DNA from: Methanoculleus thermophilus
Lineage (GTDB): Archaea > Halobacteriota > Methanomicrobia > Methanomicrobiales > Methanoculleaceae
DNA length: 64,000 bases
Assembly (NCBI RefSeq): GCF_001571405.1
Contig: NZ_BCNX01000007.1
Span: 186,001 to 250,000 of the forward strand
Direction of reading: 5' to 3'
Each line of letters opens with the position of its first letter. Position 1 is the first letter of the stretch. Both the position numbers and the translations under genes were made by a program. Shown piece after piece: positions 1-64,000 of the stretch. The notes beneath the pieces are model-generated. The model did not search any database and was not told where the DNA came from. It worked only from the letters and a program-made list of their open reading frames with translations.

Positions 1-608
1 ATATCAGCCACCGTCCCCCGGATGACCTTCTGGTCGGGCCAGGATGCGTGGTAGACAACAGCCGCCGGGGTCTCCGGCGGGCACTCCACCCGGGCGAGGA
101 CCTCCTCCATCCGCTCGGTCCCGAGGAAGACCACCATCGTCTGCTCAAGCCGGGATAACTCCGGGATCAAGTCCTCTTCAAGCGTCGCCCCCGCCGGGCG
201 GGTGACGACCAGCCCCTCGGAGACGCCGCGGAGGGTGAGTTGAGTCTTTAGGGCCGCTGCGGCCGCAAAGAGCGACGAGACCCCGGGGACGATCTCGGCC
301 TCGATCCCGCGCCGTTCAAGCTCCGCCATCTGCTCGACGATCGCACCGTAGAGAGACGGATCGCCGGAGTGGAGCCGGACGACGAGTCTTCCCGCCCGGA
401 CGTGCTCCTCGATCGCATCCACGATCTCGGGTAGACTCATCCCCCAGCTGTCGAGTTTCACCTTCGCGCCGGACTCTGCAACCAGGGCCGGGTTCACGAG
501 CGAGCCCGCGTAGATGAGGACGTCCGCCCGCCGGAGGAGGTCCATGCCGCGGACGGTGATGAGATCGGGCGCCCCCGGCCCCGCACCCACGATGTAGAAC
601 TTATGCAT
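1..608 (-). CDS. cbiF: Cobalt-precorrin-4 C11-methyltransferase, partial (3' end outside window)
   Basis: SAM-dependent methyltransferase of the anaerobic (cobalt-early) cobalamin pathway, which methylates C11 of cobalt-precorrin-4 in the cytoplasm. Read from the minus strand, the protein begins MHKFYIVGAGPGAPDLITV. The glycine-rich VGAGPGAPDL loop is the N-terminal signature of the tetrapyrrole methylase family, and LHSGDPSLYGA near residue 100 is the second SAM-contact region. The start ATG (606-608) overlaps the end of cbiL by 8 bases, so it is the third gene of a cbiT-cbiL-cbiF operon. The C terminus is cut by the window edge. The CbiF/CobM assignment over other methylases of this fold rests on my reading of the family pattern. 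Confidence 0.9.
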   Translation of the reverse strand, partial: MHKFYIVGAGPGAPDLITVRGMDLLRRADVLIYAGSLVNPALVAESGAKVKLDSWGMSLPEIVDAIEEHVRAGRLVVRLHSGDPSLYGAIVEQMAELERRGIEAEIVPGVSSLFAAAAALKTQLTLRGVSEGLVVTRPAGATLEEDLIPELSRLEQTMVVFLGTERMEEVLARVECPPETPAAVVYHASWPDQKVIRGTVAD

Positions 609-1218
609 GCGACCGCCTCGCAAAGAGGATTGAGAAGTAGTCGCTCGTCTCGGGGAGTTCGTCCCCCCGGTAGACCCGCTGCTCTGGCAAAAACATCCGC
701 TCGACGAGGACGAACTCCGAGTATCCCTCCTTTGAGAGGGAGGCCGCGAGCGCCGCGGGCCGTCTGACCTTCATGAAGATCCGGGACTCCGGTTCGCTCC
801 CGTCCGAGACGAGGAACCCGCTGTTCACCGGGACGTTCGCGACGGAGGCAAACGCGGTGATGGAGCTGATCCCGGGCTCGGTCGCAAACGTGATCTCGGG
901 GTAGCGGGATGCGATCACCTCACAGAGCCGGGAGAAGGTCGAGTAGAAGTTCGGGTCCCCGATGATCCCAAAGACCGCGAGACCGTCCTTTGCATACGGC
1001 GCGATCCGGGCGGCGTTCGCCTCAAGGCACTCCCGTATGTAGGCCTCATCGCTCGTCATCGGGAAGTCGAGGACAACGGCCTCGGGACGGTAAGGACGAA
1101 CCAGTTCGTAGGCGAGGTTGCCGGGGACAAAGACCGCCGATGCTTCACGTAAAAGTCGGACCGCCCGGAGCGTCAGGAGCTCCGGGTCGCCGGGCCCGAG
1201 CCCCACGCCTACGAGCAT
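601..1218 (-). CDS. cbiL: Cobalt-precorrin-2 C20-methyltransferase
   Basis: Methylates C20 of cobalt-precorrin-2 in the anaerobic cobalamin pathway. The 205-residue protein starts MLVGVGLGPGDPELLTLRA, the N-terminal loop typical of CbiL/CobI. VFGIIGDPNFYSTFSRL (about residues 82-98) is the conserved family region that fills the place of the GDP(x)YG motif of sister methylases. It overlaps the end of cbiT by 10 bases and the start of cbiF by 8, indicating translational coupling. The length is slightly short for the family (about 210-240), but no domain is missing that I can see. Confidence 0.92.
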   Translation of the reverse strand: MLVGVGLGPGDPELLTLRAVRLLREASAVFVPGNLAYELVRPYRPEAVVLDFPMTSDEAYIRECLEANAARIAPYAKDGLAVFGIIGDPNFYSTFSRLCEVIASRYPEITFATEPGISSITAFASVANVPVNSGFLVSDGSEPESRIFMKVRRPAALAASLSKEGYSEFVLVERMFLPEQRVYRGDELPETSDYFSILFARRSHA

Positions 1219-1739
1219 CCGACACCTCCGACGATGATATAGACAGGATTTATGGGTTTAAACATCACCCCGCCGGCGATCCCGGCGGACCTGGAGACCT
1301 GGAGGTGAACGGCCTCTGAAAAGATCCCGAGACGCTGCATGCTCTCGATCGCCGATTGAAGCGTCCCGACCATCACCGCGTTCACGACGATCCTCCCCCT
1401 CACCTTCCCGGCAAGGAGGTTGAGGACCTCGGGCAGGCGGCGGGAGCCGCCGACGAAGGCGGCGTCGATCCGGTCGATCTTCGGGATGATCTCCACCGCG
1501 TCACCCTCGAAAAACTCGATATTCTCGGCGCCGGCGGCGGCGGCCTCGGCCCGGGCATACGCGATAGCCTCCGGCCGCCGATCAATTGCATAGACGCGTT
1601 CAGCCACGGCCGATGCGGCGATCGCGACCTTGCCTGTTCCGCACCCGACATCGACCACCCGGTCGCCCGGACGTAACCCGAGTTTTGCAAGCGAGACGGC
1701 CATGACTTCATCCTGCGTGGGTCCACCCTTCAGCCCCAT
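1209..1739 (-). CDS. cbiT: Cobalt-precorrin C15-methyltransferase (decarboxylating)
   Basis: Rossmann-fold SAM methyltransferase that methylates C15 and decarboxylates the C12 acetate side chain during corrin ring synthesis. The 176-residue protein has motif I VVDVGCGTGKVAI (about residues 28-40) and acidic motif II YAIDRRPEAIAYAR. Its length matches stand-alone archaeal CbiT rather than the CobL fusion. The N-terminal GGPTQDEV is the GxxTKxEV-type segment seen in CbiT. It is the first gene of the leftward cobalamin operon; the 172 bases upstream hold an AT-rich TATA candidate (tatttaatatgag on the minus strand, about 1770-1785). Confidence 0.9.
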   Translation of the reverse strand: MGLKGGPTQDEVMAVSLAKLGLRPGDRVVDVGCGTGKVAIAASAVAERVYAIDRRPEAIAYARAEAAAAGAENIEFFEGDAVEIIPKIDRIDAAFVGGSRRLPEVLNLLAGKVRGRIVVNAVMVGTLQSAIESMQRLGIFSEAVHLQVSRSAGIAGGVMFKPINPVYIIVGGVGCS

Positions 1740-1911
1740 AGCATCCCCGTTTCCCAGATGAATTTGTGTTAACTCATATTAAATAGACCAGTGGAGCACC
1801 CGTGTCCGGAGAGCACTGGAGGACCGACCATCGATCCAGCAACGGAAGCGAGGATTTCAATGCTGCAACTCACGCAAGGTGCATAAAGGTTTTTGCGGGA
1901 CAGACGATAAT

Positions 1912-2097
1912 ATGAGTACAATGCTCAGGATAAACCGAGACAAGTGTGGATACTGCGGCACCTGCGTCGCAGTCTGCCCCGAGGATGCGCTCGAACTGAT
2001 CGACGCGTACCTCAGCCTTGAGCGGGAATGCATCTCCTGTGGCACCTGCGCACGGGCATGCCCGCTTGGAGCACTGGAGGTAGTCCATGAAGAGTAA
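1912..2097 (+). CDS. 2[4Fe-4S] ferredoxin, partner of the downstream GGR reductase
   Basis: A 61-residue bacterial-type ferredoxin with two complete cluster motifs, [12 protein letters not shown] (residues 12-23) and [12 protein letters not shown] (40-51), so two [4Fe-4S] clusters. The ATG at 1912 is chosen because the longer frame from 1879 would run through the TATA-like element gcataaaggtttt at about 1880; an internal ATG at 1921 is the alternative. Its last 11 bases overlap the start of the reductase gene. In Methanosarcina acetivorans a neighbouring ferredoxin donates electrons to the GGR enzyme (established for that species), and the same job is inferred here. Confidence 0.92.
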
Positions 2098-3283
2098 ATA
2101 CGACATCCTCGTCATCGGGGGCGGACCCGCAGGCGCGCTCGCGGCAAAGACCGCCGCCGAGGCAGGAAACTCGGTCTGCCTCATCGAGAAACGCCCTGCC
2201 ATCGGCACACCGGTCCGGTGCGCGGAGGGAATCGGCAAAGAGCTCCTAAAAGAGTTCGTCAAACCCGATCCGCGCTGGATCTCCGCAGATATCGAGCGGG
2301 CCCGGCTCATCGCGCCGAACGGCACCACCATCGCCCTCGAACAGGACAGGGCAGGAAACGAGGTCGGCTACGTCCTCGACCGGAAAGTCTTTGACCGGGA
2401 ACTCGTCTGGCAGGCTGCCGAGGCCGGGGCGGATGTGGCCGTCAAGACCCGGGCGACAGCGCCGATCATGGAGAACGGAGCCGTCCGGGGTGCGAACGTG
2501 ATCTCGATCGGAAGGCCGGCAGAGATCCGGGCCGAGGTTGTCATCGCCGCCGACGGCACCGAGGCGCAGTTCGCCCGCCGGGCCGGGCTCGATACGGTCG
2601 TCCCCCTCCGGGAGATGATGAGCTGCGCTCAGTACCTGATGACGGATATCGATATCGACGCAGGATCCACCGACTTCTACCTGGGCAACGAGGTCGCGCC
2701 CGAAGGCTACCTCTGGGTCTTCCCGAAGGGCGAGCGGACCGCAAACGTCGGGATCGGCATCTCCGGCCGCAAGAGCCGCGACGGGTCCCGGGCAAAAGAC
2801 TACCTCGACCGGTTTATCGCGAAGAACTTCCCAAACGGAAAGACGATTGAGGCGATCGTGGGCGGGGTTCCGGTCTGCCGGCCGCTCGCCTGCACGGTTG
2901 CCGACGGCCTCATCGTTGCCGGCGACGCAGCACGGGTCGTCGATCCCATCACCGGCGGCGGGATCGGGAACGCCATGTACACCGGAAGGCTCGCCGGTGA
3001 GGTGGCCACGGAGTGCATCGAGGCGGGCAACTGCTCGAAAGATGCGCTGATGCGCTACGACAGAGAGTGGCGTGCATCGAAGATGGGCGCGACCATCGAG
3101 CGGAATTACAAGGTCAAGGAGTACTTCGTCACCCTCGACGATGCGAAACTCAACACCCTCGCCGACTCGATCGCCAATATCAGCCTCAAGGAGTTCTCGG
3201 TCTCGGCGCTCATCAAGGAACTGATCAAGCGCAACCCGAAGATGCTCTTCGAGCTTAAAGCGCTTAAAGACGCTCTAGCCTGA
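2087..3283 (+). CDS. Digeranylgeranylglycerophospholipid reductase (GGR family)
   Basis: FAD-dependent reductase that saturates the isoprenoid chains of archaeal membrane lipids, acting at the membrane surface. The 398-residue protein opens with the dinucleotide-binding motif [16 protein letters not shown] (about residues 8-23), has the PVRCAEGI segment with the family's conserved cysteine near residue 43, and the second FAD motif [18 protein letters not shown] near 270-287. Length matches archaeal GGRs (about 390-410). It overlaps the ferredoxin gene by 11 bases and meets the convergent trkA-like gene at its stop codon with a 9-base overlap. Confidence 0.93.
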
Positions 3284-3940
3284 CCGTTTCAACTGTCGGG
3301 TGAGCGTCTTTATCGTATCACCTTCCGCCTCCTTTTTTGTAAAGACCGTTATGACGTCCCCGGGCCGAATACGGACGGCACCGCTCGGGATGATGAGATC
3401 GCCCCCTGCGCGCCGGATGGCGATGAAGACGAAGTCGCGGACCTCGAGTTCGCGGATCTCGTGGTCGACGATCGGCGCACCTTCCTCGGCAACGATCTCG
3501 AAGATGGTTCCTCCGGGGATCGAGGCGACCTGCTGGAGGTTAGGGCTTTTTGCCCAGTAATAGAGCCGGGTCGCCACCAGTTCGTCGGGATTTTCACTGA
3601 TCTTCACACCGACCTCGTTGAAGAGGTCCGAGTGCTCTCTCTGGTTGACGATCGAGACGACGTTTCGGACGTTGTAACGCTTGGCGAGCCAGCAGGTCAT
3701 CAGGTTCACGGCATCGTCGCTCGTGGTGGCCACCAGGGCGTCGGCCCGATCGATCCCGGCATCTTCGAGCACCGATTTGTCGGTCGCATTTCCGGTGATG
3801 GCGAGGACATCGTAGTGCTCCAGGATGTCGCTTGCACGCTCCTCGTCCTGATCGATCACCACCACAGAATCACCGGCGTTCACGGCGATCGCGGTCAAAT
3901 TTCGGCCGATTCCGCCCAGGCCAACGATGATGGTGTACAT
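3275..3940 (-). CDS. trkA: TrkA-family potassium channel/transport regulatory protein
   Basis: Cytoplasmic NAD(H)-binding regulator (RCK type) of a potassium uptake system. The 221-residue protein has a TrkA_N domain with the Rossmann motif [13 protein letters not shown] (residues 4-16) and the acidic [10 protein letters not shown] at the end of beta 2, followed by a TrkA_C domain (about 140-215) ending in the typical [19 protein letters not shown]. No channel or transporter subunit is adjacent, so its membrane partner must lie elsewhere. Its 3' end overlaps the convergent GGR gene by 9 bases. Confidence 0.9.
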
Positions 3941-3994
3941 CCATCTGGATTCGACCGTTGCCCTTGAAATATCTTGCGAATGAAACAGGAAGGT

Positions 3995-4624
3995 ATGATC
4001 TGCGGGGTGGATGAAGCGGGGAAGGGTTCAGTCCTCGGCCCCATGGTTGTTGCCGCCGTCGGGTGCCGGGAGATTGAGGATATTGCCGCCCTCCCCGTCC
4101 GCGACTCAAAGGCCCTCCGACCGAAGCAGCGTGAGGAACTCTATGAGATCCTCCTTCGCGACTTCGCGATCTCGATCGTCACGCTTGACGCCGCCGGGAT
4201 CGACGAGGCACGGACCAGAATGAGTATGAACGAGTGTGTGGCCGAACTCCACGCCGAGGCGCTCATGGGGCTCCGGCCGGAATCGGCCTATGTAGACGCA
4301 TGCGACGTAAACGCCGAGCGTTACGGTCGAGCAGTCGCGGCCCGCCTGGACTACCCCTGCGAGATCATCGCCGAACACCGGGCCGACGCCCGCTATAAGA
4401 TCGTCGGTGCAGCAAGCATCGTCGCAAAGGTCACCCGGGACCGGGCGATCGGGGAACTTGCGAAACAGTATGGAAAGATCGGGAGCGGCTACCCCTCGGA
4501 CCCGACGACCATCGAGTTCCTCCGCAATTACATCAAGGAGTACGGGAATCCGCCGCCCTGCGCCCGCAGGAGCTGGAAGACGGTGGCGATCCTTTCTCAG
4601 AGAACGTTGCTGGATTATCAGTAA
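3995..4624 (+). CDS. rnhB: Ribonuclease HII
   Basis: Removes RNA from RNA-DNA hybrids and single ribonucleotides from DNA. MICGVDEAGKGSVLGPM at the N terminus carries the first catalytic Asp and Glu of the DEAG(R/K)G motif. YVDACDV and the downstream RYKIVGAASIVAKVTRD segment supply the remaining acidic residues and the family signature. The start at 3995 (209 residues) is preferred because family members begin within a few residues of CGVDEAG and a TATA-like gaaatatct about 27 bases upstream would give a leaderless mRNA. ATG 3980 and TTG 3974 are in-frame alternatives. Confidence 0.93.
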   Translation: MICGVDEAGKGSVLGPMVVAAVGCREIEDIAALPVRDSKALRPKQREELYEILLRDFAISIVTLDAAGIDEARTRMSMNECVAELHAEALMGLRPESAYVDACDVNAERYGRAVAARLDYPCEIIAEHRADARYKIVGAASIVAKVTRDRAIGELAKQYGKIGSGYPSDPTTIEFLRNYIKEYGNPPPCARRSWKTVAILSQRTLLDYQ

Positions 4625-4664
4625 CCCGGAAGTATTTATGCTTCGTGCGCGCCAACCGTGAGTG

Positions 4665-5996
4665 ATGAACTGGCTCCAGATACTCCTCCTTCTCACCCTG
4701 GCGTATCTTCTAATTGCCTATTATATCCGCGAGAGGGGGCTGTTTCGCGATCATATCACCTTCTTCGGCCCCATCATGGGGATCAAGACCAACAGGGTCG
4801 GGTTCTTTGACTGGTTTAGAAAGATAGGACCCGTGCTCCGGGCCTACGCGACGCTCGGGGTCGTGATGGTCGTTGTGGTCTCGGTCGTCATGACACTCAC
4901 CCTGGTTCTTGCGGTCTCGCAGCTTATGGTGCAGACTCCGGAACCGACCGGGATCTATGATCCAAGAAATATCCTCGCCATACCGGGGGTCAATGAGGCG
5001 ATCCCGATCACCGCGGCCGTCATCATCGGTCTCCTGTTCACGATGGTGATCCACGAGTTCGGCCACGCAATCCTCGCCCGAGTCGAGGATATGCGTGTCC
5101 GGAGCATGGGCCTCCTCGTCGCCGTCGTCCCGATAGGGGCGTTCGTCGAGCCCGATGAAGAGGATGTGGATGCGGCGAAAGGGATGCCGAAGATCCGGAT
5201 GTTCGGCGCCGGGATCACGAACAACATCGTCATAGGGCTTGCATGCTTTGCGGCGATGTTCCTCCTCGTAGGGATGGCGACGCCGCTCCCCGTCCCGCTC
5301 GTCCAGGGGGTCTACCAGGGCTTCCCGGCAGCCGAGGCGGGCCTCCCCGGCTACTCGGTCATCACGAGCATAAACGGCATCCCCGTGACAACCCAGGAAG
5401 ATGTCGCGGCAATCATGGACGGAACACGGCCCGGGGAGACGGTCACCCTGACGGCCGAAAAGGACGGGGTCGAGAGCACGTATACGCTCACGCTCGCCGA
5501 ATGGCCGGAGGTGCTCGATGGCGAACGGGACTCCGGGTTTATGGGAGTCTACTACTACAGCGCCCCGGCGGTGAAGGATCGGATAGGGAGCATCGCGGAT
5601 CTCGGGCTGCTTGCACCGATCTACCTCACAGTTGTCCCTATCGACGCCTTCATCCAGGGCAACACCCTGCAACTTGGTGTCCTGCTCTCAAGCACCCCCG
5701 AGCAGATGGCCTGGGAGGAGCCGTTCCCCTTCTTCTGGGGCCTGGTCCACCTCACCTTCTGGACAGGGTGGTTCAACCTGCTGGTCGGGATGTTCAACGC
5801 CATCCCGATCATCCCGCTCGACGGCGGCTACATGATGAAAGAGGGGGTTGAGCGATTCTTCGAACGCCGGGGCTGGTCGCAGTACTCCCAGAGGGTCGTC
5901 GCCTCGATCAGCGGGTTCGTGACGGTGCTGCTGATCCTCCTCATCACGATGCCGATGATCGTCGCGGCGCTGCGGTTTGTGATGACGATTGGGTGA
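4665..5996 (+). CDS. Site-2 protease family intramembrane zinc metalloprotease (M50) with PDZ domain
   Basis: Polytopic membrane protease that would cleave transmembrane substrates, possibly in stress signalling. The 443-residue protein has the zinc-binding HEFGH motif at residues 130-134 within a transmembrane helix and the distal third ligand region NAIPIIPLDGG near residue 385. Between them is a PDZ-like domain (about 215-285, PAAEAGLPGYSVITSINGI). At least six hydrophobic segments are visible. ATG 4665 follows the SD-like gtgag; a GTG at 4662 is one codon longer. The substrate cannot be told from the sequence. Confidence 0.9.
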   Translation: MNWLQILLLLTLAYLLIAYYIRERGLFRDHITFFGPIMGIKTNRVGFFDWFRKIGPVLRAYATLGVVMVVVVSVVMTLTLVLAVSQLMVQTPEPTGIYDPRNILAIPGVNEAIPITAAVIIGLLFTMVIHEFGHAILARVEDMRVRSMGLLVAVVPIGAFVEPDEEDVDAAKGMPKIRMFGAGITNNIVIGLACFAAMFLLVGMATPLPVPLVQGVYQGFPAAEAGLPGYSVITSINGIPVTTQEDVAAIMDGTRPGETVTLTAEKDGVESTYTLTLAEWPEVLDGERDSGFMGVYYYSAPAVKDRIGSIADLGLLAPIYLTVVPIDAFIQGNTLQLGVLLSSTPEQMAWEEPFPFFWGLVHLTFWTGWFNLLVGMFNAIPIIPLDGGYMMKEGVERFFERRGWSQYSQRVVASISGFVTVLLILLITMPMIVAALRFVMTIG

Positions 5997-6121
5997 GACG
6001 CCGAGACACCCGCATTTTTTTACGGTCCAGGCCCGGGCCGGAGGACCAGTTATCCGTCAGCACCCACCAGCGCCTCAGGTGCGGCGGGATCAAAGGAGTT
6101 CTTGCATACTGTGCTGTGTTC

Positions 6122-6149
6122 TAAAAAAGAGGCCGGGGTTCACCCCGGC
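6122..6149 (-). terminator. Hairpin plus U-run after the substrate-binding protein gene
   Basis: A perfect 7-bp stem (6132-6138 with 6143-6149, GCCGGGG/CCCCGGC) with a 4-base loop is followed, on the minus strand, by a run of T residues (A run at 6123-6128 on the plus strand). It lies just past the stop codon at 6152 of the leftward gene, where a transcription terminator is expected. Confidence 0.6.
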
Positions 6150-6151
6150 GT

Positions 6152-7417
6152 TCAGGCATCGATGCGCTCAAACTGAGGCGGGAGATCTGCCGCCCAGATA
6201 TCATACTGGGCAACCGGTGTCCAGGTGTAGGTTTCATGCCTGGCGCTCACTGACCAGAAGAGGTAGTGAGCGGTCAACCGGTCGCCGGCCCCGTTCAGTT
6301 CCACCGACCCAAACAGAGGCCCGCCGGATTCCTTTGCAGTCCCCTCAAGGGCGATCTTCAACTTCGAGACGTCCGTGGTGTCGGTCTGCGTCCGGGTCAT
6401 GACGACGGTCCAGAGCGCATCGTAGGAGGCCAGGCTGTAGCCGTTAGGCTGCCGTCCGAGGGCATCCCGGATCTTTTGGACGGTAGACGCATTCGCCGGG
6501 GCACGTTCGTACTGTCCGAACTCCGGGCCGGTGAACTTCGTCTCGGCCGCAAACCGGCCGGCATCCCCCGTCACGAGGGTATCGAGGAGGACGTTGCCGT
6601 CGCACCCATACCACCGGACCTCCGTGAGGTTCTTTGCCTTCGCGGCCGCTTCCATGATCGCCGCCGCCTCGTCGAGGCTGATCAGGTAGACACCGACCTT
6701 TTCCTTCCCGTGCGCTGCGATGGCCCGGCCGACCTGCACGTCTAGATCCGTCACCATCCCGGCGTAGTCCTTCTCGCCCGGCGCATACCGGACCCCGTCG
6801 AGGACCGTGCCGTTGCCCCGCGCAAACGACGCCGCGGCGAGTTTCTCCAGCTCGTCGCCCCAGATGTCGCCGCGCCAGATCGGCACGACCGCCGCTATCC
6901 CGTCCGCCTTCAGGTAGTAGGCCATCGCACCGGCCTGGTAGGTGTCCGGCGGCACGAACCGGTAGACGTTGTCACCGGCAATCGCGAGCGACGGCGCCGT
7001 GCTCATGGTGCTGATCAGGATGATACCGTGCTCGTCGGCATACGTCCGGGCCGCCTCGAGCTCGGCGCTGGAACCGGGCCCGATGACGATCCTGGCACCC
7101 TGCTTATCGAGGGCCTGCAGTTTCTCAAGCGCGACGGCGGGATCGGTCTGCGTATCCTCGATGATCACCCCGACCCGGTAGTCCGACCCGATCGCGGTGA
7201 AGTAGTCGTTGATATCGCCGGCGGCTACCTCAAGGGCGACTTTGCTCGCTTCTCCACCTTCGGCAAAGCCGCCGGAGAGTGGCAGAAGGGCGCCGACGAT
7301 GATCTCCTGTACTGCTTCGCCATTCCCTGCGGGAGTGGTCTGTGTCCCGGTGCACCCGCAGGCGAAGACGATCGCTGCAAGAAGAATAAGAATGAGCGCT
7401 GGTAAGCTCCGCTTCAT
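6152..7417 (-). CDS. ABC transporter substrate-binding lipoprotein, branched-chain amino acid type
   Basis: Extracytoplasmic receptor of the Leu/Ile/Val-binding (Peripla_BP_6) fold. The 421-residue protein starts MKRSLPALILILLAAIVF and has a lipobox ending in CGC at about residues 20-22, so it should be lipid-anchored. The mature N terminus EIIVGALLPLSGGFAEGG is typical of this receptor class. The ATG at 7417 is preceded by ggagagagatgt, a clear SD site. No permease or ATPase gene is adjacent, so it is an orphan receptor, or serves a transporter or sensor encoded elsewhere. The ligand is unknown. Confidence 0.85.
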   Translation of the reverse strand: MKRSLPALILILLAAIVFACGCTGTQTTPAGNGEAVQEIIVGALLPLSGGFAEGGEASKVALEVAAGDINDYFTAIGSDYRVGVIIEDTQTDPAVALEKLQALDKQGARIVIGPGSSAELEAARTYADEHGIILISTMSTAPSLAIAGDNVYRFVPPDTYQAGAMAYYLKADGIAAVVPIWRGDIWGDELEKLAAASFARGNGTVLDGVRYAPGEKDYAGMVTDLDVQVGRAIAAHGKEKVGVYLISLDEAAAIMEAAAKAKNLTEVRWYGCDGNVLLDTLVTGDAGRFAAETKFTGPEFGQYERAPANASTVQKIRDALGRQPNGYSLASYDALWTVVMTRTQTDTTDVSKLKIALEGTAKESGGPLFGSVELNGAGDRLTAHYLFWSVSARHETYTWTPVAQYDIWAADLPPQFERIDA

Positions 7418-7643
7418 ACATCTCTCTCCGCTGGTTGGGTTATAATCGTTCTGCTTTGATATCACGAAAGATTGCGGTTAAAAGAGGATACAGAGATTTC
7501 AGCGGCGCATGATGCTCCTAATTCCCCATATGGGAGCAGGATCCGGAAACAGGGCTCGTATTCCAGGAAGAAACGGCTGCACCCGGAGGATATGGGGGCA
7601 GATAAGAACAGGTGAAAAATAATGGGGTCATTCCGGGGGAGGG

Positions 7644-8723
7644 TTACTCCTCCTTATCGAGCAGGTCCCGCGGCTTCATCTGCACATCCACGTCGACGTC
7701 GGTCTCGATGCTCTTGACCGCCTCCTCTACGGTTTTGACCACATCACGACCCGGGATCTCCCCGAGAATATCCTCCGGCGGCAGTTCCACGCCCTCCGGG
7801 ACCTCCGGGGCCTCGACCGTGGCGCCGAGGTACTCGGCGGCCTGCTTGACGACGCTAGAGAGCTCGAACGGGAAGATGATCTTCGTCGCCTGGCCTTCGG
7901 CCATCTGCTTTAGAGCATCGAGAGAGAGGACCGTGATTGCCCGCTTATCAAGCGGTCGGGCCCCGACCGAGAGGATCCGCAACCCCTGGGCTTCCCCTTG
8001 CGCCTGCAGGATACGCGACATCCGCTCGCCCTCGGCCCGGAGGATCTTGCTCTGCCGCTCACCCTCGGCCTCCAGGATGATGCTCTGTCGATGCCCTTCG
8101 GACCTGAGGATCGCCGCACGCTTCTCGCCGTCGGCACGAAGGATCGCGGCGCGCCGCTCACGCTCGGCCGCGGTCTGCTCGGTCATCGCCTGCTTGACCG
8201 CACCCACCGGGTCGACCTCCTTGATCTCCACCCGCTCGACCTTGACACCCCAGGCATCGGTCTCCCGGTCCAGGATGTCACGGAGACGGGTGTTGATGAT
8301 GTCCCGGTTGTAGAGGATCTCGTCGAGTTCCATATCGCCGATGATGCCCCTAAGACTCGTCTGCGCCAGCGCCACCGTCGCCGCCCGGTAGTTCGTCACC
8401 TCGAAGTAGGCCTTCTCGGGATCGATAACCCGAACGTAAACGATCGCATCCACGTTCGTCGGTGAATTGTCCTTCGTGATCACCTCCTGCCGCGGGACAT
8501 CCATCACCTCTGTCCGGAGATCGAGTTTCTTGACCACCGTGATCAGCGGGACCACCCACCGGAACCCGGGGTTCATCCTCCCGATGTACCGGCCCAGGCG
8601 GATCTGAAGGCCCTGCTCATACGGCTGGATGATCACCACGCCGCGGGCAAAGATGGCGACGATGATGATGATCAGAAAGATTGTAATCAGACCGGTCCAC
8701 GGAATCTCTCCACCAAAAAGCAT
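7644..8723 (-). CDS. SPFH/stomatin-like (band 7) membrane protein
   Basis: Membrane-anchored scaffold of the stomatin/prohibitin family. The 359-residue protein has one N-terminal transmembrane helix (about 10-32), the SPFH domain (about 35-200, with YEQGLQIRLGRY and KDNSPTNVDAIVYVRV), then a charged coiled-coil rich in repeated GE(R/K)-type units (AAILRADGEKRAAILRSEG, about 205-255). A GGAGGT SD lies 8 bases upstream. It follows nfeD with only a base between stop and start, the operon pairing known in many prokaryotes, where NfeD/STOPP and stomatin work together in membrane quality control. Confidence 0.92.
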   Translation of the reverse strand: MLFGGEIPWTGLITIFLIIIIVAIFARGVVIIQPYEQGLQIRLGRYIGRMNPGFRWVVPLITVVKKLDLRTEVMDVPRQEVITKDNSPTNVDAIVYVRVIDPEKAYFEVTNYRAATVALAQTSLRGIIGDMELDEILYNRDIINTRLRDILDRETDAWGVKVERVEIKEVDPVGAVKQAMTEQTAAERERRAAILRADGEKRAAILRSEGHRQSIILEAEGERQSKILRAEGERMSRILQAQGEAQGLRILSVGARPLDKRAITVLSLDALKQMAEGQATKIIFPFELSSVVKQAAEYLGATVEAPEVPEGVELPPEDILGEIPGRDVVKTVEEAVKSIETDVDVDVQMKPRDLLDKEE

Positions 8724-8724
8724 C

Positions 8725-9183
8725 TCATGTAACCTCCCTCACGACAACATGCACCCCTTCGGATCGCACGACGATAACCTTTCGGCCGACCGGGATCACT
8801 CCCGATTCAGATCGAGCGCTCCACTCCATGCTCCCGAGCCGCACCTTCCCCGCGAGTGTCTCCGGGTCGACCGGCGCGACCACAGTTCCCTCCAGACCAA
8901 CGAGTGAGTCCCGCGAGAGGGTCTTTGGTGGTTCGTGGCCGGGCGTGAGACGACCGTAGAGCCATACGGTGATGGAGGCCGCCACGATTGCCGCAAGAAC
9001 TCCGACAACGAGGGCGATAGGAGAACTGAGAATATCGACACCGAGAAGAAGGAGGATCCCGAGGATGATCAGGACTGTCGCAGGAACCGCAACAAAGAAC
9101 CCCGGTTGGTAAGCCTCGACCAGGAGCAGCACCGCCCCGAGCACGATGAGAAGCCAGCCGAGAGCGATCCCCTCTACAAGCAT
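8725..9183 (-). CDS. NfeD-family membrane protein
   Basis: A short NfeD of 152 residues with about three transmembrane helices in the first 80 residues and a C-terminal OB-fold domain (LVGLEGTVVAPVDPETLAGKV). It is the usual partner of stomatin-like proteins and is the first gene of this leftward pair. The start has no SD sequence; a TATA-like cttttatag on the minus strand (about 9205-9215) lies some 27 bases upstream, so a leaderless transcript is likely. The protease domain present in long NfeD proteins is absent. Confidence 0.88.
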   Translation of the reverse strand: MLVEGIALGWLLIVLGAVLLLVEAYQPGFFVAVPATVLIILGILLLLGVDILSSPIALVVGVLAAIVAASITVWLYGRLTPGHEPPKTLSRDSLVGLEGTVVAPVDPETLAGKVRLGSMEWSARSESGVIPVGRKVIVVRSEGVHVVVREVT

Positions 9184-9229
9184 GAGGGGGAGTTGACGTT
9201 GGGCTATAAAAGTATGCTGAAGGGCCGGC

Positions 9230-9841
9230 TCAGCCGAGATCCATCACCGGCGTGATCCGGGACGGCACGACCCGCTCAATCTTGAGCGGAACGCCGCCGG
9301 GCGTGGCGATCCGGATCAGGAACTTCTCGCCGGGCTCAAGCGGCCGGGAGGGATAGATGACCAGATCGAACCGTTCCCCTGGTTCGAGGAGCGTGTCGTC
9401 ATCCGCCTCCAGAAACGGGATCGTGTGCCCCATTCGAACAATTGTCCAGTTCCCGGGCCATACCGGCGCACCAGCAGTCCGTTCAAGACGCTCGGCTCCT
9501 CCGAGGGTGACGACCTCGACCACGGCACGGCCGATATCGACGCTCCTCATATCACCGATGAAGAGACTGACGCTGCAGGAGACCGCCCCCATCCGTGACG
9601 GGTCGGGCCGGTCGCAGAGAAGGTCGACACCGTTGATGGAGCGCTCAGCGAGCGCATACCCGTAGACCCCGCCAGAGAGCATCAGGCATCCTTCATTCTC
9701 CTTCACGGCCGAGTAGACAAGGCCCCCCGGTTGATCGAGGGGAGCATTCAGAGCATGAACTACAAGCACAGCAAAGATGACCACCACGATGCAGAGGATC
9801 ACCCCTTCGAGCACCGAAAGACCGCCGTCTGCCGAATCCAT
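9230..9841 (-). CDS. Archaellin/type IV pilin-like protein
   Basis: A 203-residue protein with the N-terminal layout of archaeal class III signal peptide proteins: MDSADGGLSVLEGVI followed by one hydrophobic helix of about 20 residues, with a glutamate five residues into the mature helix. The C-terminal half is beta-rich and ends in KIERVVPSRITPVMDLG, similar in style to archaellins. ATG 9841 is chosen because the signal motif starts there. No archaellum assembly genes are nearby, so it is more likely a minor pilin or pseudo-pilin than the main filament subunit. Function not known. Confidence 0.7.
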   Translation of the reverse strand: MDSADGGLSVLEGVILCIVVVIFAVLVVHALNAPLDQPGGLVYSAVKENEGCLMLSGGVYGYALAERSINGVDLLCDRPDPSRMGAVSCSVSLFIGDMRSVDIGRAVVEVVTLGGAERLERTAGAPVWPGNWTIVRMGHTIPFLEADDDTLLEPGERFDLVIYPSRPLEPGEKFLIRIATPGGVPLKIERVVPSRITPVMDLG

Positions 9842-9878
9842 ACTGGATCCTCGTCTGCAGGAGATATATACCCCTGCG

Positions 9879-10844
9879 TTACGCCCCCGGGCCGTACCGG
9901 GCGAAGAACGCCGGGGCCCCGAATGAGATCCAGGCACCGGCGACGGCGGCCCGGATGTACTGGAGAGCATACGCGCCAGGAGCGGGATCCGGCGAGATAA
10001 GGAGGCCTAGCCCAAACCAGATCGCCCCTATAACCATGATGCCGAAAGCGTAACCCAAGAAGCGAACCGATCCGTCTTCGGCGGAGCAGAGACTCCACCG
10101 GTGACGGTCTACGGCAGCGCCTGCTGCAAATCCAAAGAAAAACCCGGATACTGCGAGCGTATCCCAGAGGGAGAGAGGATCGATAGGCTCTCCCGACCGC
10201 TCAAGCGCTCCTTCCGACCAGAACGCAGGCACCTCCCAGTCCCCGACGGAAAGAAGAGCGGCAAACGGGATAAGAATAAGGACGATGGAGGCGGCAAACG
10301 CCACAAACACCTGCCAGGGAGTGGAGAGCGAGGCGATCCGGCGGGCAACCGGTCTTTCCAGGGTAAGGAACCCGATAAGGATAAGAAAACCGATTATCCA
10401 GCCCCCGATAACGTCGGTCGGATAGTGGACCCCAGAGACGATCCGGGACGCGCCGATCAGAAAGATCATCACGAATGCAAAGGCTGATAGCCACCATCTC
10501 CGGGCGTCGGCGGCGAGCAAACCCCAGAGCGTCGCAGCACCCAGAGCGTGCCCCGACGGCAGCCCGAACGAGGCCTGGCTCTCGTACGCCCGGATCTCCG
10601 GGCTCACCCAGTAGGGGCGGGGGAGATGGAACGCGATCTTGAGAGCCTCATTAAGCCCGCCCGAGATCCCCATGAGGAGACCGAGACGGAGCCCAAGACG
10701 CGGGTCCCAGCACCAGTACAGTATCGAGACGACCAGCAGGTAGAACTCAGACCGCCCAAGAAAAGAGAAGACCAGCGCAGGCTCGATGAGCCATGCGGCC
10801 TGGGTCTGAAGCATCTCGATGATCGCAATCTGGATATCGGTCAT
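9879..10844 (-). CDS. PAP2-family membrane phosphatase
   Basis: Integral membrane phosphatase of the PAP2 superfamily. The 321-residue protein has all three catalytic motifs: KIAFHLPRP (motif C1), SFGLPSGHA (C2 with the PSGH core) and SRIVSGVHYPTDVIGG (C3 with the nucleophilic histidine). Six or more hydrophobic segments are visible; the C-terminal third is an extra membrane region beyond the standard domain. Possible substrates include isoprenoid pyrophosphates or phosphatidate-like archaeal lipids; this cannot be settled here. It lies downstream of marC with 17 bases between. Confidence 0.9.
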   Translation of the reverse strand: MTDIQIAIIEMLQTQAAWLIEPALVFSFLGRSEFYLLVVSILYWCWDPRLGLRLGLLMGISGGLNEALKIAFHLPRPYWVSPEIRAYESQASFGLPSGHALGAATLWGLLAADARRWWLSAFAFVMIFLIGASRIVSGVHYPTDVIGGWIIGFLILIGFLTLERPVARRIASLSTPWQVFVAFAASIVLILIPFAALLSVGDWEVPAFWSEGALERSGEPIDPLSLWDTLAVSGFFFGFAAGAAVDRHRWSLCSAEDGSVRFLGYAFGIMVIGAIWFGLGLLISPDPAPGAYALQYIRAAVAGAWISFGAPAFFARYGPGA

Positions 10845-10861
10845 GAGCCGGGTGCATCACC

Positions 10862-11506
10862 TCAGATATCAACGCTCGCGAGCAGCTGGGGCATCGCCGC
10901 TGCAATCCCGTTGATGATGAACTGGATGGCGATAGCAAGGACGATGATCGCCATAAGCTTTGGGACGACCCGCAACCCTGCTTCCCCGATGAGGGCAAAG
11001 ATCCGGGGTCCGTAGAGCATCCCCACGTATGAGATGCCGAGAGCCACGATGATCCCCGCAAAGACGGCAACCGTGCCGAGAATCCCTTCCGGACCCGAAG
11101 CGAGCAGGATCACCGTCGTGATCGTCCCCGGGCCGCACGAGAGCGGAAAGGCCAGCGGGACGATGGAGATGTTCTCCAGGTTCTCGCGCGAGTAGGTCTC
11201 ACCCTTTGTGCCGAGCATCCCGGTCGCCACACTGACCAGCAGGATACCGCCGGCAATCTGGAACGCCGGGACGGTGATATTGAAGATCGAGAAGACCAGT
11301 TGCCCTGTGAGGGCAAAGAAAGCAAGCACGATGAAGGCAATCTTCAGCGAGGTCTCGATGACCCTGGTACGCTCTGCCCGCTCCATCCCCTCGGTGAGCG
11401 CCGTGTAAACAGCGATCGTGGAGGCGGGGTTCATAACCGCAGTGATCGACGCGATCGCGACCAGACTAAAACTAAAAAAATTGATGAAATCCGTTATCAG
11501 GTCCAT
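10862..11506 (-). CDS. MarC-family integral membrane protein
   Basis: A 214-residue protein with six predicted transmembrane helices and the family's signature regions MNPASTIAVY near residue 25 and PLAFPLSCGPGTITTVI near 115. The family's function is not established; the old link to multiple antibiotic resistance has been withdrawn. An AGGTGAT SD lies 6 bases upstream of the ATG. It is the first gene of a leftward group with the PAP2 phosphatase and pilin-like genes. Confidence 0.9.
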   Translation of the reverse strand: MDLITDFINFFSFSLVAIASITAVMNPASTIAVYTALTEGMERAERTRVIETSLKIAFIVLAFFALTGQLVFSIFNITVPAFQIAGGILLVSVATGMLGTKGETYSRENLENISIVPLAFPLSCGPGTITTVILLASGPEGILGTVAVFAGIIVALGISYVGMLYGPRIFALIGEAGLRVVPKLMAIIVLAIAIQFIINGIAAAMPQLLASVDI

Positions 11507-11557
11507 ACGGGCAGATCACCTTTGAGATTGGCGTATGAGTCGGGGTGTATACGAACC

Positions 11558-12745
11558 TTACGGTTCACCGTTTGAGCCATTCTCGGGAACATGGACCGCA
11601 GGAAACGCATCAAGGAGTTCTCGTGTCAATTCAGCCCCAAGCGAAGGCCGGATAGATTCGAGCCAGAGAAAGAATCCCGCCATGTGAGGCGTCCGCCGGC
11701 TCTCGAACTTAAACCCCCCCGTCCGGCTCGGGACCATCTTGAGGTATTCCTTCTTGTTGCGTGTCCGTAAATAAATGATCGGCCGGTACTCTGGAATGTT
11801 CACCGCGAGGACAACCTTTGAGAACTGGCTCTGGATAGCATCGGGATCGTATGTCTTTCCTTTGATCCGGATAGGGTACCGCGCATCGAGCATCCTGACG
11901 GCGGAGGGATACAACCCGCCGAAGAGGACTTTTTTTACGATCGGCGGGATCTCGTCCGGTGCGCCGAGTTCCCCTACACCCTTCTTCGAGGTGACCGCGG
12001 CGATGATGCTCTGCATCCTCTCGTCGTGCAGTTTCTTGTAGTCAAATGGTCGGCGTGGAGGGATATCGTCGATCGATATCAGTTTCTCATGCCGTATCTT
12101 GCGGGGCGGGCTTCGTTTGAGGTCCCGGGGGCGGATCAGGGCCTTTAGGTTCTCGCAGGTCGGAGTGGTGAGGAGGACGTTGTCGGGTTCCCGGAGGAGA
12201 CGGCGGACGACGGCCGTCCGGGAGATGTCGACGGAGGAGATCAGGAGAAACGGGACGGTCGGCTGCCCATAGAGGTAACCGAAGAGTTGCTTTTTGTAGC
12301 GGATCTCCGCCTCGAACTCCTTTAGGTCGGCAGGAGAGGTGATGATCTCTCCAAACGTCAGTGCTCCTGTATGGTCGACGAGCACAAGATCGACCTCGGC
12401 GAGGTCCTGGCCGTTTCCCCGGACCTTGATATCCCCGATGTTCGAGTAGAACAACCCGTTCTGGCCGAGTTTCGCGCGCCGGACCTTGGACGGCCCGTCG
12501 GCGCCGCGGGCCACGACTGAGAGGATAAGGTCGGTCTGCAGCGATAGGTCGAGGATCATCTCATAGGCGATCGCCTCAAACCACCGTCCTTCGGCGGTTC
12601 GCATCTCGGGAATATCCTCTGAGAAGAGTTTTTTTCTGTCAGCGGGGCGCAGGTGGCGTAGCGCTCTCATAATGATCGCCCGCGTCGGCTGAAGCGAGCT
12701 GAAATTTTTGCCGAGCCACGAAATCATCTGTAACATTCGTTCCAC
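11558..12745 (-). CDS. Conserved protein of unknown function, possible nuclease-like core
   Basis: I do not recognise this 395-residue protein. It has no signal peptide or membrane helices. Residues about 48-135 contain an EGRWFEAIAYE helix followed by AEVDLVLVDHTGALTFGEIIT and then a helix with YKKQ. That order (Glu, Asp, spaced E-x-I, basic residue) resembles the core of PD-(D/E)XK nucleases, but the canonical lysine is replaced; this is inference. The C-terminal half is basic. The longest frame uses GTG 12745; ATG 12736 and ATG 12727 are alternatives. It runs toward marC with 51 bases between. Confidence 0.75.
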   Translation of the reverse strand: MERMLQMISWLGKNFSSLQPTRAIIMRALRHLRPADRKKLFSEDIPEMRTAEGRWFEAIAYEMILDLSLQTDLILSVVARGADGPSKVRRAKLGQNGLFYSNIGDIKVRGNGQDLAEVDLVLVDHTGALTFGEIITSPADLKEFEAEIRYKKQLFGYLYGQPTVPFLLISSVDISRTAVVRRLLREPDNVLLTTPTCENLKALIRPRDLKRSPPRKIRHEKLISIDDIPPRRPFDYKKLHDERMQSIIAAVTSKKGVGELGAPDEIPPIVKKVLFGGLYPSAVRMLDARYPIRIKGKTYDPDAIQSQFSKVVLAVNIPEYRPIIYLRTRNKKEYLKMVPSRTGGFKFESRRTPHMAGFFLWLESIRPSLGAELTRELLDAFPAVHVPENGSNGEP

Positions 12746-12998
12746 ACAGCTTGGGTATTGTTATCGTATTGGGGGACCGGATATGGGTCAGAGCACTTCC
12801 TGACAGGAGAGTCTATCATCGAGTGAGTGCTCATAGAGTTTCCGGTCTCCAGAACTATGAAATTACGCATGGTCCCACCCCCCCGCGAGGATCTTCGTTA
12901 CGCCCGGCCCCACGGTGGACTCCGGGTGAAGCAGGGCCAACCCGGGCAGGAAAAAGAGAGGATTCGGTGCCACGGGGTGAACTTCCGCCCCCGGTGAA
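12746..12998. other. Non-coding stretch upstream of the 395-residue gene
   Basis: I see no convincing gene here. It probably carries the promoter of the leftward gene starting near 12736-12745. An open frame on the plus strand across 12751-13245 has an unbiased, arginine/proline-rich translation and looks like chance. Confidence 0.4.
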
Positions 12999-13217
12999 CT
13001 ACGTACTCGTAGCGGAACGCCTTGATGACAACCTCTCGCCGATCTCATCGACGCTGACGACCCGGGCAGGGTGGGTTTCGATGAGAGAGCCCGCCCGGTT
13101 CCGCCGGAAGTGTCCCACGATCTTGATCAAGACGGGGGTGGCCTGGATCGGGAAACCAAGTACCGCACGGGAAATTGAGAAAATGTCTGCTTCAACGCTC
13201 CTCCCTAGCCCCGGCAT
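12999..13217 (-). CDS. Small hypothetical protein
   Basis: A 72-residue frame from an ATG at 13217. I do not recognise it. The middle (residues about 10-62) reads like real protein: FSISRAVLGFPIQATPVLI, then an HFRRNRAGSLIETHPARVV segment and VVSVDEIGERL. Its third codon positions are strongly G/C, as in neighbouring genes. The pattern of short beta-like strands might be a single small barrel domain, but that is a guess. It lies alone between two larger genes, so it could also be the remnant of a longer gene. Confidence 0.4.
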   Translation of the reverse strand: MPGLGRSVEADIFSISRAVLGFPIQATPVLIKIVGHFRRNRAGSLIETHPARVVSVDEIGERLSSRRSATST

Positions 13218-13287
13218 AAAACCTTTTGATGGCGCAGGGCGATAGCTCTTGGAGACAACCATCACCCCACGGGGTTCCGAGGAGAGC

Positions 13288-14910
13288 ATGGGACAGAATA
13301 AGATCTATATCATCGGCCACAAGCAGCCCGATACCGATAGTATCTGCAGCGTCATCGGCTACGCCGAGCTTCGCAACCGCGCCGAGCCCGGGAAGTACAT
13401 CCCCGCCCGATGCGGTGAGGTGAGCCCGGAGACACAGTTCGCGCTCGAGACGTTCAATGTTGAAGCGCCGGTCTATGTCGCGAGCGTCGAGCCCACCGTA
13501 TCGGATATACCGCTCGATACCCGGAGCGTCCGCCAGGACGTCCCGACGATCGACGTCGCCGCCCTGATGGACACGTACGATATGCGAAACATGCCGATCA
13601 CGGACGAGAACAACACTCTGGTCGGTCTTGTGAGCGAGTACGGCCTTGCCCGGGCCTATGTCAGAAAGAACCCCCGGGAACAACTCTCGCTCGTTCCGAT
13701 GCCGCTTGAGACACTCGCCCGTATCCTGGATGCCCAAATAGTCGTCCCGGCGCACGAGATGCTCCAAGAAGGCCGGGTCTACACCGTCATCGACGCCCTG
13801 CACGTCACCCTCTCGCGGATGACGCCAAACGACATCGCGATCGTCGGGGACAACGAACCGGCGCAGCTTGCCCTGATATCGGCGGGCGTCGCCGCACTCA
13901 TCATCGCCGAAGGGGCACCGGTGGGCGAGCGGGTGATCACTGCCGCCCGGGCAAGGGGAGCCTCGATCCTTGTAACGACACTAGATGCATTCAGTGTCGG
14001 CAAGATGATCAGCCTCTCTCTACCCGCGAGCATGATCATGGAGACCGATATCCCCATGGTCCGGATGGAGGACTCGCTTGAGTATGCAAAGAGCGTCGTC
14101 TCGAACTCCAAGTTCAGGACGGCCTGCGTCGTCGGCGACGGGCAGCAGCACATAGGGCTCATATCCCGGACGACGCTGATGCAGGACGTCCAGAAATCGG
14201 TGATCCTCCTCGACCACAACGAGTACTCACAGGCCGTGGACGGGATCGAACAGGCGGACATCCTCGAGATCATCGACCACCACCGGCTCGGAGCAATCTC
14301 GACTCTGAAACCGGTGCGGTTCCTCAACGACCCCGTTGGATCGACCTCGACGATCGTCACGAACAAGTTCATCGAGGCCTGCGTGGAGCCCACGCCGTCG
14401 ACCGCCGGGCTCCTCCTCTCCGGAATCCTCTCGGATACGATGGTGATGAAACTCTCGACGACCACGCCCGCGGACATCCGGGCGGTCGACTACCTCGCGG
14501 AGATCACCGGGGTCGACCCTGCCGAGTTCGGGCCGGAACTGATCCGGAAGGGCATGGACCTTGACGCCCTCCCAAAGGAGGAACTCCTCACCCGGGACAT
14601 GAAGCGCTACAACCTCTTTGGGAAGAGCATCATGGTCTCGCAGGTGATGGCGTCGTCGTTTGCCTTCGCAGAGACCCATGCCGATGAGATCCGGACGGAA
14701 CTCGAGCACCTGCGGACGACGCTGGGGGTCGATTGCTTCTTTGCCCTCTTCACCAACGTCTTTGCGAACGCAAGCGACCTCTTTGCAGCCGGCGACGAGG
14801 CCTGCATCGCCAAACTGGACCTGCGGGACCAGCCCGTTCGACTCGAGGGCGTCATGTCCCGGAAAAAAGATTTTATTCCGAAGTTCGGGCAGATGTTCCG
14901 GCAGCTCTAG
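13288..14910 (+). CDS. Manganese-dependent inorganic pyrophosphatase with CBS-DRTGG regulatory insert
   Basis: DHH-family (family II) pyrophosphatase that hydrolyses PPi. The 540-residue protein starts IYIIGHKQPDTDSICS (metal-binding His and two Asp), continues with an inserted regulatory block (about 65-305) of two CBS halves around a DRTGG-like domain, then resumes with VILLDHNE, IIDHHRLG and a DHHA2 C-terminal domain. This layout matches CBS-PPases, which are regulated by adenine nucleotides in bacteria (known for that family). ATG 13288 has a GAGGAG SD; the longer frame from 13249 lacks one. Confidence 0.93.
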   Translation: MGQNKIYIIGHKQPDTDSICSVIGYAELRNRAEPGKYIPARCGEVSPETQFALETFNVEAPVYVASVEPTVSDIPLDTRSVRQDVPTIDVAALMDTYDMRNMPITDENNTLVGLVSEYGLARAYVRKNPREQLSLVPMPLETLARILDAQIVVPAHEMLQEGRVYTVIDALHVTLSRMTPNDIAIVGDNEPAQLALISAGVAALIIAEGAPVGERVITAARARGASILVTTLDAFSVGKMISLSLPASMIMETDIPMVRMEDSLEYAKSVVSNSKFRTACVVGDGQQHIGLISRTTLMQDVQKSVILLDHNEYSQAVDGIEQADILEIIDHHRLGAISTLKPVRFLNDPVGSTSTIVTNKFIEACVEPTPSTAGLLLSGILSDTMVMKLSTTTPADIRAVDYLAEITGVDPAEFGPELIRKGMDLDALPKEELLTRDMKRYNLFGKSIMVSQVMASSFAFAETHADEIRTELEHLRTTLGVDCFFALFTNVFANASDLFAAGDEACIAKLDLRDQPVRLEGVMSRKKDFIPKFGQMFRQL

Positions 14911-14923
14911 CCGCCGGAAGGGA

Positions 14924-16246
14924 TCACTCCTTCTTTTTGAGCACCCCGGCAGCATAGCGGGCGAGAGGATAGATGCCATCGGTCGAGGGGTGGACCTCGA
15001 CGATATCATCAAAGTCGTCGACGGTGATCCCACGCTTCATCAGGTAGCCGAGGTAGGAGAGGAGAGCCGAAGCGCCGGGGGCAGCTGCGGCGGCCCCGAT
15101 GAGCCGGCCGCTTTCGGGATCGACCCGGACCTGGGCAAACCCTGCCCAGCCGCCGGGAACATCCCAGAACGATCCGGGACCGGCGGGGGCGGGTGCCGAG
15201 AGAGTGACGCAGCCGTCGCTGGATCCGGCCGTAGCGAACGCGTAGTCGTAGCGGAGACTCAACGCCTGGGGGATCCCGGAGTAGTCCATGACCGTATCGT
15301 TGCCGAGGATGTTCTCGGCCGCAACCACGCCCTCCCGCCGTGCCGCAGGGGTGAGATACGGCGGGCCGATAACATCGCCGGCGGCATAGACTCCCGGCAC
15401 ACTCGTCCGCATCCGTGAATCAACGATAACGGAGCCGTCCGGACGCTTATCAAGGCCCTGGAGCGATTCCGAACGCGGGACGAGCCCGGTGGCAAGTAGG
15501 ACGGCATCGGCGGCCAGTTCTTCTCCGTCGGCGAGGAGGACCGATCGGACCCGGCTCCCGCCCTCGATACTCCGTGGAGCAGTATGTTCACGGATGCCGA
15601 CCCCGGCAAGGTCACGCAGCACTGCGGAGCGCATCTTTTGGTCGAGATCGCAGAGCAGCCCGCGCCGGGCGACGATCTCGACGTCCGATCCAAACGCCCG
15701 GAATATGTGGGCAAACTCCGCCGCCACCACTCCACCGCCGATGATGACCAGGCGCCGGGGAAGATCGGGCATTGCAGAGAGTGTCTGGTAGGTATAGACG
15801 CCCGAGAGGCTGGTGCCGGGGATATCGGGGATTGCCGCGCGCGACCCGGTGGCCGCGAGAACCGCGTCAGCCCGGATCTCCTCGTCGTCGATGAAGACCC
15901 GGTCACCCTCCAGCCGGGCCTCGGCGCCGTAGACGATCTCGACTCCCGCCCGGCGGGTCTCGGCTTCGAGGACCGAGGAGAGTTTCTCCTGGATCTCGCT
16001 CATCCTCCGTTTGAGCATAGGGTAGGAGAGGGTCGGGACCGAGTCGAGGATACCGAGGTCTTTTTGTGTTTGGGCGTACTCAAGGAGCCTTGCTACGTCG
16101 TTTAAGGCACAGACAGTCATGCAGCGATCATGGAGACACTGCCCCCCTATCTTGCGCTGCTCGATGAGCCGGACCTCCTTGCCGGCCTGTGCAAGGCGCA
16201 TCGCACCGAGCCTTCCCGCGGGTCCGCCGCCGATGACAACGAACAT
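14924..16246 (-). CDS. Dihydrolipoamide dehydrogenase-like pyridine nucleotide-disulfide oxidoreductase
   Basis: FAD/NAD(P)H enzyme of 440 residues. It has the FAD motif [14 protein letters not shown], a redox-active CX4C pair (C37-LHDR-C42), the NAD motif VIIGGGVVAAEFAHIF near 170, and the second FAD motif GVYAAGDVIGPPYLTPA. The C terminus carries EVHPSTDGIYP, where the usual catalytic His is kept and the following Glu of HPxxxE is replaced by Asp. No lipoyl enzyme complex is near, so its disulfide substrate is unknown. ATG 16246 begins the FAD motif; a TTG at 16252 is slightly longer. It follows the 326-residue gene by 9 bases. Confidence 0.85.
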   Translation of the reverse strand: MFVVIGGGPAGRLGAMRLAQAGKEVRLIEQRKIGGQCLHDRCMTVCALNDVARLLEYAQTQKDLGILDSVPTLSYPMLKRRMSEIQEKLSSVLEAETRRAGVEIVYGAEARLEGDRVFIDDEEIRADAVLAATGSRAAIPDIPGTSLSGVYTYQTLSAMPDLPRRLVIIGGGVVAAEFAHIFRAFGSDVEIVARRGLLCDLDQKMRSAVLRDLAGVGIREHTAPRSIEGGSRVRSVLLADGEELAADAVLLATGLVPRSESLQGLDKRPDGSVIVDSRMRTSVPGVYAAGDVIGPPYLTPAARREGVVAAENILGNDTVMDYSGIPQALSLRYDYAFATAGSSDGCVTLSAPAPAGPGSFWDVPGGWAGFAQVRVDPESGRLIGAAAAAPGASALLSYLGYLMKRGITVDDFDDIVEVHPSTDGIYPLARYAAGVLKKKE

Positions 16247-16255
16247 AACCAATCC

Positions 16256-17236
16256 TTACAAAAATTCGACGCCCTCGTCCATCGGCATCGAGAGAATCTC
16301 GCCGGTGAACCCATTGACCTCAACGATCTTACTTCCACCCCGCACCTGCCAGACCGGCACGTAAACCACCTCAAGATCGACTTTGATATCGTTCCGGTCG
16401 GGTTTGAGGGTCTTTTCCTCGTAAAAGATCGCATCCCCCTTTTCGTAGCGGAACCGCACCCGCTGGGTGAGTCGATCGACGACATCGCGGATAATCTGCT
16501 CCTCCACATCCTCCCGCAGGAGCCGGGCAGGCACTATCTCGGAACCAAACGGGACCGGAATGCGCTTGATGTCCCGGGGATCAATCTCCATCTTGAGCCC
16601 GTTGATGGCGTTGATGGCACCGGATCCTTCGGACTCAAAAGATACCAGCCGATCCTTCACCTCACGCTCGCCGGTGCTCGTATAATGGTAATTCCAGTAC
16701 GGGATGAACCGGCACTTCGCCGACCCGTGCAACCCGGCGATGCCGCAGGCACGCTTTTCGGTGACCTGGAGGGGGAGGTGAGGCAACATGGGCCCCTCCT
16801 CCGGCTCCTCTCCCCCGACTGCAGGGGCAGTCTCCTCCGGCCGGGCCTGCTGCACCGGCGCAGCCAGCACAGGATGGTCGAAGTCGAGGACCAGGCTCTC
16901 TCCGAGCACCTCCGCAAGAACAGCCTCTCCCGCGTATCGGGCGAACTCTTCCGGACCCCACTGGATGCAGTCCTCTGTCCGAACCGCCGGATTGAGGGTG
17001 AAGAGCAGTTTCAGGCAGACCGGGTCTTCATCCCCGGTGTAGAGATGATATGTCATCGAATCAAAGTACTCGATCATCTCAGGGTCATCAGAGCAGAGCA
17101 CCACCAGAGGGGCCCCGTTTCCAACAGCAGAGAAATCCAGTTCCGGCGGCACCTCGAGGTCCTTGATCTCGTAGGAGGCCGCAGCGAGGATCCGCTTCAG
17201 TACGTTCCGGGCTTTTTCCCGGGTCCCACTCTCCAT
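16256..17236 (-). CDS. Conserved hypothetical protein paired with the disulfide oxidoreductase
   Basis: I do not recognise this 326-residue protein. It has no signal peptide or membrane helix. Residues 1-130 form an alpha/beta region; 130-160 is a proline/glutamate-rich linker; the C-terminal half contains a single pair of cysteines (ACGIAGLHGSAKCRFIP), and ends in VVYVPVWQVRGGSKIVEVNGFTGE, which resembles the beta-hairpin repeats of PepSY-like domains (inference). It is immediately upstream of the oxidoreductase and probably co-transcribed, so a redox partner role is possible. Confidence 0.8.
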   Translation of the reverse strand: MESGTREKARNVLKRILAAASYEIKDLEVPPELDFSAVGNGAPLVVLCSDDPEMIEYFDSMTYHLYTGDEDPVCLKLLFTLNPAVRTEDCIQWGPEEFARYAGEAVLAEVLGESLVLDFDHPVLAAPVQQARPEETAPAVGGEEPEEGPMLPHLPLQVTEKRACGIAGLHGSAKCRFIPYWNYHYTSTGEREVKDRLVSFESEGSGAINAINGLKMEIDPRDIKRIPVPFGSEIVPARLLREDVEEQIIRDVVDRLTQRVRFRYEKGDAIFYEEKTLKPDRNDIKVDLEVVYVPVWQVRGGSKIVEVNGFTGEILSMPMDEGVEFL

Positions 17237-17584
17237 TCATCGTACAATATTGCAGGGAGATAGAACAAGTTTTCCCTTTCAAGCCGGTCCGCAGGATAAA
17301 GGTTGTACATGACCGATAATCAAAAGCGACGGGAGATGCCCTGGAAAGGGATTTGGAGATTCAAAGGCATCTATTTACACCGAAACTGAGTGGTGGGAGG
17401 TGCCCCTGGCCGCTCACTCGGTCTCCGGTGAGAACCGCCGTGGTTCCGCCAAACTCCAGTCCACCGGATTCTCTATCGATGCACCGCACGCGCCGGCCAG
17501 GCAGCATACCTGGGATGCCGACCCGGCATCCGGGGGATACAAAATAGGCAACCCTTTTTCACCTGACAGGCAAGAGATCTGGTA
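17237..17584. other. Intergenic region between divergent genes
   Basis: No gene is supported in these 348 bases. They should contain the promoter of the leftward 326-residue gene and that of the rightward NrpR-domain gene; acaaaataggcaacccttttt at about 17538-17558 is an AT-rich candidate for the latter. Short frames here have no coding bias. Confidence 0.45.
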
Positions 17585-18331
17585 ATGCATGTCCCCCTGA
17601 AGTTCACCAATCACCGCATCGAGGAGTACGCGCTCAGGGTGACCTACCGCCCGGAGGAAGACTCCGGGATGATCATCTACAACCTCTCGCTCATCGAGAG
17701 CCGCGACCTCGAATTTGCGCTTGCCACGATAAAAGAGGCACACCAGGCAGGTATCACCATCAGCGACCGGATCCGAGTCGCAGAGCCGGGGGAGCAGATC
17801 GGCGGCTACATCGTGCCCGACGGTCGGCACGCCATCTGCACAATGTGCAGCATCACGCTCGATGCCCTCCTCCTCCAGCGCGGCATCCCGCTCAACCCGA
17901 TCGGGGGTGGGATCGTCGAGGTCATCGGGAGGGTACCCCAGCGGTTCACGAGCATGATCCTCTACCGCGACACCACGCTCGATCCCCTTGAGGTCCTGAT
18001 CTCCCAGGAGGCCACATCGATCCTCGGCGTCATGCACCACGGGAGCGGCAACATCCTTGCAAACATACGCGAGTGCCACATGGAGGCAGAATCGCTCATG
18101 GAGACGGTGCTCGACGAACTCGCAGCCATAGGGTTCTCCGGCATCCTGGATATCGGCGCCCCGAACGTCCCGCTGCTCGGCGTCCCGGTGAGCCCGCAGT
18201 ATGTGGGCGTGGCAATCGTCGGGGGCACGAACGCGATGGCGGCCGTACGGGAGGCAGGGCGGCCGGTCGTGACCAAGGCGCTCAAAGGCCTGATCGATAT
18301 CCGGGATATGGGCTACCTGGACGATTACTGA
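17585..18331 (+). CDS. NrpR-type regulatory domain protein (DUF128) without DNA-binding domain
   Basis: A 248-residue protein made of a single NrpR effector domain, the fold that senses 2-oxoglutarate in the methanogen nitrogen repressor NrpR. The N-terminal winged helix of NrpR is missing: the first ATG already leads into the domain. Family features seen are GGYIVPDGRHAICTMCSITLDALL, VHG-like IGGGIVEVI, and the glycine-rich FSGILDIGAPNVPLLGVPVS. In Methanosarcina mazei an HTH-less partner (NrpRII) bridges NrpRI and general transcription factors (published for that species); a comparable role is inferred. It converges on the TrmB gene, overlapping by 7 bases. Confidence 0.85.
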   Translation: MHVPLKFTNHRIEEYALRVTYRPEEDSGMIIYNLSLIESRDLEFALATIKEAHQAGITISDRIRVAEPGEQIGGYIVPDGRHAICTMCSITLDALLLQRGIPLNPIGGGIVEVIGRVPQRFTSMILYRDTTLDPLEVLISQEATSILGVMHHGSGNILANIRECHMEAESLMETVLDELAAIGFSGILDIGAPNVPLLGVPVSPQYVGVAIVGGTNAMAAVREAGRPVVTKALKGLIDIRDMGYLDDY

Positions 18332-19134
18332 CCCGTAGCCCTCGCCCATTCCGTGACGCTGGTGATGTGCCGCCGAACAAACGAGACAAGCCCCGCGGAC
18401 TCCGAGTAGAGGGCCGAAGGCTGCTCGTCGCTCGACCCCGTCCTCGTCCAGAGGAGCGCCCGGGCATTGTCCACCAGGAAGACACCAGAACCCTCGTAGG
18501 GTAGCGGTTTTCCGGGTACAGAACAGGTCTCGCGCAGTTTGGCGAGGGGAAGGCCATGAACCCTGAATCGGAACGGCTGCTCGCCCTCCCAGCACTCGGT
18601 GATGATATCGATCTGCGCGGAGTCGGGGACCGTATCCAGCAGTGCGAGGACACCCTCACGGAGGAGGTCCCATGTCGCGAGCACCTCCACACTCCGTTCT
18701 GCGCTCTGAAACATCTCGGCAAGGCGGGTTCTGATGTTCTCCTCGCCATAGATGGTCCAGACCAGTTCCCGGTTGCCGCGCCCCTCCCGCTCTTTCTCCC
18801 GATAGATCGTATCAAGGGCAGCCCGGGCGCTCTCCGCATCTCTCTCGATCCGGATCATCAGGTTGCGGACTCCACGGTCAGGCGGGACCGCATCGAACCG
18901 CTTTGGCGTGGTGTGGGAGACGTTGACCAGTTCCTTCTGGATAAGCCTATCGAGGACCGGGTAGACAGAAGCGCGTGGAACCCCGGAGGCCTCATGGATC
19001 TCTGTTGCGGTTGCACCGGTCATTCTGAGTAGTCCAATGTATACAAGGGCCTCATATCTTGTAAGACCCAGAGATTTCAGAGATTCAACCAGATCGTTTG
19101 GAACACCCCAGGCTGTCCTCATGCCATTAAACAT
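18325..19134 (-). CDS. TrmB-family transcriptional regulator
   Basis: A 269-residue regulator with an N-terminal winged helix (about residues 14-80; LKSLGLTRYEALVYIGLL, then ATEIHEASGVPRASVYPVLDRL), a coiled-coil linker and a C-terminal effector domain with a phospholipase D-like pattern. TrmB proteins in archaea usually sense sugars. It is divergent from the S-layer-like gene, with the inverted repeat TTGTTG-N9-CAACAA between them, a likely operator. ATG 19134 and ATG 19122 are both possible starts; a TATA-like catttattgttt about 27 bases above 19122 favours a leaderless start there. Confidence 0.9.
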   Translation of the reverse strand: MFNGMRTAWGVPNDLVESLKSLGLTRYEALVYIGLLRMTGATATEIHEASGVPRASVYPVLDRLIQKELVNVSHTTPKRFDAVPPDRGVRNLMIRIERDAESARAALDTIYREKEREGRGNRELVWTIYGEENIRTRLAEMFQSAERSVEVLATWDLLREGVLALLDTVPDSAQIDIITECWEGEQPFRFRVHGLPLAKLRETCSVPGKPLPYEGSGVFLVDNARALLWTRTGSSDEQPSALYSESAGLVSFVRRHITSVTEWARATGQ

Positions 19135-19154
19135 ATACGTTCAAACAATAAATG

Positions 19155-19175
19155 TTGTTGCTAAAATAACAACAA
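19155..19175. promoter_or_regulatory. Inverted repeat TTGTTG-N9-CAACAA, candidate TrmB operator
   Basis: A 6-bp inverted repeat (19155-19160 and 19170-19175) sits in the 50-base space between the divergent TrmB gene and the S-layer-like gene. The right half directly abuts the AGGTGA Shine-Dalgarno site of the latter, so binding could block either transcription or ribosome loading. A TTGTTGC half-site also occurs upstream of the second TrmB gene (minus strand, near 42220). Confidence 0.45.
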
Positions 19176-19184
19176 GGTGAAGAG

Positions 19185-20468
19185 ATGCGTTGGCACTACA
19201 TTCCGGTATTGATGCTTCTGCTGGCGTTCCTGGCCATGCCGGGCGCGGCGCAGGGCGTTAAATACCTCTACGGGAGTCCAGATCTATCAGCAACGATTGC
19301 CGGTACGAATGAGTTCGCACCGGGCGCTGAGACCGGTCTGACCGTTGTCATATCAAACAGCGGCCTGAATACTCACAAGATCGTCGGATCATCACTCGTC
19401 ACCCCCGATGATCAGCCGAATACTGCAAAACTGGTCACTGCAGCGCTCAAGAGCGGGGATGCCCCATTCACCATCAAGACCGATCCGCAGTTCTTAAGCG
19501 ACATCAGGGGCGGCGCCGCCGCGACCGCCACCTTCAACGTGAAGGTGAAAGACTCTGCAGAGCCGGGCACCTACGTGCTGCCCCTTGAGTTGACCTACAC
19601 GTATCTGCGCGAGGCGGAAGAGTACGGAAGCGACCTTCTCCGGTACAATTACCAGAAGAAGACCGTGACCCTGCCACTTGAGGTGCGGGTGACACCCGAT
19701 CTCCAGGTCGAGGTCCTCGATATACGCACCGAGTCGCTGAATGTCGGCACGGAGGGCTACGTCTACCTGACCCTGCGGAACGCCGGGCACGATACTGCGA
19801 ACAACGCTATCGCGAAGATCACAAGAAACGGCGCAAGCCCGCTCATTCCCACCGACGGCAGCGCTTATATCGGGAGGTTCGAGCCCGGAGATACGGTTGA
19901 TGTAAAGTTCAAGGTATCGGTCGCAAACAGCGCCGAACCGCAGTCCTATCCGCTCGATGTCGCGGTCACCTACGAGGACTACGAAGGGGACACCGTAACC
20001 TCCCGGTCGACAACGATCGGTCTGCCCGTCGGCGGCAAGATCGCCTTTGAGATAGTCTCACCGAAATTGACCCTCAGTCCGGGCAGCAAGGGAGTCCTCG
20101 AGGTTACGTACAAGAACACCGGAGACGCACCGGTCTACAACGCACAGGCCCGGATCAGTGCCGTCGATCCTTTCACCAGCAGTGACGACACCGCCTACCT
20201 CGGCGACCTTGCCCCGGGTGAGACCGCGACGGCACGGTTCGAGGTGAACATCGATGGTGACGCCACCGTGAAAGAGTACGGTATCGACTCCGAGATCCGT
20301 TACCGCGACGCTCTCGACAACAGCAAGATCTCGGACACCATGAAGGTGACCGTCGCGCTCAAACCGCGGGAAGGCACTATATTTACAAATCCGGTCTTCC
20401 TGATCGTTATTGCGGCTGTCATCATCGGAGCTGGGTATTATATATTTGTGTACCGTAAGAAGAGGTGA
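19185..20468 (+). CDS. Secreted S-layer-like protein with CARDB/Ig-like repeats and C-terminal membrane anchor
   Basis: A 427-residue cell-surface protein. It has a signal peptide (about 1-23, ending GAAQG), then roughly three tandem beta-sandwich repeats, each with the VVISNSG / LTLRNAGHDTANN / VTYKNTGDAPVYNAQ type of motif typical of CARDB or COG1361 S-layer domains. It ends in one transmembrane helix (FLIVIAAVIIGAGYYIFVY) and a basic tail. AGGTGA precedes the ATG with ideal spacing. It overlaps the phosphoglucose isomerase gene through an ATGA, so the two are co-translated. Its exact role (adhesin, transporter accessory or S-layer part) is unknown. Confidence 0.85.
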   Translation: MRWHYIPVLMLLLAFLAMPGAAQGVKYLYGSPDLSATIAGTNEFAPGAETGLTVVISNSGLNTHKIVGSSLVTPDDQPNTAKLVTAALKSGDAPFTIKTDPQFLSDIRGGAAATATFNVKVKDSAEPGTYVLPLELTYTYLREAEEYGSDLLRYNYQKKTVTLPLEVRVTPDLQVEVLDIRTESLNVGTEGYVYLTLRNAGHDTANNAIAKITRNGASPLIPTDGSAYIGRFEPGDTVDVKFKVSVANSAEPQSYPLDVAVTYEDYEGDTVTSRSTTIGLPVGGKIAFEIVSPKLTLSPGSKGVLEVTYKNTGDAPVYNAQARISAVDPFTSSDDTAYLGDLAPGETATARFEVNIDGDATVKEYGIDSEIRYRDALDNSKISDTMKVTVALKPREGTIFTNPVFLIVIAAVIIGAGYYIFVYRKKR

Positions 20469-21190
20469 TGAACGGGTACTGGAACGGGCCTAAACCGGAG
20501 CCGCAGGTGAGAACGATCGAAGAGATGCGAGAGGTTCTTGCTGACCCCGGCTGCACCTCCGATCAACCCCTCTATTTTATGTACCGGGATCTCGCCAGAA
20601 ACGAGAGCGATCGGGAGTGGCTCCGGCAGCACCACGTCCGTTACGATATCACCGTCATTCCTGCCCGGACCCTCTGCGGGGAATATGTCAAGACAAAGGG
20701 GCACTACCATACCGAGAACCCTGCAGGGGCACCTTACCCGGAGATCTACGAGGTGCTTTTGGGGACCGGGCACTTCCTCCTCCAGACCAGGAACGCCGAC
20801 GATGTGGTGATGATCGAGGGCACCCCCGGTGACAAGATCCTGATCCCGCCGGGATACGGCCATGTGACCATCAATCCGGGGACGGAGGATCTCGTGATGG
20901 CAAACCTCGTCTCATCGGAGTTCGCAAGCGACTACGGTCCCTATGCAGACCTGCAGGGCGCCGCCTACTACGAGATGGAGGGTGGAGCGCTCGTGAAGAA
21001 CCCGCGCTATCCCGATGCTCCCCCGGTGCGTTACTGCAGCCCGGTGGAGGTCCCTGATCTTGGGATCGAGAAGGGAGTCGGGCTCTACGACCTGATCGGG
21101 CGGCCCCGGTCGGTCGCGTTCTTAAACCACCCCGAGCAGTTTGCGGAGATCTTCGCCGACGTGACCGGCGGATGCCTGGTGATGAGGTAG
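20468..21190 (+). CDS. pgi: Cupin-type glucose-6-phosphate isomerase
   Basis: Archaeal phosphoglucose isomerase of the cupin superfamily (unrelated to the classical enzyme), interconverting glucose-6-P and fructose-6-P with a bound metal. The 240-residue protein contains the metal-binding signature KGHYHTENPAGAPYPEIYEV (about residues 78-97), supplying two His and one Glu, and the second motif PPGYGHVTINPG with the last His. The ATG at 20468 overlaps the previous stop (ATGA). Coupling with a surface protein and a TrmB regulator suggests sugar-responsive control of both genes (inference). Confidence 0.93.
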   Translation: MNGYWNGPKPEPQVRTIEEMREVLADPGCTSDQPLYFMYRDLARNESDREWLRQHHVRYDITVIPARTLCGEYVKTKGHYHTENPAGAPYPEIYEVLLGTGHFLLQTRNADDVVMIEGTPGDKILIPPGYGHVTINPGTEDLVMANLVSSEFASDYGPYADLQGAAYYEMEGGALVKNPRYPDAPPVRYCSPVEVPDLGIEKGVGLYDLIGRPRSVAFLNHPEQFAEIFADVTGGCLVMR

Positions 21191-21191
21191 A

Positions 21192-21212
21192 GGGAAAACG
21201 GACGGTTTTCCC
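21192..21212 (+). terminator. Hairpin after the pgi gene
   Basis: Perfect 8-bp stem (21192-21199 with 21205-21212, GGGAAAAC/GTTTTCCC) with a 5-base loop, starting directly after the pgi stop codon at 21190. No long T-run follows, so it may be a terminator or an mRNA 3'-end stabiliser. Confidence 0.5.
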
Positions 21213-21551
21213 ATCCTCCATTAATCCAATTTAGTTGCCGCCCGGAGATCCCAGATGTTCTGGATTTGAGAATAGTGCTCTGAGTGATGTTCTTCAGTTT
21301 TAGGATTGTTAAGCCTGGTAGTACATTTACATCTCAAATTTGACCCCTTTGACGACATGATGAACCCCGTGCACGGATTTCATGGGGATATCACAAATGG
21401 GGGTGGGGTTTCAGGGGAGGGGGGAGCATCCCCCCTCCCCTGTCCCCTCCCCCCTAGAATGCGATGCCCCCACGGTCCAGTTTACGGTGTTTTATATCGC
21501 TATCCGCTCATTCCACCCTTACACTCAAGGCCCATCTCTATGGAGACACAC
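21213..21551. other. Intergenic region with a long G/C hairpin
   Basis: No gene is supported. The first part is AT-rich. At 21412-21442 there is a perfect 14-bp inverted repeat of G- and C-runs around a 3-base loop, followed by more C-runs to 21474. The leftward thiolase gene ends at 21552, so this may include its terminator. Confidence 0.5.
21412..21442. repeat. Perfect 14-bp G-run/C-run inverted repeat
   Basis: CAGGGGAGGGGGGA (21412-21425), loop GCA, then its exact reverse complement (21429-21442). It can form a very stable hairpin or, on one strand, present guanine runs of the kind that form quadruplexes. It lies between two convergent genes. Confidence 0.7.
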
Positions 21552-22469
21552 TTAATCTTCATCAGGCCCCTTTGATCGGAATCCCCGAACCTCCTCAATC
21601 ACCTGGCACACCCGGCAGATCCTCCCGCCGGAGAGCTCCCCGCACCTCTCGCATCTACGAAGCCCTTCGCCGTCACCACACCCCGGCTCCCGGAGGGCCT
21701 CGCCGAGGTTCACGAGCGAGTATTTCGTCGCCGGGTGCCGGGAGGTGTACTCATCGAGGATCCTGCGGGCGTCACCCTGCAGGGCGCCGACCGCGTAGGG
21801 GCATTCTGCAAGGTCGAACCCCTCAACGTTGAGGGAGGCATACAGCGCCACCTCGCTCCCCGGGATGCACATGAACGGCTTGATCCGGGGTACCATCCCC
21901 TCGACCTCCTGAACCGGGTGGATGAGCCGATCCGCATCGCCCCGGAGGACGCTCGTCAGGACCGACCGGGCCCCGTCGTCCAGGTTGAACCCGTAGGCGA
22001 ACTTCGTAACCCCATGTTCGCAGGCGATCCGGTTCATCAGCGCCTGACGGAGCACGCCGCAGTAGGAGCAGGCGAGTTCGGCTCCTTTCCGGCCCACAAT
22101 CTCATCGAGCGTGATCCCGTACTCTTTGGCGAACGAAGCCGTCACCCAGGGAACGCCGAGGCTGTCTGCAATCGCCCGGGCCCGGCGCGGCTCGCGGTAG
22201 CCTCTGATCCCTTCATCCACGGTGATGGCCATCAACCGGATATCCCGGCGTTCGCGAAGGAGCCGGCTGAGGAAATAGAGGAGGGCGCTTGAGTCCCCAT
22301 CCCCCGAGAGCGCCACCGCTACCGTATCGCCGGATTGGATCCATCGGTGCTCCCGGATCGCCCGCTTCGCCTTCGCCTCAAAATCGCGATTGAAGTGCTG
22401 TTCACAGAGGTGCAGCCCCGAGTAGCGCTGGTATATGATTGCTTCGCGGCGACACTTGCTGCACTTCAT
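21552..22469 (-). CDS. tRNA 2-thiolation protein of the TtuA/NcsA/Ctu1 family
   Basis: PP-loop ATPase that adenylates and thiolates tRNA uridine. The 305-residue protein has an N-terminal zinc finger (C3, C6, C22, H25), the PP-loop ALSGDGDSSALL (55-60), a candidate [4Fe-4S] triad C134/C137 (CSYC) and C223 (AECPYA), and a C-terminal zinc finger (CERCGELSGGRICRVC). The PP-loop is unusual: SGDGDS where most members have SGG(K)DS. The target base (U54 or wobble U34) cannot be decided here. It stands alone, divergent from rio2. Confidence 0.87.
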   Translation of the reverse strand: MKCSKCRREAIIYQRYSGLHLCEQHFNRDFEAKAKRAIREHRWIQSGDTVAVALSGDGDSSALLYFLSRLLRERRDIRLMAITVDEGIRGYREPRRARAIADSLGVPWVTASFAKEYGITLDEIVGRKGAELACSYCGVLRQALMNRIACEHGVTKFAYGFNLDDGARSVLTSVLRGDADRLIHPVQEVEGMVPRIKPFMCIPGSEVALYASLNVEGFDLAECPYAVGALQGDARRILDEYTSRHPATKYSLVNLGEALREPGCGDGEGLRRCERCGELSGGRICRVCQVIEEVRGFRSKGPDED

Positions 22470-22518
22470 CTTCTCTCGATCATGCTTTTATCACCAGCCC
22501 ACATAAATGGTGTAGAAG

Positions 22519-23376
22519 ATGCCTGTTCCTGCAGAATACGTGCGATCCTTACACGCTTACGAACTCCGGATCCTGCTCGCCCTCGAACGCCTCATGCGCC
22601 GGTACCGATGGGTGCCTCTCGAGGTGCTCAAGTCGGCCACCAAGTTCTCGGAGTCGGAACTCTCCTACCGCCTGGGCAGGCTGATGGCCATGGATATGGT
22701 CAGGTACGAAAAGGTTCCCTACGAAGGCTATGCCCTTGTCTTCAACGGCTACGACACCCTGGCCCTCCACACCCTCACCCGCCGGGGCACCATCCAGGCG
22801 CTCGGAACCCTGATCGGCGTCGGGAAAGAGTCGGAGGTCTACGAGGCAATGGGGCTTGGAGTCGTCGTGCTGAAGTTCCATCGGGTCGGGCAGCGGTCGT
22901 TCCAGGCGGCCCGCTTAAAACGCGGCTACATGCCAGAGGGGGGGCACTGCCCCTGGATATTCGCATCGAGCAACTCGGCGAAGATGGAGTACGACGCGCT
23001 CAAGATCCTCCACCCCGCCGTCTCGGTCCCCCTTCCCATCGACCAGAACCGGCACGTCGTGGCGATGTCGTTCGTCCCCGGAATCAACCTCTCGCGGGCA
23101 GAACTCGCAGAACCGGAAGTGATCCTCGATCGGATCCTCGATAACATCCACAAGGCTTACCGCCTCGGCATCATCCACGGCGACCTGAGTGAGTTCAACA
23201 TCATGGTCGACGAAGGCCAGTGCTGGCTGATCGATTGGCCGCAGTGGGTAGAGGTAACCCATCCGAACGCCGGCGAGATCCTCAACCGGGACATCGCAAA
23301 CATCCTCCAGTACTTCAAGCGAAAATACGGCCTCGATTACGCCTTTGACGAAGCGCTGGCAAGGGTGGTGGAGTGA
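22519..23376 (+). CDS. rio2: RIO2-type serine/threonine kinase
   Basis: Atypical kinase of small ribosomal subunit maturation. The 285-residue protein has an N-terminal winged helix (about 1-80, with LGRLMAMDMVRYEK), then the RIO domain: P-loop GVGKESEVYEA, ATP lysine in VVLKFHR, catalytic loop IIHGDLSEFNIMV and metal-binding LIDWPQWV. A TATA-like gcttttatcac about 27 bases upstream suggests a leaderless or near-leaderless mRNA. Its stop overlaps the GTG start of the DUF460 gene (GTGA), beginning a tightly coupled three-gene operon with thiL. Confidence 0.95.
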   Translation: MPVPAEYVRSLHAYELRILLALERLMRRYRWVPLEVLKSATKFSESELSYRLGRLMAMDMVRYEKVPYEGYALVFNGYDTLALHTLTRRGTIQALGTLIGVGKESEVYEAMGLGVVVLKFHRVGQRSFQAARLKRGYMPEGGHCPWIFASSNSAKMEYDALKILHPAVSVPLPIDQNRHVVAMSFVPGINLSRAELAEPEVILDRILDNIHKAYRLGIIHGDLSEFNIMVDEGQCWLIDWPQWVEVTHPNAGEILNRDIANILQYFKRKYGLDYAFDEALARVVE

Positions 23377-25322
23377 AGGTCTTCGGGATCGACGTCATCA
23401 AAGGTTCTGTTCGCTCCCGTACCCGGCGGCCCGTCTATGCTCTTGCCCGTGTGGAAGACGGAGAGATTTTAGACGTCGAGGAGGTCACCGGGTTCCGGCT
23501 CCAGCGCCTCCTCGCCGCCGAAAAGCCCGATATCCTCGCCGTCGACAGCATCCAGGAGATCGCCGCCGACCGGAACGAACTCTACGCCTTCCTGCAGGCG
23601 CTCCCGCCGGCAACAAAACTCGTCCAGGTGACCGGCGGCGAGCGCACAGAGAGCCTCGGTAAGGTCGCGGCCCGCTACAACATCAGTTTCAACAAATTCG
23701 ACCCATACGCCGAGGCCCGGACCACCGCCCGGGTGGCCGCCCTTGGAGCGGGCGTCGAGGTGATCGCGTTTGAGAACACCACCGATATCGTCGTCAGCAG
23801 GCATCGCTCGCCCGGTCGGGGCGGATGGAGCCAGAACCGCTATATCCGCAAGATTCACGGCGGTGTGATGCAGAAGGCCCGCGAGATCGAGGGACAACTT
23901 CGCAGTGCCGGGCTCGATTACGAGAAGAAAGAGACGAAGGCTTTCGGTGGATATTCCAGGGTGGCCTTCCGGGTCAAAGCCCCGCGGGAGATGGTCCCGG
24001 TCCACTCCTCACGGGGCGCTGACGTTCAGGTCCGGGTGACGGGGAAGGAACTTGACCGGATACGCTTCGAGCCGCTCTCCAGCAGGCCCCGCTACCTGAT
24101 CGTCGGACTCGACCCGGGAACAACCACCGGGATCGCCGCAGTGGACCTCGACGGGAACCTGGTCCTCCTCACGAGTTCGCGGCAGATGACGATGTCCGAT
24201 ATCATCGAGGAACTTTATCACGCTGGAAAACCGCTTATCATCGCTTCAGACGTCCACGAGATGCCCTACTCGGTTGAGAAGATCCGTCGGGCGTTCAACG
24301 CGATCCCCTACACACCAAAACAGTCCCTCTCGGTTGAGGCAAAGTACGACCTCACTGCATCGTTCACGTACATGAACGACCACGAGCGCGACGCTCTCTC
24401 GGCGGCGCTGGACGCCTACCGGAGCCTTCAGAACAAGTTCCGCAACATCGTAAAGAGGGTGCAGCCGGGAGTCGACCTTGATGAGGTGAGGGCACGGGTG
24501 CTCCGGGGCCAGCCGCTCGATGCGGTGCTTGCGGACCTGCAGGGAGCGCCCGCCCGGCCGAAGGAGGAGGAACCTGCCGCCCCCATCCCGGAGCGGCCGA
24601 TCGAGGACGAGCGTGTGATGGCGCTCGACGGGATGGTGAAGCGGCTTCGCAGTTACGTGCAGGAACTAGAGGAAGAGATCCGGGAGCGCGACCGCGAGAT
24701 AGATCGACTGCGACAGGATCTGCGGCGAGCACGCTCCGCAACGGAGCGAAAGATCCGACGGGATGCGGAGCTGGCAACGAAAGATGCAACCATCGAGAGC
24801 CTGCGTGAGCAACTCCGCGGTGAACGGCGGCGGTCTCGCCAGCTGAAGAAGCGCCTGGAGCGGATGCGGAAGGTCGAAAAGATCGAGATCTCGGAGGGCT
24901 ATACCCCGCTCAAGGTCCTCGACTCCCTCACCCGGGATGGGGTGCGGAGCCTCCAGGAAGGGGTCGGCATCTCTTCAGGCGACATCCTCTACGTCCCGAG
25001 GACCCACGGCTGGGGTCGGGGCGTAGTAAAGGACCTCGCGGAAACGGGGGTGCGGGCGCTGGTCATCAACGGGGAGGGGCCCGACCCGCACCTCGTCCGG
25101 GTTGCCCGGGAGGTCAATCTCCCTCTCCTCCCTGCAGAGACCGTCCGACCGAACATCCAGGGCAGGACGGGAGCGGCAAAGACCGATGCCATCGAGGAGG
25201 CCATCAGGGAGTGGGAGGAGGAGCAGAAGGAGTTTCGGCGCGAGGAGGAGGCAAAACGCGTTGAGTATCTCTTCAAGGAGTACCGGAGCGAACGTGAAAA
25301 GGAGGTGCGTCGAGGTGGATGA
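23373..25322 (+). CDS. DUF460 (COG2433) protein: predicted RNase H-fold nuclease with coiled coil
   Basis: A 649-residue archaea-specific protein. Residues 1-130 and 235-370 are alpha/beta; the second contains LIVGLDPGTTTGIAAVD, a RuvC/YqgF-like RNase H-fold strand with an acidic centre, and NDHERDALSAALDAY with the distal acidic pair. Residues about 410-500 are a long charged coiled coil (RLRSYVQELEEEI onward), followed by a small alpha/beta domain. The GTG start overlaps the rio2 stop, and its end overlaps thiL by 8 bases. The fixed link to RIO2 suggests a role in RNA or ribosome processing (inference). Confidence 0.85.
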   Translation: MKVFGIDVIKGSVRSRTRRPVYALARVEDGEILDVEEVTGFRLQRLLAAEKPDILAVDSIQEIAADRNELYAFLQALPPATKLVQVTGGERTESLGKVAARYNISFNKFDPYAEARTTARVAALGAGVEVIAFENTTDIVVSRHRSPGRGGWSQNRYIRKIHGGVMQKAREIEGQLRSAGLDYEKKETKAFGGYSRVAFRVKAPREMVPVHSSRGADVQVRVTGKELDRIRFEPLSSRPRYLIVGLDPGTTTGIAAVDLDGNLVLLTSSRQMTMSDIIEELYHAGKPLIIASDVHEMPYSVEKIRRAFNAIPYTPKQSLSVEAKYDLTASFTYMNDHERDALSAALDAYRSLQNKFRNIVKRVQPGVDLDEVRARVLRGQPLDAVLADLQGAPARPKEEEPAAPIPERPIEDERVMALDGMVKRLRSYVQELEEEIRERDREIDRLRQDLRRARSATERKIRRDAELATKDATIESLREQLRGERRRSRQLKKRLERMRKVEKIEISEGYTPLKVLDSLTRDGVRSLQEGVGISSGDILYVPRTHGWGRGVVKDLAETGVRALVINGEGPDPHLVRVAREVNLPLLPAETVRPNIQGRTGAAKTDAIEEAIREWEEEQKEFRREEEAKRVEYLFKEYRSEREKEVRRGG

Positions 25323-26184
25323 ACGGGCGCTACACAAAATGATTGGGACGATCATCGATCCAGAGCGGCTTGAGGATGACTGTGCGGTCATCCCCTGCGG
25401 CGATGGACGGTTGCTGGTCGCAAGCACCGATATGCTCCATGAGACGACCGATTTTCCGGCCGGGATGACCGACTGGCAGATCGGCTGGATGGCAACGGCC
25501 GTCACGCTCTCTGATATCGCGAGCATGGGTGCAAGACCGGGGCAGGTGCTCCTCGCGGTCGGCCTCGACCGCCCGGAACGGCTCCGCGGGATCATGGAGG
25601 GGGCACGCGACTGCTGTGCGAGGTTCGGCGCCGAACTCGTGGGAGGGGATCTTGACGCGCACGGTGAACTGACGATCGTGAGCACGGGGCTCGGGACCGT
25701 GGAGGCGGCGCAGATCGTCCGGAGACGCGGGGCACGGCCGGGCGATATCATCGCAGTCACCGGGCCGCTCGGGGAGGCGCAGGCGGCTCTCGTCGGCTAC
25801 GACCGGCACTGGAAGGAACTCCTTGAGCCGCAGCCCCGGGTCCGGGAGGGGATGGCGCTCGCCCGTGCCGGGGTCTCGGCGATGATGGATATCTCCGACG
25901 GCCTTGCGCTCTCGCTCTACGATCTTCTCGGCGTGAACGACTGCGGGTTTTCCGTCGATACCGCCCGACTCCCGCTCCCGGCCGGGGTGCCGGAGGATGA
26001 AGGGCGGGAACTTGCGCTCTACGGAGGGGGAGACTTCGAGCTCCTCTTCTGCGCCCCGCCGGGGATCCTCCCGGTGGCTGGGGTGGACGTCCACGTCATC
26101 GGGGAAGTCATCAGGGAGAGGGTGGTCCTCGCCGATGGCGAGCCGCTCGAACGCCGGGGCTACCTGCACGAGTGGGGCGGCTAG
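25315..26184 (+). CDS. thiL: Thiamine-monophosphate kinase
   Basis: Phosphorylates thiamine monophosphate to thiamine diphosphate. The 289-residue protein has the family motifs DDCAVIP (about 22-28), ASTDMLHETTDFP, GGDLDAHG, MDISDGLALSL and GGGDFELLF, which bind ATP, magnesium and substrate. The GTG at 25315 is chosen because GGAGGTG lies 7 bases upstream and the family N terminus fits; the frame itself stays open much farther upstream inside DUF460. It ends the rio2-DUF460-thiL operon and overlaps the convergent YhfC-like gene by 4 bases. Confidence 0.93.
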   Translation: MDERALHKMIGTIIDPERLEDDCAVIPCGDGRLLVASTDMLHETTDFPAGMTDWQIGWMATAVTLSDIASMGARPGQVLLAVGLDRPERLRGIMEGARDCCARFGAELVGGDLDAHGELTIVSTGLGTVEAAQIVRRRGARPGDIIAVTGPLGEAQAALVGYDRHWKELLEPQPRVREGMALARAGVSAMMDISDGLALSLYDLLGVNDCGFSVDTARLPLPAGVPEDEGRELALYGGGDFELLFCAPPGILPVAGVDVHVIGEVIRERVVLADGEPLERRGYLHEWGG

Positions 26185-26975
26185 GAGGGCGAGGGGGGCG
26201 CCCTTACCCCCATCCGCCGCCACTCCCAGAAGATATATGCAAGGGCCAGGACCGCGAAGAGGAAGACCGACCCCTCGGTCACCAGGAGCCCCTGCATCGG
26301 GAGAAGGTAGACGGCGGCGGCGTCCACGGCGGTATGCCAGAGGATGGCAAGGGCAAGGAGCGCTTTTTTACCATAGATGACGGCGGCAAGCACCATCAGC
26401 GACCAGGCGATATGCAGCGTGATCGTCATCATCCGTTCGGCGAGGCCCGGGAGGATATCGAGCGGGGTGAGAGCCTGCACGGCCTCGATCTCCGCCTGGG
26501 TGGCGGGGTCGTCGGGCAGGGGGATCGCCCCCGGATCACCGGTGAGGACGATGTAGGTGAGCATGCCTGCAAGGACGACCAGCGCGACGATCATACTCTC
26601 AACACCGCCCCACCCCGTTCCGAAGAGGAGACCGTTCTCACGGGTGAGGGGGATGTTCTGCCGCGAGAAGATGTAGCGGTAGACGAGGTAGCGGCCGATC
26701 TCCTCAAAGAGGCCGGCCATCAGCCCGAGGTAGAGAGCAAGACCGGCAAGCGCCGCCGTCGTTCCAGACGGCAGAAGGGCGAGATAGAGCGGGTTCTGTG
26801 TTGCAAGGACGAGCGGCGCGTGAAAGATCTGCACGACGATGAAGAAGATGGCGCCAAGCCCAAAGACCCGCCACGATAGACCGAATTTCCTGATAAACCA
26901 GTAACCCAGTGCGAGCGGAACGATGATCTCGAGCAGGGCAACGATGGCGAACGTGGCGACTACAAGCGGGTCCAT
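26181..26975 (-). CDS. YhfC-family (DUF2324) intramembrane metalloprotease-like protein
   Basis: A 264-residue polytopic membrane protein with about seven to eight hydrophobic helices. Candidate catalytic motifs of the CPBP/PrsW-like intramembrane protease group are present: GLFEEIGRYLVYR (double Glu plus Arg), HIAWSLMVL and WHTAVDAAAV, providing Glu and His residues within helices. Substrate unknown. It converges on thiL and diverges from the acyltransferase across a 67-base AT-rich spacer with ttatataattattc, a likely shared promoter region. Confidence 0.85.
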   Translation of the reverse strand: MDPLVVATFAIVALLEIIVPLALGYWFIRKFGLSWRVFGLGAIFFIVVQIFHAPLVLATQNPLYLALLPSGTTAALAGLALYLGLMAGLFEEIGRYLVYRYIFSRQNIPLTRENGLLFGTGWGGVESMIVALVVLAGMLTYIVLTGDPGAIPLPDDPATQAEIEAVQALTPLDILPGLAERMMTITLHIAWSLMVLAAVIYGKKALLALAILWHTAVDAAAVYLLPMQGLLVTEGSVFLFAVLALAYIFWEWRRMGVRAPPSPS

Positions 26976-27042
26976 GTGTGAGATTATTTTGACTAATTAT
27001 ATAATTATTCTCGCTGCATAGTGAGAACAGGATTTTATCGCC

Positions 27043-28149
27043 ATGACCACGGCTCACCCGCATGCAGTCCCGGGAGACACGAGCATTCCAGATGGTCGGT
27101 TCTCAAACAACTTCGACTTCCTGCGCTTCGCAGCAGCGCTGGCGGTCGTTGCCGCGCATGCCTACGCCCTCAGGCTCGGCTACATCGGCATAGGAATGCA
27201 TGACCCGATCATACTCATGGGGCAGGCGGGACTTGCCGCCCTTCTTACCACCAGCGGCTACCTGATTACAGCGAGCTGGGAGTCGACCGCATCGCCGCTC
27301 CGGTTCGCCTGGAAACGGTTTCTCCGTGTCGTGCCCGGCCTCATCCCCGCAATCCTCATCACGCTCTTTCTCATCGGCCCGGTGATGACCTCGCTTTCGT
27401 TAGGAGAGTACTTTTCTGCCCTCTTCTCCCCGGCCGGGATTGCCGCAGTCCCGTTCTTTGAGAACGGGTCGACGATCGGCCTCTTCTCGGAGAACCCCTG
27501 GACCTACGTCAACGGCTCGCTCTGGACGATCCCTCTTGAGGTCGCCATGTATGGGGTCGTCGCAGCCCTCGGGATCGCCGGGCTCCTGCACCGGTGGGGC
27601 GCCATCCCTGCCCTTGCCGCCGGAAACGTCCTCCTCTGGATGGTCTGGTTCGACGACCCGCGGATGTCGAAGATCCGGTTCGCCCTCTACTTCCTCATCG
27701 GGGCCTGGCTCTACCTTCACCGGGAGCGGATCCCCTACCGGCCGACCGTCGCCGGGGGACTGCTCCTGCTGCTCGGGCTCTCGGCGCTGACACCCTACCC
27801 GACCGTCGCCGGAGTGATCGCCATCCCGTATCTGACGATCTATGCTGCACACCTCCCGCTCCCGTTCCTCAACACCTTCGGAAAGCCCGGAGACTTCTCC
27901 TACGGCATCTACATCTACCATTACCCGATCCAGCAGACGATCATCCAGGCCACGGCAAACACTCTAACCCTTCCGGCGCTCTGCGGGGTCTCGTTTGCAG
28001 TGACGTTTCTTCTTGCGTTCCTCTCCTGGCATCTTGTCGAGAAACGAGCTCTTGCGGCAAAGAACCTCAGCGCCGCCGACCTATCAAGGCTGTTCGGGCT
28101 GCCGGCTCTCCCGGAGCCCATCACCCGGTGGTGGGCCGCCCGGAAGTGA
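27043..28149 (+). CDS. Acyltransferase family 3 membrane protein
   Basis: A 368-residue integral membrane acyltransferase of the type that O-acylates surface sugars. It begins with NNFDFLRFAAALAVVAAHA, the family's first helix including the catalytic-site histidine, and has about ten hydrophobic segments, a second motif GSLWTIPLEVAMY, and FSYGIYIYHYPIQQ near residue 290. The acceptor is unknown; no glycan cluster surrounds it. Confidence 0.9.
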   Translation: MTTAHPHAVPGDTSIPDGRFSNNFDFLRFAAALAVVAAHAYALRLGYIGIGMHDPIILMGQAGLAALLTTSGYLITASWESTASPLRFAWKRFLRVVPGLIPAILITLFLIGPVMTSLSLGEYFSALFSPAGIAAVPFFENGSTIGLFSENPWTYVNGSLWTIPLEVAMYGVVAALGIAGLLHRWGAIPALAAGNVLLWMVWFDDPRMSKIRFALYFLIGAWLYLHRERIPYRPTVAGGLLLLLGLSALTPYPTVAGVIAIPYLTIYAAHLPLPFLNTFGKPGDFSYGIYIYHYPIQQTIIQATANTLTLPALCGVSFAVTFLLAFLSWHLVEKRALAAKNLSAADLSRLFGLPALPEPITRWWAARK

Positions 28150-28313
28150 CGGACGCGGGGATCTCGAAGGTGATCACCTCCGGCCCACTGAATGGATGAG
28201 ACTCCACCGGCTGGGTCCAATTCTGTGGAACGAACCCAATTTCGAAACAGTTTTAGAACCCATCCAAGAAAGTAGAACTATCCAGGGAATACTCTCCCGC
28301 GGAAGGGCAGACC

Positions 28314-29492
28314 ATGAGGAGAACAGCAATAATCATCGCCATGCTCGCTATCATGATCCCGGTGGTGACCGGGGCGGAGGCTACCTACCACGACGTACCG
28401 ACAGGGAGCACCGTCAACGACGTCGCAATCGCGGCAGACGGCGGGTATATGATCGCCGGGACGGATGAGGGGAGGATCATCTGCATCCAGCAGGACGGCA
28501 CGGTCCTCTGGAACGTGAGCACAGGGAGCGCCGTAACCACGGTCGATATTGCGGATAGCAGGGGTTACGTTGCCGCCGGGACCGACAGGGGCGATGTGAT
28601 CCTTCTAGGCAGGAACGGCGAATACTACTGGACCCGAAGCATCGCAGGACCGGTCCGCGACCTTGCCTTCTCCGGGGACGGCCGGGCTCTCGCGGTGGGA
28701 GGAGAACGCATCGCCCTCTACGACTATCAGGGCAAAGAGAACTGGAACTTCTCGACGGTAGCCGCCCCACCCGCCGCGCCCCAAACCATAGTCTCCGTCG
28801 CCATCACGCAGGACGGCAACTACATCGCAGCCGGGAGCGATAACGGGGTCATCTACTTCATCGGCAAACGAGGGAACATGATCTGGCAGTCGCTCGCCCG
28901 GGGCCCGGTCACCGCGGTCGATACCAACCGTGACGGGTCGCTCATTGCGGTCGGAAGCCGGGACCGCGCTCTTCAGGTCTATGGACGGCCGGGGATGCTC
29001 TCATGGGTGATGCCTACCGGAGCGTCGATCCTCGCCCTGGCTCTCTCGGAGGACGGACGGTTCATAGTTGTCGGCAAGGAGGGAGGGGATGTGGAGTGCT
29101 ACCGACCGGACGAGGGGCTCCTCTGGAGGGATCGGATCGGAGGCGACGTCGTCACCGTTGATGTATCCCGCCGGGGCGAGGCTGCAGCAGCAGGGACCGC
29201 CGACGGGACCATCCGCCTCTTTGGAGGTGAGAGTGCTATGCGCTGGTCATTCGGCGCCGGGGCTCCTGTTCGGGCGGTTGCCCTCTCGGAGAACGGAGAT
29301 TACCTTGCTGCGGGTGCGGGCGATCGGGCCCTCATCTTCCGGACCGCCGATCCTCCGATGCCGGCGAGATTGGAGGATCCCGAGAGCACCACCCCGAGAC
29401 CCACCCCGACCCTGGCGGGCGGAGAGGGGGCAATCGTCGGGCTTCTTGCCATAGGGGCGGCCGGGGCCGCGTGCCGCCTCCGGCGCCGGTGA
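28314..29492 (+). CDS. Secreted beta-propeller (WD40/PQQ-like) surface protein
   Basis: A 392-residue protein with a signal peptide (about 1-21, VVTGAEA) and seven or eight tandem repeats of about 40 residues with the pattern VAIAADGGYMIAGTDEGRI / VDIADSRGYVAAGTDRGDV / VAITQDGNYIAAGSDNGVI, a beta-propeller. The C-terminal tail has a threonine/proline linker (STTPRPTPTLAG), a hydrophobic helix and a CRLRRR basic end, suggesting a membrane or cell-wall anchor without the PGF-CTERM motif. Likely a surface scaffold or binding protein; ligand unknown. The 164-base spacer before it includes a 12-bp palindrome, AGGTGATCACCT, near 28168. Confidence 0.85.
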   Translation: MRRTAIIIAMLAIMIPVVTGAEATYHDVPTGSTVNDVAIAADGGYMIAGTDEGRIICIQQDGTVLWNVSTGSAVTTVDIADSRGYVAAGTDRGDVILLGRNGEYYWTRSIAGPVRDLAFSGDGRALAVGGERIALYDYQGKENWNFSTVAAPPAAPQTIVSVAITQDGNYIAAGSDNGVIYFIGKRGNMIWQSLARGPVTAVDTNRDGSLIAVGSRDRALQVYGRPGMLSWVMPTGASILALALSEDGRFIVVGKEGGDVECYRPDEGLLWRDRIGGDVVTVDVSRRGEAAAAGTADGTIRLFGGESAMRWSFGAGAPVRAVALSENGDYLAAGAGDRALIFRTADPPMPARLEDPESTTPRPTPTLAGGEGAIVGLLAIGAAGAACRLRRR

Positions 29493-29588
29493 TCCGGGGG
29501 CGACATCCCCACCGGCATCTATTTTATACCTCAAGGCTTGAACCCCGTCCGGGCGATCAGAAGGTAGACACCGGATCGTCCGGGAGCG

Positions 29589-29834
29589 ATGCAGATGGCA
29601 GAAGATCGGAGAAGGAAGCGGGACGAGGGACCAGCCGAAGAGGAGCCATTCGAGGACAGAGGGACCGATATCGTCTACAGCCCGGTTCCAGCTGAACTCG
29701 GCGATGAGGGGAGAAAACCCAGTCATCCACCAGGGGCGCCCGAGACGCCAACGCCGCGGGCGGAGCACGAGACCTCAAAGAAGGGCGAAGAGCGGATCGC
29801 GCGCCAGCAGGTGGAGGGGGATGAGGAGGAATGA
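29589..29834 (+). CDS. Small hydrophilic protein of unknown function
   Basis: An 81-residue, highly charged frame (many Glu, Arg and Lys) with no hydrophobic core, reading MQMAEDRRRKRDEGPAEEEP at the N terminus. Third codon positions are G/C-rich as in neighbouring genes and a purine-rich gggagcg precedes the ATG. It is probably disordered. No homology is recognised; it could be a chance frame in GC-rich DNA. Confidence 0.45.
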   Translation: MQMAEDRRRKRDEGPAEEEPFEDRGTDIVYSPVPAELGDEGRKPSHPPGAPETPTPRAEHETSKKGEERIARQQVEGDEEE

Positions 29835-29996
29835 GGAGACGCTGAGCGAAAGGGCTACATCAAAGAGGCTATGCCGTTCTCAACCGAAGGGGCTCCGCCC
29901 CTCTCGACACCCCCGGCGACCTGCGGTCACCTATTGGCATGTCGTGTAGTGGAACAATGATGGCTTTTAAAACGTGTTATTAAGCAGAAAGAGAAG

Positions 29997-30068
29997 TGGA
30001 CTCGGCGGGATTTGAACCCGCGGCCTTTGCGTTGCGAACGCAACGATCTACCCCTGATCTACGAGCCC
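29997..30068 (-). tRNA. tRNA-Ala (anticodon CGC)
   Basis: Read on the minus strand it folds as a full cloverleaf: acceptor GGGCTCG/CGAGTCC (one G-U pair), D-arm GATC/GATC, anticodon stem TTGCG/CGCAA with loop TTCGCAA giving anticodon CGC, variable AGGCC and T-arm GCGGG/CCCGC with TTCAAAT loop. No intron and no encoded CCA. It lies 22 bases downstream of the tfb stop codon on the same strand, so it may be co-transcribed with gar1-tfb. Confidence 0.95.
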
Positions 30069-30090
30069 AAGGGTGTGGGGTGATATGAGA

Positions 30091-31107
30091 TCAGAGTATG
30101 ATCTCGACATCTAATTTTTCTGCCAGTTCCTTATATCTGTTCCTGATCGTGACCTCTGTCACACCTGCAACTTCGGCGACTTCCCGCTGGGTGCGCCGCT
30201 CTCCACCGAGGATCGAGGAGATGTAAATGGCGGCCGCAGCGACGCCCGTTGGGCCTCTGCCGCTCGTAAGTTCGCGCTCTCCGGCCTGCCTGAGGATCTC
30301 GACCGCACGGCTCTGAACCTCACCCTTCAGATTGAGGCCCGAGCAGAAGCGCGGCACGTAATCGATCGGGGACGTCGGCAGGAGTTTTAACCCGAGCTCG
30401 CGCGAGATGAACCGGTAGGTGCGCCCGATCTCCTTCCTTGATACCCGCGAGACCTCCGCGATCTCATCAAGGGTTCTCGGCACGCTGCACTGCCGGCACG
30501 CAGCATAGAGCGCTGCCGCGGCAACACCCTCAATGCTCCGGCCGCGGATCAGGTTCTTGTCCACAGCGTCGCGGTAGACCACCGCGGCGGTCTCGCGCAC
30601 GTTCCGGGGCAGACCGAGCGCAGACGCCATCCGGTCCAATTCCGAGAGCGCGAACGCCAGGTTCCGCTCGGTGGCGTTCGAGACACGGATACGCCGCTGC
30701 CACTTCCGGAGCCGGTAGAGCTGAGCACGGTTCTTGCTCGAGATCGCACGACCGTAGGAGTCACGGTTCCTCCAGTCGATCATCGTCGAGAGACCCTTGT
30801 CGTGGATCGTGAACGTCATCGGAGCGCCGACACGGGAACGCTTCATCCGCTGGTCATGGTCGAAAGCACGCCACTCGGGACCACGGTCGATGAACTCCTC
30901 ATCAAGGACGAGACCGCAGTTCTGGCATACGAGTTCAGCACGCTCGTAGTCATGGACGAGCTGGCGGCTGCCGCACTCGGGGCAGACAGACTGAACGCTC
31001 TCTTCAGTGCGCTTCTGCTCGGTCTCCTTGACCTTCTGCTGCTCCCCTCTCTTCTTCAGAGCTTCACGCTGCAACTGCAGCTGTTTCAATTTTTCTACTT
31101 CTGCCAT
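30091..31107 (-). CDS. tfb: Transcription initiation factor IIB (TFB)
   Basis: General archaeal transcription factor that bridges TBP-TATA and RNA polymerase. The 338-residue protein has a charged N-terminal extension (about 1-38), the zinc ribbon [11 protein letters not shown]...CQNCG (about 42-63), the B-reader/linker region and two cyclin folds (about 140-335), with the [24 protein letters not shown] near the C terminus. GGAGT precedes the ATG by 8 bases. gar1 is 11 bases upstream, the common archaeal pairing. Confidence 0.97.
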
Positions 31108-31118
31108 TGCTTATACTC

Positions 31119-31343
31119 CTATTTTGCAAAGATCTTCTCGCCAACCTGCACCGAACAGCCATTATGGCAGAGGACTACGGCATAGGGAGATGATATATTA
31201 CCGAAGATGTCAACAACTGTCCCAATCGGTTTTAATCGGCGATCCAAAGCCTCACTGTAGAGGGGGGGCAATTGTGCTGCATCACATCGCAAGATTAACA
31301 AGCGATCACTGCAAACACTTACAGAACGACCGATTAACCGCAA
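31119..31343 (-). CDS. gar1: H/ACA ribonucleoprotein component Gar1
   Basis: A 74-residue protein of the H/ACA box pseudouridylation complex, binding Cbf5. The signature is KPIGTVVDIFGNISSPYAVV (about 38-57), a six-stranded barrel core shared by Gar1 and Naf1. The frame has no ATG; TTG at 31343 is preceded by AGAGGT 6 bases upstream and gives the expected length. A TATA-like atatatatac on the minus strand near 31390-31400 should drive a gar1-tfb (and perhaps tRNA-Ala) transcript. Confidence 0.88.
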   Translation of the reverse strand: MRLIGRSVSVCSDRLLILRCDAAQLPPLYSEALDRRLKPIGTVVDIFGNISSPYAVVLCHNGCSVQVGEKIFAK

Positions 31344-31445
31344 ACTGCAACCTCTAGAGGATTCTATAGACGGATGTATTTAGTAACGTATATATATTGA
31401 ACATAGAAGTATAAAAACATTTTGCTAAATTATAAATACCCCTTC

Positions 31446-32090
31446 TCATTTCAGGATAGCGGAGGCTATATCCAGGGAAAGAACTTTACGCGATTCTGCG
31501 TCCGTCAGCCCGCTTCCAAGAGCCACTGCCCACCGCGCTTCCTCCGTCATCAGATCGGACGGGGCATGCGTATCGGAATCGACCACAAGGGAACAGCCGG
31601 TCTCCCGCGCCACCCGCACCACGTGGCCGTTGGTCCGGTTATGCCCCGCCCGTGAGGTGATCTCCAGCGCCATTCCGCGCTCCGCTGCAATCCGTGCATC
31701 CTCGACCGTAATAAGGCCGGGATGGGCGAGCACGTCCACGTACTCGCACGTGCAGGCGGCGTGATTGGTCCCGGGAGGCACCGGCTCCACGACCGTCTCG
31801 CCGTGGACTAAAACGATATCGGCACCACGCCGTTTTGCGTCGCGCGCGAGCAACGGGATCAGAGGCGGGGGGACATGGGTGAGCTCCACCCCGACGAGGA
31901 GGTTCACACCGTAATGCTGCGCAGAATCCCGGACCTCTGCAACCGACTCAACCAGGCGCCCAAGGTTGGAGGCATCCGCATGGTCGGTGATGGCAAGGGT
32001 ATCGTAGCCGAGCACGGCAGCTCGCCGGATAAGTTCCGACGGAAGGAGTTCACCGTCGGAGAAGACGGTATGGGTGTGCAGATCGTACAT
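31446..32090 (-). CDS. PHP-domain metal-dependent phosphoesterase
   Basis: A 214-residue stand-alone PHP protein of the histidinol phosphatase-like group. Metal-binding motifs in order: YDLHTHTVFSDGE (I), ITDHAD (II), GVELTH (III) and VDSDTHAP (IV). It may act in RNase P subunit-like or nucleotide phosphate hydrolysis; substrate unknown. ATG 32090 gives the family-typical start MYDLHTH, with gaagtgacc upstream. It follows the SRP19 gene by 5 bases. Archaeal Rpp30 (RNase P p30) also has a PHP-like barrel, but the complete His/Asp set here fits a true phosphoesterase. Confidence 0.87.
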   Translation of the reverse strand: MYDLHTHTVFSDGELLPSELIRRAAVLGYDTLAITDHADASNLGRLVESVAEVRDSAQHYGVNLLVGVELTHVPPPLIPLLARDAKRRGADIVLVHGETVVEPVPPGTNHAACTCEYVDVLAHPGLITVEDARIAAERGMALEITSRAGHNRTNGHVVRVARETGCSLVVDSDTHAPSDLMTEEARWAVALGSGLTDAESRKVLSLDIASAILK

Positions 32091-32095
32091 CCCGG

Positions 32096-32368
32096 TCACT
32101 TCCGGTCGGCAAGACTCCGGGCAACCTTCTGGATAAGGTCTTCTTTGCTTCCTTCCCACTCCACGACGATCCGGCCCTCGCGCTCCGCCCAGCGGGCGGG
32201 ATGGTGGTGCTCCTCCACACGATACGGGACCTTCATCCTCTGCAACGCCGCCTCTATGGCAGGGAGTTCCGGTGACTTCACGCCGAGATTTTTGGGGACG
32301 CGACGTCCTTCCCGTCGCTTAAGCGAGGTATCAAAATAACAGGGGTACAGGATGCGTTCCGCGCTCAT
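32096..32368 (-). CDS. srp19: Signal recognition particle 19 kDa subunit
   Basis: A 90-residue protein that binds helices 6 and 8 of SRP RNA and allows SRP54 to assemble. The opening RILYPCYFDTSLKRREGRRVP is the family signature (YPxYxD...xxxGRRxP), and VEEHHHPARW with a basic C terminus complete it. It is coupled with the PHP gene downstream and diverges from hypB, with AT-rich DNA (gttaacctataaac) between as promoter. Confidence 0.95.
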   Translation of the reverse strand: MSAERILYPCYFDTSLKRREGRRVPKNLGVKSPELPAIEAALQRMKVPYRVEEHHHPARWAEREGRIVVEWEGSKEDLIQKVARSLADRK

Positions 32369-32423
32369 TACTGTAGGTTTTGAGTGTTAACCTATAAACA
32401 GATCATGATCACAATACTATACC

Positions 32424-33071
32424 ATGCACCATATCGACGTCCATGTGGAGAAGGACATCTACGACGTCAACAACCGCATTGCTGACGCCAACGCAAACCT
32501 TCTCAAGGAACACGGAGTTCGGGCGTTCGACCTCCTCGGCGCGATCGGATCCGGAAAGACCGCCACGATCGAGCGGCTCGCACCCCTGATCCAGGAGCGA
32601 GGACTCCGCGTCGGCGCTATTGCCGGGGATGTCTACGGGGACGATGACTACAAGAGAATTGTTGCCCTCAAGATCCCGGCTTACAACGCGAATACCGGAA
32701 AGGAGTGCCACCTCGACGCCCACCTGGTTGAGCATGCCCTCGAGCACCTTCCGCTCGACGAGATTGATATCCTCTTCATCGAGAATGTGGGCAACATGGT
32801 CTGTCCGACCGACTTCCGGCTGGGTGCCGAGAAGCGGATCGTCGTCGTCAGTTCCACCGAAGGGGACGACGTAGTAAACAAACACCCGATGATGTTTCGG
32901 AGCAGCAATATCGGTGTCATCAACAAGATTGACCTCGCTCCGCTCATCGGCGCCGATCTCGACCGGATGGAGCGGGACATGCACCGCTATAACCCGGAGA
33001 TGCAGGTCTTCCGCACAAACATGAAGACCGGGGAAGGATTAAACGAACTCCTGGATGCGATCCTCGCCTGA
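32424..33071 (+). CDS. hypB: Hydrogenase nickel-insertion GTPase HypB
   Basis: SIMIBI-class GTPase that delivers nickel to [NiFe] hydrogenases. The 215-residue protein has the Walker A GAIGSGKTAT (about 40-49), the metal-site residues in GKECHLDAHLV and VGNMVCPTDFRLG (a conserved Cys-His and Cys), and NKID for guanine recognition. The N-terminal CxxCGC nickel motif and the His-rich stretch of some bacterial HypB are absent, as is usual in archaea. Hydrogenases are not in the window. Confidence 0.95.
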   Translation: MHHIDVHVEKDIYDVNNRIADANANLLKEHGVRAFDLLGAIGSGKTATIERLAPLIQERGLRVGAIAGDVYGDDDYKRIVALKIPAYNANTGKECHLDAHLVEHALEHLPLDEIDILFIENVGNMVCPTDFRLGAEKRIVVVSSTEGDDVVNKHPMMFRSSNIGVINKIDLAPLIGADLDRMERDMHRYNPEMQVFRTNMKTGEGLNELLDAILA

Positions 33072-33175
33072 TCAGCAGAATTAAATATATACGTCTCGAA
33101 TAGTTATAGCACTTTAACGAGAGATTGCTATCCCTTGAGGGTACCGCGTCCTCAATATAGTATTTCGGTGGTCAC

Positions 33176-33553
33176 ATGCAGTGGCAAGGAAGATCAGTTA
33201 GGAAGCCGTCGGGTGGACGCTATCACACCTCCCAGGGCAAGAAGAGAGCGGAGATCGGAAGAGCTCCCGCAGAGACGCACGTCGGTGAAGAACGCAAGAA
33301 GATCATCCGCACCTACGGGGGCAACCGGAAGGTCCGGGCTCTTCGGATAAACTACGCGACGGTCGCGAACCCCAAAACCGGCGAGACCCGTAAGGCGCAG
33401 ATTGAGACGGTCGAGGCGAACAGCGCAAACCCGAACTACGTCAGGCGGAACCTCCTGACAAAGGGCGCAATCATCAAGACTGATATGGGACGCGCCCGGA
33501 TCGTCAGCAGACCGAGCCAGGACGGTGTCGTTAACGCCGTCCTGATCGAATAA
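33176..33553 (+). CDS. rps8e: 30S ribosomal protein S8e
   Basis: A 125-residue small-subunit protein. The N terminus MQWQGRSVRKPSGGRYH is the family hallmark, followed by KKRAEIGR, NYVRRNLLTKGAII and the C-terminal SRPSQDGVVNAVLIE. A TATA-like taaatatatac near 33082-33092 is the promoter candidate, giving a leader of roughly 60 bases; ggtggtcac precedes the ATG. Convergent with the DsrE gene (7 bases between stops). Confidence 0.96.
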   Translation: MQWQGRSVRKPSGGRYHTSQGKKRAEIGRAPAETHVGEERKKIIRTYGGNRKVRALRINYATVANPKTGETRKAQIETVEANSANPNYVRRNLLTKGAIIKTDMGRARIVSRPSQDGVVNAVLIE

Positions 33554-33560
33554 CTCATTT

Positions 33561-33899
33561 TTACGGGCGAACATAACACCAGCCCTCCTCCTGCTTAAGG
33601 ACCAGTTCCACAACCCCCGACGGGACGGTCTCCATGTAGTCGGGGAAGTCCTCCACGGTCAAATCCCGGGAGCGGAGAGTGTTTTCGCAGAGAACGAACC
33701 GGACACCCTGGCTCGCAAGCAGATCCATGAGCGCCGCCTGCGATCCCCCGGTACGGAGCCCCTCAACCCCGTCCGAGTAGGCCACCACCTCCACCTCGAC
33801 CTTGCCAAGACCGGCAACGAGGTTCTTTGCGCTGTTCAGGACGAGAGCGGCCTTTTCAGGCTCATCCAGATGAATGAGAACACGATGTACAAACGTCAT
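33561..33899 (-). CDS. DsrE-family protein
   Basis: A 112-residue small alpha/beta protein of the DsrE/DsrF-like fold: VLIHLDEPEKAALVLNSAKN, then a segment on a small-molecule-like pocket and VRFVLCENTLRSRDL, whose single cysteine matches the conserved position of the family. Members act in sulfur relay or are uncharacterised. It overlaps the end of the 5'-nucleotidase gene by 4 bases (ATGA), so the two are co-translated; why they pair is unclear. Confidence 0.85.
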   Translation of the reverse strand: MTFVHRVLIHLDEPEKAALVLNSAKNLVAGLGKVEVEVVAYSDGVEGLRTGGSQAALMDLLASQGVRFVLCENTLRSRDLTVEDFPDYMETVPSGVVELVLKQEEGWCYVRP

Positions 33900-35335
33900 A
33901 TCGCCACCACGCTCCCACGAAGTTCGGCGCTGACCGGCCCTCGCGCGAGGTACCGCTCAAGCGCCTCGATCGCCCTGATATCAAGATCCTCGCGGTTCCT
34001 GCCGTAGTTCGACGGCACGCCCTGCCCGGTGACGAAGGCGGCACGATAGATTGCATCCGGATCGAGCGGTTTTCCGGCCGCAAAGAACTCCTGGATACGG
34101 TGACCCGGCGGGTTTTCGAGCTTGCAGTAGATATTGACCCCGGCACAGCGCTTCACGTAGCCGCCCATCTGATGGTAGGGATCGCGCGCGAATGTCCGCT
34201 CCAGATTCTCCTCCATCATCGCCCGGAGTTCGCGGCCCGTGATCTCGACGGTCGAGACCGGAGGATTGACCGGTATGATGTTCCAGAGGTCGTTGACCGT
34301 GATCGGACCCGGCGGTATTGGGGCGCCGTAGCGCCAGCCGTTCGAGAAGGCCATCTCCGCGCCGGTAGCGTCCATAAGAGCCTGCAGAAGAAGGTTGTCC
34401 ATCGTGGCCTCAAGAACCGTGTTCCGGTTGAGATCGGTCCGGGTCTCCCCGACCACCCGGGAGAGATACTCGCGATGCGGGTCCATGATTCCCTCAACCA
34501 TCTCCTCGACCTCCGGCTCGGGCCGGATCTCATCCCCGATGACGATGAGCTCGTGGGAAAACCGCTTCACCCGCCGGTTCTCGACCGTTACGTCGAGGCG
34601 CCCGAGAAAGGAGCCATGGCAGCCGGACTGGATGATGATAGTCCCGTTGACGACCGCCGGCTCAAAGAGACGGTTGTGGGTGTGCCCCGAGAGGAGAATA
34701 TCGATCCCGTCCACCTCGCCTGCAAGTTTCGCATCCTGAGGAAAGCCAAGATGCGAGATCACCACGACGAGGTCCACTCCCTCCTCATCTCGGAGGTGGG
34801 TGATGTGGCCGGGGAGTTCGGCCTTCCCGAGAGAGAAATGGATCCCCTCGGAGAAGGAGTCAGGCATCACCTTGTCGACGATTGTCGCGGCTATCCCGAT
34901 GACGCCGACCTGAAGGCCCTCGGTCTCGCAGACCGTGTACGGCAAAAAGACGAGATCGCCGCTCGCATCGTCGTAGCAGTTCTCGGCGAGGACCGGGTAG
35001 TTCAGTCCGCGTGCCACCTTCCGGAACTGTTCCGGCCCGTAGGCAAACTCCCAGTGAGCGGTCATGGCATCGAACCCGAGCGCATTCAGTATCGGGATAA
35101 ACGCCTCGCCCTTCGATTGGACGGCAGGGTATGTTCCGTGGATTGTGTCGCCGCAGTCAAACGAAAGGACCCTGCCCGGTTGCGCATCCCGGACCTCCTC
35201 TAAAATCGTAGCGATCCGGGCATATCCCCCCGCCAATCGGTACTCAGGCGGCCCGCCGGCATAGAAGAGCTCCTGGTGCGGCTCCAGATACCCATGCGAG
35301 TCGTTCATCTGCAGGAGGGTAAGATTGCCTGTCAT
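33896..35335 (-). CDS. Bifunctional metallophosphatase/5'-nucleotidase family protein
   Basis: A 479-residue enzyme with an N-terminal calcineurin-like domain (LLQMNDSHGYLEPH, SFDCGDTIHGT, and the GHTHNRLF metal site near residue 218) and a C-terminal 5'-nucleotidase substrate domain (about 300-470). There is no signal peptide, unlike many bacterial periplasmic members, so it should act in the cytoplasm. It is the first gene of a two-gene unit with the DsrE protein. Substrate may be a nucleotide or related phosphate ester. Confidence 0.9.
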   Translation of the reverse strand: MTGNLTLLQMNDSHGYLEPHQELFYAGGPPEYRLAGGYARIATILEEVRDAQPGRVLSFDCGDTIHGTYPAVQSKGEAFIPILNALGFDAMTAHWEFAYGPEQFRKVARGLNYPVLAENCYDDASGDLVFLPYTVCETEGLQVGVIGIAATIVDKVMPDSFSEGIHFSLGKAELPGHITHLRDEEGVDLVVVISHLGFPQDAKLAGEVDGIDILLSGHTHNRLFEPAVVNGTIIIQSGCHGSFLGRLDVTVENRRVKRFSHELIVIGDEIRPEPEVEEMVEGIMDPHREYLSRVVGETRTDLNRNTVLEATMDNLLLQALMDATGAEMAFSNGWRYGAPIPPGPITVNDLWNIIPVNPPVSTVEITGRELRAMMEENLERTFARDPYHQMGGYVKRCAGVNIYCKLENPPGHRIQEFFAAGKPLDPDAIYRAAFVTGQGVPSNYGRNREDLDIRAIEALERYLARGPVSAELRGSVVAI

Positions 35336-35426
35336 ACACGTGCAGGAGGGAGAGGCCGAATCAAAAATCTTTGGATCTTTAGCGCGAACATATCCTTTTT
35401 ACGTTTCGCAGACCTCAATTTTAGTG

Positions 35427-35849
35427 ATGCGCAGGATATATCATCGTTTTCCTCAGTCGGTCGACCTCGATTTCGAACTCAACCGGCCGTTCCGTGAAGT
35501 CCTAAATTGCATTGCCCGGATGCACGATACCCATACGACCACACGCGGGGCCGACGGCCTCGTCAAGGAGCGGATCCTCTTCCAGATTGCGGATGAACGG
35601 ACGCAGTTCCAGGATCTCGATACGCTGCTGCCGCTCGCCGAGAAAGTCAGCGAAGTGGCGGACTTCCGGGTCGAACTGCAGAGGACACTGCTCACCCCCG
35701 AAAAGAGACTGCCGGTCTCGGAGAATGCCTTCTTCCTCCGGATTGTGGATAAGGGCCGGTTGACGGAATGCTACGTCGCGAAGGACGGCCACCACGGCGA
35801 TCTGGACGCGATGAATCTGCGGAGAATTCTCAAGGGTGCCTGCGAGTGA
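35427..35849 (+). CDS. Hypothetical protein upstream of DUF2240 gene
   Basis: I do not recognise this 140-residue protein. It begins MRRIYHRFPQSVDLDFELNR, is alpha/beta, and has a conserved-looking charged stretch DERTQFQDLDTLLPLAEKV. ATG 35427 is preferred over the frame's far upstream codons, because a TATA-like acatatcctttt near 35388 would place the transcript start at about 35415. Its stop overlaps the GTG start of the DUF2240 gene (GTGA), so the pair are coupled. Confidence 0.75.
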   Translation: MRRIYHRFPQSVDLDFELNRPFREVLNCIARMHDTHTTTRGADGLVKERILFQIADERTQFQDLDTLLPLAEKVSEVADFRVELQRTLLTPEKRLPVSENAFFLRIVDKGRLTECYVAKDGHHGDLDAMNLRRILKGACE

Positions 35850-36310
35850 GTCTCAAGATTGCGGTTGCCGCGCCGTTCAAGCACATGCGTAAAGAACGGC
35901 TGCAGAGGAGCGAGTTTGTCTTCTACATCGCCATCGACCGGAAGTGGATGAACAAAGAGCAGGCAAACCAGCTTCTGGAACGGGCGAAAGCGGAAGGGCT
36001 CGTCGAGATCGACGGTGGAACCATCCGGCTGCTCTTCGATCTCGCAGAGGTCTCGATACCGCTCGGGTTCAAGCCTACCTCCGATCTCCTCACGGTCGAG
36101 AGCCCGTACGAAGAGTTACTCGGGCGGATCGCCGCTGCAACCGGGAGACCGCCGCAGGAGATCGTCGCAGAACTGCACCGGATCGTCTCCGACAACTTCG
36201 ACGGCAACCTCCGGGTGGAGGCGGCAGTGGTCATACTCGCGAAGAAGTACGGGGTGGCCTTCGAGGACAAACTTGCTGCCCTGGAACGTTCGGTCATGAA
36301 AAAACGCTAG
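35846..36310 (+). CDS. DUF2240 family archaeal protein
   Basis: A 154-residue euryarchaeal protein of unknown function. It opens with VSLKIAVAAPFKHMRKERLQ, has a winged-helix-like region (MNKEQANQLLERAKAEGLVEIDGG), a hydrophobic linker and a C-terminal helical domain (EIVAELHRIVSDNFDGNLRV). The family layout suggests nucleic-acid contact, but that is inference. The GTG at 35846 overlaps the upstream stop and gives the family-typical N terminus. Confidence 0.8.
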   Translation: MSLKIAVAAPFKHMRKERLQRSEFVFYIAIDRKWMNKEQANQLLERAKAEGLVEIDGGTIRLLFDLAEVSIPLGFKPTSDLLTVESPYEELLGRIAAATGRPPQEIVAELHRIVSDNFDGNLRVEAAVVILAKKYGVAFEDKLAALERSVMKKR

Positions 36311-36469
36311 GACTTCAATATCCCTCTTTTTCGCAAGGAATCTACGCTGCCCTCTCCGCGACCGCTGCCCGGCTACACCGGGAGAGCCCTGACGCTGTCG
36401 ATGGAGCGACGAGAAATGCGGACCGACTGCCCGGGGGCGATAACGCTTCAGAAAAGATTGGGTGCTGAT

Positions 36470-36868
36470 TTATTCAGCCGCCGCCTCGGGCTGGCTGAAG
36501 TATTCGGCCAGGGGCTTTGCACCGGTGTTTACAACCACGGCGTTAATCTGGACTAAGTCAGCGCTGATCTCGTTTCCGCGCACGGACTTCCGGCGGCGCT
36601 CCCCCTCCATGACGGGGTGGAACCCGATGCCCTCGGAGAGGAGAAGCTTTCTTCTTGCCGGCCCGGGGAGATCGCGGCGTACGGGAATGCCGGTCTTATC
36701 CGAGCCACCGGTAAGCCGGATCGTATAGCCTGCAAGACCAAAGATGCCCCCATCGATCTCGTCACCAATGCGCTTGCCGATGAGCGCTCCTGCGGCGGGA
36801 CCAGTCGCATCGATCTTATATGAACGCCCGGTCGCCGGGTCTGAGAGGATAATTTTAAAATCAACCAT
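36470..36868 (-). CDS. rps6e: 30S ribosomal protein S6e
   Basis: A 132-residue small-subunit protein. Family features are DFKIILSDPATGRSYKID, LIGKRIGDEIDG, YTIRLTGGSDKTGIPVRRD and ERRRKSVRGNEIS. Length matches archaeal S6e (about 125-135). It lies downstream of infB's end region on the opposite side of a 114-base spacer containing AT-rich ttctcaaattgtatagg (minus strand), a likely promoter. Confidence 0.96.
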   Translation of the reverse strand: MVDFKIILSDPATGRSYKIDATGPAAGALIGKRIGDEIDGGIFGLAGYTIRLTGGSDKTGIPVRRDLPGPARRKLLLSEGIGFHPVMEGERRRKSVRGNEISADLVQINAVVVNTGAKPLAEYFSQPEAAAE

Positions 36869-36982
36869 GTTGACGACTCCTTCGAAAGTACCTATACAAT
36901 TTGAGAATATGGTATTAAAAGACTACCTTTGCAGGGCTGAAAAAGATATCAGCCGGGAGATGCTGCATCTCCCCCGAGCTGC

Positions 36983-38764
36983 TCATTTCCCCCAGAAAGG
37001 ATCCTCACGGCGCTTGAGGGCCGTGAACTCCTCAAAGACCTCCCGTGTGCTCGGGTTTAACTGGTTGATCATCTCCCGCTCGATCACCTTGACATGCCGT
37101 TCAGGCACGTCCACATAGAGATCGTCGTCGACGTTGATCTGGCGGCCGACGGTCGGCCCCTCGATGGAGATGGCCACCTCCATGCCGGCCTCAGCCTCCA
37201 GGATTGACTCGTTCTTCGCCTGGATCTGCTTGAGGCGGCCGATATTTCTGCCATTCGAGAGGACGAGGTCGACACCGCTCTGGAGTTTTCCTCCAAGAAC
37301 CCGGACCCCGACCACCGCCGGGTTGCTCTGCCGGAAGACGCAGTTTGGAAGGATCCGGATCTTTGCAGGCATGACCAGTTTCTCGAACCGCTGCCGCTCG
37401 AGTTCCTGCTTCTTCTCCTCACGCCACTCGACGTAGTCGTCGATGAGCTGGTAGATGACCCCACCCTCAAATATGCTGACGTGAGACATTGACGCGTCCG
37501 CCAGCATATCGATTGCGTCCGGCAGAACCGGGGTGTTGAAGGCGATGATTGCACTATACAGCGGGTCCTTGATCGTCCCGGCCTCTATGACGTCGTGGCG
37601 GGTGACCGGCCCGACGGCGGCCCGCATAACCTGGATCTGGTGACCTTCGAGTTCTTTCGAGAGCGCTTCGAGAGCGCCGATGGTATCTGCCCGGATGATG
37701 ACCCCGATATCGGAGAGGTTCACCTGGATATCCTGGATCTCGTGCCGGACCTGCTCGACAACCTCGTCCCGGTTGCCCCCCCGGATGACCCGGAGAGGGG
37801 ACCCTGCGATGACCCCCTCGAGTTTCGGGGCGGCGACCTTGATGCCCGCAGCAGCCGTTATAGACTTGACCCGCTCGAACCGCTCCTCGATCAGGATCTC
37901 CTTCATCGGACGGGGCTGTAAGAGGGAGCGCACCTTGGTCTCGATGATCTGATCGTTCCCGGCCACAACGATCTCGTCCCCGACCTTGAGGGTCCCGTCG
38001 TAGAGGATCACATCAAGCGTCATCCCGAGCCCGCGCTCTTCCTTCACCTCAAGGACGGTGCCGGCGCCGGGGCCATCTGCGCTGACCCGGAGGCTCTCGG
38101 TCATGTAGCGCTGGGCAAGCCCGATCAGCACCATAAGAATATCGGGGACGCCTTCCCCTGTGAGTGCGCTTATCGGGACGATGCAGATGTTCCGTGCAAA
38201 GTCCGAGACCCGGTCGAACCGCTCGGAGTTGAACCCGAGCTCGGAGAGTTTGCCGACGAGCTCGTAGACCTTCGTCTCGAGCATCCCCTGGACGCGCTCA
38301 TTCTGCTGTGCGAATGTCTTTAAGAACGGCTGGCCCTCGTTGACACGCCAGCCGTGGATGCGGTCGATCTTGTTTGCCGCAATCACGAACGGCGTCCTGT
38401 AGTTGCGCAGGATCTGGAGCGCCTCGATCGTCTGGGGACGGAACCCCTCGTTGATATCCACCACGACGATTGCCATATCGGCGAGCGCCCCGCCGCGCGC
38501 ACGCAGTGTGGTGAAGGCATGGTGCCCGGGGGTATCGATAAAGAGCAGACCCGGGACGTTGACGTTGACCTTGCTTAAGGCCCCGCTCATACGGACGATC
38601 GCATCGATGGGGACGAGCGTGGCGCCGATGTGCTGCGTGATCGCGCCCGCCTCCGTTGAGACCACGGACGAACCCCGGATCCTGTCGAGAAGAGACGTCT
38701 TGCCGTGATCTACGTGACCCATCACGCAGACGATGGGGGTCCTGATCTTTGATTCTTTAGCCAT
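36983..38764 (-). CDS. infB: Translation initiation factor aIF5B/IF-2
   Basis: GTPase that promotes ribosomal subunit joining. The 593-residue protein has G1 GHVDHGKTSLLDRIRG (about 16-31), G2/G3 AITQHIGAT and FIDTPGHHAF, and G4 NKIDRIHGW, followed by domains II to IV ending in EREMINQLNPSTREVFEEF. It is the short archaeal form without the long eukaryotic or bacterial N-terminal extension. ATG 38764 has AGGTGA 5 bases upstream; the longer GTG at 38773 overlaps that SD. No intein is present. Confidence 0.96.
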   Translation of the reverse strand: MAKESKIRTPIVCVMGHVDHGKTSLLDRIRGSSVVSTEAGAITQHIGATLVPIDAIVRMSGALSKVNVNVPGLLFIDTPGHHAFTTLRARGGALADMAIVVVDINEGFRPQTIEALQILRNYRTPFVIAANKIDRIHGWRVNEGQPFLKTFAQQNERVQGMLETKVYELVGKLSELGFNSERFDRVSDFARNICIVPISALTGEGVPDILMVLIGLAQRYMTESLRVSADGPGAGTVLEVKEERGLGMTLDVILYDGTLKVGDEIVVAGNDQIIETKVRSLLQPRPMKEILIEERFERVKSITAAAGIKVAAPKLEGVIAGSPLRVIRGGNRDEVVEQVRHEIQDIQVNLSDIGVIIRADTIGALEALSKELEGHQIQVMRAAVGPVTRHDVIEAGTIKDPLYSAIIAFNTPVLPDAIDMLADASMSHVSIFEGGVIYQLIDDYVEWREEKKQELERQRFEKLVMPAKIRILPNCVFRQSNPAVVGVRVLGGKLQSGVDLVLSNGRNIGRLKQIQAKNESILEAEAGMEVAISIEGPTVGRQINVDDDLYVDVPERHVKVIEREMINQLNPSTREVFEEFTALKRREDPFWGK

Positions 38765-39119
38765 GAGTATCACCTTCCGGTATATAGAGAATGGACGATT
38801 GAACCCAAAAAATCTGGAACATTGACCGCTTTTCTCAAATCACACCATAAATCGGGCGATTTCCCTACCCCCGGGGCGCCTTTTGCGCCCGGAACACCGG
38901 TACGTTATAGAGCATGGAGTCTATTAATGATTCTCCCCGCAGCCAGTCCATACTTTTAGGAAAAATCACCCCGCATGTCGGCTATAACGGTGGTTAGAAG
39001 GGCGTGTCGTGGCCAGGATGCCCCTCAGATCGTGAGACTGCCGGCGATCCCGATAGGGACGCACGTGTGATGAAGAGATACCTTAATCAAATCCTACTAC
39101 CAACTATAATGAGCACCTT
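38765..39119. other. Intergenic region between infB and tRNA-His
   Basis: No gene is supported in these 355 bases. It contains the infB promoter and leader, a GGGCGC-ctttt-GCGCCC hairpin at 38874-38890, and the AT-rich promoter region of tRNA-His (accttaatcaaat near 39079-39091). Confidence 0.5.
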
Positions 39120-39192
39120 GCCAGGGTGGGGTAGTTGGTTATCCTAAGGGACTGTGGATCCCTCGACCCGGGTTCGAATCTCGGCCCTGGCC
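39120..39192 (+). tRNA. tRNA-His (anticodon GTG)
   Basis: Cloverleaf: acceptor GCCAGGG/CCCTGGC, D-arm GGGT/ATCC, anticodon stem AGGGA/TCCCT with loop CTGTGGA giving anticodon GTG, T-arm CCGGG with TTCGAAT, discriminator C73. The base before G1 (39119) is T, so the extra G-1 required by histidyl-tRNA synthetase is not encoded. CCA is not encoded. A T-run (tacttttt, 39193 on) follows as a terminator. Confidence 0.93.
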
Positions 39193-39338
39193 TACTTTTT
39201 AGCTGAAATTCTCGCTCAGGTTCTTTCCGATCTCATTCTCTCCTCGCAAAGACACATTCACCATCAGCCCTGCGGGCGTTCAACGAGACCTGCCCATACC
39301 GTAGAGAGATGGAGAGTCCCTGGAGAGCGCGGGGCAGT

Positions 39339-39761
39339 TCATGCAATCCTCATCCCTGCTGCCTCAAGCCGGGGAGTCTGGTCGTAAATTTCCTCGACCG
39401 TGAGGACGACCGCCGCCATCTCTTCGGTTCGAGCCGCGAACTCCGCACTGTGCCCGGCCCAGACGCTCTTGTCAAGCGATGCCGCCACTTCGTCATGCCT
39501 GTGGATCGCCACCCGCCCCTTCACCTTGTACGCCGTAAACGGCGGGTTCCAATCCCAGACACAGAGCGACGCAACAGGATGCCGCATGAGGTTCTCGTAG
39601 GTCTGCATGAAGTAGAGTTCGCCCCAGACGATGGTCTCGGGATCCCGGACCGTGACCGACTTCGCTGCAACATTGGGCATTCCATCGGCTCCAGTGGTCG
39701 CGACGGGGACTGAGTGCCAGTCCCGGAGGAGCGCAACGAGGGTATCGGGCATTGCCACCAT
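39339..39761 (-). CDS. Pyridoxamine 5'-phosphate oxidase-like flavin-binding protein
   Basis: A 140-residue split-barrel protein of the PNPOx-like family. It opens MPDTLVALLRDWHSVPVATTG (after a possible MVA start), with ADGMPNVAAKSVTV and VASLCVWDWNP typical of the FMN- or F420-binding barrel. Such small proteins are usually FMN flavoproteins or F420-dependent reductases of unknown substrate. The start could be ATG 39761 or ATG 39752. Confidence 0.85.
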   Translation of the reverse strand: MVAMPDTLVALLRDWHSVPVATTGADGMPNVAAKSVTVRDPETIVWGELYFMQTYENLMRHPVASLCVWDWNPPFTAYKVKGRVAIHRHDEVAASLDKSVWAGHSAEFAARTEEMAAVVLTVEEIYDQTPRLEAAGMRIA

Positions 39762-40077
39762 GGATCATCACACCGGAGAGGACTGCACCGCAACCATGTT
39801 AGGTATCATGAACAGTCTCGGGGCTGTCTCCCGCGCACGCTCATAGATGTTTTGGTGCAGCAGATCGCGAGCGTTCCAGGGAAGGCATTCGTTTGGTCCT
39901 TGGGCGGCGGCGGGAGACCTGCGGCGTATCCCTCGCACACGGCTACCTGCAGAACGCAAACTGGATGTCAGGCCAAGTTCATCGAGGGTTTCCGGCGCAA
40001 AGTCCGCCCGCGGAACGAGGCGCAAACGCCAATCGATAACGCTACGCATAACAACCCCGGGCACCATACCGCACAGC
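39762..40077. other. Intergenic region upstream of the serpin gene
   Basis: No gene is supported. A frame on the plus strand continuous with the serpin gene is open from 39847, but its translation is arginine-rich and lacks a signal peptide; the lipoprotein signal at 40078 marks the true start. Confidence 0.45.
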
Positions 40078-41391
40078 ATGAATAGAAGGGTTAGCGGCCT
40101 GCTGCTCCTTGCAGGCCTCATCGTGATCGGCTGCATCGCCGCCGGATGCATCGATGCGCCGCAGACAACAACCACGCAGCCAACCCCACTTGCCGGGGAG
40201 AATGAATCCATGAATAACCAGACAGCAGCCAGCGCCGCCGGCAGCATCTCGGCGGGGAACAACCGGTTCGCGGTCGACCTCTACCGACACCTCGCGAGCG
40301 ACCCGGGATCCGCGGACAAAAACATCTTCTTCTCGCCCTACAGCATCTCATCAGCCCTCGCGATCACCTATGAGGGCGCCCGGGGCACGACCGCCGACGA
40401 GATCGAATCGGCCCTCCACCTGCCGGAGAACGAGACCCTCCGGAGAACCGGGTTTGCCGGGCTTGATGCCACCCTGAATGCCGGAGATGAGAATTACACG
40501 CTTCGCACCGCAAACGCCCTCTGGGCCGAGGAGACCTACCCATTCCTCCCAGAGTACGTCGATACGGCCGCGCGATGGTACGGAGCGAACGTCACGAACC
40601 TCGACTTCATCAAGAACGCCGATGCGTCGCGCGAGACCATCAACCGTTGGGTGGAGGAGAAGACCGAGAATAAGATCCGCGACCTCCTTCCCGCCGGCTC
40701 GATCGACTCCATGACCCGGCTCGTGATCACAAACGCCATCTACTTCAAGGGCACCTGGGTCCGGCAGTTCGATCCCGCCGAGACGACGGAAGAAGAGTTC
40801 CAGGTTGCTCCGGGGGAGACCGTCCGGGTCCCGATGATGCGCCAGACCGACGAGGATGCAATCTTTGGGTACGCAGAGACCGAGAGTCTCCAGGTGCTCA
40901 GGATGCCGTATGCGCACGGAAACGGAACCGAGCTCTCGATGCTCGTTCTCCTCCCGAAGGACGACAATCTGACGGCGGCGGAAGAGGCCCTCGACGCCGA
41001 GACGCTCGGAAAGATCAGAGAATCACTGATCGAGCAGCGTGTCAGGGTCGTCTTCCCGAAGTTCACGCTTGAGACGACCTACAGCCTCCCGCCGGCGCTC
41101 GCGGCGATGGGGATGCCGACGGCGTTCACCGACGCAGCCAACTTCTCGGGGATGGACGGGACGGAAGAACTCTTCATCAGCGAGGTTGTCCATAAGGCCT
41201 TCGTCGACGTGAACGAGGAGGGGACCGAGGCCGCGGCGGCGACCGGCGTCGTCGTGAACCTGGCAAGCGCACCCATGGAAGACCGGACGCCCGTCTTCCG
41301 GGCGGACCACCCATTCGTCTTCCTCATCGTCGAGGAGGACTCCGGCGCGATCCTCTTTGCAGGGCGGATTGTAAACCCGGCAGGATCGTGA
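40078..41391 (+). CDS. Serpin-family protease inhibitor, lipoprotein
   Basis: A 437-residue serpin. MNRRVSGLLLLAGLIVIGC and IAAGC (Cys 24) form a lipoprotein signal, then a threonine-rich linker. The serpin fold starts NRFAVDLYRHLA and FFSPYSISSALAITYEGARG. The reactive-centre hinge NEEGTEAAAATGVVV has the small residues needed for loop insertion, so it should be inhibitory; counting from the hinge puts P1-P1' at about Ala-Ser (NLASAP), which suggests an elastase- or subtilisin-like target. The FRADHPFVFLI signature completes the fold. It would act outside the membrane, perhaps against secreted proteases. Confidence 0.93.
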   Translation: MNRRVSGLLLLAGLIVIGCIAAGCIDAPQTTTTQPTPLAGENESMNNQTAASAAGSISAGNNRFAVDLYRHLASDPGSADKNIFFSPYSISSALAITYEGARGTTADEIESALHLPENETLRRTGFAGLDATLNAGDENYTLRTANALWAEETYPFLPEYVDTAARWYGANVTNLDFIKNADASRETINRWVEEKTENKIRDLLPAGSIDSMTRLVITNAIYFKGTWVRQFDPAETTEEEFQVAPGETVRVPMMRQTDEDAIFGYAETESLQVLRMPYAHGNGTELSMLVLLPKDDNLTAAEEALDAETLGKIRESLIEQRVRVVFPKFTLETTYSLPPALAAMGMPTAFTDAANFSGMDGTEELFISEVVHKAFVDVNEEGTEAAAATGVVVNLASAPMEDRTPVFRADHPFVFLIVEEDSGAILFAGRIVNPAGS

Positions 41392-41450
41392 GGAGGAGGG
41401 CGACCGGCCCATCCTCTCTCCTCTTTGCAGCAACTGATTGTCGGTGACCC

Positions 41451-42203
41451 TTACGTCCCGGTGAGCCGCTCGACGATCGTCTTTTGCAGGTAACTGATGA
41501 TCGGCATATCCGACCCGATCACCGCGTGCCGCCCGGACCCCCCGGTGGCGATGATGAAGAAGTCCCGGCCGTCGACCAGGATCGTACACTCATCCTTCCT
41601 CAGATCGACCTCTGGCTCGTTCACGGGTCGCGACTCAAGAAGTTCAAGCACGGCTCCCCTGGCCTCGTAGATCGGAAGCCTGATCTCGGCATACTCGTCC
41701 TTCTTTCGCACGACCACGTAGAGATCGATCTTGCGTTCGAGGGGTTTGATGTCCGCATAGTGCTTCCGGAGGAACTCCGGGTCATAGCAGAGGATGACCA
41801 TGCTCTTTTTCACCCGGCGGAAAAGCGAGGCAACATGGTTCTCGATTGCCCAGTCGCTTCTGAGGATGAAGAACGAGTTGGGAGGAAGACGCAGCTTGAC
41901 CGAGAGACTCTTCAACGCCTCGCGGGTCTCGTCGAGGGCGCGGATGTAGTCCTCTTTGAGCCGATCAAAGACCTGGTCGATATCGAGCACGTAGTAGGAG
42001 GTGGGAGATCCCTCCTCGACCGCGATGAATCCCCGGCGGGCCAGATCGTTTAGGATCTCGTAGATCCGTCCCCGGGGAACCCCGCTTAATTCATGGATGT
42101 CCCGCGCGGTCGCTTTCTGCAAGCCGACAAGCGTCGAATAGACACTTGCCTCGTACTCGTTCATCCCGAGAGCCCGGAGCCCAAGGACTATCTCATCAGT
42201 CAT
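41451..42203 (-). CDS. TrmB-family transcriptional regulator (second copy)
   Basis: A 250-residue regulator with an N-terminal winged helix (LRALGMNEYEASVYSTLV, then ATARDIHELSGVPRGRIYEI) and a C-terminal TrmB effector domain with RSDWAIENHVASLF. It is related in layout to the TrmB at 18.3-19.1 kb. ATG 42203 is chosen since the longer frame has no domain content and runs through AT-rich DNA. TTTGTTGCAAC lies just upstream on the coding strand (near 42220). It faces the serpin gene; targets are unknown. Confidence 0.88.
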   Translation of the reverse strand: MTDEIVLGLRALGMNEYEASVYSTLVGLQKATARDIHELSGVPRGRIYEILNDLARRGFIAVEEGSPTSYYVLDIDQVFDRLKEDYIRALDETREALKSLSVKLRLPPNSFFILRSDWAIENHVASLFRRVKKSMVILCYDPEFLRKHYADIKPLERKIDLYVVVRKKDEYAEIRLPIYEARGAVLELLESRPVNEPEVDLRKDECTILVDGRDFFIIATGGSGRHAVIGSDMPIISYLQKTIVERLTGT

Positions 42204-42775
42204 TGCACCTCTATTAGGTTGCAACAAACTTATGGGTTCCGATGAAAAACTGATATCTGCGAGAGAGCGACGAACTCTCCGCGCACGAAGCGTATCTCCA
42301 CAGCGGCCGCCTACCAAAGGCAGAGCATGGGCCATGAACAAACCCCACGTGAAACCGCTGGAATACCAGATCCGGCATATCCATCTCCGAGAATGGCTGC
42401 TCTGGAGAATGAATGAGAGCAGCATGCAGAGCGATACCACCTGAACCAGTAGAGTGCCCAATTCCGAAATCGGACCATCGGGATGTAAATGCATCCCGGG
42501 GCACCAGCGGCAGGCTCAAAGCGTGGATGGGCCGCCGCTCAAATTGCTGCTTCTCCCGGGATGCATCGACGGCAGCTAAGCATCATTTCCGCATCAAACA
42601 TATTGGAAATTAATTTGATGGGAGCGAGGTCGTTTTAAAGGCCCAGAGCCGCGCAACAACTCGCTGCCGGGCTCGATACTTCAAAACCAGTCCTGATTGT
42701 GGTTGCAGTAAGTTCATATTCAGTCTTTAGAAAATACTAACTCCAGCATATGAGTCATTTATAAAGAGGAGAGAC
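42204..42775. other. Intergenic region with nested inverted repeats
   Basis: No protein gene is convincing. A 12-bp perfect inverted repeat (42489-42500 and 42555-42566, ATGCATCCCGGG type) encloses a second pair AGCGGC/GCCGCT, a layout that could fold as a multi-helix RNA. Near 42757-42766 the sequence catttataaagagg is a strong TATA candidate for the rightward gene pair. Confidence 0.45.
42489..42566. repeat. Imperfectly nested inverted repeat, possible structured RNA or cruciform
   Basis: Outer arms 42489-42500 and 42555-42566 are exact reverse complements (12 bp). Inside, AGCGGC near 42505 pairs with GCCGCT near 42533. It is located in a 650-base region without genes. Confidence 0.5.
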
Positions 42776-42856
42776 GTGAACTGCGCAATTGCCTGTAATA
42801 TTGGTTCTCAACGGTCCTCCGGTAGGCCGCCATCTCGAGGGCCGGACCACCAGAAC

Positions 42857-43198
42857 ATGTTCTACAAGGAATTTCTTCCGGATAATACAAGCCAAGTATG
42901 GATCGAGGTCGGATTTCTCCCCCCGATAGAGTATCAGCGGGCCGTTGCCCTGCTCCACCGTCTCGCCATGAACGGAGAAGCGGGAGCGTCACTGATCGCG
43001 TCCATTCTCATCGCAGCAACGGCGGGGTCCGGCAGAACAACCTGTAGTTACCGGATCCTCGATTCTGCTCGCCTTCGACGCACCGCTCGGGAGTACGGGA
43101 TCGACCCTGCCGGCAGGACCGACATAGAACTCGCGCGTGCCGTGACACGTGCAATCATCGCCGAGTACGGTGACGGGACAGCGGAGGAAGACGCATGA
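42857..43198 (+). CDS. Small protein coupled to the RND exporter, unknown function
   Basis: A 113-residue protein from ATG 42857 (the frame is open from GTG 42776, which has a GAGGAG SD but lies too close to the TATA candidate at 42757). It reads MFYKEFLPDNTSQVWIEVGF, then an alanine-rich helical region, and ends with ARLRRTAREYGIDPAGRTDI. That last stretch resembles the helical-bundle segment of Ni-dependent CO dehydrogenase (LKAVAEELGI-type motif), but no cluster cysteines are present, so this is only a weak similarity. Its stop overlaps the RND exporter start (ATGA). Confidence 0.6.
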   Translation: MFYKEFLPDNTSQVWIEVGFLPPIEYQRAVALLHRLAMNGEAGASLIASILIAATAGSGRTTCSYRILDSARLRRTAREYGIDPAGRTDIELARAVTRAIIAEYGDGTAEEDA

Positions 43199-45456
43199 AG
43201 AACCCCTACGAGTGGCTTGCCGCCGCCATCAACAACCGCACCTGGGCTGTCGCCGGAGTCGCCGTGGCTGTTTTCATCCTGGCACTCCTTGGACTCTCAA
43301 TGGTGACGATGCAGACCGGCGACGACACATATATAGATAAAAACACCCCCCGGGGGGCGCTCCTCGCCCACTATAAGGAGACCTACGGCTCAGACGCAAT
43401 CATGATCATCTACGAGGCCGACAGCGTCCGGAGCCCGGATGTCCTGACGTATATCGATAACCTCCAGGAGGATCTCCGCAACGAACGCTACGTCGATACC
43501 GTCTCCGGCGTCGTCGACCTCGTAAAGCAGGCGAACGGCGGCACCCTGCCGTCGTCAACGGCGGAGATCAACGCGATCATCGAGATGGCTCCGTCAGAGA
43601 CGGTGGAGAAGATGCTGCCTTCGGATATGATGACGATCAGCGTCATCGCCCTTGAGCCGGGCGTCTCCACGCAGGTCCAGGGGCAGGTCATCGAAAATAT
43701 CAAGACCATCGTCAGTATCTCTGATCCCCCGCCAGGCGTCTCGGTCACGGTCTCGGGGACCCCCGCGTTCTCAAAGGAGATGGGTGAAGCTATAGGATCC
43801 GAGACAGGTATGCTGATCCTCGTGGCCATGATCCTGATGGTCCTCGCGGTGATGCTTCTCTTCTCGCATGTCCGCTATCCCCTTCTCCCCGTCGGGGTCG
43901 TGGCCGTCGGGCTCATCATGACCTTCGGGTTCATGGGTCTCTTCGGTATTCCTCTCAGCATGGTGGTTGTCGGGGCATTCCCGGTGCTGATCGGGATCGG
44001 TATCGACTACGCGATCCAGCTCCATGCGCGATTCGACGAGGAGATCCAGCGCGGTACGATCCCGGAAGCCGTATGGGCCACCGTCACGAATATGGGGCCG
44101 TCGATCCTGATCGCCATGTCGGCGACGGCGCTCGGGTTCATTGCGATGTTCTTTGCCCCGGTGCCGATGGTGGCCGATTTTGGAACGGTCTGTACCATCG
44201 GGGTCGTCTCGTGCTACATCGCAGCGCTCATCATCGTCCCCGTCTTTGCGATCATCACCCGCTACCGGCCAAAGAATGAGAAGGCACCCACCGCTACTTC
44301 CGCCCCGGCATCCGGTGAATCTTTCATGAAGCGGTATGACCGCCTCCTCGGCCGAATTGCCTATACGGTCGCAAAACACCCGATCCCCGTCATCATGCTC
44401 TTTGCGGTGGTCGCAGCAGGGGGCTTCTACCTCGACGAGAAGGTTCCCGTCAGCGCGGATGAAAAGACCTTCGTTCCCGACGATATGCCCGCCCTCCGAT
44501 CTCTAGAAAAGATCACCCGGGTCATGGGCTCGACGAGCACCATCCCAATCGTCGTGACCGCAGACGACGTCCTCTCCCCGGAGACGCTTGCTTGGATCGA
44601 TCAGTTTGGCGTCTACGAGCAGGAGCATAACGACAAGATCACCGGGGTAACGAGTATCGCAACCCTGATCCGGCAGTACAACAACGGCGTGCTCCCCTCG
44701 ACCGAGAGAGAGGTCGACGACGTCATCGCCCGGATCCCGGAGAACACGCTCGCCCGTTACCTCAACGGGAACATGGAGACGGTGCTCGAGTTCTCGACCG
44801 TCCAGATGGAGATGAGCGTCGCCCGAGACCTTGTAGGGAGGATACAGGACGACGTCGCATGGAACAACCCGCCCGCCGGTGTGACGGCAAAGATCACCGG
44901 CAGCATGGAGATGTTTGCCGCCGTCATGGACGATATCGAGGAGTCGAAGACCTACATGACCGTGCTCGGATTCGCCTTCATCCTCGGGTTCCTGATCCTG
45001 GTCTATCGGAAGTTCAGCGCCATCTCACCGGTCATCCCGATCGTCTTCATCGTGGGGTGGAACGGTGCGATCATGTATCTCCTCGGCCTGGACTATACGC
45101 CGCTCACTGCCGTCCTCGGGTCGATGACGATCGGCGTCGCCTCGGAGTACACCATCCTGATCATGGAGCGGTGCGAGGAGGAACTCGCCCGGGGCGCGGA
45201 GTTCCTTGACGCCGTCCAGATCGCCGTGCAGAAGATCGGGACGGCCATCACGGCATCCGGGATGACAACGGTCTTCGGGTTCTCGGCACTCACCATCTCG
45301 ACGTTCAATATCATCTCAAACTTCGGAATTGTAACGGTCATCACTGTCGGATTCTCGCTCATGGGCGCGATCGTCGTGATGCCGGCGATACTCTCACTGA
45401 TGTACCGCTTCAGCGGCCGCTCCCACATCCCGGTCAACGCCGGGATCGCGGAGTGA
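43195..45456 (+). CDS. RND-superfamily exporter (MMPL/HAE3 type)
   Basis: A 753-residue membrane transporter with two copies of the RND unit. Each half has one N-terminal helix, a large extracytoplasmic loop and a block of five helices (about 200-355 and 565-735). Signature motifs are IGIGIDYAIQLHARFDEE in the first half and TIGVASEYTILIMERCEEE in the second, containing the acidic proton-relay residues. Archaeal HAE3 members probably move lipids or hydrophobic compounds. It overlaps the upstream 113-residue gene by 4 bases. Confidence 0.92.
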   Translation: MKNPYEWLAAAINNRTWAVAGVAVAVFILALLGLSMVTMQTGDDTYIDKNTPRGALLAHYKETYGSDAIMIIYEADSVRSPDVLTYIDNLQEDLRNERYVDTVSGVVDLVKQANGGTLPSSTAEINAIIEMAPSETVEKMLPSDMMTISVIALEPGVSTQVQGQVIENIKTIVSISDPPPGVSVTVSGTPAFSKEMGEAIGSETGMLILVAMILMVLAVMLLFSHVRYPLLPVGVVAVGLIMTFGFMGLFGIPLSMVVVGAFPVLIGIGIDYAIQLHARFDEEIQRGTIPEAVWATVTNMGPSILIAMSATALGFIAMFFAPVPMVADFGTVCTIGVVSCYIAALIIVPVFAIITRYRPKNEKAPTATSAPASGESFMKRYDRLLGRIAYTVAKHPIPVIMLFAVVAAGGFYLDEKVPVSADEKTFVPDDMPALRSLEKITRVMGSTSTIPIVVTADDVLSPETLAWIDQFGVYEQEHNDKITGVTSIATLIRQYNNGVLPSTEREVDDVIARIPENTLARYLNGNMETVLEFSTVQMEMSVARDLVGRIQDDVAWNNPPAGVTAKITGSMEMFAAVMDDIEESKTYMTVLGFAFILGFLILVYRKFSAISPVIPIVFIVGWNGAIMYLLGLDYTPLTAVLGSMTIGVASEYTILIMERCEEELARGAEFLDAVQIAVQKIGTAITASGMTTVFGFSALTISTFNIISNFGIVTVITVGFSLMGAIVVMPAILSLMYRFSGRSHIPVNAGIAE

Positions 45457-45555
45457 CCGCCCCATCAACACCAAACCGGGCAATGAGGTCTCTGTGAGCC
45501 GGGGATACGGCAATTATATATAGTACCTCCCATATCCCTCCTCCGGTGATATACC

Positions 45556-46245
45556 ATGACAAATGGAGGCCTCATGACGCAGGTGTTTGAGCCAGTTGAA
45601 GAATTGGCTCGTGAAGTCATTCTGTTTCTACCAAACCTCATTGCAGCAATCATCATTCTCATCATCGGCTGGATCCTCGGGCGAGTTCTCGGCAGAATCG
45701 TCTCCGAAGTCCTCGACCGGCTCGGTGTCGATGATGCGCTTCGAAAGACGTCTGCCGGCCAGCATATTGAACGATCTGGAACAAACATAAGCCGCCTCTT
45801 CGACCTCATCGTCCGCTGGTTCATCTATCTTATCGCAATCCTCACAGCCGTCAGCGTCCTGCAAATCCCGGCGCTCACGGCTGCCGTTGCCGCAATCGTA
45901 GCCTACATCCCGAACATCGTCGCATTCATCATCATCCTGGTCGCCGGATTCATCCTGATCGATTGGCTGATGGATTTCCTCCAGAGCATGGGGGAGACAC
46001 AGCAGATCCAGGGTTTTGGATTGATTACATTGCTTCTGCGGGCATTCCTCTACTTCATCGTCGCCATTCTCGCGCTTCAGCAGCTCCTGCTCGATCTCAC
46101 GATAATCTATGCATTCGTCGTCCCGGTCGCCTGGGGAGTCGGGATCGGCATCGGCGCGGCGATCGCCATCATCATCGGATTCGGCCTCAAAGACCGGGCA
46201 CCCGAGATGATGGACCGGCTGATGGGCAGGATGAGAAGAGAGTAA
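45556..46245 (+). CDS. Mechanosensitive-channel-like TM-helix protein
   Basis: A 229-residue membrane protein with four to five transmembrane helices and two copies of the conserved TM-helix repeat (LPNLIAAIIILIIGWILGRVLG and IPNIVAFIIILVAGFILIDWL) seen next to MscS pores in archaea and cyanobacteria. The MscS beta domain itself is missing, so channel activity is uncertain. Upstream, aattatatatagtacc near 45515 is a good TATA box; ggtgatataccATG gives the start. Confidence 0.85.
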   Translation: MTNGGLMTQVFEPVEELAREVILFLPNLIAAIIILIIGWILGRVLGRIVSEVLDRLGVDDALRKTSAGQHIERSGTNISRLFDLIVRWFIYLIAILTAVSVLQIPALTAAVAAIVAYIPNIVAFIIILVAGFILIDWLMDFLQSMGETQQIQGFGLITLLLRAFLYFIVAILALQQLLLDLTIIYAFVVPVAWGVGIGIGAAIAIIIGFGLKDRAPEMMDRLMGRMRRE

Positions 46246-46264
46246 TCTTTTCCGGTGGGGAGAT

Positions 46265-47053
46265 CTAAAACCCACCGTATTTTTGCACGTGTTCCCGGGC
46301 CCGGCGGCGCAGATCCGCCCCGTCGGGGTTTTTGCTGGCGTAATGCCGCCGATCCTCTCCTACCGGGCAGACATTTATGCAGATCCCGCAGGGTGAGATA
46401 TGGCGCCGGGCGAGCTTGGCGCTGTTTGCCGCGCAGGCCGCTTTATCGGTGAGCCCCTCAGGGTAGTCTCGCTCATCGAGGGCACCGGCCGGGCAGGCGC
46501 GGACGCAGAGCATGCACCGGGTGCAGAGGTCGTCAGAAAGCATCGGATCGGGCGGGAGGTCGGCGGCGGTGAGGACCGAGCCGAACCGGACGCGGGGTCC
46601 GTACTTTGGTGTTATGAGGGTGTTGTTCACGCCGAAGGTCCCTAGCCCCGCAAGGAGCGCGGCGTGCCGGTGGGAAAAGAAGGCAATAGGGCTCTTCTGG
46701 AGCACCTCGATGGACCCGTAGCCGTCCCGGGGGACGAAGACCGAAGGGTATCCGCAGTCGTTGAGGAATGAGGCGAGCCGGTAGGTGTACTGGTCGAGAA
46801 GGGTGTTGACGGTCTTATACAACTCGTGGTAGTAGATCGAGGGGGTGGTCTCAAGCACCGGGAGATGGACGGGAAGGCCGATGACGATCACTGACCGGGC
46901 CTCGGGAAAGATCGACTGTGGGTAGAACTCCTCAGGCATCCAGGGCTGGAACGGCGGGTTCTCCCACCGGTCGGTGCTTGCGATCCCGATGAGCGGGATC
47001 TCCATCCGCCGGCACCGTTCGAGGACGGCTGCTTTGAGGTCGCTGTTCATCAT
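46265..47053 (-). CDS. Ferredoxin-type oxidoreductase resembling epoxyqueuosine reductase (QueG-like)
   Basis: A 262-residue protein with an N-terminal cobalamin/DUF1730-like region (IGIASTDRWENPPFQPWMPEEF, SVIVIGLPVHLP) and two [4Fe-4S] motifs, CTRCMLCVRACP and CGICINVCP. Archaea make archaeosine rather than queuosine, so a QueG role is unlikely; such homologues in methanogens are uncharacterised reductases. It is the last gene of the leftward iscS-moaE operon, 51 bases after moaE, so it may act on a sulfur- or molybdopterin-related substrate (inference). Confidence 0.83.
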   Translation of the reverse strand: MMNSDLKAAVLERCRRMEIPLIGIASTDRWENPPFQPWMPEEFYPQSIFPEARSVIVIGLPVHLPVLETTPSIYYHELYKTVNTLLDQYTYRLASFLNDCGYPSVFVPRDGYGSIEVLQKSPIAFFSHRHAALLAGLGTFGVNNTLITPKYGPRVRFGSVLTAADLPPDPMLSDDLCTRCMLCVRACPAGALDERDYPEGLTDKAACAANSAKLARRHISPCGICINVCPVGEDRRHYASKNPDGADLRRRAREHVQKYGGF

Positions 47054-47104
47054 CGATATCTTTTCGCCCGGCGGGAAAAAAGGTTCACCCCGGGAGGAGG
47101 GGGT

Positions 47105-47512
47105 CTAATCGACGTACTCCCCCGGCACCCACCGCTCGCCGTCCCGGTAGAACTCCTTCTTCCAGATCGGGACTGTCTGCTTGATCCGGTCGATGATGTA
47201 CTCGCAGGCGGCGAACGCCTCTTTCCGGTGCCCGGCACCGACGATGATGAGGAGGATGGTCTCGCCGACCGAGAGCGATCCGACCCGGTGGACGATATCC
47301 ACCGACTCAATCGGGTATTTTTGCATCGCCTCGTCGCGGATCGCCTCCATTTCGCGGACCGCGACTTCCTCATAGACCTCAAGTTCCATCCGCTCCACCC
47401 CTCCGTCGTCCCGGACAACGCCGCAGAAGGTGACCAGGGCTCCCATGCCCGGCCTCTTCGCCGCCTCGATCATCGCGCCTGCGTCGATGACGTCCCGTGT
47501 AATTCCAATCAT
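47105..47512 (-). CDS. moaE: Molybdopterin synthase catalytic subunit
   Basis: Transfers sulfur from MoaD thiocarboxylate to precursor Z (cyclic pyranopterin monophosphate). The 135-residue protein has LVTFCGVVRDD, HRVGSLSVGETILLIIVGAGHRKEAF and the active-site end TVPIWKKEFYRDGERWV, with the conserved Lys and Arg residues. It follows moaD by 15 bases in the operon iscS-iscU-moeB-moaD-moaE. Confidence 0.94.
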   Translation of the reverse strand: MIGITRDVIDAGAMIEAAKRPGMGALVTFCGVVRDDGGVERMELEVYEEVAVREMEAIRDEAMQKYPIESVDIVHRVGSLSVGETILLIIVGAGHRKEAFAACEYIIDRIKQTVPIWKKEFYRDGERWVPGEYVD

Positions 47513-47527
47513 ATCTCCATCTCCTCC

Positions 47528-47800
47528 TCATCCACCTGCGACCGGCGGGAAGATAGCGATCTCGTCTCCGTCCGCAAGGGGATCGGGGTCGTCTCTCTTC
47601 ACCCGTCGTCCATTCCGCATCAGGATGACGTGCGCCCGGAGCGCCCCGGTCTCGTCAAAGATTGCATCGCCATTATCTCCGGCACGATCCCGGAGCGCGG
47701 CGAGAACCGCCGCCATCGTCGCCCCATCGGGGAGATCGACGAGAAGGTCGCTCCCGAGGATCTCCCGGAACCGGGCGAACGCCTTCACTCGAACCTTCAT
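47528..47800 (-). CDS. moaD: Molybdopterin synthase sulfur-carrier subunit
   Basis: Ubiquitin-fold sulfur carrier of 90 residues ending in the required GG (IFPPVAGG). The C-terminal glycine is adenylated by the MoeB-like protein and converted to a thiocarboxylate. ATG 47800 has AGAGGTG about 6 bases upstream; a GTG two codons earlier lacks one. It overlaps the end of moeB by 4 bases (ATGA), so the activating enzyme and the carrier are made together. Confidence 0.93.
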   Translation of the reverse strand: MKVRVKAFARFREILGSDLLVDLPDGATMAAVLAALRDRAGDNGDAIFDETGALRAHVILMRNGRRVKRDDPDPLADGDEIAIFPPVAGG

Positions 47801-48531
47801 TGACACACCTCTCTACTGCAGGCAGGGCATCCCGACCGCCGCTCCACGGCAAACGTCTCAAGTTTCGCCGCAAGGCCGTCCCAGAGGAGGAGCCGACCGG
47901 CGAGGAGGTCGCCGGAACCGGTGATGTACTTGATCGCCTCGTTCGCCTGGATGAGACCGATGAACCCCGGCGTCGTCCCGACGACCGGGAAGACCTCGGC
48001 GGGCGGGGCCTCCGGGAAGATGCACTCAAGGCAGGCCGTCCGGCCGGGGACGATCGTCGTCACCTGGCCGTCGAACCCCCGGATGGCACCGTGGATGAGC
48101 GGCACGCCCGACCTGATCGCCTCCCGGTTCAGGAGGTAGCGGGTCGGGAAGTTGTCCATCGCGTCCACGATCAGGTCGGCACCGGCGGCCAGGTCATGGA
48201 CGTTCGCTTCATTGATCGTCGCTTCCAGGGCTTCTATTCGGACGTCGGGGTTAACCTCCCAGAGTTTCTCCTCCGCGGATCGGACTTTCGGTATGCCGAG
48301 ATCCTTCTCCCAGTGGAGAACCTGCCGGTTTAAGTTGGTCCGGTCCACGACGTCCCTGTCCACAAGGCGGATCTCCCCTACGCCGGCGACGGCAAGATAG
48401 AGGGCGATCGGGCAGCCAAGACCCCCCGCCCCGGCGATGAAGACCTTCGCCTGCTTCAGCCGCTCCTGCCCCTCCTCACCGAAGAGGAGAATCTGCCGGC
48501 TGTAACGCTCACGTTCCCGCTCGGTGAGCAT
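47797..48531 (-). CDS. moeB: MoeB/ThiF-family sulfur-carrier adenylyltransferase
   Basis: E1-like enzyme that activates the MoaD carrier. The 244-residue protein starts RERERYSRQILLFGEEGQ, then the ATP-binding FIAGAGGLGCPIALYLA, DNFPTRYLLN and two zinc-binding pairs (ACLEC, CPACSREVC). ATG 48531 follows GGAGG by 9 bases. There is no fused rhodanese domain, so sulfur probably comes from the cysteine desulfurase encoded in the same operon. It lies 4 bases after iscU. Confidence 0.9.
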   Translation of the reverse strand: MLTERERERYSRQILLFGEEGQERLKQAKVFIAGAGGLGCPIALYLAVAGVGEIRLVDRDVVDRTNLNRQVLHWEKDLGIPKVRSAEEKLWEVNPDVRIEALEATINEANVHDLAAGADLIVDAMDNFPTRYLLNREAIRSGVPLIHGAIRGFDGQVTTIVPGRTACLECIFPEAPPAEVFPVVGTTPGFIGLIQANEAIKYITGSGDLLAGRLLLWDGLAAKLETFAVERRSGCPACSREVCQ

Positions 48532-48535
48532 CAGG

Positions 48536-48925
48536 TTATCCTCCGCTCGCCTCCGGCGAACCGTGCCGTGCCCGGTAATCGGCGATTGCCTTGCGGATCC
48601 CCTCCTCGGCGAGGACCGAACAGTGGAGCTTCTGGGGGGGCAACCCCTCCAGCGCCTCGGCGACCGCCTTGTTGGTGACCGCCAGCGCCTCGTCGAGAGT
48701 CTTTCCCCGGATGAGCTCGGTGGCCATCGAACTCGACGCAATGGCGGCGGCGCACCCGAAGGTCTTGAACTTTGCATCCACGATCCTATCCCCTTCGATC
48801 CGGAGGGTTATCCGCATGATGTCGCCGCAGGCAGGGTTCCCGACCTCACCGACACCGTCCGCATCCGGGATCTCCCCCATGTTCCGGGGGTTCATAAAAT
48901 GGTCCATGACCCGTTCGCTGTACAT
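48536..48925 (-). CDS. iscU: Fe-S cluster scaffold protein IscU/NifU-like
   Basis: A 129-residue scaffold on which IscS builds Fe-S clusters. The three ligand cysteines are present: GNPACGDIMRI (C and the conserved D), TFGCAAAIASSS and LHCSVLAEEGI. ATG 48925 (MYSERVMDHFMNPRN) is family-typical; a GTG three codons upstream is an alternative. It is 5 bases after iscS and probably translationally linked to it. Confidence 0.94.
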   Translation of the reverse strand: MYSERVMDHFMNPRNMGEIPDADGVGEVGNPACGDIMRITLRIEGDRIVDAKFKTFGCAAAIASSSMATELIRGKTLDEALAVTNKAVAEALEGLPPQKLHCSVLAEEGIRKAIADYRARHGSPEASGG

Positions 48926-48930
48926 GATGA

Positions 48931-50124
48931 TCACGCATATCGTTCAGGGCTCAGGGGGGACATCCTGCGCAGGCGCTCGATCACCCGGGGCAGGACCTCG
49001 AGGACGTAGTCGACGTCCTCCTCGGTATTCCGGGAGCCGAGGGTGAGCCGGAGGGAGCCGTGCGCCTCCTCGTGCGGAAGACCGCAGGCCACAAGAACAT
49101 GCGAGGGCTCAAGCGATGCCGATGTGCAGGCGCTCCCCGTCGAGGCGGCGATCCCGAGTGCATCGAGCATAAGGAGGATCGATTCGCCCTCGACGTAGCG
49201 GAAGGCGACGTTCACGTTGTTCGGGAGCCGCTCGGTAGGGTGACCGTTTAAGCGGGTCTCCGGGATGGTCTCGAGGATTCCCTTGATCAGTCGGTCTCGC
49301 ATCGCGGCAAGCCTTGGGGACTTCTCAGGCATCTCGGCGACGGCTAGTTCGATAGCCTTTCCGAGCCCCACGATCCCCGGAACGTTCTCGGTCCCGGCCC
49401 GTCTTCCCCGTTCCTGCGCCCCGCCGTCCATGAACGTCCCGATCCGGGTCTTATCCCGGATATAGAGCGCCCCCGTCCCCTTCGGGCCGCCGAACTTGTG
49501 ACCCGAGAGCGAGAGGAGGTCGATCCCCATGTTGTCAACGTCGATCGGTATCGCCCCGATCGCCTGGACGGCGTCGGTATGGAAAGGAACGCCGTGGTCG
49601 TGAGCAACTTTCGCGATCTCGGCGACCGGCTGGATCGTCCCGATCTCGTTGTTTGCCGTCATCACCGAGACGAGGATGGTTTTGTCGGTGATCGCCTCCT
49701 CGACCGAGGCAGGGTCAACCCGGCCGAACTCGTCGACAGGGAGGTAGGTGACCCGGTAGCCCTGCTTCTCAAGGCTCTGGCAGGTGTGGATGACGGCGTG
49801 GTGCTCGATCGCGGAGGTGATGATATGATCGCCTTTCTTTCTGTTTGCGGCTGCAACCCCCTTGATAGCCCAGTTGTCGGCCTCGGTTCCCCCGGAGGTG
49901 AAATAGATCTCCTTGGGGTTTGCGCCGATCGCATCCGCCACCTGTCTCCGCGCCTTCTCCAGTGTCACCCGCGCCTCGCGGGCGAGGGCGTAGACGGAGG
50001 AGGGGTTCCCGAACCGCTCCGTAAAGCAGGGGAGCATCTCTTCGACGACCTCCGGCCGGACCGGGGTCGTCGCCGCGTGGTCCATATAGACCAGCCGTGA
50101 TCTCCGATTAACCGTAGTATTCAT
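48931..50124 (-). CDS. iscS: Cysteine desulfurase (IscS/NifS group I)
   Basis: PLP enzyme that removes sulfur from cysteine as a persulfide. The 397-residue protein begins RLVYMDHAATTPVRPEVV, has the PLP lysine in LSLSGHKFGGPKGTG, AIEHHAVI near residue 100, and the persulfide cysteine in STGSACTSASLEPS. ATG 50124 has GGGGTG upstream and gives the family N terminus. It leads the leftward operon with iscU, moeB, moaD, moaE and the QueG-like gene. The palindrome TTAACAATTGTTAA (50172-50185) lies about 48 bases upstream, close to its TATA region, so it is probably repressed through that site. Confidence 0.95.
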   Translation of the reverse strand: MNTTVNRRSRLVYMDHAATTPVRPEVVEEMLPCFTERFGNPSSVYALAREARVTLEKARRQVADAIGANPKEIYFTSGGTEADNWAIKGVAAANRKKGDHIITSAIEHHAVIHTCQSLEKQGYRVTYLPVDEFGRVDPASVEEAITDKTILVSVMTANNEIGTIQPVAEIAKVAHDHGVPFHTDAVQAIGAIPIDVDNMGIDLLSLSGHKFGGPKGTGALYIRDKTRIGTFMDGGAQERGRRAGTENVPGIVGLGKAIELAVAEMPEKSPRLAAMRDRLIKGILETIPETRLNGHPTERLPNNVNVAFRYVEGESILLMLDALGIAASTGSACTSASLEPSHVLVACGLPHEEAHGSLRLTLGSRNTEEDVDYVLEVLPRVIERLRRMSPLSPERYA

Positions 50125-50171
50125 GCTGCACCCCGGCTCTACGCAAAGGTATTTCATCCCTGAAGTCAAAA

Positions 50172-50185
50172 TTAACAATTGTTAA
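50172..50185. promoter_or_regulatory. Palindromic operator TTAACAATTGTTAA between divergent sulfur operons
   Basis: A perfect 14-bp palindrome with a further half-site (ATTGTTAG) 4-5 bases to its right, in the 107-base space between iscS (leftward) and the XRE regulator gene (rightward). The same core occurs at 53861-53876 and 56453-56468. Its position over the iscS TATA region suggests repression. Confidence 0.6.
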
Positions 50186-50231
50186 CATCATTGTTAGATC
50201 CACTCCAAAACCATTAAACATTGTGGTATTA

Positions 50232-50555
50232 ATGAAACTCCCCTGCCAGTTAATTGTATGGAATGTGCTGCCCGCAATCCGTGCGGCGATCGCAGAAGAA
50301 CTAATTAACATGGGCGTCTCGCAGCTCGAGGCCGCCCGCCTCCTTGAGATGACACCCTCAGCGATCTCCCAGTACCGCACCGGGAAGCGGGGCTACCGGA
50401 TCGTCTTTGAAGGCGAGGTAAAGGAGGCAATCAACCGGCTTGCGCAGGACCTCAAGGCCGGCCAGGTGGACGACCTCGCCTCCCGGATATGTGAGATATG
50501 CACGCAGATCCGCGAAGAGAACCAGCTCGGCGAACTGTGCGATACAGAAGCATAA
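50232..50555 (+). CDS. XRE-type HTH regulator with C-terminal cysteine cluster, putative Fe-S or redox sensor
   Basis: A 107-residue DNA-binding protein. The HTH is about residues 29-52 (VSQLEAARLLEMTPSAISQY), followed by a helical region and a tail with C87, C90 (CEIC) and C103; C5 is the fourth cysteine. A CxxC plus a distal Cys could bind an Fe-S cluster or zinc. It is divergent from iscS and first in the operon with larE, a SufS-like gene and fdhD. I infer that it senses Fe-S or sulfur status and binds the palindrome beside it. ATG 50232 gives the cysteine-containing start; GTG 50223 is slightly longer. Confidence 0.8.
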   Translation: MKLPCQLIVWNVLPAIRAAIAEELINMGVSQLEAARLLEMTPSAISQYRTGKRGYRIVFEGEVKEAINRLAQDLKAGQVDDLASRICEICTQIREENQLGELCDTEA

Positions 50556-50569
50556 GGAGAACGATACCG

Positions 50570-51370
50570 ATGAACTCCAGGTGCAGCAAAGAAGCGGTCA
50601 TCGAGGCCCTCAAGGAGAAGGGTCCTTTGCTTATCGCATACTCCGGAGGCGTCGACAGTTCGCTCCTCGCCGCACTGGCCGTCCGCGCGCTCGGGAAGGA
50701 GCGGGTCCGGTGCGTCCTCCTTGACTCGCCGCTCATCCCCCGGCGAGAGGTCGAGGCGGCGCGAAAGACCGCAGCCCGGCTGGACCTCCCCCTGGAGGTC
50801 GTGGCGTTCCCGATTCTTGAGGATGAGGCCTTCCGGGCGAATCGGCCCGACCGCTGCTACACCTGCAAGAAGGCATCGGCCCGCCTGCTCAAAGATCTGG
50901 CCCGGCGGGAAGGGATCGGCACGGTCGCGGACGGGACGAACCTCTCCGACCTCGGGACCTACCGGCCGGGGCTTGCCGCAGGCGACGAGGAGGGGATCTC
51001 GCACCCCCTCGCCGATGCGTGTGCGACGAAAGACGATGTCCGGAGAATCGCCCATGAGTGCGGACTATCGCTCTGGAGCAAACCATCGGCGGCCTGCCTT
51101 GCCACCCGCCTCCCCTATGGGACCGAGATCACAGAGGAGGCGCTCGCCCGGATCGAGGCGGCCGAGGATGCACTGCATGATCGGGGATTTTCCCAGGTGC
51201 GGGTCCGCCTTCACGGTGACGTCGCCCGGATCGAGGTGCCGCCCGAGGAGATGGAGCGGCTCTTTTCCATGCGGGATGATGTGACGGCGGCCCTCCGAAA
51301 GATCGGTTTTACCTACGTCGCCCTGGACCTTGCCGGGTACCGGAGTGGGAGTATGGATGAGGTCCTATGA
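50570..51370 (+). CDS. larE: LarE-family ATP-dependent sulfur transferase
   Basis: PP-loop enzyme of the LarE/NcsA-like group that thiolates pyridinium dicarboxylate nucleotide in nickel-pincer cofactor synthesis. The 266-residue protein has the PP-loop YSGGVDSSLLAAL (24-36), C96/C99 (CYTC) and C176 (SAACLATR). C176 corresponds to the sulfur-donating cysteine of sacrificial LarE; having all three cysteines matches LarE variants that bind a [4Fe-4S] cluster and turn over catalytically (established for some members). larB and larC are not in the window. It is 14 bases after the XRE regulator gene. Confidence 0.88.
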   Translation: MNSRCSKEAVIEALKEKGPLLIAYSGGVDSSLLAALAVRALGKERVRCVLLDSPLIPRREVEAARKTAARLDLPLEVVAFPILEDEAFRANRPDRCYTCKKASARLLKDLARREGIGTVADGTNLSDLGTYRPGLAAGDEEGISHPLADACATKDDVRRIAHECGLSLWSKPSAACLATRLPYGTEITEEALARIEAAEDALHDRGFSQVRVRLHGDVARIEVPPEEMERLFSMRDDVTAALRKIGFTYVALDLAGYRSGSMDEVL

Positions 51371-52551
51371 GGATCGAAGACTGTAGAACGGACTTCCCCA
51401 TCACACGGGACCTCATCTACTTAGACAGCGCCGCAACATCCCTCACCCCAAAGCCTGTGGTCCAGGCGATGGTCGAGTACGACCTTCGTTACCGCGCAAA
51501 CGTGGGAAGAGGCGTCCACCGGCTCGCCAATGTCGCCACCCACCGCTACCGGGACGCCCACGACGCCATAAAGTCGTTCATTGGGGGCGAGGGCGGCACC
51601 CTTACGATCACCAGAAACACTACCGAGGCGATCGGAGCGGTCGCCGCCGGCCTCGACTGGAAGAAGGGCGACCGGGTGGTGACGACGCTCCTCGAGCACC
51701 ACTCAAACCTCCTACCCTGGCTCCGGCTCCGAGAACGTGGAGTCGCGGTGGATATCGTTCGGCCGAATTCCGATGGCGGCCTCGAGATAGCCGATCTGGA
51801 GGCGGCCATCCGCGACGAGACCCGGCTCGTCGCCGTCACCCACGCCTCAAATGTCCTCGGCACCGTCCTCCCCGTCCGGGAGATCGCCGGGATCTGCCGC
51901 GACCGGGGCGCAAAGTTCCTCGTCGACGGAGCCCAGTCGACCCCGCACATCCCGGTCGACGTCGCCGCCATCGGGTGCGACTACTTCTGCTTCTCGGGCC
52001 ATAAGATGCTTGGGCCCACCGGGACGGGCGGGCTCTGGATGCGCCGGCCGGATCTCGAACCGCTCCATGTCGGGGGCGGTTCGATCGAGAGCGCGTCGTC
52101 CGACGGCTACACCCTTGCTCCCGGTGAAGAGCGATACGAGGCGGGGACGCCGCCGGTCGCCGGCACCATCGGGCTTGCCCGGGCGGCGGCATATCTCCGG
52201 GAGATCGGGATGGACGCCGTCCGGCGGCACGAGGAGCGGCTCACCGCCCGGCTCATCGACGGGCTTGCGGCGCTCGACGGCGTTACGGTCGCGGGCCTGG
52301 ATGCCGGGACCGATCGGATCGGCGTCGTCTCGTTCACGGTCGAGGGGATGCACCCGCACGAGGTGGCCCAGATCCTCGACGAGGCGTCCGCCGTTCTGGT
52401 CCGGTCGGGGCACCACTGCTGCCAGCCGCTGATGGAGCACCTCGGTCTCCCGGACGGGACGGTGCGGGCGAGCACCTACATCTACACCACAACAGAGGAG
52501 ATTGATACGTTGATAGCCACCGTTGAAGAGATCTCCCGGAGGGCGATCTGA
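51367..52551 (+). CDS. SufS/CsdA-like cysteine desulfurase (group II)
   Basis: A 394-residue PLP enzyme of the group II desulfurases. Motifs in order: IYLDSAATSLTPKPV, LLEHHSNLLPW, VDGAQSTPHIPVDV, PLP lysine in CFSGHKMLGPTGTGG, and VRSGHHCCQPLMEHL with the catalytic cysteine. It overlaps larE (ATGA) and fdhD (one base), which ties it to sulfur transfer for LarE and FdhD rather than to a SUF Fe-S system; no sufB/C/D genes are seen. A second desulfurase (iscS) lies on the divergent operon. Confidence 0.92.
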   Translation: MRIEDCRTDFPITRDLIYLDSAATSLTPKPVVQAMVEYDLRYRANVGRGVHRLANVATHRYRDAHDAIKSFIGGEGGTLTITRNTTEAIGAVAAGLDWKKGDRVVTTLLEHHSNLLPWLRLRERGVAVDIVRPNSDGGLEIADLEAAIRDETRLVAVTHASNVLGTVLPVREIAGICRDRGAKFLVDGAQSTPHIPVDVAAIGCDYFCFSGHKMLGPTGTGGLWMRRPDLEPLHVGGGSIESASSDGYTLAPGEERYEAGTPPVAGTIGLARAAAYLREIGMDAVRRHEERLTARLIDGLAALDGVTVAGLDAGTDRIGVVSFTVEGMHPHEVAQILDEASAVLVRSGHHCCQPLMEHLGLPDGTVRASTYIYTTTEEIDTLIATVEEISRRAI

Positions 52552-53330
52552 TGCTCTACCGGGAACTGCCGATCGTCAAAGTCGACGACGAGTCGTTCGT
52601 CGCCGCGACTCACCCCGTCGTCGAGGAGATGCCTCTCTCCGTGACCGTCAACGGGCGCCACGCCCTCACCGCCATGACAAGCCCGGTGATGCTCCGGGAG
52701 TTCGTCGTGGGGTACCTCTACACGGAACGGATCGTCCGGGAACTCGATGAGATCGAGTCGATCCGGATCGAGGGGAATACCGCAAGTGTCCTCACAAAGA
52801 ACCCGTTCTCGATCCTCACCTCGCACAAGACCGTCCTCTCCGGGTGCGGCGGGACCGCGTCGTTCCTCGACGCCGGGCGCCTTCCTGCGATCCGCTCCGA
52901 TCTCACACTCGCGCCCGAGACGATCCGGGCGGCGACGAAAGAGACGCTCGATTCGGATCTCCACAGGATCACCGGCGGCATCCACCTCGTCGGGCTCTTC
53001 GACGGAGAGGGGAAGGCGATTCTGATCGCCGCGGATATCGGCCGGCACAACGCGCTCGATCGGGTCATCGGCCACGGGCTTCTTGCCGGGATCGATCTTT
53101 CGCGGACGTTTGCGGTCAGTTCCGGACGGATATCCTCCGAGATGGTCAGGAAGTGCCTGGTCGCAAACATCCCTGTGATCGTCTCGCGGGGGGCGACGAC
53201 CACCACCGCCGTCGAGGCCGCAAAGGCCGGCGGGCTCACGATCGTCGGGTTCGTCCGGAGCAGAAAGATGAACATCTACACCGGGTGGGAGCGGGTCCGC
53301 GGCGCGTCACAGGCGGCCGCCGGCGAGTGA
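52551..53330 (+). CDS. fdhD: Formate dehydrogenase accessory sulfurtransferase FdhD
   Basis: Inserts sulfur from a desulfurase into the Mo/W-bis-MGD cofactor of formate dehydrogenase. The 259-residue protein has ADIGRHNALDRVIGHGL, SSGRISSEMVRKC and IPVIVSRGATTT, all family signatures. The sulfur-carrying loop, usually CxxC (CGVCG), reads LSGCGGTA here with a single cysteine, C99, so persulfide transfer would use one cysteine. It ends the regulator-larE-sufS operon. Formate dehydrogenase genes are not in the window. Confidence 0.92.
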   Translation: MLYRELPIVKVDDESFVAATHPVVEEMPLSVTVNGRHALTAMTSPVMLREFVVGYLYTERIVRELDEIESIRIEGNTASVLTKNPFSILTSHKTVLSGCGGTASFLDAGRLPAIRSDLTLAPETIRAATKETLDSDLHRITGGIHLVGLFDGEGKAILIAADIGRHNALDRVIGHGLLAGIDLSRTFAVSSGRISSEMVRKCLVANIPVIVSRGATTTTAVEAAKAGGLTIVGFVRSRKMNIYTGWERVRGASQAAAGE

Positions 53331-53583
53331 ACGCCCCCGCTGCTGCCTTCTGCACCAGGGGGTCTTCGCGGTATTCGTCGACACCCCTTCCCCAAGTTCA
53401 GGAATCTCCCGTATGCTCTGTGCAGAAGAGTGATCATATCAGGTACAGTCGTTCACGGGTGTGCGGCGGAAGTTGCGTGAGAAGAACATCCTGGAGATGA
53501 AGGCAGCCGACATGCCCTCCGGGACATAATCCGGGAAAGAGGGCCGCATGGGCACCGTTCCCGGAGTTTGTGCGGCAATGATA

Positions 53584-53623
53584 CTCTCCGCCAGGCAACG
53601 GAGTGCCGGTTCATGGCGGAGAG
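53584..53623. repeat. Inverted repeat with inner stem in the pdxS upstream region
   Basis: CTCTCCGCCA (53584-53593) is exactly complementary to TGGCGGAGAG (53614-53623), and GGC/GCC inside extends the pairing. It is far from any gene start (about 370 bases before pdxS) and may fold as RNA if this region is transcribed. Confidence 0.45.
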
Positions 53624-53860
53624 GGTGCAGAACGAGCGGGCGGGGTGCTGTGCTGTAACATGGGTTTTCCAATGCCCAGCCGGACGATACTGGCCCATCT
53701 CTCTTATTTTGTTCACATCCGTGAACTATACCCGGGTACGTGCCGGAAGAATTTATTTCGACAGAAATGGACAAAATTTGCCGCAATATGCGCGATGACG
53801 GGCAACATCCACGAATGAGCCGTACGGACGACTCGCCGGTCGGACTGGAGAGGAGAGAAA

Positions 53861-53876
53861 ATTCACAATTGTGAAT
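53861..53876. promoter_or_regulatory. Palindromic operator ATTCACAATTGTGAAT upstream of pdxS
   Basis: A perfect 16-bp palindrome overlapping the left edge of the pdxS TATA box (aatatatttaaaacc). It shares the core TTMACAATTGTKAA with sites at 50172 and 56453. Overlap with TATA suggests a repressor site. Confidence 0.65.
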
Positions 53877-53989
53877 ATATTTAAAACCTTACGAAACACA
53901 CCCTTGCTCAAGACAGAGGATACGCTCATCAGGGACCCGTCTCCGGCATTCGGGCACCGGGTTGAGCGAGATCCCGGGAAGGAGAAAAA

Positions 53990-54886
53990 ATGGACTTAAA
54001 AGATCTCAGGTCCGGTACCGAACTCCTGAAGAGAGGGTTTGCGTCGATGCAGAAAGGCGGCGTCATCATGGATGTCGTGAACGCCGAACAGGCACGAATT
54101 GCAGAGGAGGCGGGTGCCGTTGCGGTGATGGCGCTCGAACGCGTCCCTGCCGACATCCGGGCGGCAGGCGGCGTGGCCCGGATGGCCGATCCGGAGAAGA
54201 TCGTGGAGATCATCGATGCGGTCTCGATCCCGGTGATGGGCAAGGTACGGATCGGCCATTTCGTCGAGGCGCAGGTACTCGAGGCGCTCGGCGTCGATAT
54301 GATCGACGAGAGCGAGGTTCTCACGCCTGCCGACGAGGAGTACCACATCGAGAAGAAGCGGTTCTCTGTCCCGTTCGTCTGCGGAGCCCGAAACCTCGGC
54401 GAAGCCCTCCGACGGATCGATGAGGGAGCGGCGATGATCCGGACAAAGGGCGAGGCCGGCACCGGCAACGTCGTCGAGGCTGTCCGGCACATGCGTGCGA
54501 TCATGGGCGAGATCCGGCTCCTGCAGGGGATGAGCGAGCAGGAGTTGATCAACCGTGCTCGCGAGATAGAAGCGCCGGCGGACCTGGTCATCGAGTGCGC
54601 AGAGCGCGGCCGGCTCCCGGTGGTGAACTTCTCGGCCGGCGGGATTGCAACGCCTGCCGACGCGGCGCTGATGATGCAGCTCGGCGCCGACGGGGTCTTT
54701 GTGGGCTCGGGCATCTTCAAGTCGTCCAACCCGGAACGGATGGCAAGAGCGATCGTGGAAGCGGTGAACCACTACGACGACCCGGCGGCAATCGCCGGCG
54801 CATCCCGTGGGCTCGGCGAGGCGATGCCGGGGCTTGACGTCCACCTCCTCAGCAAAAGCGAGACGCTCCGGTACCGCGGGCGCTGA
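53990..54886 (+). CDS. pdxS: Pyridoxal 5'-phosphate synthase lyase subunit PdxS
   Basis: Makes PLP from ribose-5-phosphate, glyceraldehyde-3-phosphate and ammonia together with the glutaminase PdxT. The 298-residue (beta/alpha)8 barrel has [20 protein letters not shown], the catalytic lysine in [32 protein letters not shown] with the second lysine, and [16 protein letters not shown]. GGAGaaaaaa precedes the ATG. pdxT is not adjacent. The operator upstream suggests control together with the PLP enzyme IscS. Confidence 0.96.
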
Positions 54887-54903
54887 TACCGATACATACA
54901 GGC

Positions 54904-54974
54904 CCGGGATTACTGCTGCAAAACCCCGGCGGGATACGGACGAACCATCGTGAGGTTTGCAGCAGAAATCCCGG
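54904..54974. repeat. 71-bp element with near-perfect 21-bp terminal inverted repeats after pdxS
   Basis: The left arm 54904-54925 and the right arm 54954-54974 pair over about 21 bases with one mismatch and one bulge, around a 28-base loop. It starts 17 bases after the pdxS stop and ends 43 bases before the GNAT gene. No T-run follows. It could be a terminator, an mRNA-stabilising hairpin, a small structured RNA or a miniature repeat element. Confidence 0.6.
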
Positions 54975-55017
54975 TGAATATCGCATAAACATATCGGGAT
55001 CATACAGACCAGAGGCG

Positions 55018-55518
55018 GTGAGAGAGACGGCAATAAAATTTCAGTTGGCCCGGAAAGGCGATCTCCCGGTCATTGCAGAGATTTACAACTATTATAGCCA
55101 TCACACGACCGCGACGTTTCACGACGGGGATATCACCCCGGCGGAGTTGAGCAAGGACTACCCGCCGGGCGATCAGGTCTATCGGGCGTACCTGATCCTG
55201 GACGGTGAAGAAATCCAGGGATATTGCGGGGTGCGCAGGTACAAAAATTTGCGGGCATATGACAGAACTGTGGAGATCTCGATCTACTTAAAGCCGGAGC
55301 ATACCGGTAGGGGGATCGGGAAGATCGCTCTCTCTTTCCTTGAGGATCACGCGAGGAGGGCAGGGATACGTGTGATCCTGGGAACAGTCACGGGTGAGAA
55401 CCATGCGAGCACCAGGCTATTTGAGGCGGCGGGTTATTCCCGATGCGCTCACCTCCGGAACGTCGGAGAGATAGCGGGGAAGGTCCTCGATGTCGTGATG
55501 TACCAGAAGGAGCTCTAG
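55018..55518 (+). CDS. GNAT-family N-acetyltransferase (phosphinothricin acetyltransferase-like)
   Basis: A 166-residue acyl-CoA-dependent acetyltransferase. LARKGDLPVIAEIYNYY opens the fold, PEHTGRGIGKIALSFLEDHA is the acetyl-CoA pyrophosphate loop, and GTVTGENHASTRLFEAAGY the C-terminal motif. The nearest style of match is the PAT/Pat-like group acting on amine substrates; the true substrate is unknown. The start is a GTG at 55018 after gaggcg; the domain begins only a few residues later. Confidence 0.87.
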   Translation: MRETAIKFQLARKGDLPVIAEIYNYYSHHTTATFHDGDITPAELSKDYPPGDQVYRAYLILDGEEIQGYCGVRRYKNLRAYDRTVEISIYLKPEHTGRGIGKIALSFLEDHARRAGIRVILGTVTGENHASTRLFEAAGYSRCAHLRNVGEIAGKVLDVVMYQKEL

Positions 55519-55620
55519 CGGGAGCAGCCGAAACGATGAGAGGGCGTTCCGCAACATTTGCCGCATTCAGGAAAATGTCCGAATATTCCCGTCAATGTTT
55601 GCTGAATCGCCTGAGCATAA

Positions 55621-56145
55621 ATGGTTTCCCGCCCCATGGGTGGAGGTGATCCTGCGGGAGGAGAGAGGGAAGCAGCCATCCATGGGAAAGAGAGCGTCGG
55701 TACATCGACGGTCGCGCCGAATCATGCTGTCTCCCACATCTGCAGCATCATTGAGGTGTTCCGGCCCACCCTGATCGGCTCGGTCTACGTGCGTCCAGTA
55801 CCATCAGTTCACAGATGCTTTGTGGGGGCGGAAGAACAGGCGAAGATAAGGCAGAAGGATATGCAGTCAGGAAACCCATTCTTCAGAAAGACGCCGAATT
55901 ATCGGGTTCTGATCGATTCGGAAGGCATCGGCCACATCCGGATCATCAAGCGGGTGAACTTCAGGACGGTCCTCGCCATCTTCAGGGACCTGTACCTGGA
56001 GTTAAAGAAGAAGACAGCAAGACCGCATATCATCGTCTACGTCTCGCCCTCGCTCTCATCGGAGATGTCTGAAAACATGAGGGATTTCCTTGATTTTGCC
56101 GCCGCCTGCATGGAAGGCAGGTTCGAGTTGACGATCCTCGAATGA
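55621..56145 (+). CDS. Hypothetical protein
   Basis: A 174-residue frame I do not recognise. The C-terminal 95 residues (from a possible ATG at 55861) look compact and well folded: RVLIDSEGIGHIRIIKRVNF then HIIVYVSPSLSSEMSENMRD, a pattern somewhat like STAS or SpoIIAA-type domains (inference). The first 40 residues are low in structure, though residues 40-60 again look coding. Third codon positions support coding throughout. Start at 55621 or 55861 is open. Confidence 0.6.
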   Translation: MVSRPMGGGDPAGGEREAAIHGKESVGTSTVAPNHAVSHICSIIEVFRPTLIGSVYVRPVPSVHRCFVGAEEQAKIRQKDMQSGNPFFRKTPNYRVLIDSEGIGHIRIIKRVNFRTVLAIFRDLYLELKKKTARPHIIVYVSPSLSSEMSENMRDFLDFAAACMEGRFELTILE

Positions 56146-56223
56146 TGCGCCGGTGTGGGTTTTTGACGTCTTCATCCCAATATCGGGCAGATACGGCGAT
56201 TCATACGTGAGCTACTCCGCCTT

Positions 56224-56433
56224 TCAGGGCAGGGCTTCCTGCTGCATCAATAACAACCTATAGCCACAATCGCGCAATAACTGCACGGCGAGAATCGCTG
56301 ACATCTCTTCCGAAGCATACAGCGCCCGGGCGATCCACGCACCGATATCGTCAATTTTTGACTTTTTTGTTGTTATATGGTATAAATTGCCCCTATCCCC
56401 AATCACATCACTACGATTGACCATCGAATCCAT
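56224..56433 (-). CDS. Doubtful small protein
   Basis: A 69-residue frame from ATG 56433 (open to 56493). It reads MDSMVNRSDVIGDRGNLYHI then a helix-rich end with IDDIGAWIARALYASEEMSA. The base composition is lower in GC than neighbouring genes, so coding is uncertain. If real, the operator at 56453-56468 lies directly upstream of it. Confidence 0.3.
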   Translation of the reverse strand: MDSMVNRSDVIGDRGNLYHITTKKSKIDDIGAWIARALYASEEMSAILAVQLLRDCGYRLLLMQQEALP

Positions 56434-56452
56434 CGCAGGGACAATCGAAAAA

Positions 56453-56468
56453 GTTAACAATTGTGAAC
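56453..56468. promoter_or_regulatory. Near-palindromic operator GTTAACAATTGTGAAC
   Basis: Sixteen bases with one mismatched pair, hybrid between the sites at 50172 (TTAAC half) and 53861 (GTGAA half). It is 57 bases upstream of the small winged-helix gene at 56526, and on the other side just upstream of the doubtful leftward frame at 56433. Confidence 0.55.
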
Positions 56469-56525
56469 CACAACATGAGTATGGTGATTCCACTATGAGG
56501 GATCGTTTTTGTCAACGAAACTGAC

Positions 56526-56780
56526 GTGAATGAGAAGAGACTGGCAAAGATCGGACACCTCCCGCCGTCGGCAAAACTCGTGTACAAGGTTCTCGAAACA
56601 GGCGGTCAGTTCACCCAGAAAGATCTGATCCGCGAGACCTCTCTGCCGGCGCGCACCGTGAGATACGCTCTGAACAGACTCAAAGAAGAAGGGATACTTA
56701 TAGAGCGGCACTATTTCATCGACGCCCGCCAGAGCCTGTACGGACTGAACGTCCCGGAGCCGGAGGTGATAACCGCATGA
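56526..56780 (+). CDS. Small winged-helix transcriptional regulator (MarR/ArsR-like)
   Basis: An 84-residue protein that is almost entirely a winged helix: LPPSAKLVYKVLETGGQFTQ, the recognition helix PARTVRYALNRLKEEG and a wing ending at YFIDARQ. It lacks an effector domain. The frame's only start is the GTG at 56526. An operator-like palindrome is 57 bases upstream, so autoregulation is likely. It is convergent with the nitrogenase-like operon and may control it, but that is inference from position. Confidence 0.8.
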   Translation: MNEKRLAKIGHLPPSAKLVYKVLETGGQFTQKDLIRETSLPARTVRYALNRLKEEGILIERHYFIDARQSLYGLNVPEPEVITA

Positions 56781-56964
56781 TGCGGCCGCCTATGCGTCTC
56801 GATATAACCCCTTAAACATCCTCCTCTGTCCCTCCGTGGACCGACCCTGACACCATTTTTCACGCGGGAGACCTCAACTCCGGGCTCTCTATTGCTGCAC
56901 CGGTGCGTTCGACGATCGTCCACACTCGTCGACGGCGTTCCCAAAAAAAGGACGGAAATCTCCG

Positions 56965-58320
56965 TCACAGAGGCCCGACAAACGAACTGATGATCTCTTC
57001 AAACAGGGTCAAGGCTCCGTCGAACCCGGCGTAGGTCCGATTCAGGACGAGCCGGTTCAATGCAGGGAACGCGACGGTGATGGGGAGCGCGCCCCACTCC
57101 GCGAGAGCAATAGGGGCTTCGAGGGAACTTGCAAACAGGAACAGGAACGATCTTCCCAACAAGTTCTGCCGTATAAGATGCGCATCTGTCTCGAAGACCA
57201 CCTCCGGTTTGAGAGGGGTTTCAAGGTCTTCTGTGAGCCACCTGACAATCTCGTCACGCACCTCCTCGGGCGGGTCGTCGGTGATCTGGACGATATCCGG
57301 CAGGTAGCCAAGCTCATTGATGAGGAAGCGCGAGATGCCGATCGCAGTCCCCGAATCCGCCGCAACCGCAAAGAACGGGTGCGGCCGGACAAGCATGTGG
57401 GCATCGCCTCCGTATTCGATGAACCGGTACACCCGCCGCTCTTCCCGCGCGATCACGCGCTCGACAACCTCTTCCGATATATCGAAGACCTTTGCCACCC
57501 TGCGCAGAAACTCCGCAGTCTGCTTCGGCCCCACGGGGACCGAAGGGAAGGTCAGGTACGGTGTGCCGAACTTCTCTTTCAGGAGTTTCGCCGTCCGGTG
57601 GCCGTTCCAGGTGGAGAGCACGATGTTGTACTCTGCAGCAGGAATGTCACGCAGCTGAGCCGCCCCGTCGAATTCCGCGAGGAAGACATTGGCCGTTATC
57701 CCGATCTCGGCGAGAAGGTTCTTAATGGTCCGCGCATCGCCTTTCCAGAAGACATGCTGGTATGGGACGATACCGAATACGTTCACCGTCTTTGGCCGGA
57801 TCTTCTCCGCAGGTTTGAGAAGATCCTCTATCAACCCCTCGAAGAAGAGCTCATAGCCTTCGTATGAGTTTCTGGCAAACCCGGAGGACCGCACGAAGAA
57901 GATATCATTCTTCTCGCGGAACTCCTTGACGACAGAGTTTACGTCGTCCCCGATCAGCGACGGGACGCAGCCGTTTATGACCGCATAGAGTTCTCCGTCC
58001 ATCAACTCAGTGCTCGCGCGGATCAGGTCCCGGAGCTTCTCCTCACCTCCGAATACCACGTGGTGCTCCACCAGGGAAGAGCAGGGGGTGCTGGTCCCCC
58101 CCTGCGGTCCGCCTGCGTTCTGTCCCCCGGCGTAGAGTTGCCCGAAGAGCTGCCCGATACCGCACCCGGCACCGGAGTGAAGGATGGGGACGACGCCGTA
58201 GATCCCGACCGCCGTGCCAAGAGCTCCTCCGAGGGCGCAGGAGAACCTGGGGGCCTCTATTGCAGAGGACTCCGGGACCTTCCCCGGGCCGTATGCCTCT
58301 TCTGCCTTAGAATCCGTCAT
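56965..58320 (-). CDS. Nitrogenase-like component 1 beta (NifK-like) protein
   Basis: A 451-residue subunit of the NifK/oxidoreductase-nitrogenase component 1 family. The three P-cluster cysteine positions are kept: C28 (RFSCALGGALG), C53 (LHSGAGCGIG) and C118 (INGCVPSLIGDDV). SSLVEHHVVFGG (81-92) matches the NifK SSMTEDAAVFGG signature. The protein lacks the long N-terminal extension of molybdenum NifK. It starts one base after the NifD-like stop and ends the operon. It should form a heterotetramer with the NifD-like protein. It is not close in size or partner set to BchB or CfbD. Confidence 0.9.
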   Translation of the reverse strand: MTDSKAEEAYGPGKVPESSAIEAPRFSCALGGALGTAVGIYGVVPILHSGAGCGIGQLFGQLYAGGQNAGGPQGGTSTPCSSLVEHHVVFGGEEKLRDLIRASTELMDGELYAVINGCVPSLIGDDVNSVVKEFREKNDIFFVRSSGFARNSYEGYELFFEGLIEDLLKPAEKIRPKTVNVFGIVPYQHVFWKGDARTIKNLLAEIGITANVFLAEFDGAAQLRDIPAAEYNIVLSTWNGHRTAKLLKEKFGTPYLTFPSVPVGPKQTAEFLRRVAKVFDISEEVVERVIAREERRVYRFIEYGGDAHMLVRPHPFFAVAADSGTAIGISRFLINELGYLPDIVQITDDPPEEVRDEIVRWLTEDLETPLKPEVVFETDAHLIRQNLLGRSFLFLFASSLEAPIALAEWGALPITVAFPALNRLVLNRTYAGFDGALTLFEEIISSFVGPL

Positions 58321-58321
58321 A

Positions 58322-59875
58322 TTATACCACCCTCTTCATGTAGTACAGCGGGTTGCTCTGCTTGAACCACCAGTCGCGGTAGCTGTCTTTCGTCTTCTCT
58401 TTGAGGGTCTTCTGGAACGACCTGCTCTTCAATGCCTGGAGCAGGAAGTTTCCGTAGGCCACCGCCCCCGTATAGCCGCTCTGGGCGCTCCAGGGATGCG
58501 GGTCGCCGCGCAGGGCGTGGATCCGGGTCGCACCCTTGATCCGCTTGTACGCTCCTCCCTGGAACGGGCAGGTGAGCGTCAGATCGGGGTCGAGCTTCGT
58601 CGTGATATGCGACTGCTCCGCCGCCTGGAACGTATTGACCAGCAGGTCGAAGTCGCCGACCCGGGAGACGACCTCCTCGAGTTCTTCGAGGATCAGGTTG
58701 TCGTAGTCCTGCGACATCGCCGCGGGCGACACCAGTCCGAGTTCGTCAAAGAAGGGCATCTGCGCCAGCAGCCGCCCCTGGCCGAGCGAGCCGAGAACGC
58801 TCACCTTGCTGCCCTTCTCTGCGGCGATCCTGTCGAACTCGGACCGTATGGCCTGCATCTTCGGCATCCAGATCCGGTGCTCCTCCTCGATGAGGGCCTC
58901 GACTTCGTCGGACTTGCCGGTGTACTTCCCGATCTGCCTGAGCCATTCGTCGGTGTTGGTGATGCCCATCGGCGAAGGGTACAGGAAGTAGGGTACGCCG
59001 TACTCCTGCTCGAGCCCGCGTGAGAGGTAGTCGGTGTAGGTGGGGCAGAGCGGTGCGGTCACGGCGGCCTCCGAGAGCTGCTGGAACTGCTCGACCGTTG
59101 CAAACTCCGGGATAAGGTTTGCACGGAGTCCGATCTTGCCGAGCAGGCGCTGGATCTCGAGGCGGTCCTGCCAGGTATACGAGAGCATACTCGCCACGTT
59201 CACGAGGTCCGTCTGCTTCTTCTCCGGCTTCTTCACCAGATACTTCAGCACCGCATGCCAGAAGGCGTCATAGCCGGTCTGCACGATCCTGGAGCGCACC
59301 CCCTCACAGTGGATGGGCACGAGCCGTGCGTCGATATGCGGCTGAACGTCGGCAACCGCCCCCTCGATATCCTCCCCGATGATGCCGGTGGTGCAGGAGG
59401 TAAGGATGAAGATGGCTTTGGGGTTATACCGCTCTTGAGCCTCGTATATTGCCTTCTTCAACTTATCCCCCGCTCCGTAGACGACGTCCTTCTCGCGCAG
59501 ATTCGTGGTCATCCAGTGGAGGTCGTACTCGGCCGGTCTTCCCAGCTCGACGGGAACCCCCCGGAAGAGTTCCCGGTACCCGAGGGCCGAGGACGAGCAC
59601 CCGACCGGCGCGTGGAAGATCGTCGCAGCATCCCGTATGGTGCCGACGCGGACGGAGAGGTAGAAGTTCAGCGAGCAGCCGGATGACTGTGCAAAACCAC
59701 GCTCGTGGTTCTGCAGGCACCCCGACCGGGCCTTCTCGATGAGGTCGCTTGCCTTGCCGTAGAAGATGTTGATGCCGTTCGCCCTCTGTTCGCGGTTGGG
59801 GCAGGTCGCCTGGGAGAGGTCTATCCTCTTCTCGTAGAGAGCCGAATCGGCCTCATCTCGTGTTGCAAATACCAT
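58322..59875 (-). CDS. Nitrogenase-like component 1 alpha (NifD-like) protein
   Basis: A 517-residue catalytic-subunit homologue. P-cluster ligands C67 (SSGCSLN), C93 (HAPVGCSS) and C161 (LTSCTTGIIGEDIEG) align with NifD C62, C88 and C154. C277 (APLCPTYTDY) and H460 (DPHPWSAQSGYTG) are at the places of the cofactor ligands C275 and H442, so an Fe8S9C-type cluster may be bound. By contrast, HCEGVRSRIVQTGYDAF replaces CEGFRGVSQSLGHHIAN: the Q191 and H195 equivalents are Val and Tyr, and the V70 position is Arg. N2 reduction is therefore unlikely; a different reductive reaction is expected. Alignments are by eye. Confidence 0.9.
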   Translation of the reverse strand: MVFATRDEADSALYEKRIDLSQATCPNREQRANGINIFYGKASDLIEKARSGCLQNHERGFAQSSGCSLNFYLSVRVGTIRDAATIFHAPVGCSSSALGYRELFRGVPVELGRPAEYDLHWMTTNLREKDVVYGAGDKLKKAIYEAQERYNPKAIFILTSCTTGIIGEDIEGAVADVQPHIDARLVPIHCEGVRSRIVQTGYDAFWHAVLKYLVKKPEKKQTDLVNVASMLSYTWQDRLEIQRLLGKIGLRANLIPEFATVEQFQQLSEAAVTAPLCPTYTDYLSRGLEQEYGVPYFLYPSPMGITNTDEWLRQIGKYTGKSDEVEALIEEEHRIWMPKMQAIRSEFDRIAAEKGSKVSVLGSLGQGRLLAQMPFFDELGLVSPAAMSQDYDNLILEELEEVVSRVGDFDLLVNTFQAAEQSHITTKLDPDLTLTCPFQGGAYKRIKGATRIHALRGDPHPWSAQSGYTGAVAYGNFLLQALKSRSFQKTLKEKTKDSYRDWWFKQSNPLYYMKRVV

Positions 59876-59905
59876 ATCAATTTCCCCGATCTCAGGTGCA
59901 TGCCG

Positions 59906-60796
59906 CTACGTGCTCGTCGAGGCTATCTCCCGTGACCCGGAACCCGACCGCGCGTCGTTCTTCTTCGTAAGGAGCCGATCTGACCACGACTCCGCCCACA
60001 CTTTCAGTTCCGCTGCCTCGAGCGGCTTTGGCACGTACCTCTCCTCGTTCTTCAGCAGCGTTCTTGCGAGACTGCGATACACTTCTGCCTGCGTTGAGTC
60101 CGGATCGTACTCGATTGCGGTCTGGCCCAGAAGTTCGCTCCGGGTGATCGTATCGGACCGCGGGACGTACTCTGCAATGGTGGTGCCGGTCCGTGACGCG
60201 AAATCATCGATGATCTCCCGCTGTACCGGCAGCGTCACCGAGTTGGCGATGATGCCGGAGAAGAGCGCACCCCCGCTGCTGGCGTACTTCTGTATCCCCT
60301 TGAAGAGGTTGTTTGCAGCGTAGATGGCCATGAAGTCCGCAGACGTCACCGTGTAGACCTGCTCGGCGACGCCCTCGCGGATGGGGACGGAGAAACCGCC
60401 GCAGACCACGTCTCCAAGGACGTCGTAGAGGACGACGTCCGGCTTGTACTCCTCAAAGACCTTCTTCTGCCGGAGGAGCTCGATTGCAGCGATGATCCCG
60501 CGTCCGGCGCAGCCGACGCCCGGCTCCGGGCCCCCGGCCTCTATGCAGAGGACGCCGCCGAACCCTTCGTAGACGATATCATCCAGCTCGACCGGCTTTC
60601 CGCTCCTGATGGCATCGAGGACCGTCGGGATCGATCTCCCTCCACGGAGGTTGTTGGTCGAGTCGCTCTTTGGGTCGCATCCGATCTGGATGACGCGTTT
60701 TCCCATATCGGCAAGGGCTGCGCTGAGATTGGATGTCGTCGTCGATTTTCCGATTCCGCCTTTGCCATAGATGGCAACACTTCGGATCTTCGTCAT
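59906..60796 (-). CDS. Nitrogenase iron protein-like (NifH-like) ATPase
   Basis: A 296-residue electron donor to the NifDK-like pair. It has the P-loop YGKGGIGKSTTTSNL (10-24), IGCDPKSDSTNN, the two bridging cluster cysteines C96 (GPEPGVGCAGRG) and C132 (GDVVCGGFSVPI), and the R99 that matches the ADP-ribosylated arginine of NifH. ATG 60796 follows GGAGG and gives the family N terminus; the longer frame does not. It is the first gene of the HDK operon; a TATA-like tgtatattt (minus strand, 60858-60866) and a ATTTGCGGCAAAT palindrome (60889-60901) lie upstream. Confidence 0.93.
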   Translation of the reverse strand: MTKIRSVAIYGKGGIGKSTTTSNLSAALADMGKRVIQIGCDPKSDSTNNLRGGRSIPTVLDAIRSGKPVELDDIVYEGFGGVLCIEAGGPEPGVGCAGRGIIAAIELLRQKKVFEEYKPDVVLYDVLGDVVCGGFSVPIREGVAEQVYTVTSADFMAIYAANNLFKGIQKYASSGGALFSGIIANSVTLPVQREIIDDFASRTGTTIAEYVPRSDTITRSELLGQTAIEYDPDSTQAEVYRSLARTLLKNEERYVPKPLEAAELKVWAESWSDRLLTKKNDARSGSGSREIASTST

Positions 60797-60857
60797 GGAA
60801 CCTCCTTGTGGAGTATACAGTTCTCCTCGGGAAGGGATAATATCCGGCAAACCGGCC

Positions 60858-60901
60858 AAATATACACGATTTTTCTGGAAAAAGAGTCATTTGCGGCAAA
60901 T
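60858..60901 (-). promoter_or_regulatory. Promoter region of the nitrogenase-like operon with 13-base palindrome
   Basis: On the coding strand a TATA-like tgtatatttgg (60856-60866) is preceded by ATTTGCCGCAAAT (60889-60901), a perfect palindrome around one central base. AATTTGCCGCAA occurs also at 53775-53786 and, in part, at 55556-55565. The GGAA-N6-TTCC operator of NrpR is not seen here. Confidence 0.5.
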
Positions 60902-60987
60902 TATGCCGGACGGATCCAGGGTAGAGAAGCGGTACGGTGAAACGATCGGGAGGGCCGTAGCCGATCTGCCCGTCGAGGGGCTCTCCG

Positions 60988-61524
60988 TCACGGGTCGATG
61001 CTCTGTCCCGGCGGCGTCCGGGTTTTGGATGCAGGAGGTGATTCCAGGTCGACCGCCTTGATCGGGTTTTTGCAATGCGGACACCGGAAGTCGCACTCCC
61101 ATCCCTCGTACGGGCAGATCGTCATGGAGAGATCGGCGAGCGGGTGGCCTTTCCCCCGGATCTCGAACTCCTTGTACCAGCCGAACGGCGCCCGCTTCAC
61201 CTCGACGCCAACAGAGCGGAGTTCGTCTTCAAGGCTCTGCAGGATGGAGAGCGCACACTCCGGGGAGCCGAGGGTGTTCGTGAGGTGGGCATAGGGGTAG
61301 ATCAAAACCCGGCTCACCTTCAACTTCGCGAGTCGATCGAGGATGTTTGCCTTCGCGCTTGCAACGACGTACGACGGGTTTTTCTCGTCGAGTTTCTCAA
61401 CGCAACAGAAAAGAACCACACATTCATCCATCCTCTCTTCCCGGGGTTCAACGGCCTCCGCCATCTTCGTCCGCTTTGTGGGGCGGTACCACATAGTATC
61501 CGCATGGATGGAGAGTATTCTCAT
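60988..61524 (-). CDS. Stand-alone ThrRS editing-domain protein with four-cysteine tail
   Basis: A 178-residue homologue of the N-terminal editing domain of archaeal threonyl-tRNA synthetase, a D-Tyr-tRNA deacylase-like fold that removes mis-attached serine. ILSIHADTMWYRPTKR, IYPYAHLTNTLGSPE (H80) and APFGWYKEFEIRGKGHPLA (K118) are its signature regions. Uniquely, after the fold comes ICPYEGWECDFRCPHCKNPI with C137, C144, C148 and C151, a possible zinc site, and then a disordered tail. It would act in trans on Ser-tRNA(Thr). A GGAGGAG SD lies 9 bases upstream. It lies between metY and the nitrogenase-like operon. Confidence 0.85.
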   Translation of the reverse strand: MRILSIHADTMWYRPTKRTKMAEAVEPREERMDECVVLFCCVEKLDEKNPSYVVASAKANILDRLAKLKVSRVLIYPYAHLTNTLGSPECALSILQSLEDELRSVGVEVKRAPFGWYKEFEIRGKGHPLADLSMTICPYEGWECDFRCPHCKNPIKAVDLESPPASKTRTPPGQSIDP

Positions 61525-61643
61525 ATGCCGGGTCTCCTCCCGGCGGGTTGAGACTCAAAAAAGGGGGAATGGGGTGGATGGGTGCTCCCCGGACCGCGAC
61601 AACGCCCGGAGGCGACTGTAGCAGGGCAGGGCCCGCAGACCAT

Positions 61644-64000
<2,357 letters not shown>

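Follow-up and report, generated by a model that had tools for sequence, protein, structure and literature searches.

The window analysed here is a stretch of 64,000 nt, and the protein under study, which we call REG, is encoded in it by a 107-aa ORF with an ATG start (Table 1). This helix-turn-helix (HTH) protein carries C5, C87-x2-C90 and C103 just where the initial annotation had placed them, and its gene is divergent from iscS, as was also claimed there, with 107 bp between the two. Equally in line with that annotation, REG separates Fe-S from sulfur-transfer genes: iscS, iscU, a thiF/moeB-like gene, moaD and moaE lie on one side, and larE, a sufS-like gene and fdhD on the other. Further along are pdxS (PLP is the desulfurase cofactor), a small winged-HTH (wHTH) gene and, towards the window's end, genes for MetY and SepCysS.

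Table 1. Genes, predicted operators and their putative targets in and just beyond the window (WE, window-equivalent position)
Feature	Position	Strand	Remarks
MoaE	47105..47512	-	Pfam
MoaD family protein	47528..47806	-	NCBIfam
ThiF/MoeB-like adenylyltransferase	47797..48531	-	start estimated; Pfam, NCBIfam
iscU, NifU-type scaffold	48536..48934	-	NCBIfam
iscS, NifS-type cysteine desulfurase	48931..50124	-	NCBIfam
predicted operator TTAACAATTGTTAA	50172..50185		divergent iscS/REG promoter
REG, HTH regulator with C5, C87-x2-C90, C103	50232..50555	+
larE, ATP-dependent sacrificial sulfur transferase	50570..51370	+	NCBIfam
SufS-like cysteine desulfurase	51367..52551	+	NCBIfam 397 bits, under sufS cut-off of 475
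fdhD	52551..53330	+	NCBIfam
predicted operator TTCACAATTGTGAA	53862..53875		before pdxS, directly upstream of TATATTTAAAA
pdxS, PLP synthase	53990..54886	+
predicted operator TTAACAATTGTGAA	56454..56467		before small wHTH gene
small wHTH protein	56526..56780	+
MetY-type homocysteine synthase	61644..62936	-
SepCysS	62951..64000	-	upstream tRNA-Cys and operator just beyond window end
tRNA-Cys upstream of SepCysS	64329-64399 (WE)
predicted operator of this tRNA-Cys	64406-64419 (WE)		before tRNA-Cys, then SepCysS, MetY, ThrRS-editing-domain gene, nitrogenase-like genes
island site	64931 (WE)		137 nt before another tRNA-Cys; candidate target only
island site	66944 (WE)		tRNA-Cys, then ThiF and MoaD
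island site	68406 (WE)		between NcsA-like operon and radical-SAM gene
island site	69861 (WE)		nadA
island site with one-mismatch neighbour	78898 and 78926 (WE)		tRNA-Cys, SepCysS, MetY, MetX, two DUF genes, ThiI, CysK, CysE

Two further features of the window deserve mention. A stand-alone ThrRS-editing-domain homologue (60988-61524) sits behind SepCysS and MetY and, speculatively, might serve in editing Ser-tRNA-Cys or in freeing tRNA-bound cysteine. Downstream of this SepCysS-MetY-editing-domain unit come nitrogenase-like genes (56965-60859) of NifH/NifD/NifD type, which score under the nitrogenase cut-offs and may encode a sulfur-salvage reductase.

Fold and conserved cysteines of REG

The HTH of REG spans residues 20-53 and matches HTH_3 (PF01381) at 21.6 bits, under the Pfam gathering cut-off of 23, and NCBIfam gives REG no assignment. 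Hence the label XRE, under which the protein was first annotated, holds in the sense that REG is XRE-like by sequence homology, yet below formal HTH_3 membership. An AlphaFold2 model built with 43 sequences (mean pLDDT 81) predicts five helices (residues 4-26, 31-37, 42-50, 61-75 and 82-96) and puts C5 at the beginning of helix 1, both C87 and C90 on helix 5 and C103 in the tail, whose residues 99-107 have pLDDT values below 50. Among solved structures, Foldseek gave a best E of 0.68 and VIA-align a best Z of 4.6, to TrpR (rmsd 4.4 over 63 residues), neither list containing a convincing structural neighbour. The host genome also encodes a REG paralogue (L002) with C7, C12 and a CxxC, which exceeds the Pfam cut-off for HTH_3 (29.2 bits) and lacks the palindrome described below over the 140 bp upstream of it. 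The wHTH gene of the window resembles one that, in five genomes (L002, L029, L030, L032, L244), has its end immediately ahead of the REG paralogue, a hint that wHTH and Cys-HTH protein may work as a pair. In one MAG (L085:5016-5915) the REG frame continues stop-free into LarE sequence for at least 300 aa, which may reflect either a fusion of REG with LarE or the loss of a stop codon.

Conservation of the cysteines in orthologues had been proposed as the check on REG's annotation and could be followed in 80 named relatives, the best 80 of 248, nearly all of them labelled as Methanomicrobiales or Methanosarcinales genera. Throughout these best 80, C5 and the CxxC are both kept (80/80 each), and a further Cys lies within 26 residues of the CxxC in 79, L098 being the one without. 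Since the 80 were gathered by two DNA patterns, one of which contained the N-terminal PCQ, conservation of C5 is in part ascertained. Another 22 close homologues, found by protein search without the PCQ pattern (E < 1e-28), have C5 in 22/22 and the CxxC in 21/22 (L022 reads CxxY), and 21 further stand-alone relatives (L224-L244) have the CxxC in 21/21 and an N-terminal Cys in 20/21 (the frame of L242 starts after that position), with additional downstream cysteines being frequent. Nine longer matches (L245-L253), however, have neither C5 nor a CxxC at the REG position; the three of them scanned for domains are all HTH plus ThiN. This indicates that the cysteine set is a trait of the stand-alone proteins rather than of the HTH fold, and, judged from this pattern of conservation, the cysteines of REG are not there by chance.

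A palindrome in REG promoters and its predicted regulon

The promoter shared by REG and iscS contains a 14-bp palindrome, TTMACAATTGTKAA, which reads TTAACAATTGTTAA upstream of the host REG and mostly TTCACAATTGTGAA in other genera. Three exact copies occur in the window, and the nine of the whole host genome (2.22 Mb) all fall at C7:236172-264911, within one 29-kb sulfur island. Among the loci of the best 80 of 248 relatives, a site no more than 260 bp away from where REG starts is exact (TTMACAATTGTKAA) in 49, has one mismatch in 15 and two in five, and is missing from 11, so that at most one mismatch is seen before REG in 64/80 loci versus 0/1600 mononucleotide shuffles; the two-mismatch level was reached by 18/1600 shuffles. 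The 11 loci with no REG site at up to two mismatches include Methanomethylovorans loci (L042, L054-L056) where REG also lies away from sulfur genes. Exact sites number 77 over the same best 80 loci (822 kb), while 11 of 12 permuted-palindrome controls are without any; the remaining control has eight, but TTAACAATTGTTAA itself is among the strings it covers.

Presence of the palindrome goes along with presence of REG. Within the genus (35 genomes), an orthologue (E < 1e-28) is found in 11 genomes and the exact site in those 11 only (0/24 others; Fisher 2.4e-9, uncorrected for genome relatedness). With 26 more distant genomes added, the site occurs in 24/26 genomes with REG (E < 1e-18) and in 1/35 without it, the one being G037 (see below), again uncorrected for relatedness. 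In the phylum (390 genomes), 159 have REG (E <= 1e-28) and 71 the exact string TTCACAATTGTGAA, 69 of these 71 being REG-positive, with the string absent from 90 of the 159 and relatedness likewise uncorrected. G209 and G295 lack REG and have one exact site each. An exception is G037, with 11 exact sites and no close REG: nine copies inspected at eight loci (L154, L159, L161, L163, L165, L167, L169, L171) carry TTAACAATTGTTAA in flanks that are near-identical over 50 bp on both sides, which points to a repeated element, so we treat them as unrelated to REG. In the counts, G037 was nonetheless kept as REG-negative with sites.

In principle, a different regulator encoded in the island might bind the palindrome, with REG a mere neighbour, and the small wHTH protein, whose gene itself stands behind a predicted operator, would be a candidate. 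Against this, a second, more distant REG relative in six genomes (36-45% identical, E 1e-23 to 1e-20) has TTAACAATTGTTAA 33 bp before its own start in five of them (G039, G044, G049, G054, G059), no palindrome being listed before that of the sixth (G048), and in two members at an even greater distance (L229, L232) AACAATTGTT is found near the start codon. Such sites tie the palindrome to the protein family and not to the isc locus, which to our minds makes another regulator very unlikely and leaves REG as the preferred candidate for binding the site.

What the palindrome may control can be read from the genes next to it (Table 1). Besides REG's own sites, the loci of the best 80 of 248 relatives hold 65 sites with at most one mismatch, near which start sepCysS (12), REG again (12), nadA (11), radical-SAM genes (6), iscS/sufS (5), corrinoid-protein-like genes (5), the editing-domain gene (4), pdxS (3), cysK (2), metY (2) and singletons; some have no gene start nearby. 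Gene content near REG in the same 80 loci, some of which are short, includes iscS/sufS-type genes (in 55), thiF (50), larE (47), fdhD (46), moaE (36), nadA (34) and iscU (31); gene names in these loci, those next to the sites included, were set from sequence and checked against NCBIfam/Pfam for host genes only. Some loci (L063, L084, L098 and others) also have TfuA-like and YcaO-like genes near REG, so named from their sequence and together the pair for thioamide formation. One genome with a metX-metY-iscSU-REG cluster, which we take to be that of Methanosarcina acetivorans, shows the order metX-metY-tRNA-Cys-[site]-nadA-iscU-iscS-[two sites]-REG-[site]-cysK-cysE, where of the four sites three have a single mismatch each, and in four more distant genomes (L235, L236, L237, L243) iscS-iscU is followed by a REG family member. 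The CysE of the host island (L129:7370-8320) is a fusion protein whose C-terminal part is a SufT/MIP18-like domain of Fe-S assembly.

Together, the predicted targets comprise Fe-S and sulfur genes, cysteine and homocysteine biosynthesis (SepCysS, CysK/CysE, MetX/MetY), tRNA-Cys, tRNA thiolation, PdxS and NadA. From these patterns, operator and regulon are very likely real. The IscR- or SufR-like part first assigned to REG fits insofar as the protein seems to regulate genes for Fe-S clusters and sulfur, but it is too narrow for a target list that goes on to cysteine and homocysteine biosynthesis, tRNA-Cys, tRNA thiolation, PdxS and NadA.

A pattern search finds five tRNA-Cys genes in the host, and all but one belong to the sulfur island; these four tRNA-Cys(GCA) genes lie within 15 kb just beyond the window (L129:829-899, 1222-1294, 3365-3437 and 15316-15387), and three of the four are 7-11 nt from a predicted operator. 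In 12 of 16 tRNA-Cys/site pairs, 3-12 nt separate the site from the 5' end of the tRNA; in the other four, the distances are 36, 47, 131 and 137 nt. The sites are found downstream of TATA-like boxes, that is between box and gene, and several tRNA-Cys genes have two, the first right after the TATA-like box (e.g. CCTATAAATATTCACAATTGTTAT, 14 bp, TTCACAATTGTGAA, tRNA). Of the genomes of the genus, 9/11 with REG and 0/24 without carry an accessory tRNA-Cys (TGGCGGAACGGCTACGCGG...), and every time an exact site lies at a distance of 13-19 nt from the start of the pattern. SepCysS scores above cut-off in 55/61 relatives, with or without REG, and in three host copies, two of them in the island; the island copies are therefore additional.

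A sulfur-responsive repressor as the proposed mechanism

From sequence we have conserved cysteines, a conserved operator, its target genes and the co-occurrence of operator and REG. On these we base a model in which REG would bind TTMACAATTGTKAA in core promoters, probably as a dimer, and so repress its own larE-sufS-fdhD operon and the divergent isc operon together with tRNA-Cys and SepCysS (synthesis of cysteine on tRNA), CysK/CysE, MetX/MetY, NadA, PdxS and the tRNA-thiolation genes. Under a shortage of sulfur or Fe-S, the C5/C87/C90/C103 site would lose or change its ligand, whereupon REG would leave its operators and the target genes would be expressed. Sites at REG itself argue for autoregulation. 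As a whole, an autoregulated repressor that controls a sulfur-trafficking regulon and senses Fe-S or sulfur status through four cysteines is, on balance, the reading we favour.

That REG is a repressor seems likely, because a protein bound between TATA box and gene start should keep transcription from initiating. The pdxS site abuts the TATA box and that of iscS is further upstream of a TATA-like box, positions that would also fit an activator at some targets, so REG might activate altogether or play a dual role by activating isc and repressing tRNA-Cys and sepCysS. We consider this unlikely given that the sites of tRNA-Cys/sepCysS and of several nadA genes lie downstream of TATA-like boxes. 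In our preferred reading as a repressor, the input signal is argued from the target list to be sulfur or Fe-S status, and an Fe-S cluster as the ligand is possible, though we stop somewhat short of favouring it.

REG may, alternatively, bind the palindrome and control the regulon while its cysteines hold structural zinc and the signal is a small thiol, a metabolite, tRNA charging or similar. Relatives in other families (L229, L230, L232, L235) extend the CxxC to CxxC...CxxH...CxxC patterns resembling zinc sites, and a later CxxH...CxxC is retained in three of the nine longer matches (L245, L246, L249), which are HTH+ThiN-type proteins. The regulon content, however, points to sulfur or Fe-S status as input, and we rate structural zinc as somewhat unlikely. 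Much the same holds for a pure thiol/persulfide redox switch that has neither a metal nor a cluster site. CxxC pairs work in this way in other archaeal regulators, among them SurR, and the cysteines of MsvR affect DNA binding according to excerpts of PMC3729527. Four conserved cysteines at both ends of REG suggest, albeit weakly, a ligand site over a simple disulfide, making such a switch fairly improbable.

Taken a step further, the sulfur-responsive repressor would be an Fe-S- or sulfide-sensing archaeal protein that controls transcription of tRNA-Cys, so that supply of the very tRNA that carries cysteine synthesis in these methanogens is set by sulfur status, with accessory copies of tRNA-Cys accompanying their regulator in the island. 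To our knowledge, a dedicated transcription factor for individual tRNA genes would be unusual, and we put this forward tentatively, as a rather doubtful possibility. Methanogens rely strongly on Fe-S proteins and use sulfide as their sulfur source, and little is known of the way in which they regulate the supply of sulfur and of clusters. Our analysis provides a candidate regulator, an exact predicted operator and a list of targets, and if the model is true, REG would be a regulator of how these methanogens handle sulfur.

REG compared with known regulators and gene clusters

Searches of open-licence papers found no description of REG or its palindrome and no match to TTCACAATTGTGAA as text. 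New here are the predicted operator and the regulon it appears to mark, wider than the IscR analogue suggested before. Like IscR, a member of Rrf2, REG is predicted to be autoregulatory and to control the isc operon from an operator in the shared REG/isc promoter, and its cysteines could hold a cluster. Unlike IscR, it has no Rrf2 domain, and its predicted regulon adds tRNA-Cys, SepCysS, CysK/E, MetX/Y, NadA and PdxS; the cysteine spacing of IscR differs as well. Searched with REG, Pfam (to E 1) and NCBIfam (to E 0.1) give no Rrf2 match, and NCBIfam at the same limit gives no SufR model either, which bears out the view that REG belongs to a family unrelated to either. Closer in its HTH are HTH-ThiN proteins, which we take to be ThiR-type regulators: a profile of REG picks up HTH+ThiN proteins with E values from 8.8e-13 to 9e-9 (three of nine scanned), and the HTHs are homologous. 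REG, however, has no ThiN (no PF10120 match), the ThiN proteins lack C5 and a CxxC at the REG position, and the host's one ThiN protein is encoded elsewhere, apart from REG.

MsvR, as excerpts of PMC3729527 describe it, is likewise a methanogen autorepressor with conserved cysteines and an inverted repeat in its own promoter, but it has a V4R domain and binds TTCGTA-N4-TACGAA, whereas REG has a different palindrome and no V4R match in Pfam. HdrR was dropped as a described relative of REG, being a winged-HTH protein that controls hdrBCA, with 'inverted repeat' absent from its text (PMC11218639).

In terms of gene clusters, those of clade VII SepCysS, tRNA-Cys, tRNA-Thr-ED and sulfur genes, with editing-domain genes beside clade VII SepCysS, have been described (PMC5424206) and are of the same kind as the island's tRNA-Cys-SepCysS-MetY-editing-domain unit, although the section devoted to them names no regulator or operator. 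In M. acetivorans isc2, iscS2-iscU2 (IscS2, MA2718; IscU2, MA2717) are clustered with methionine and NAD genes (PMC7585200), an account whose passages considered here name no regulator at the cluster and in whose main text 'xre' and 'tRNA' are absent. The gene order with the REG orthologue in the apparent M. acetivorans genome fits this cluster, and because that genome matches a genetically tractable species with an apparent REG orthologue beside iscSU2, the question is directly testable there.
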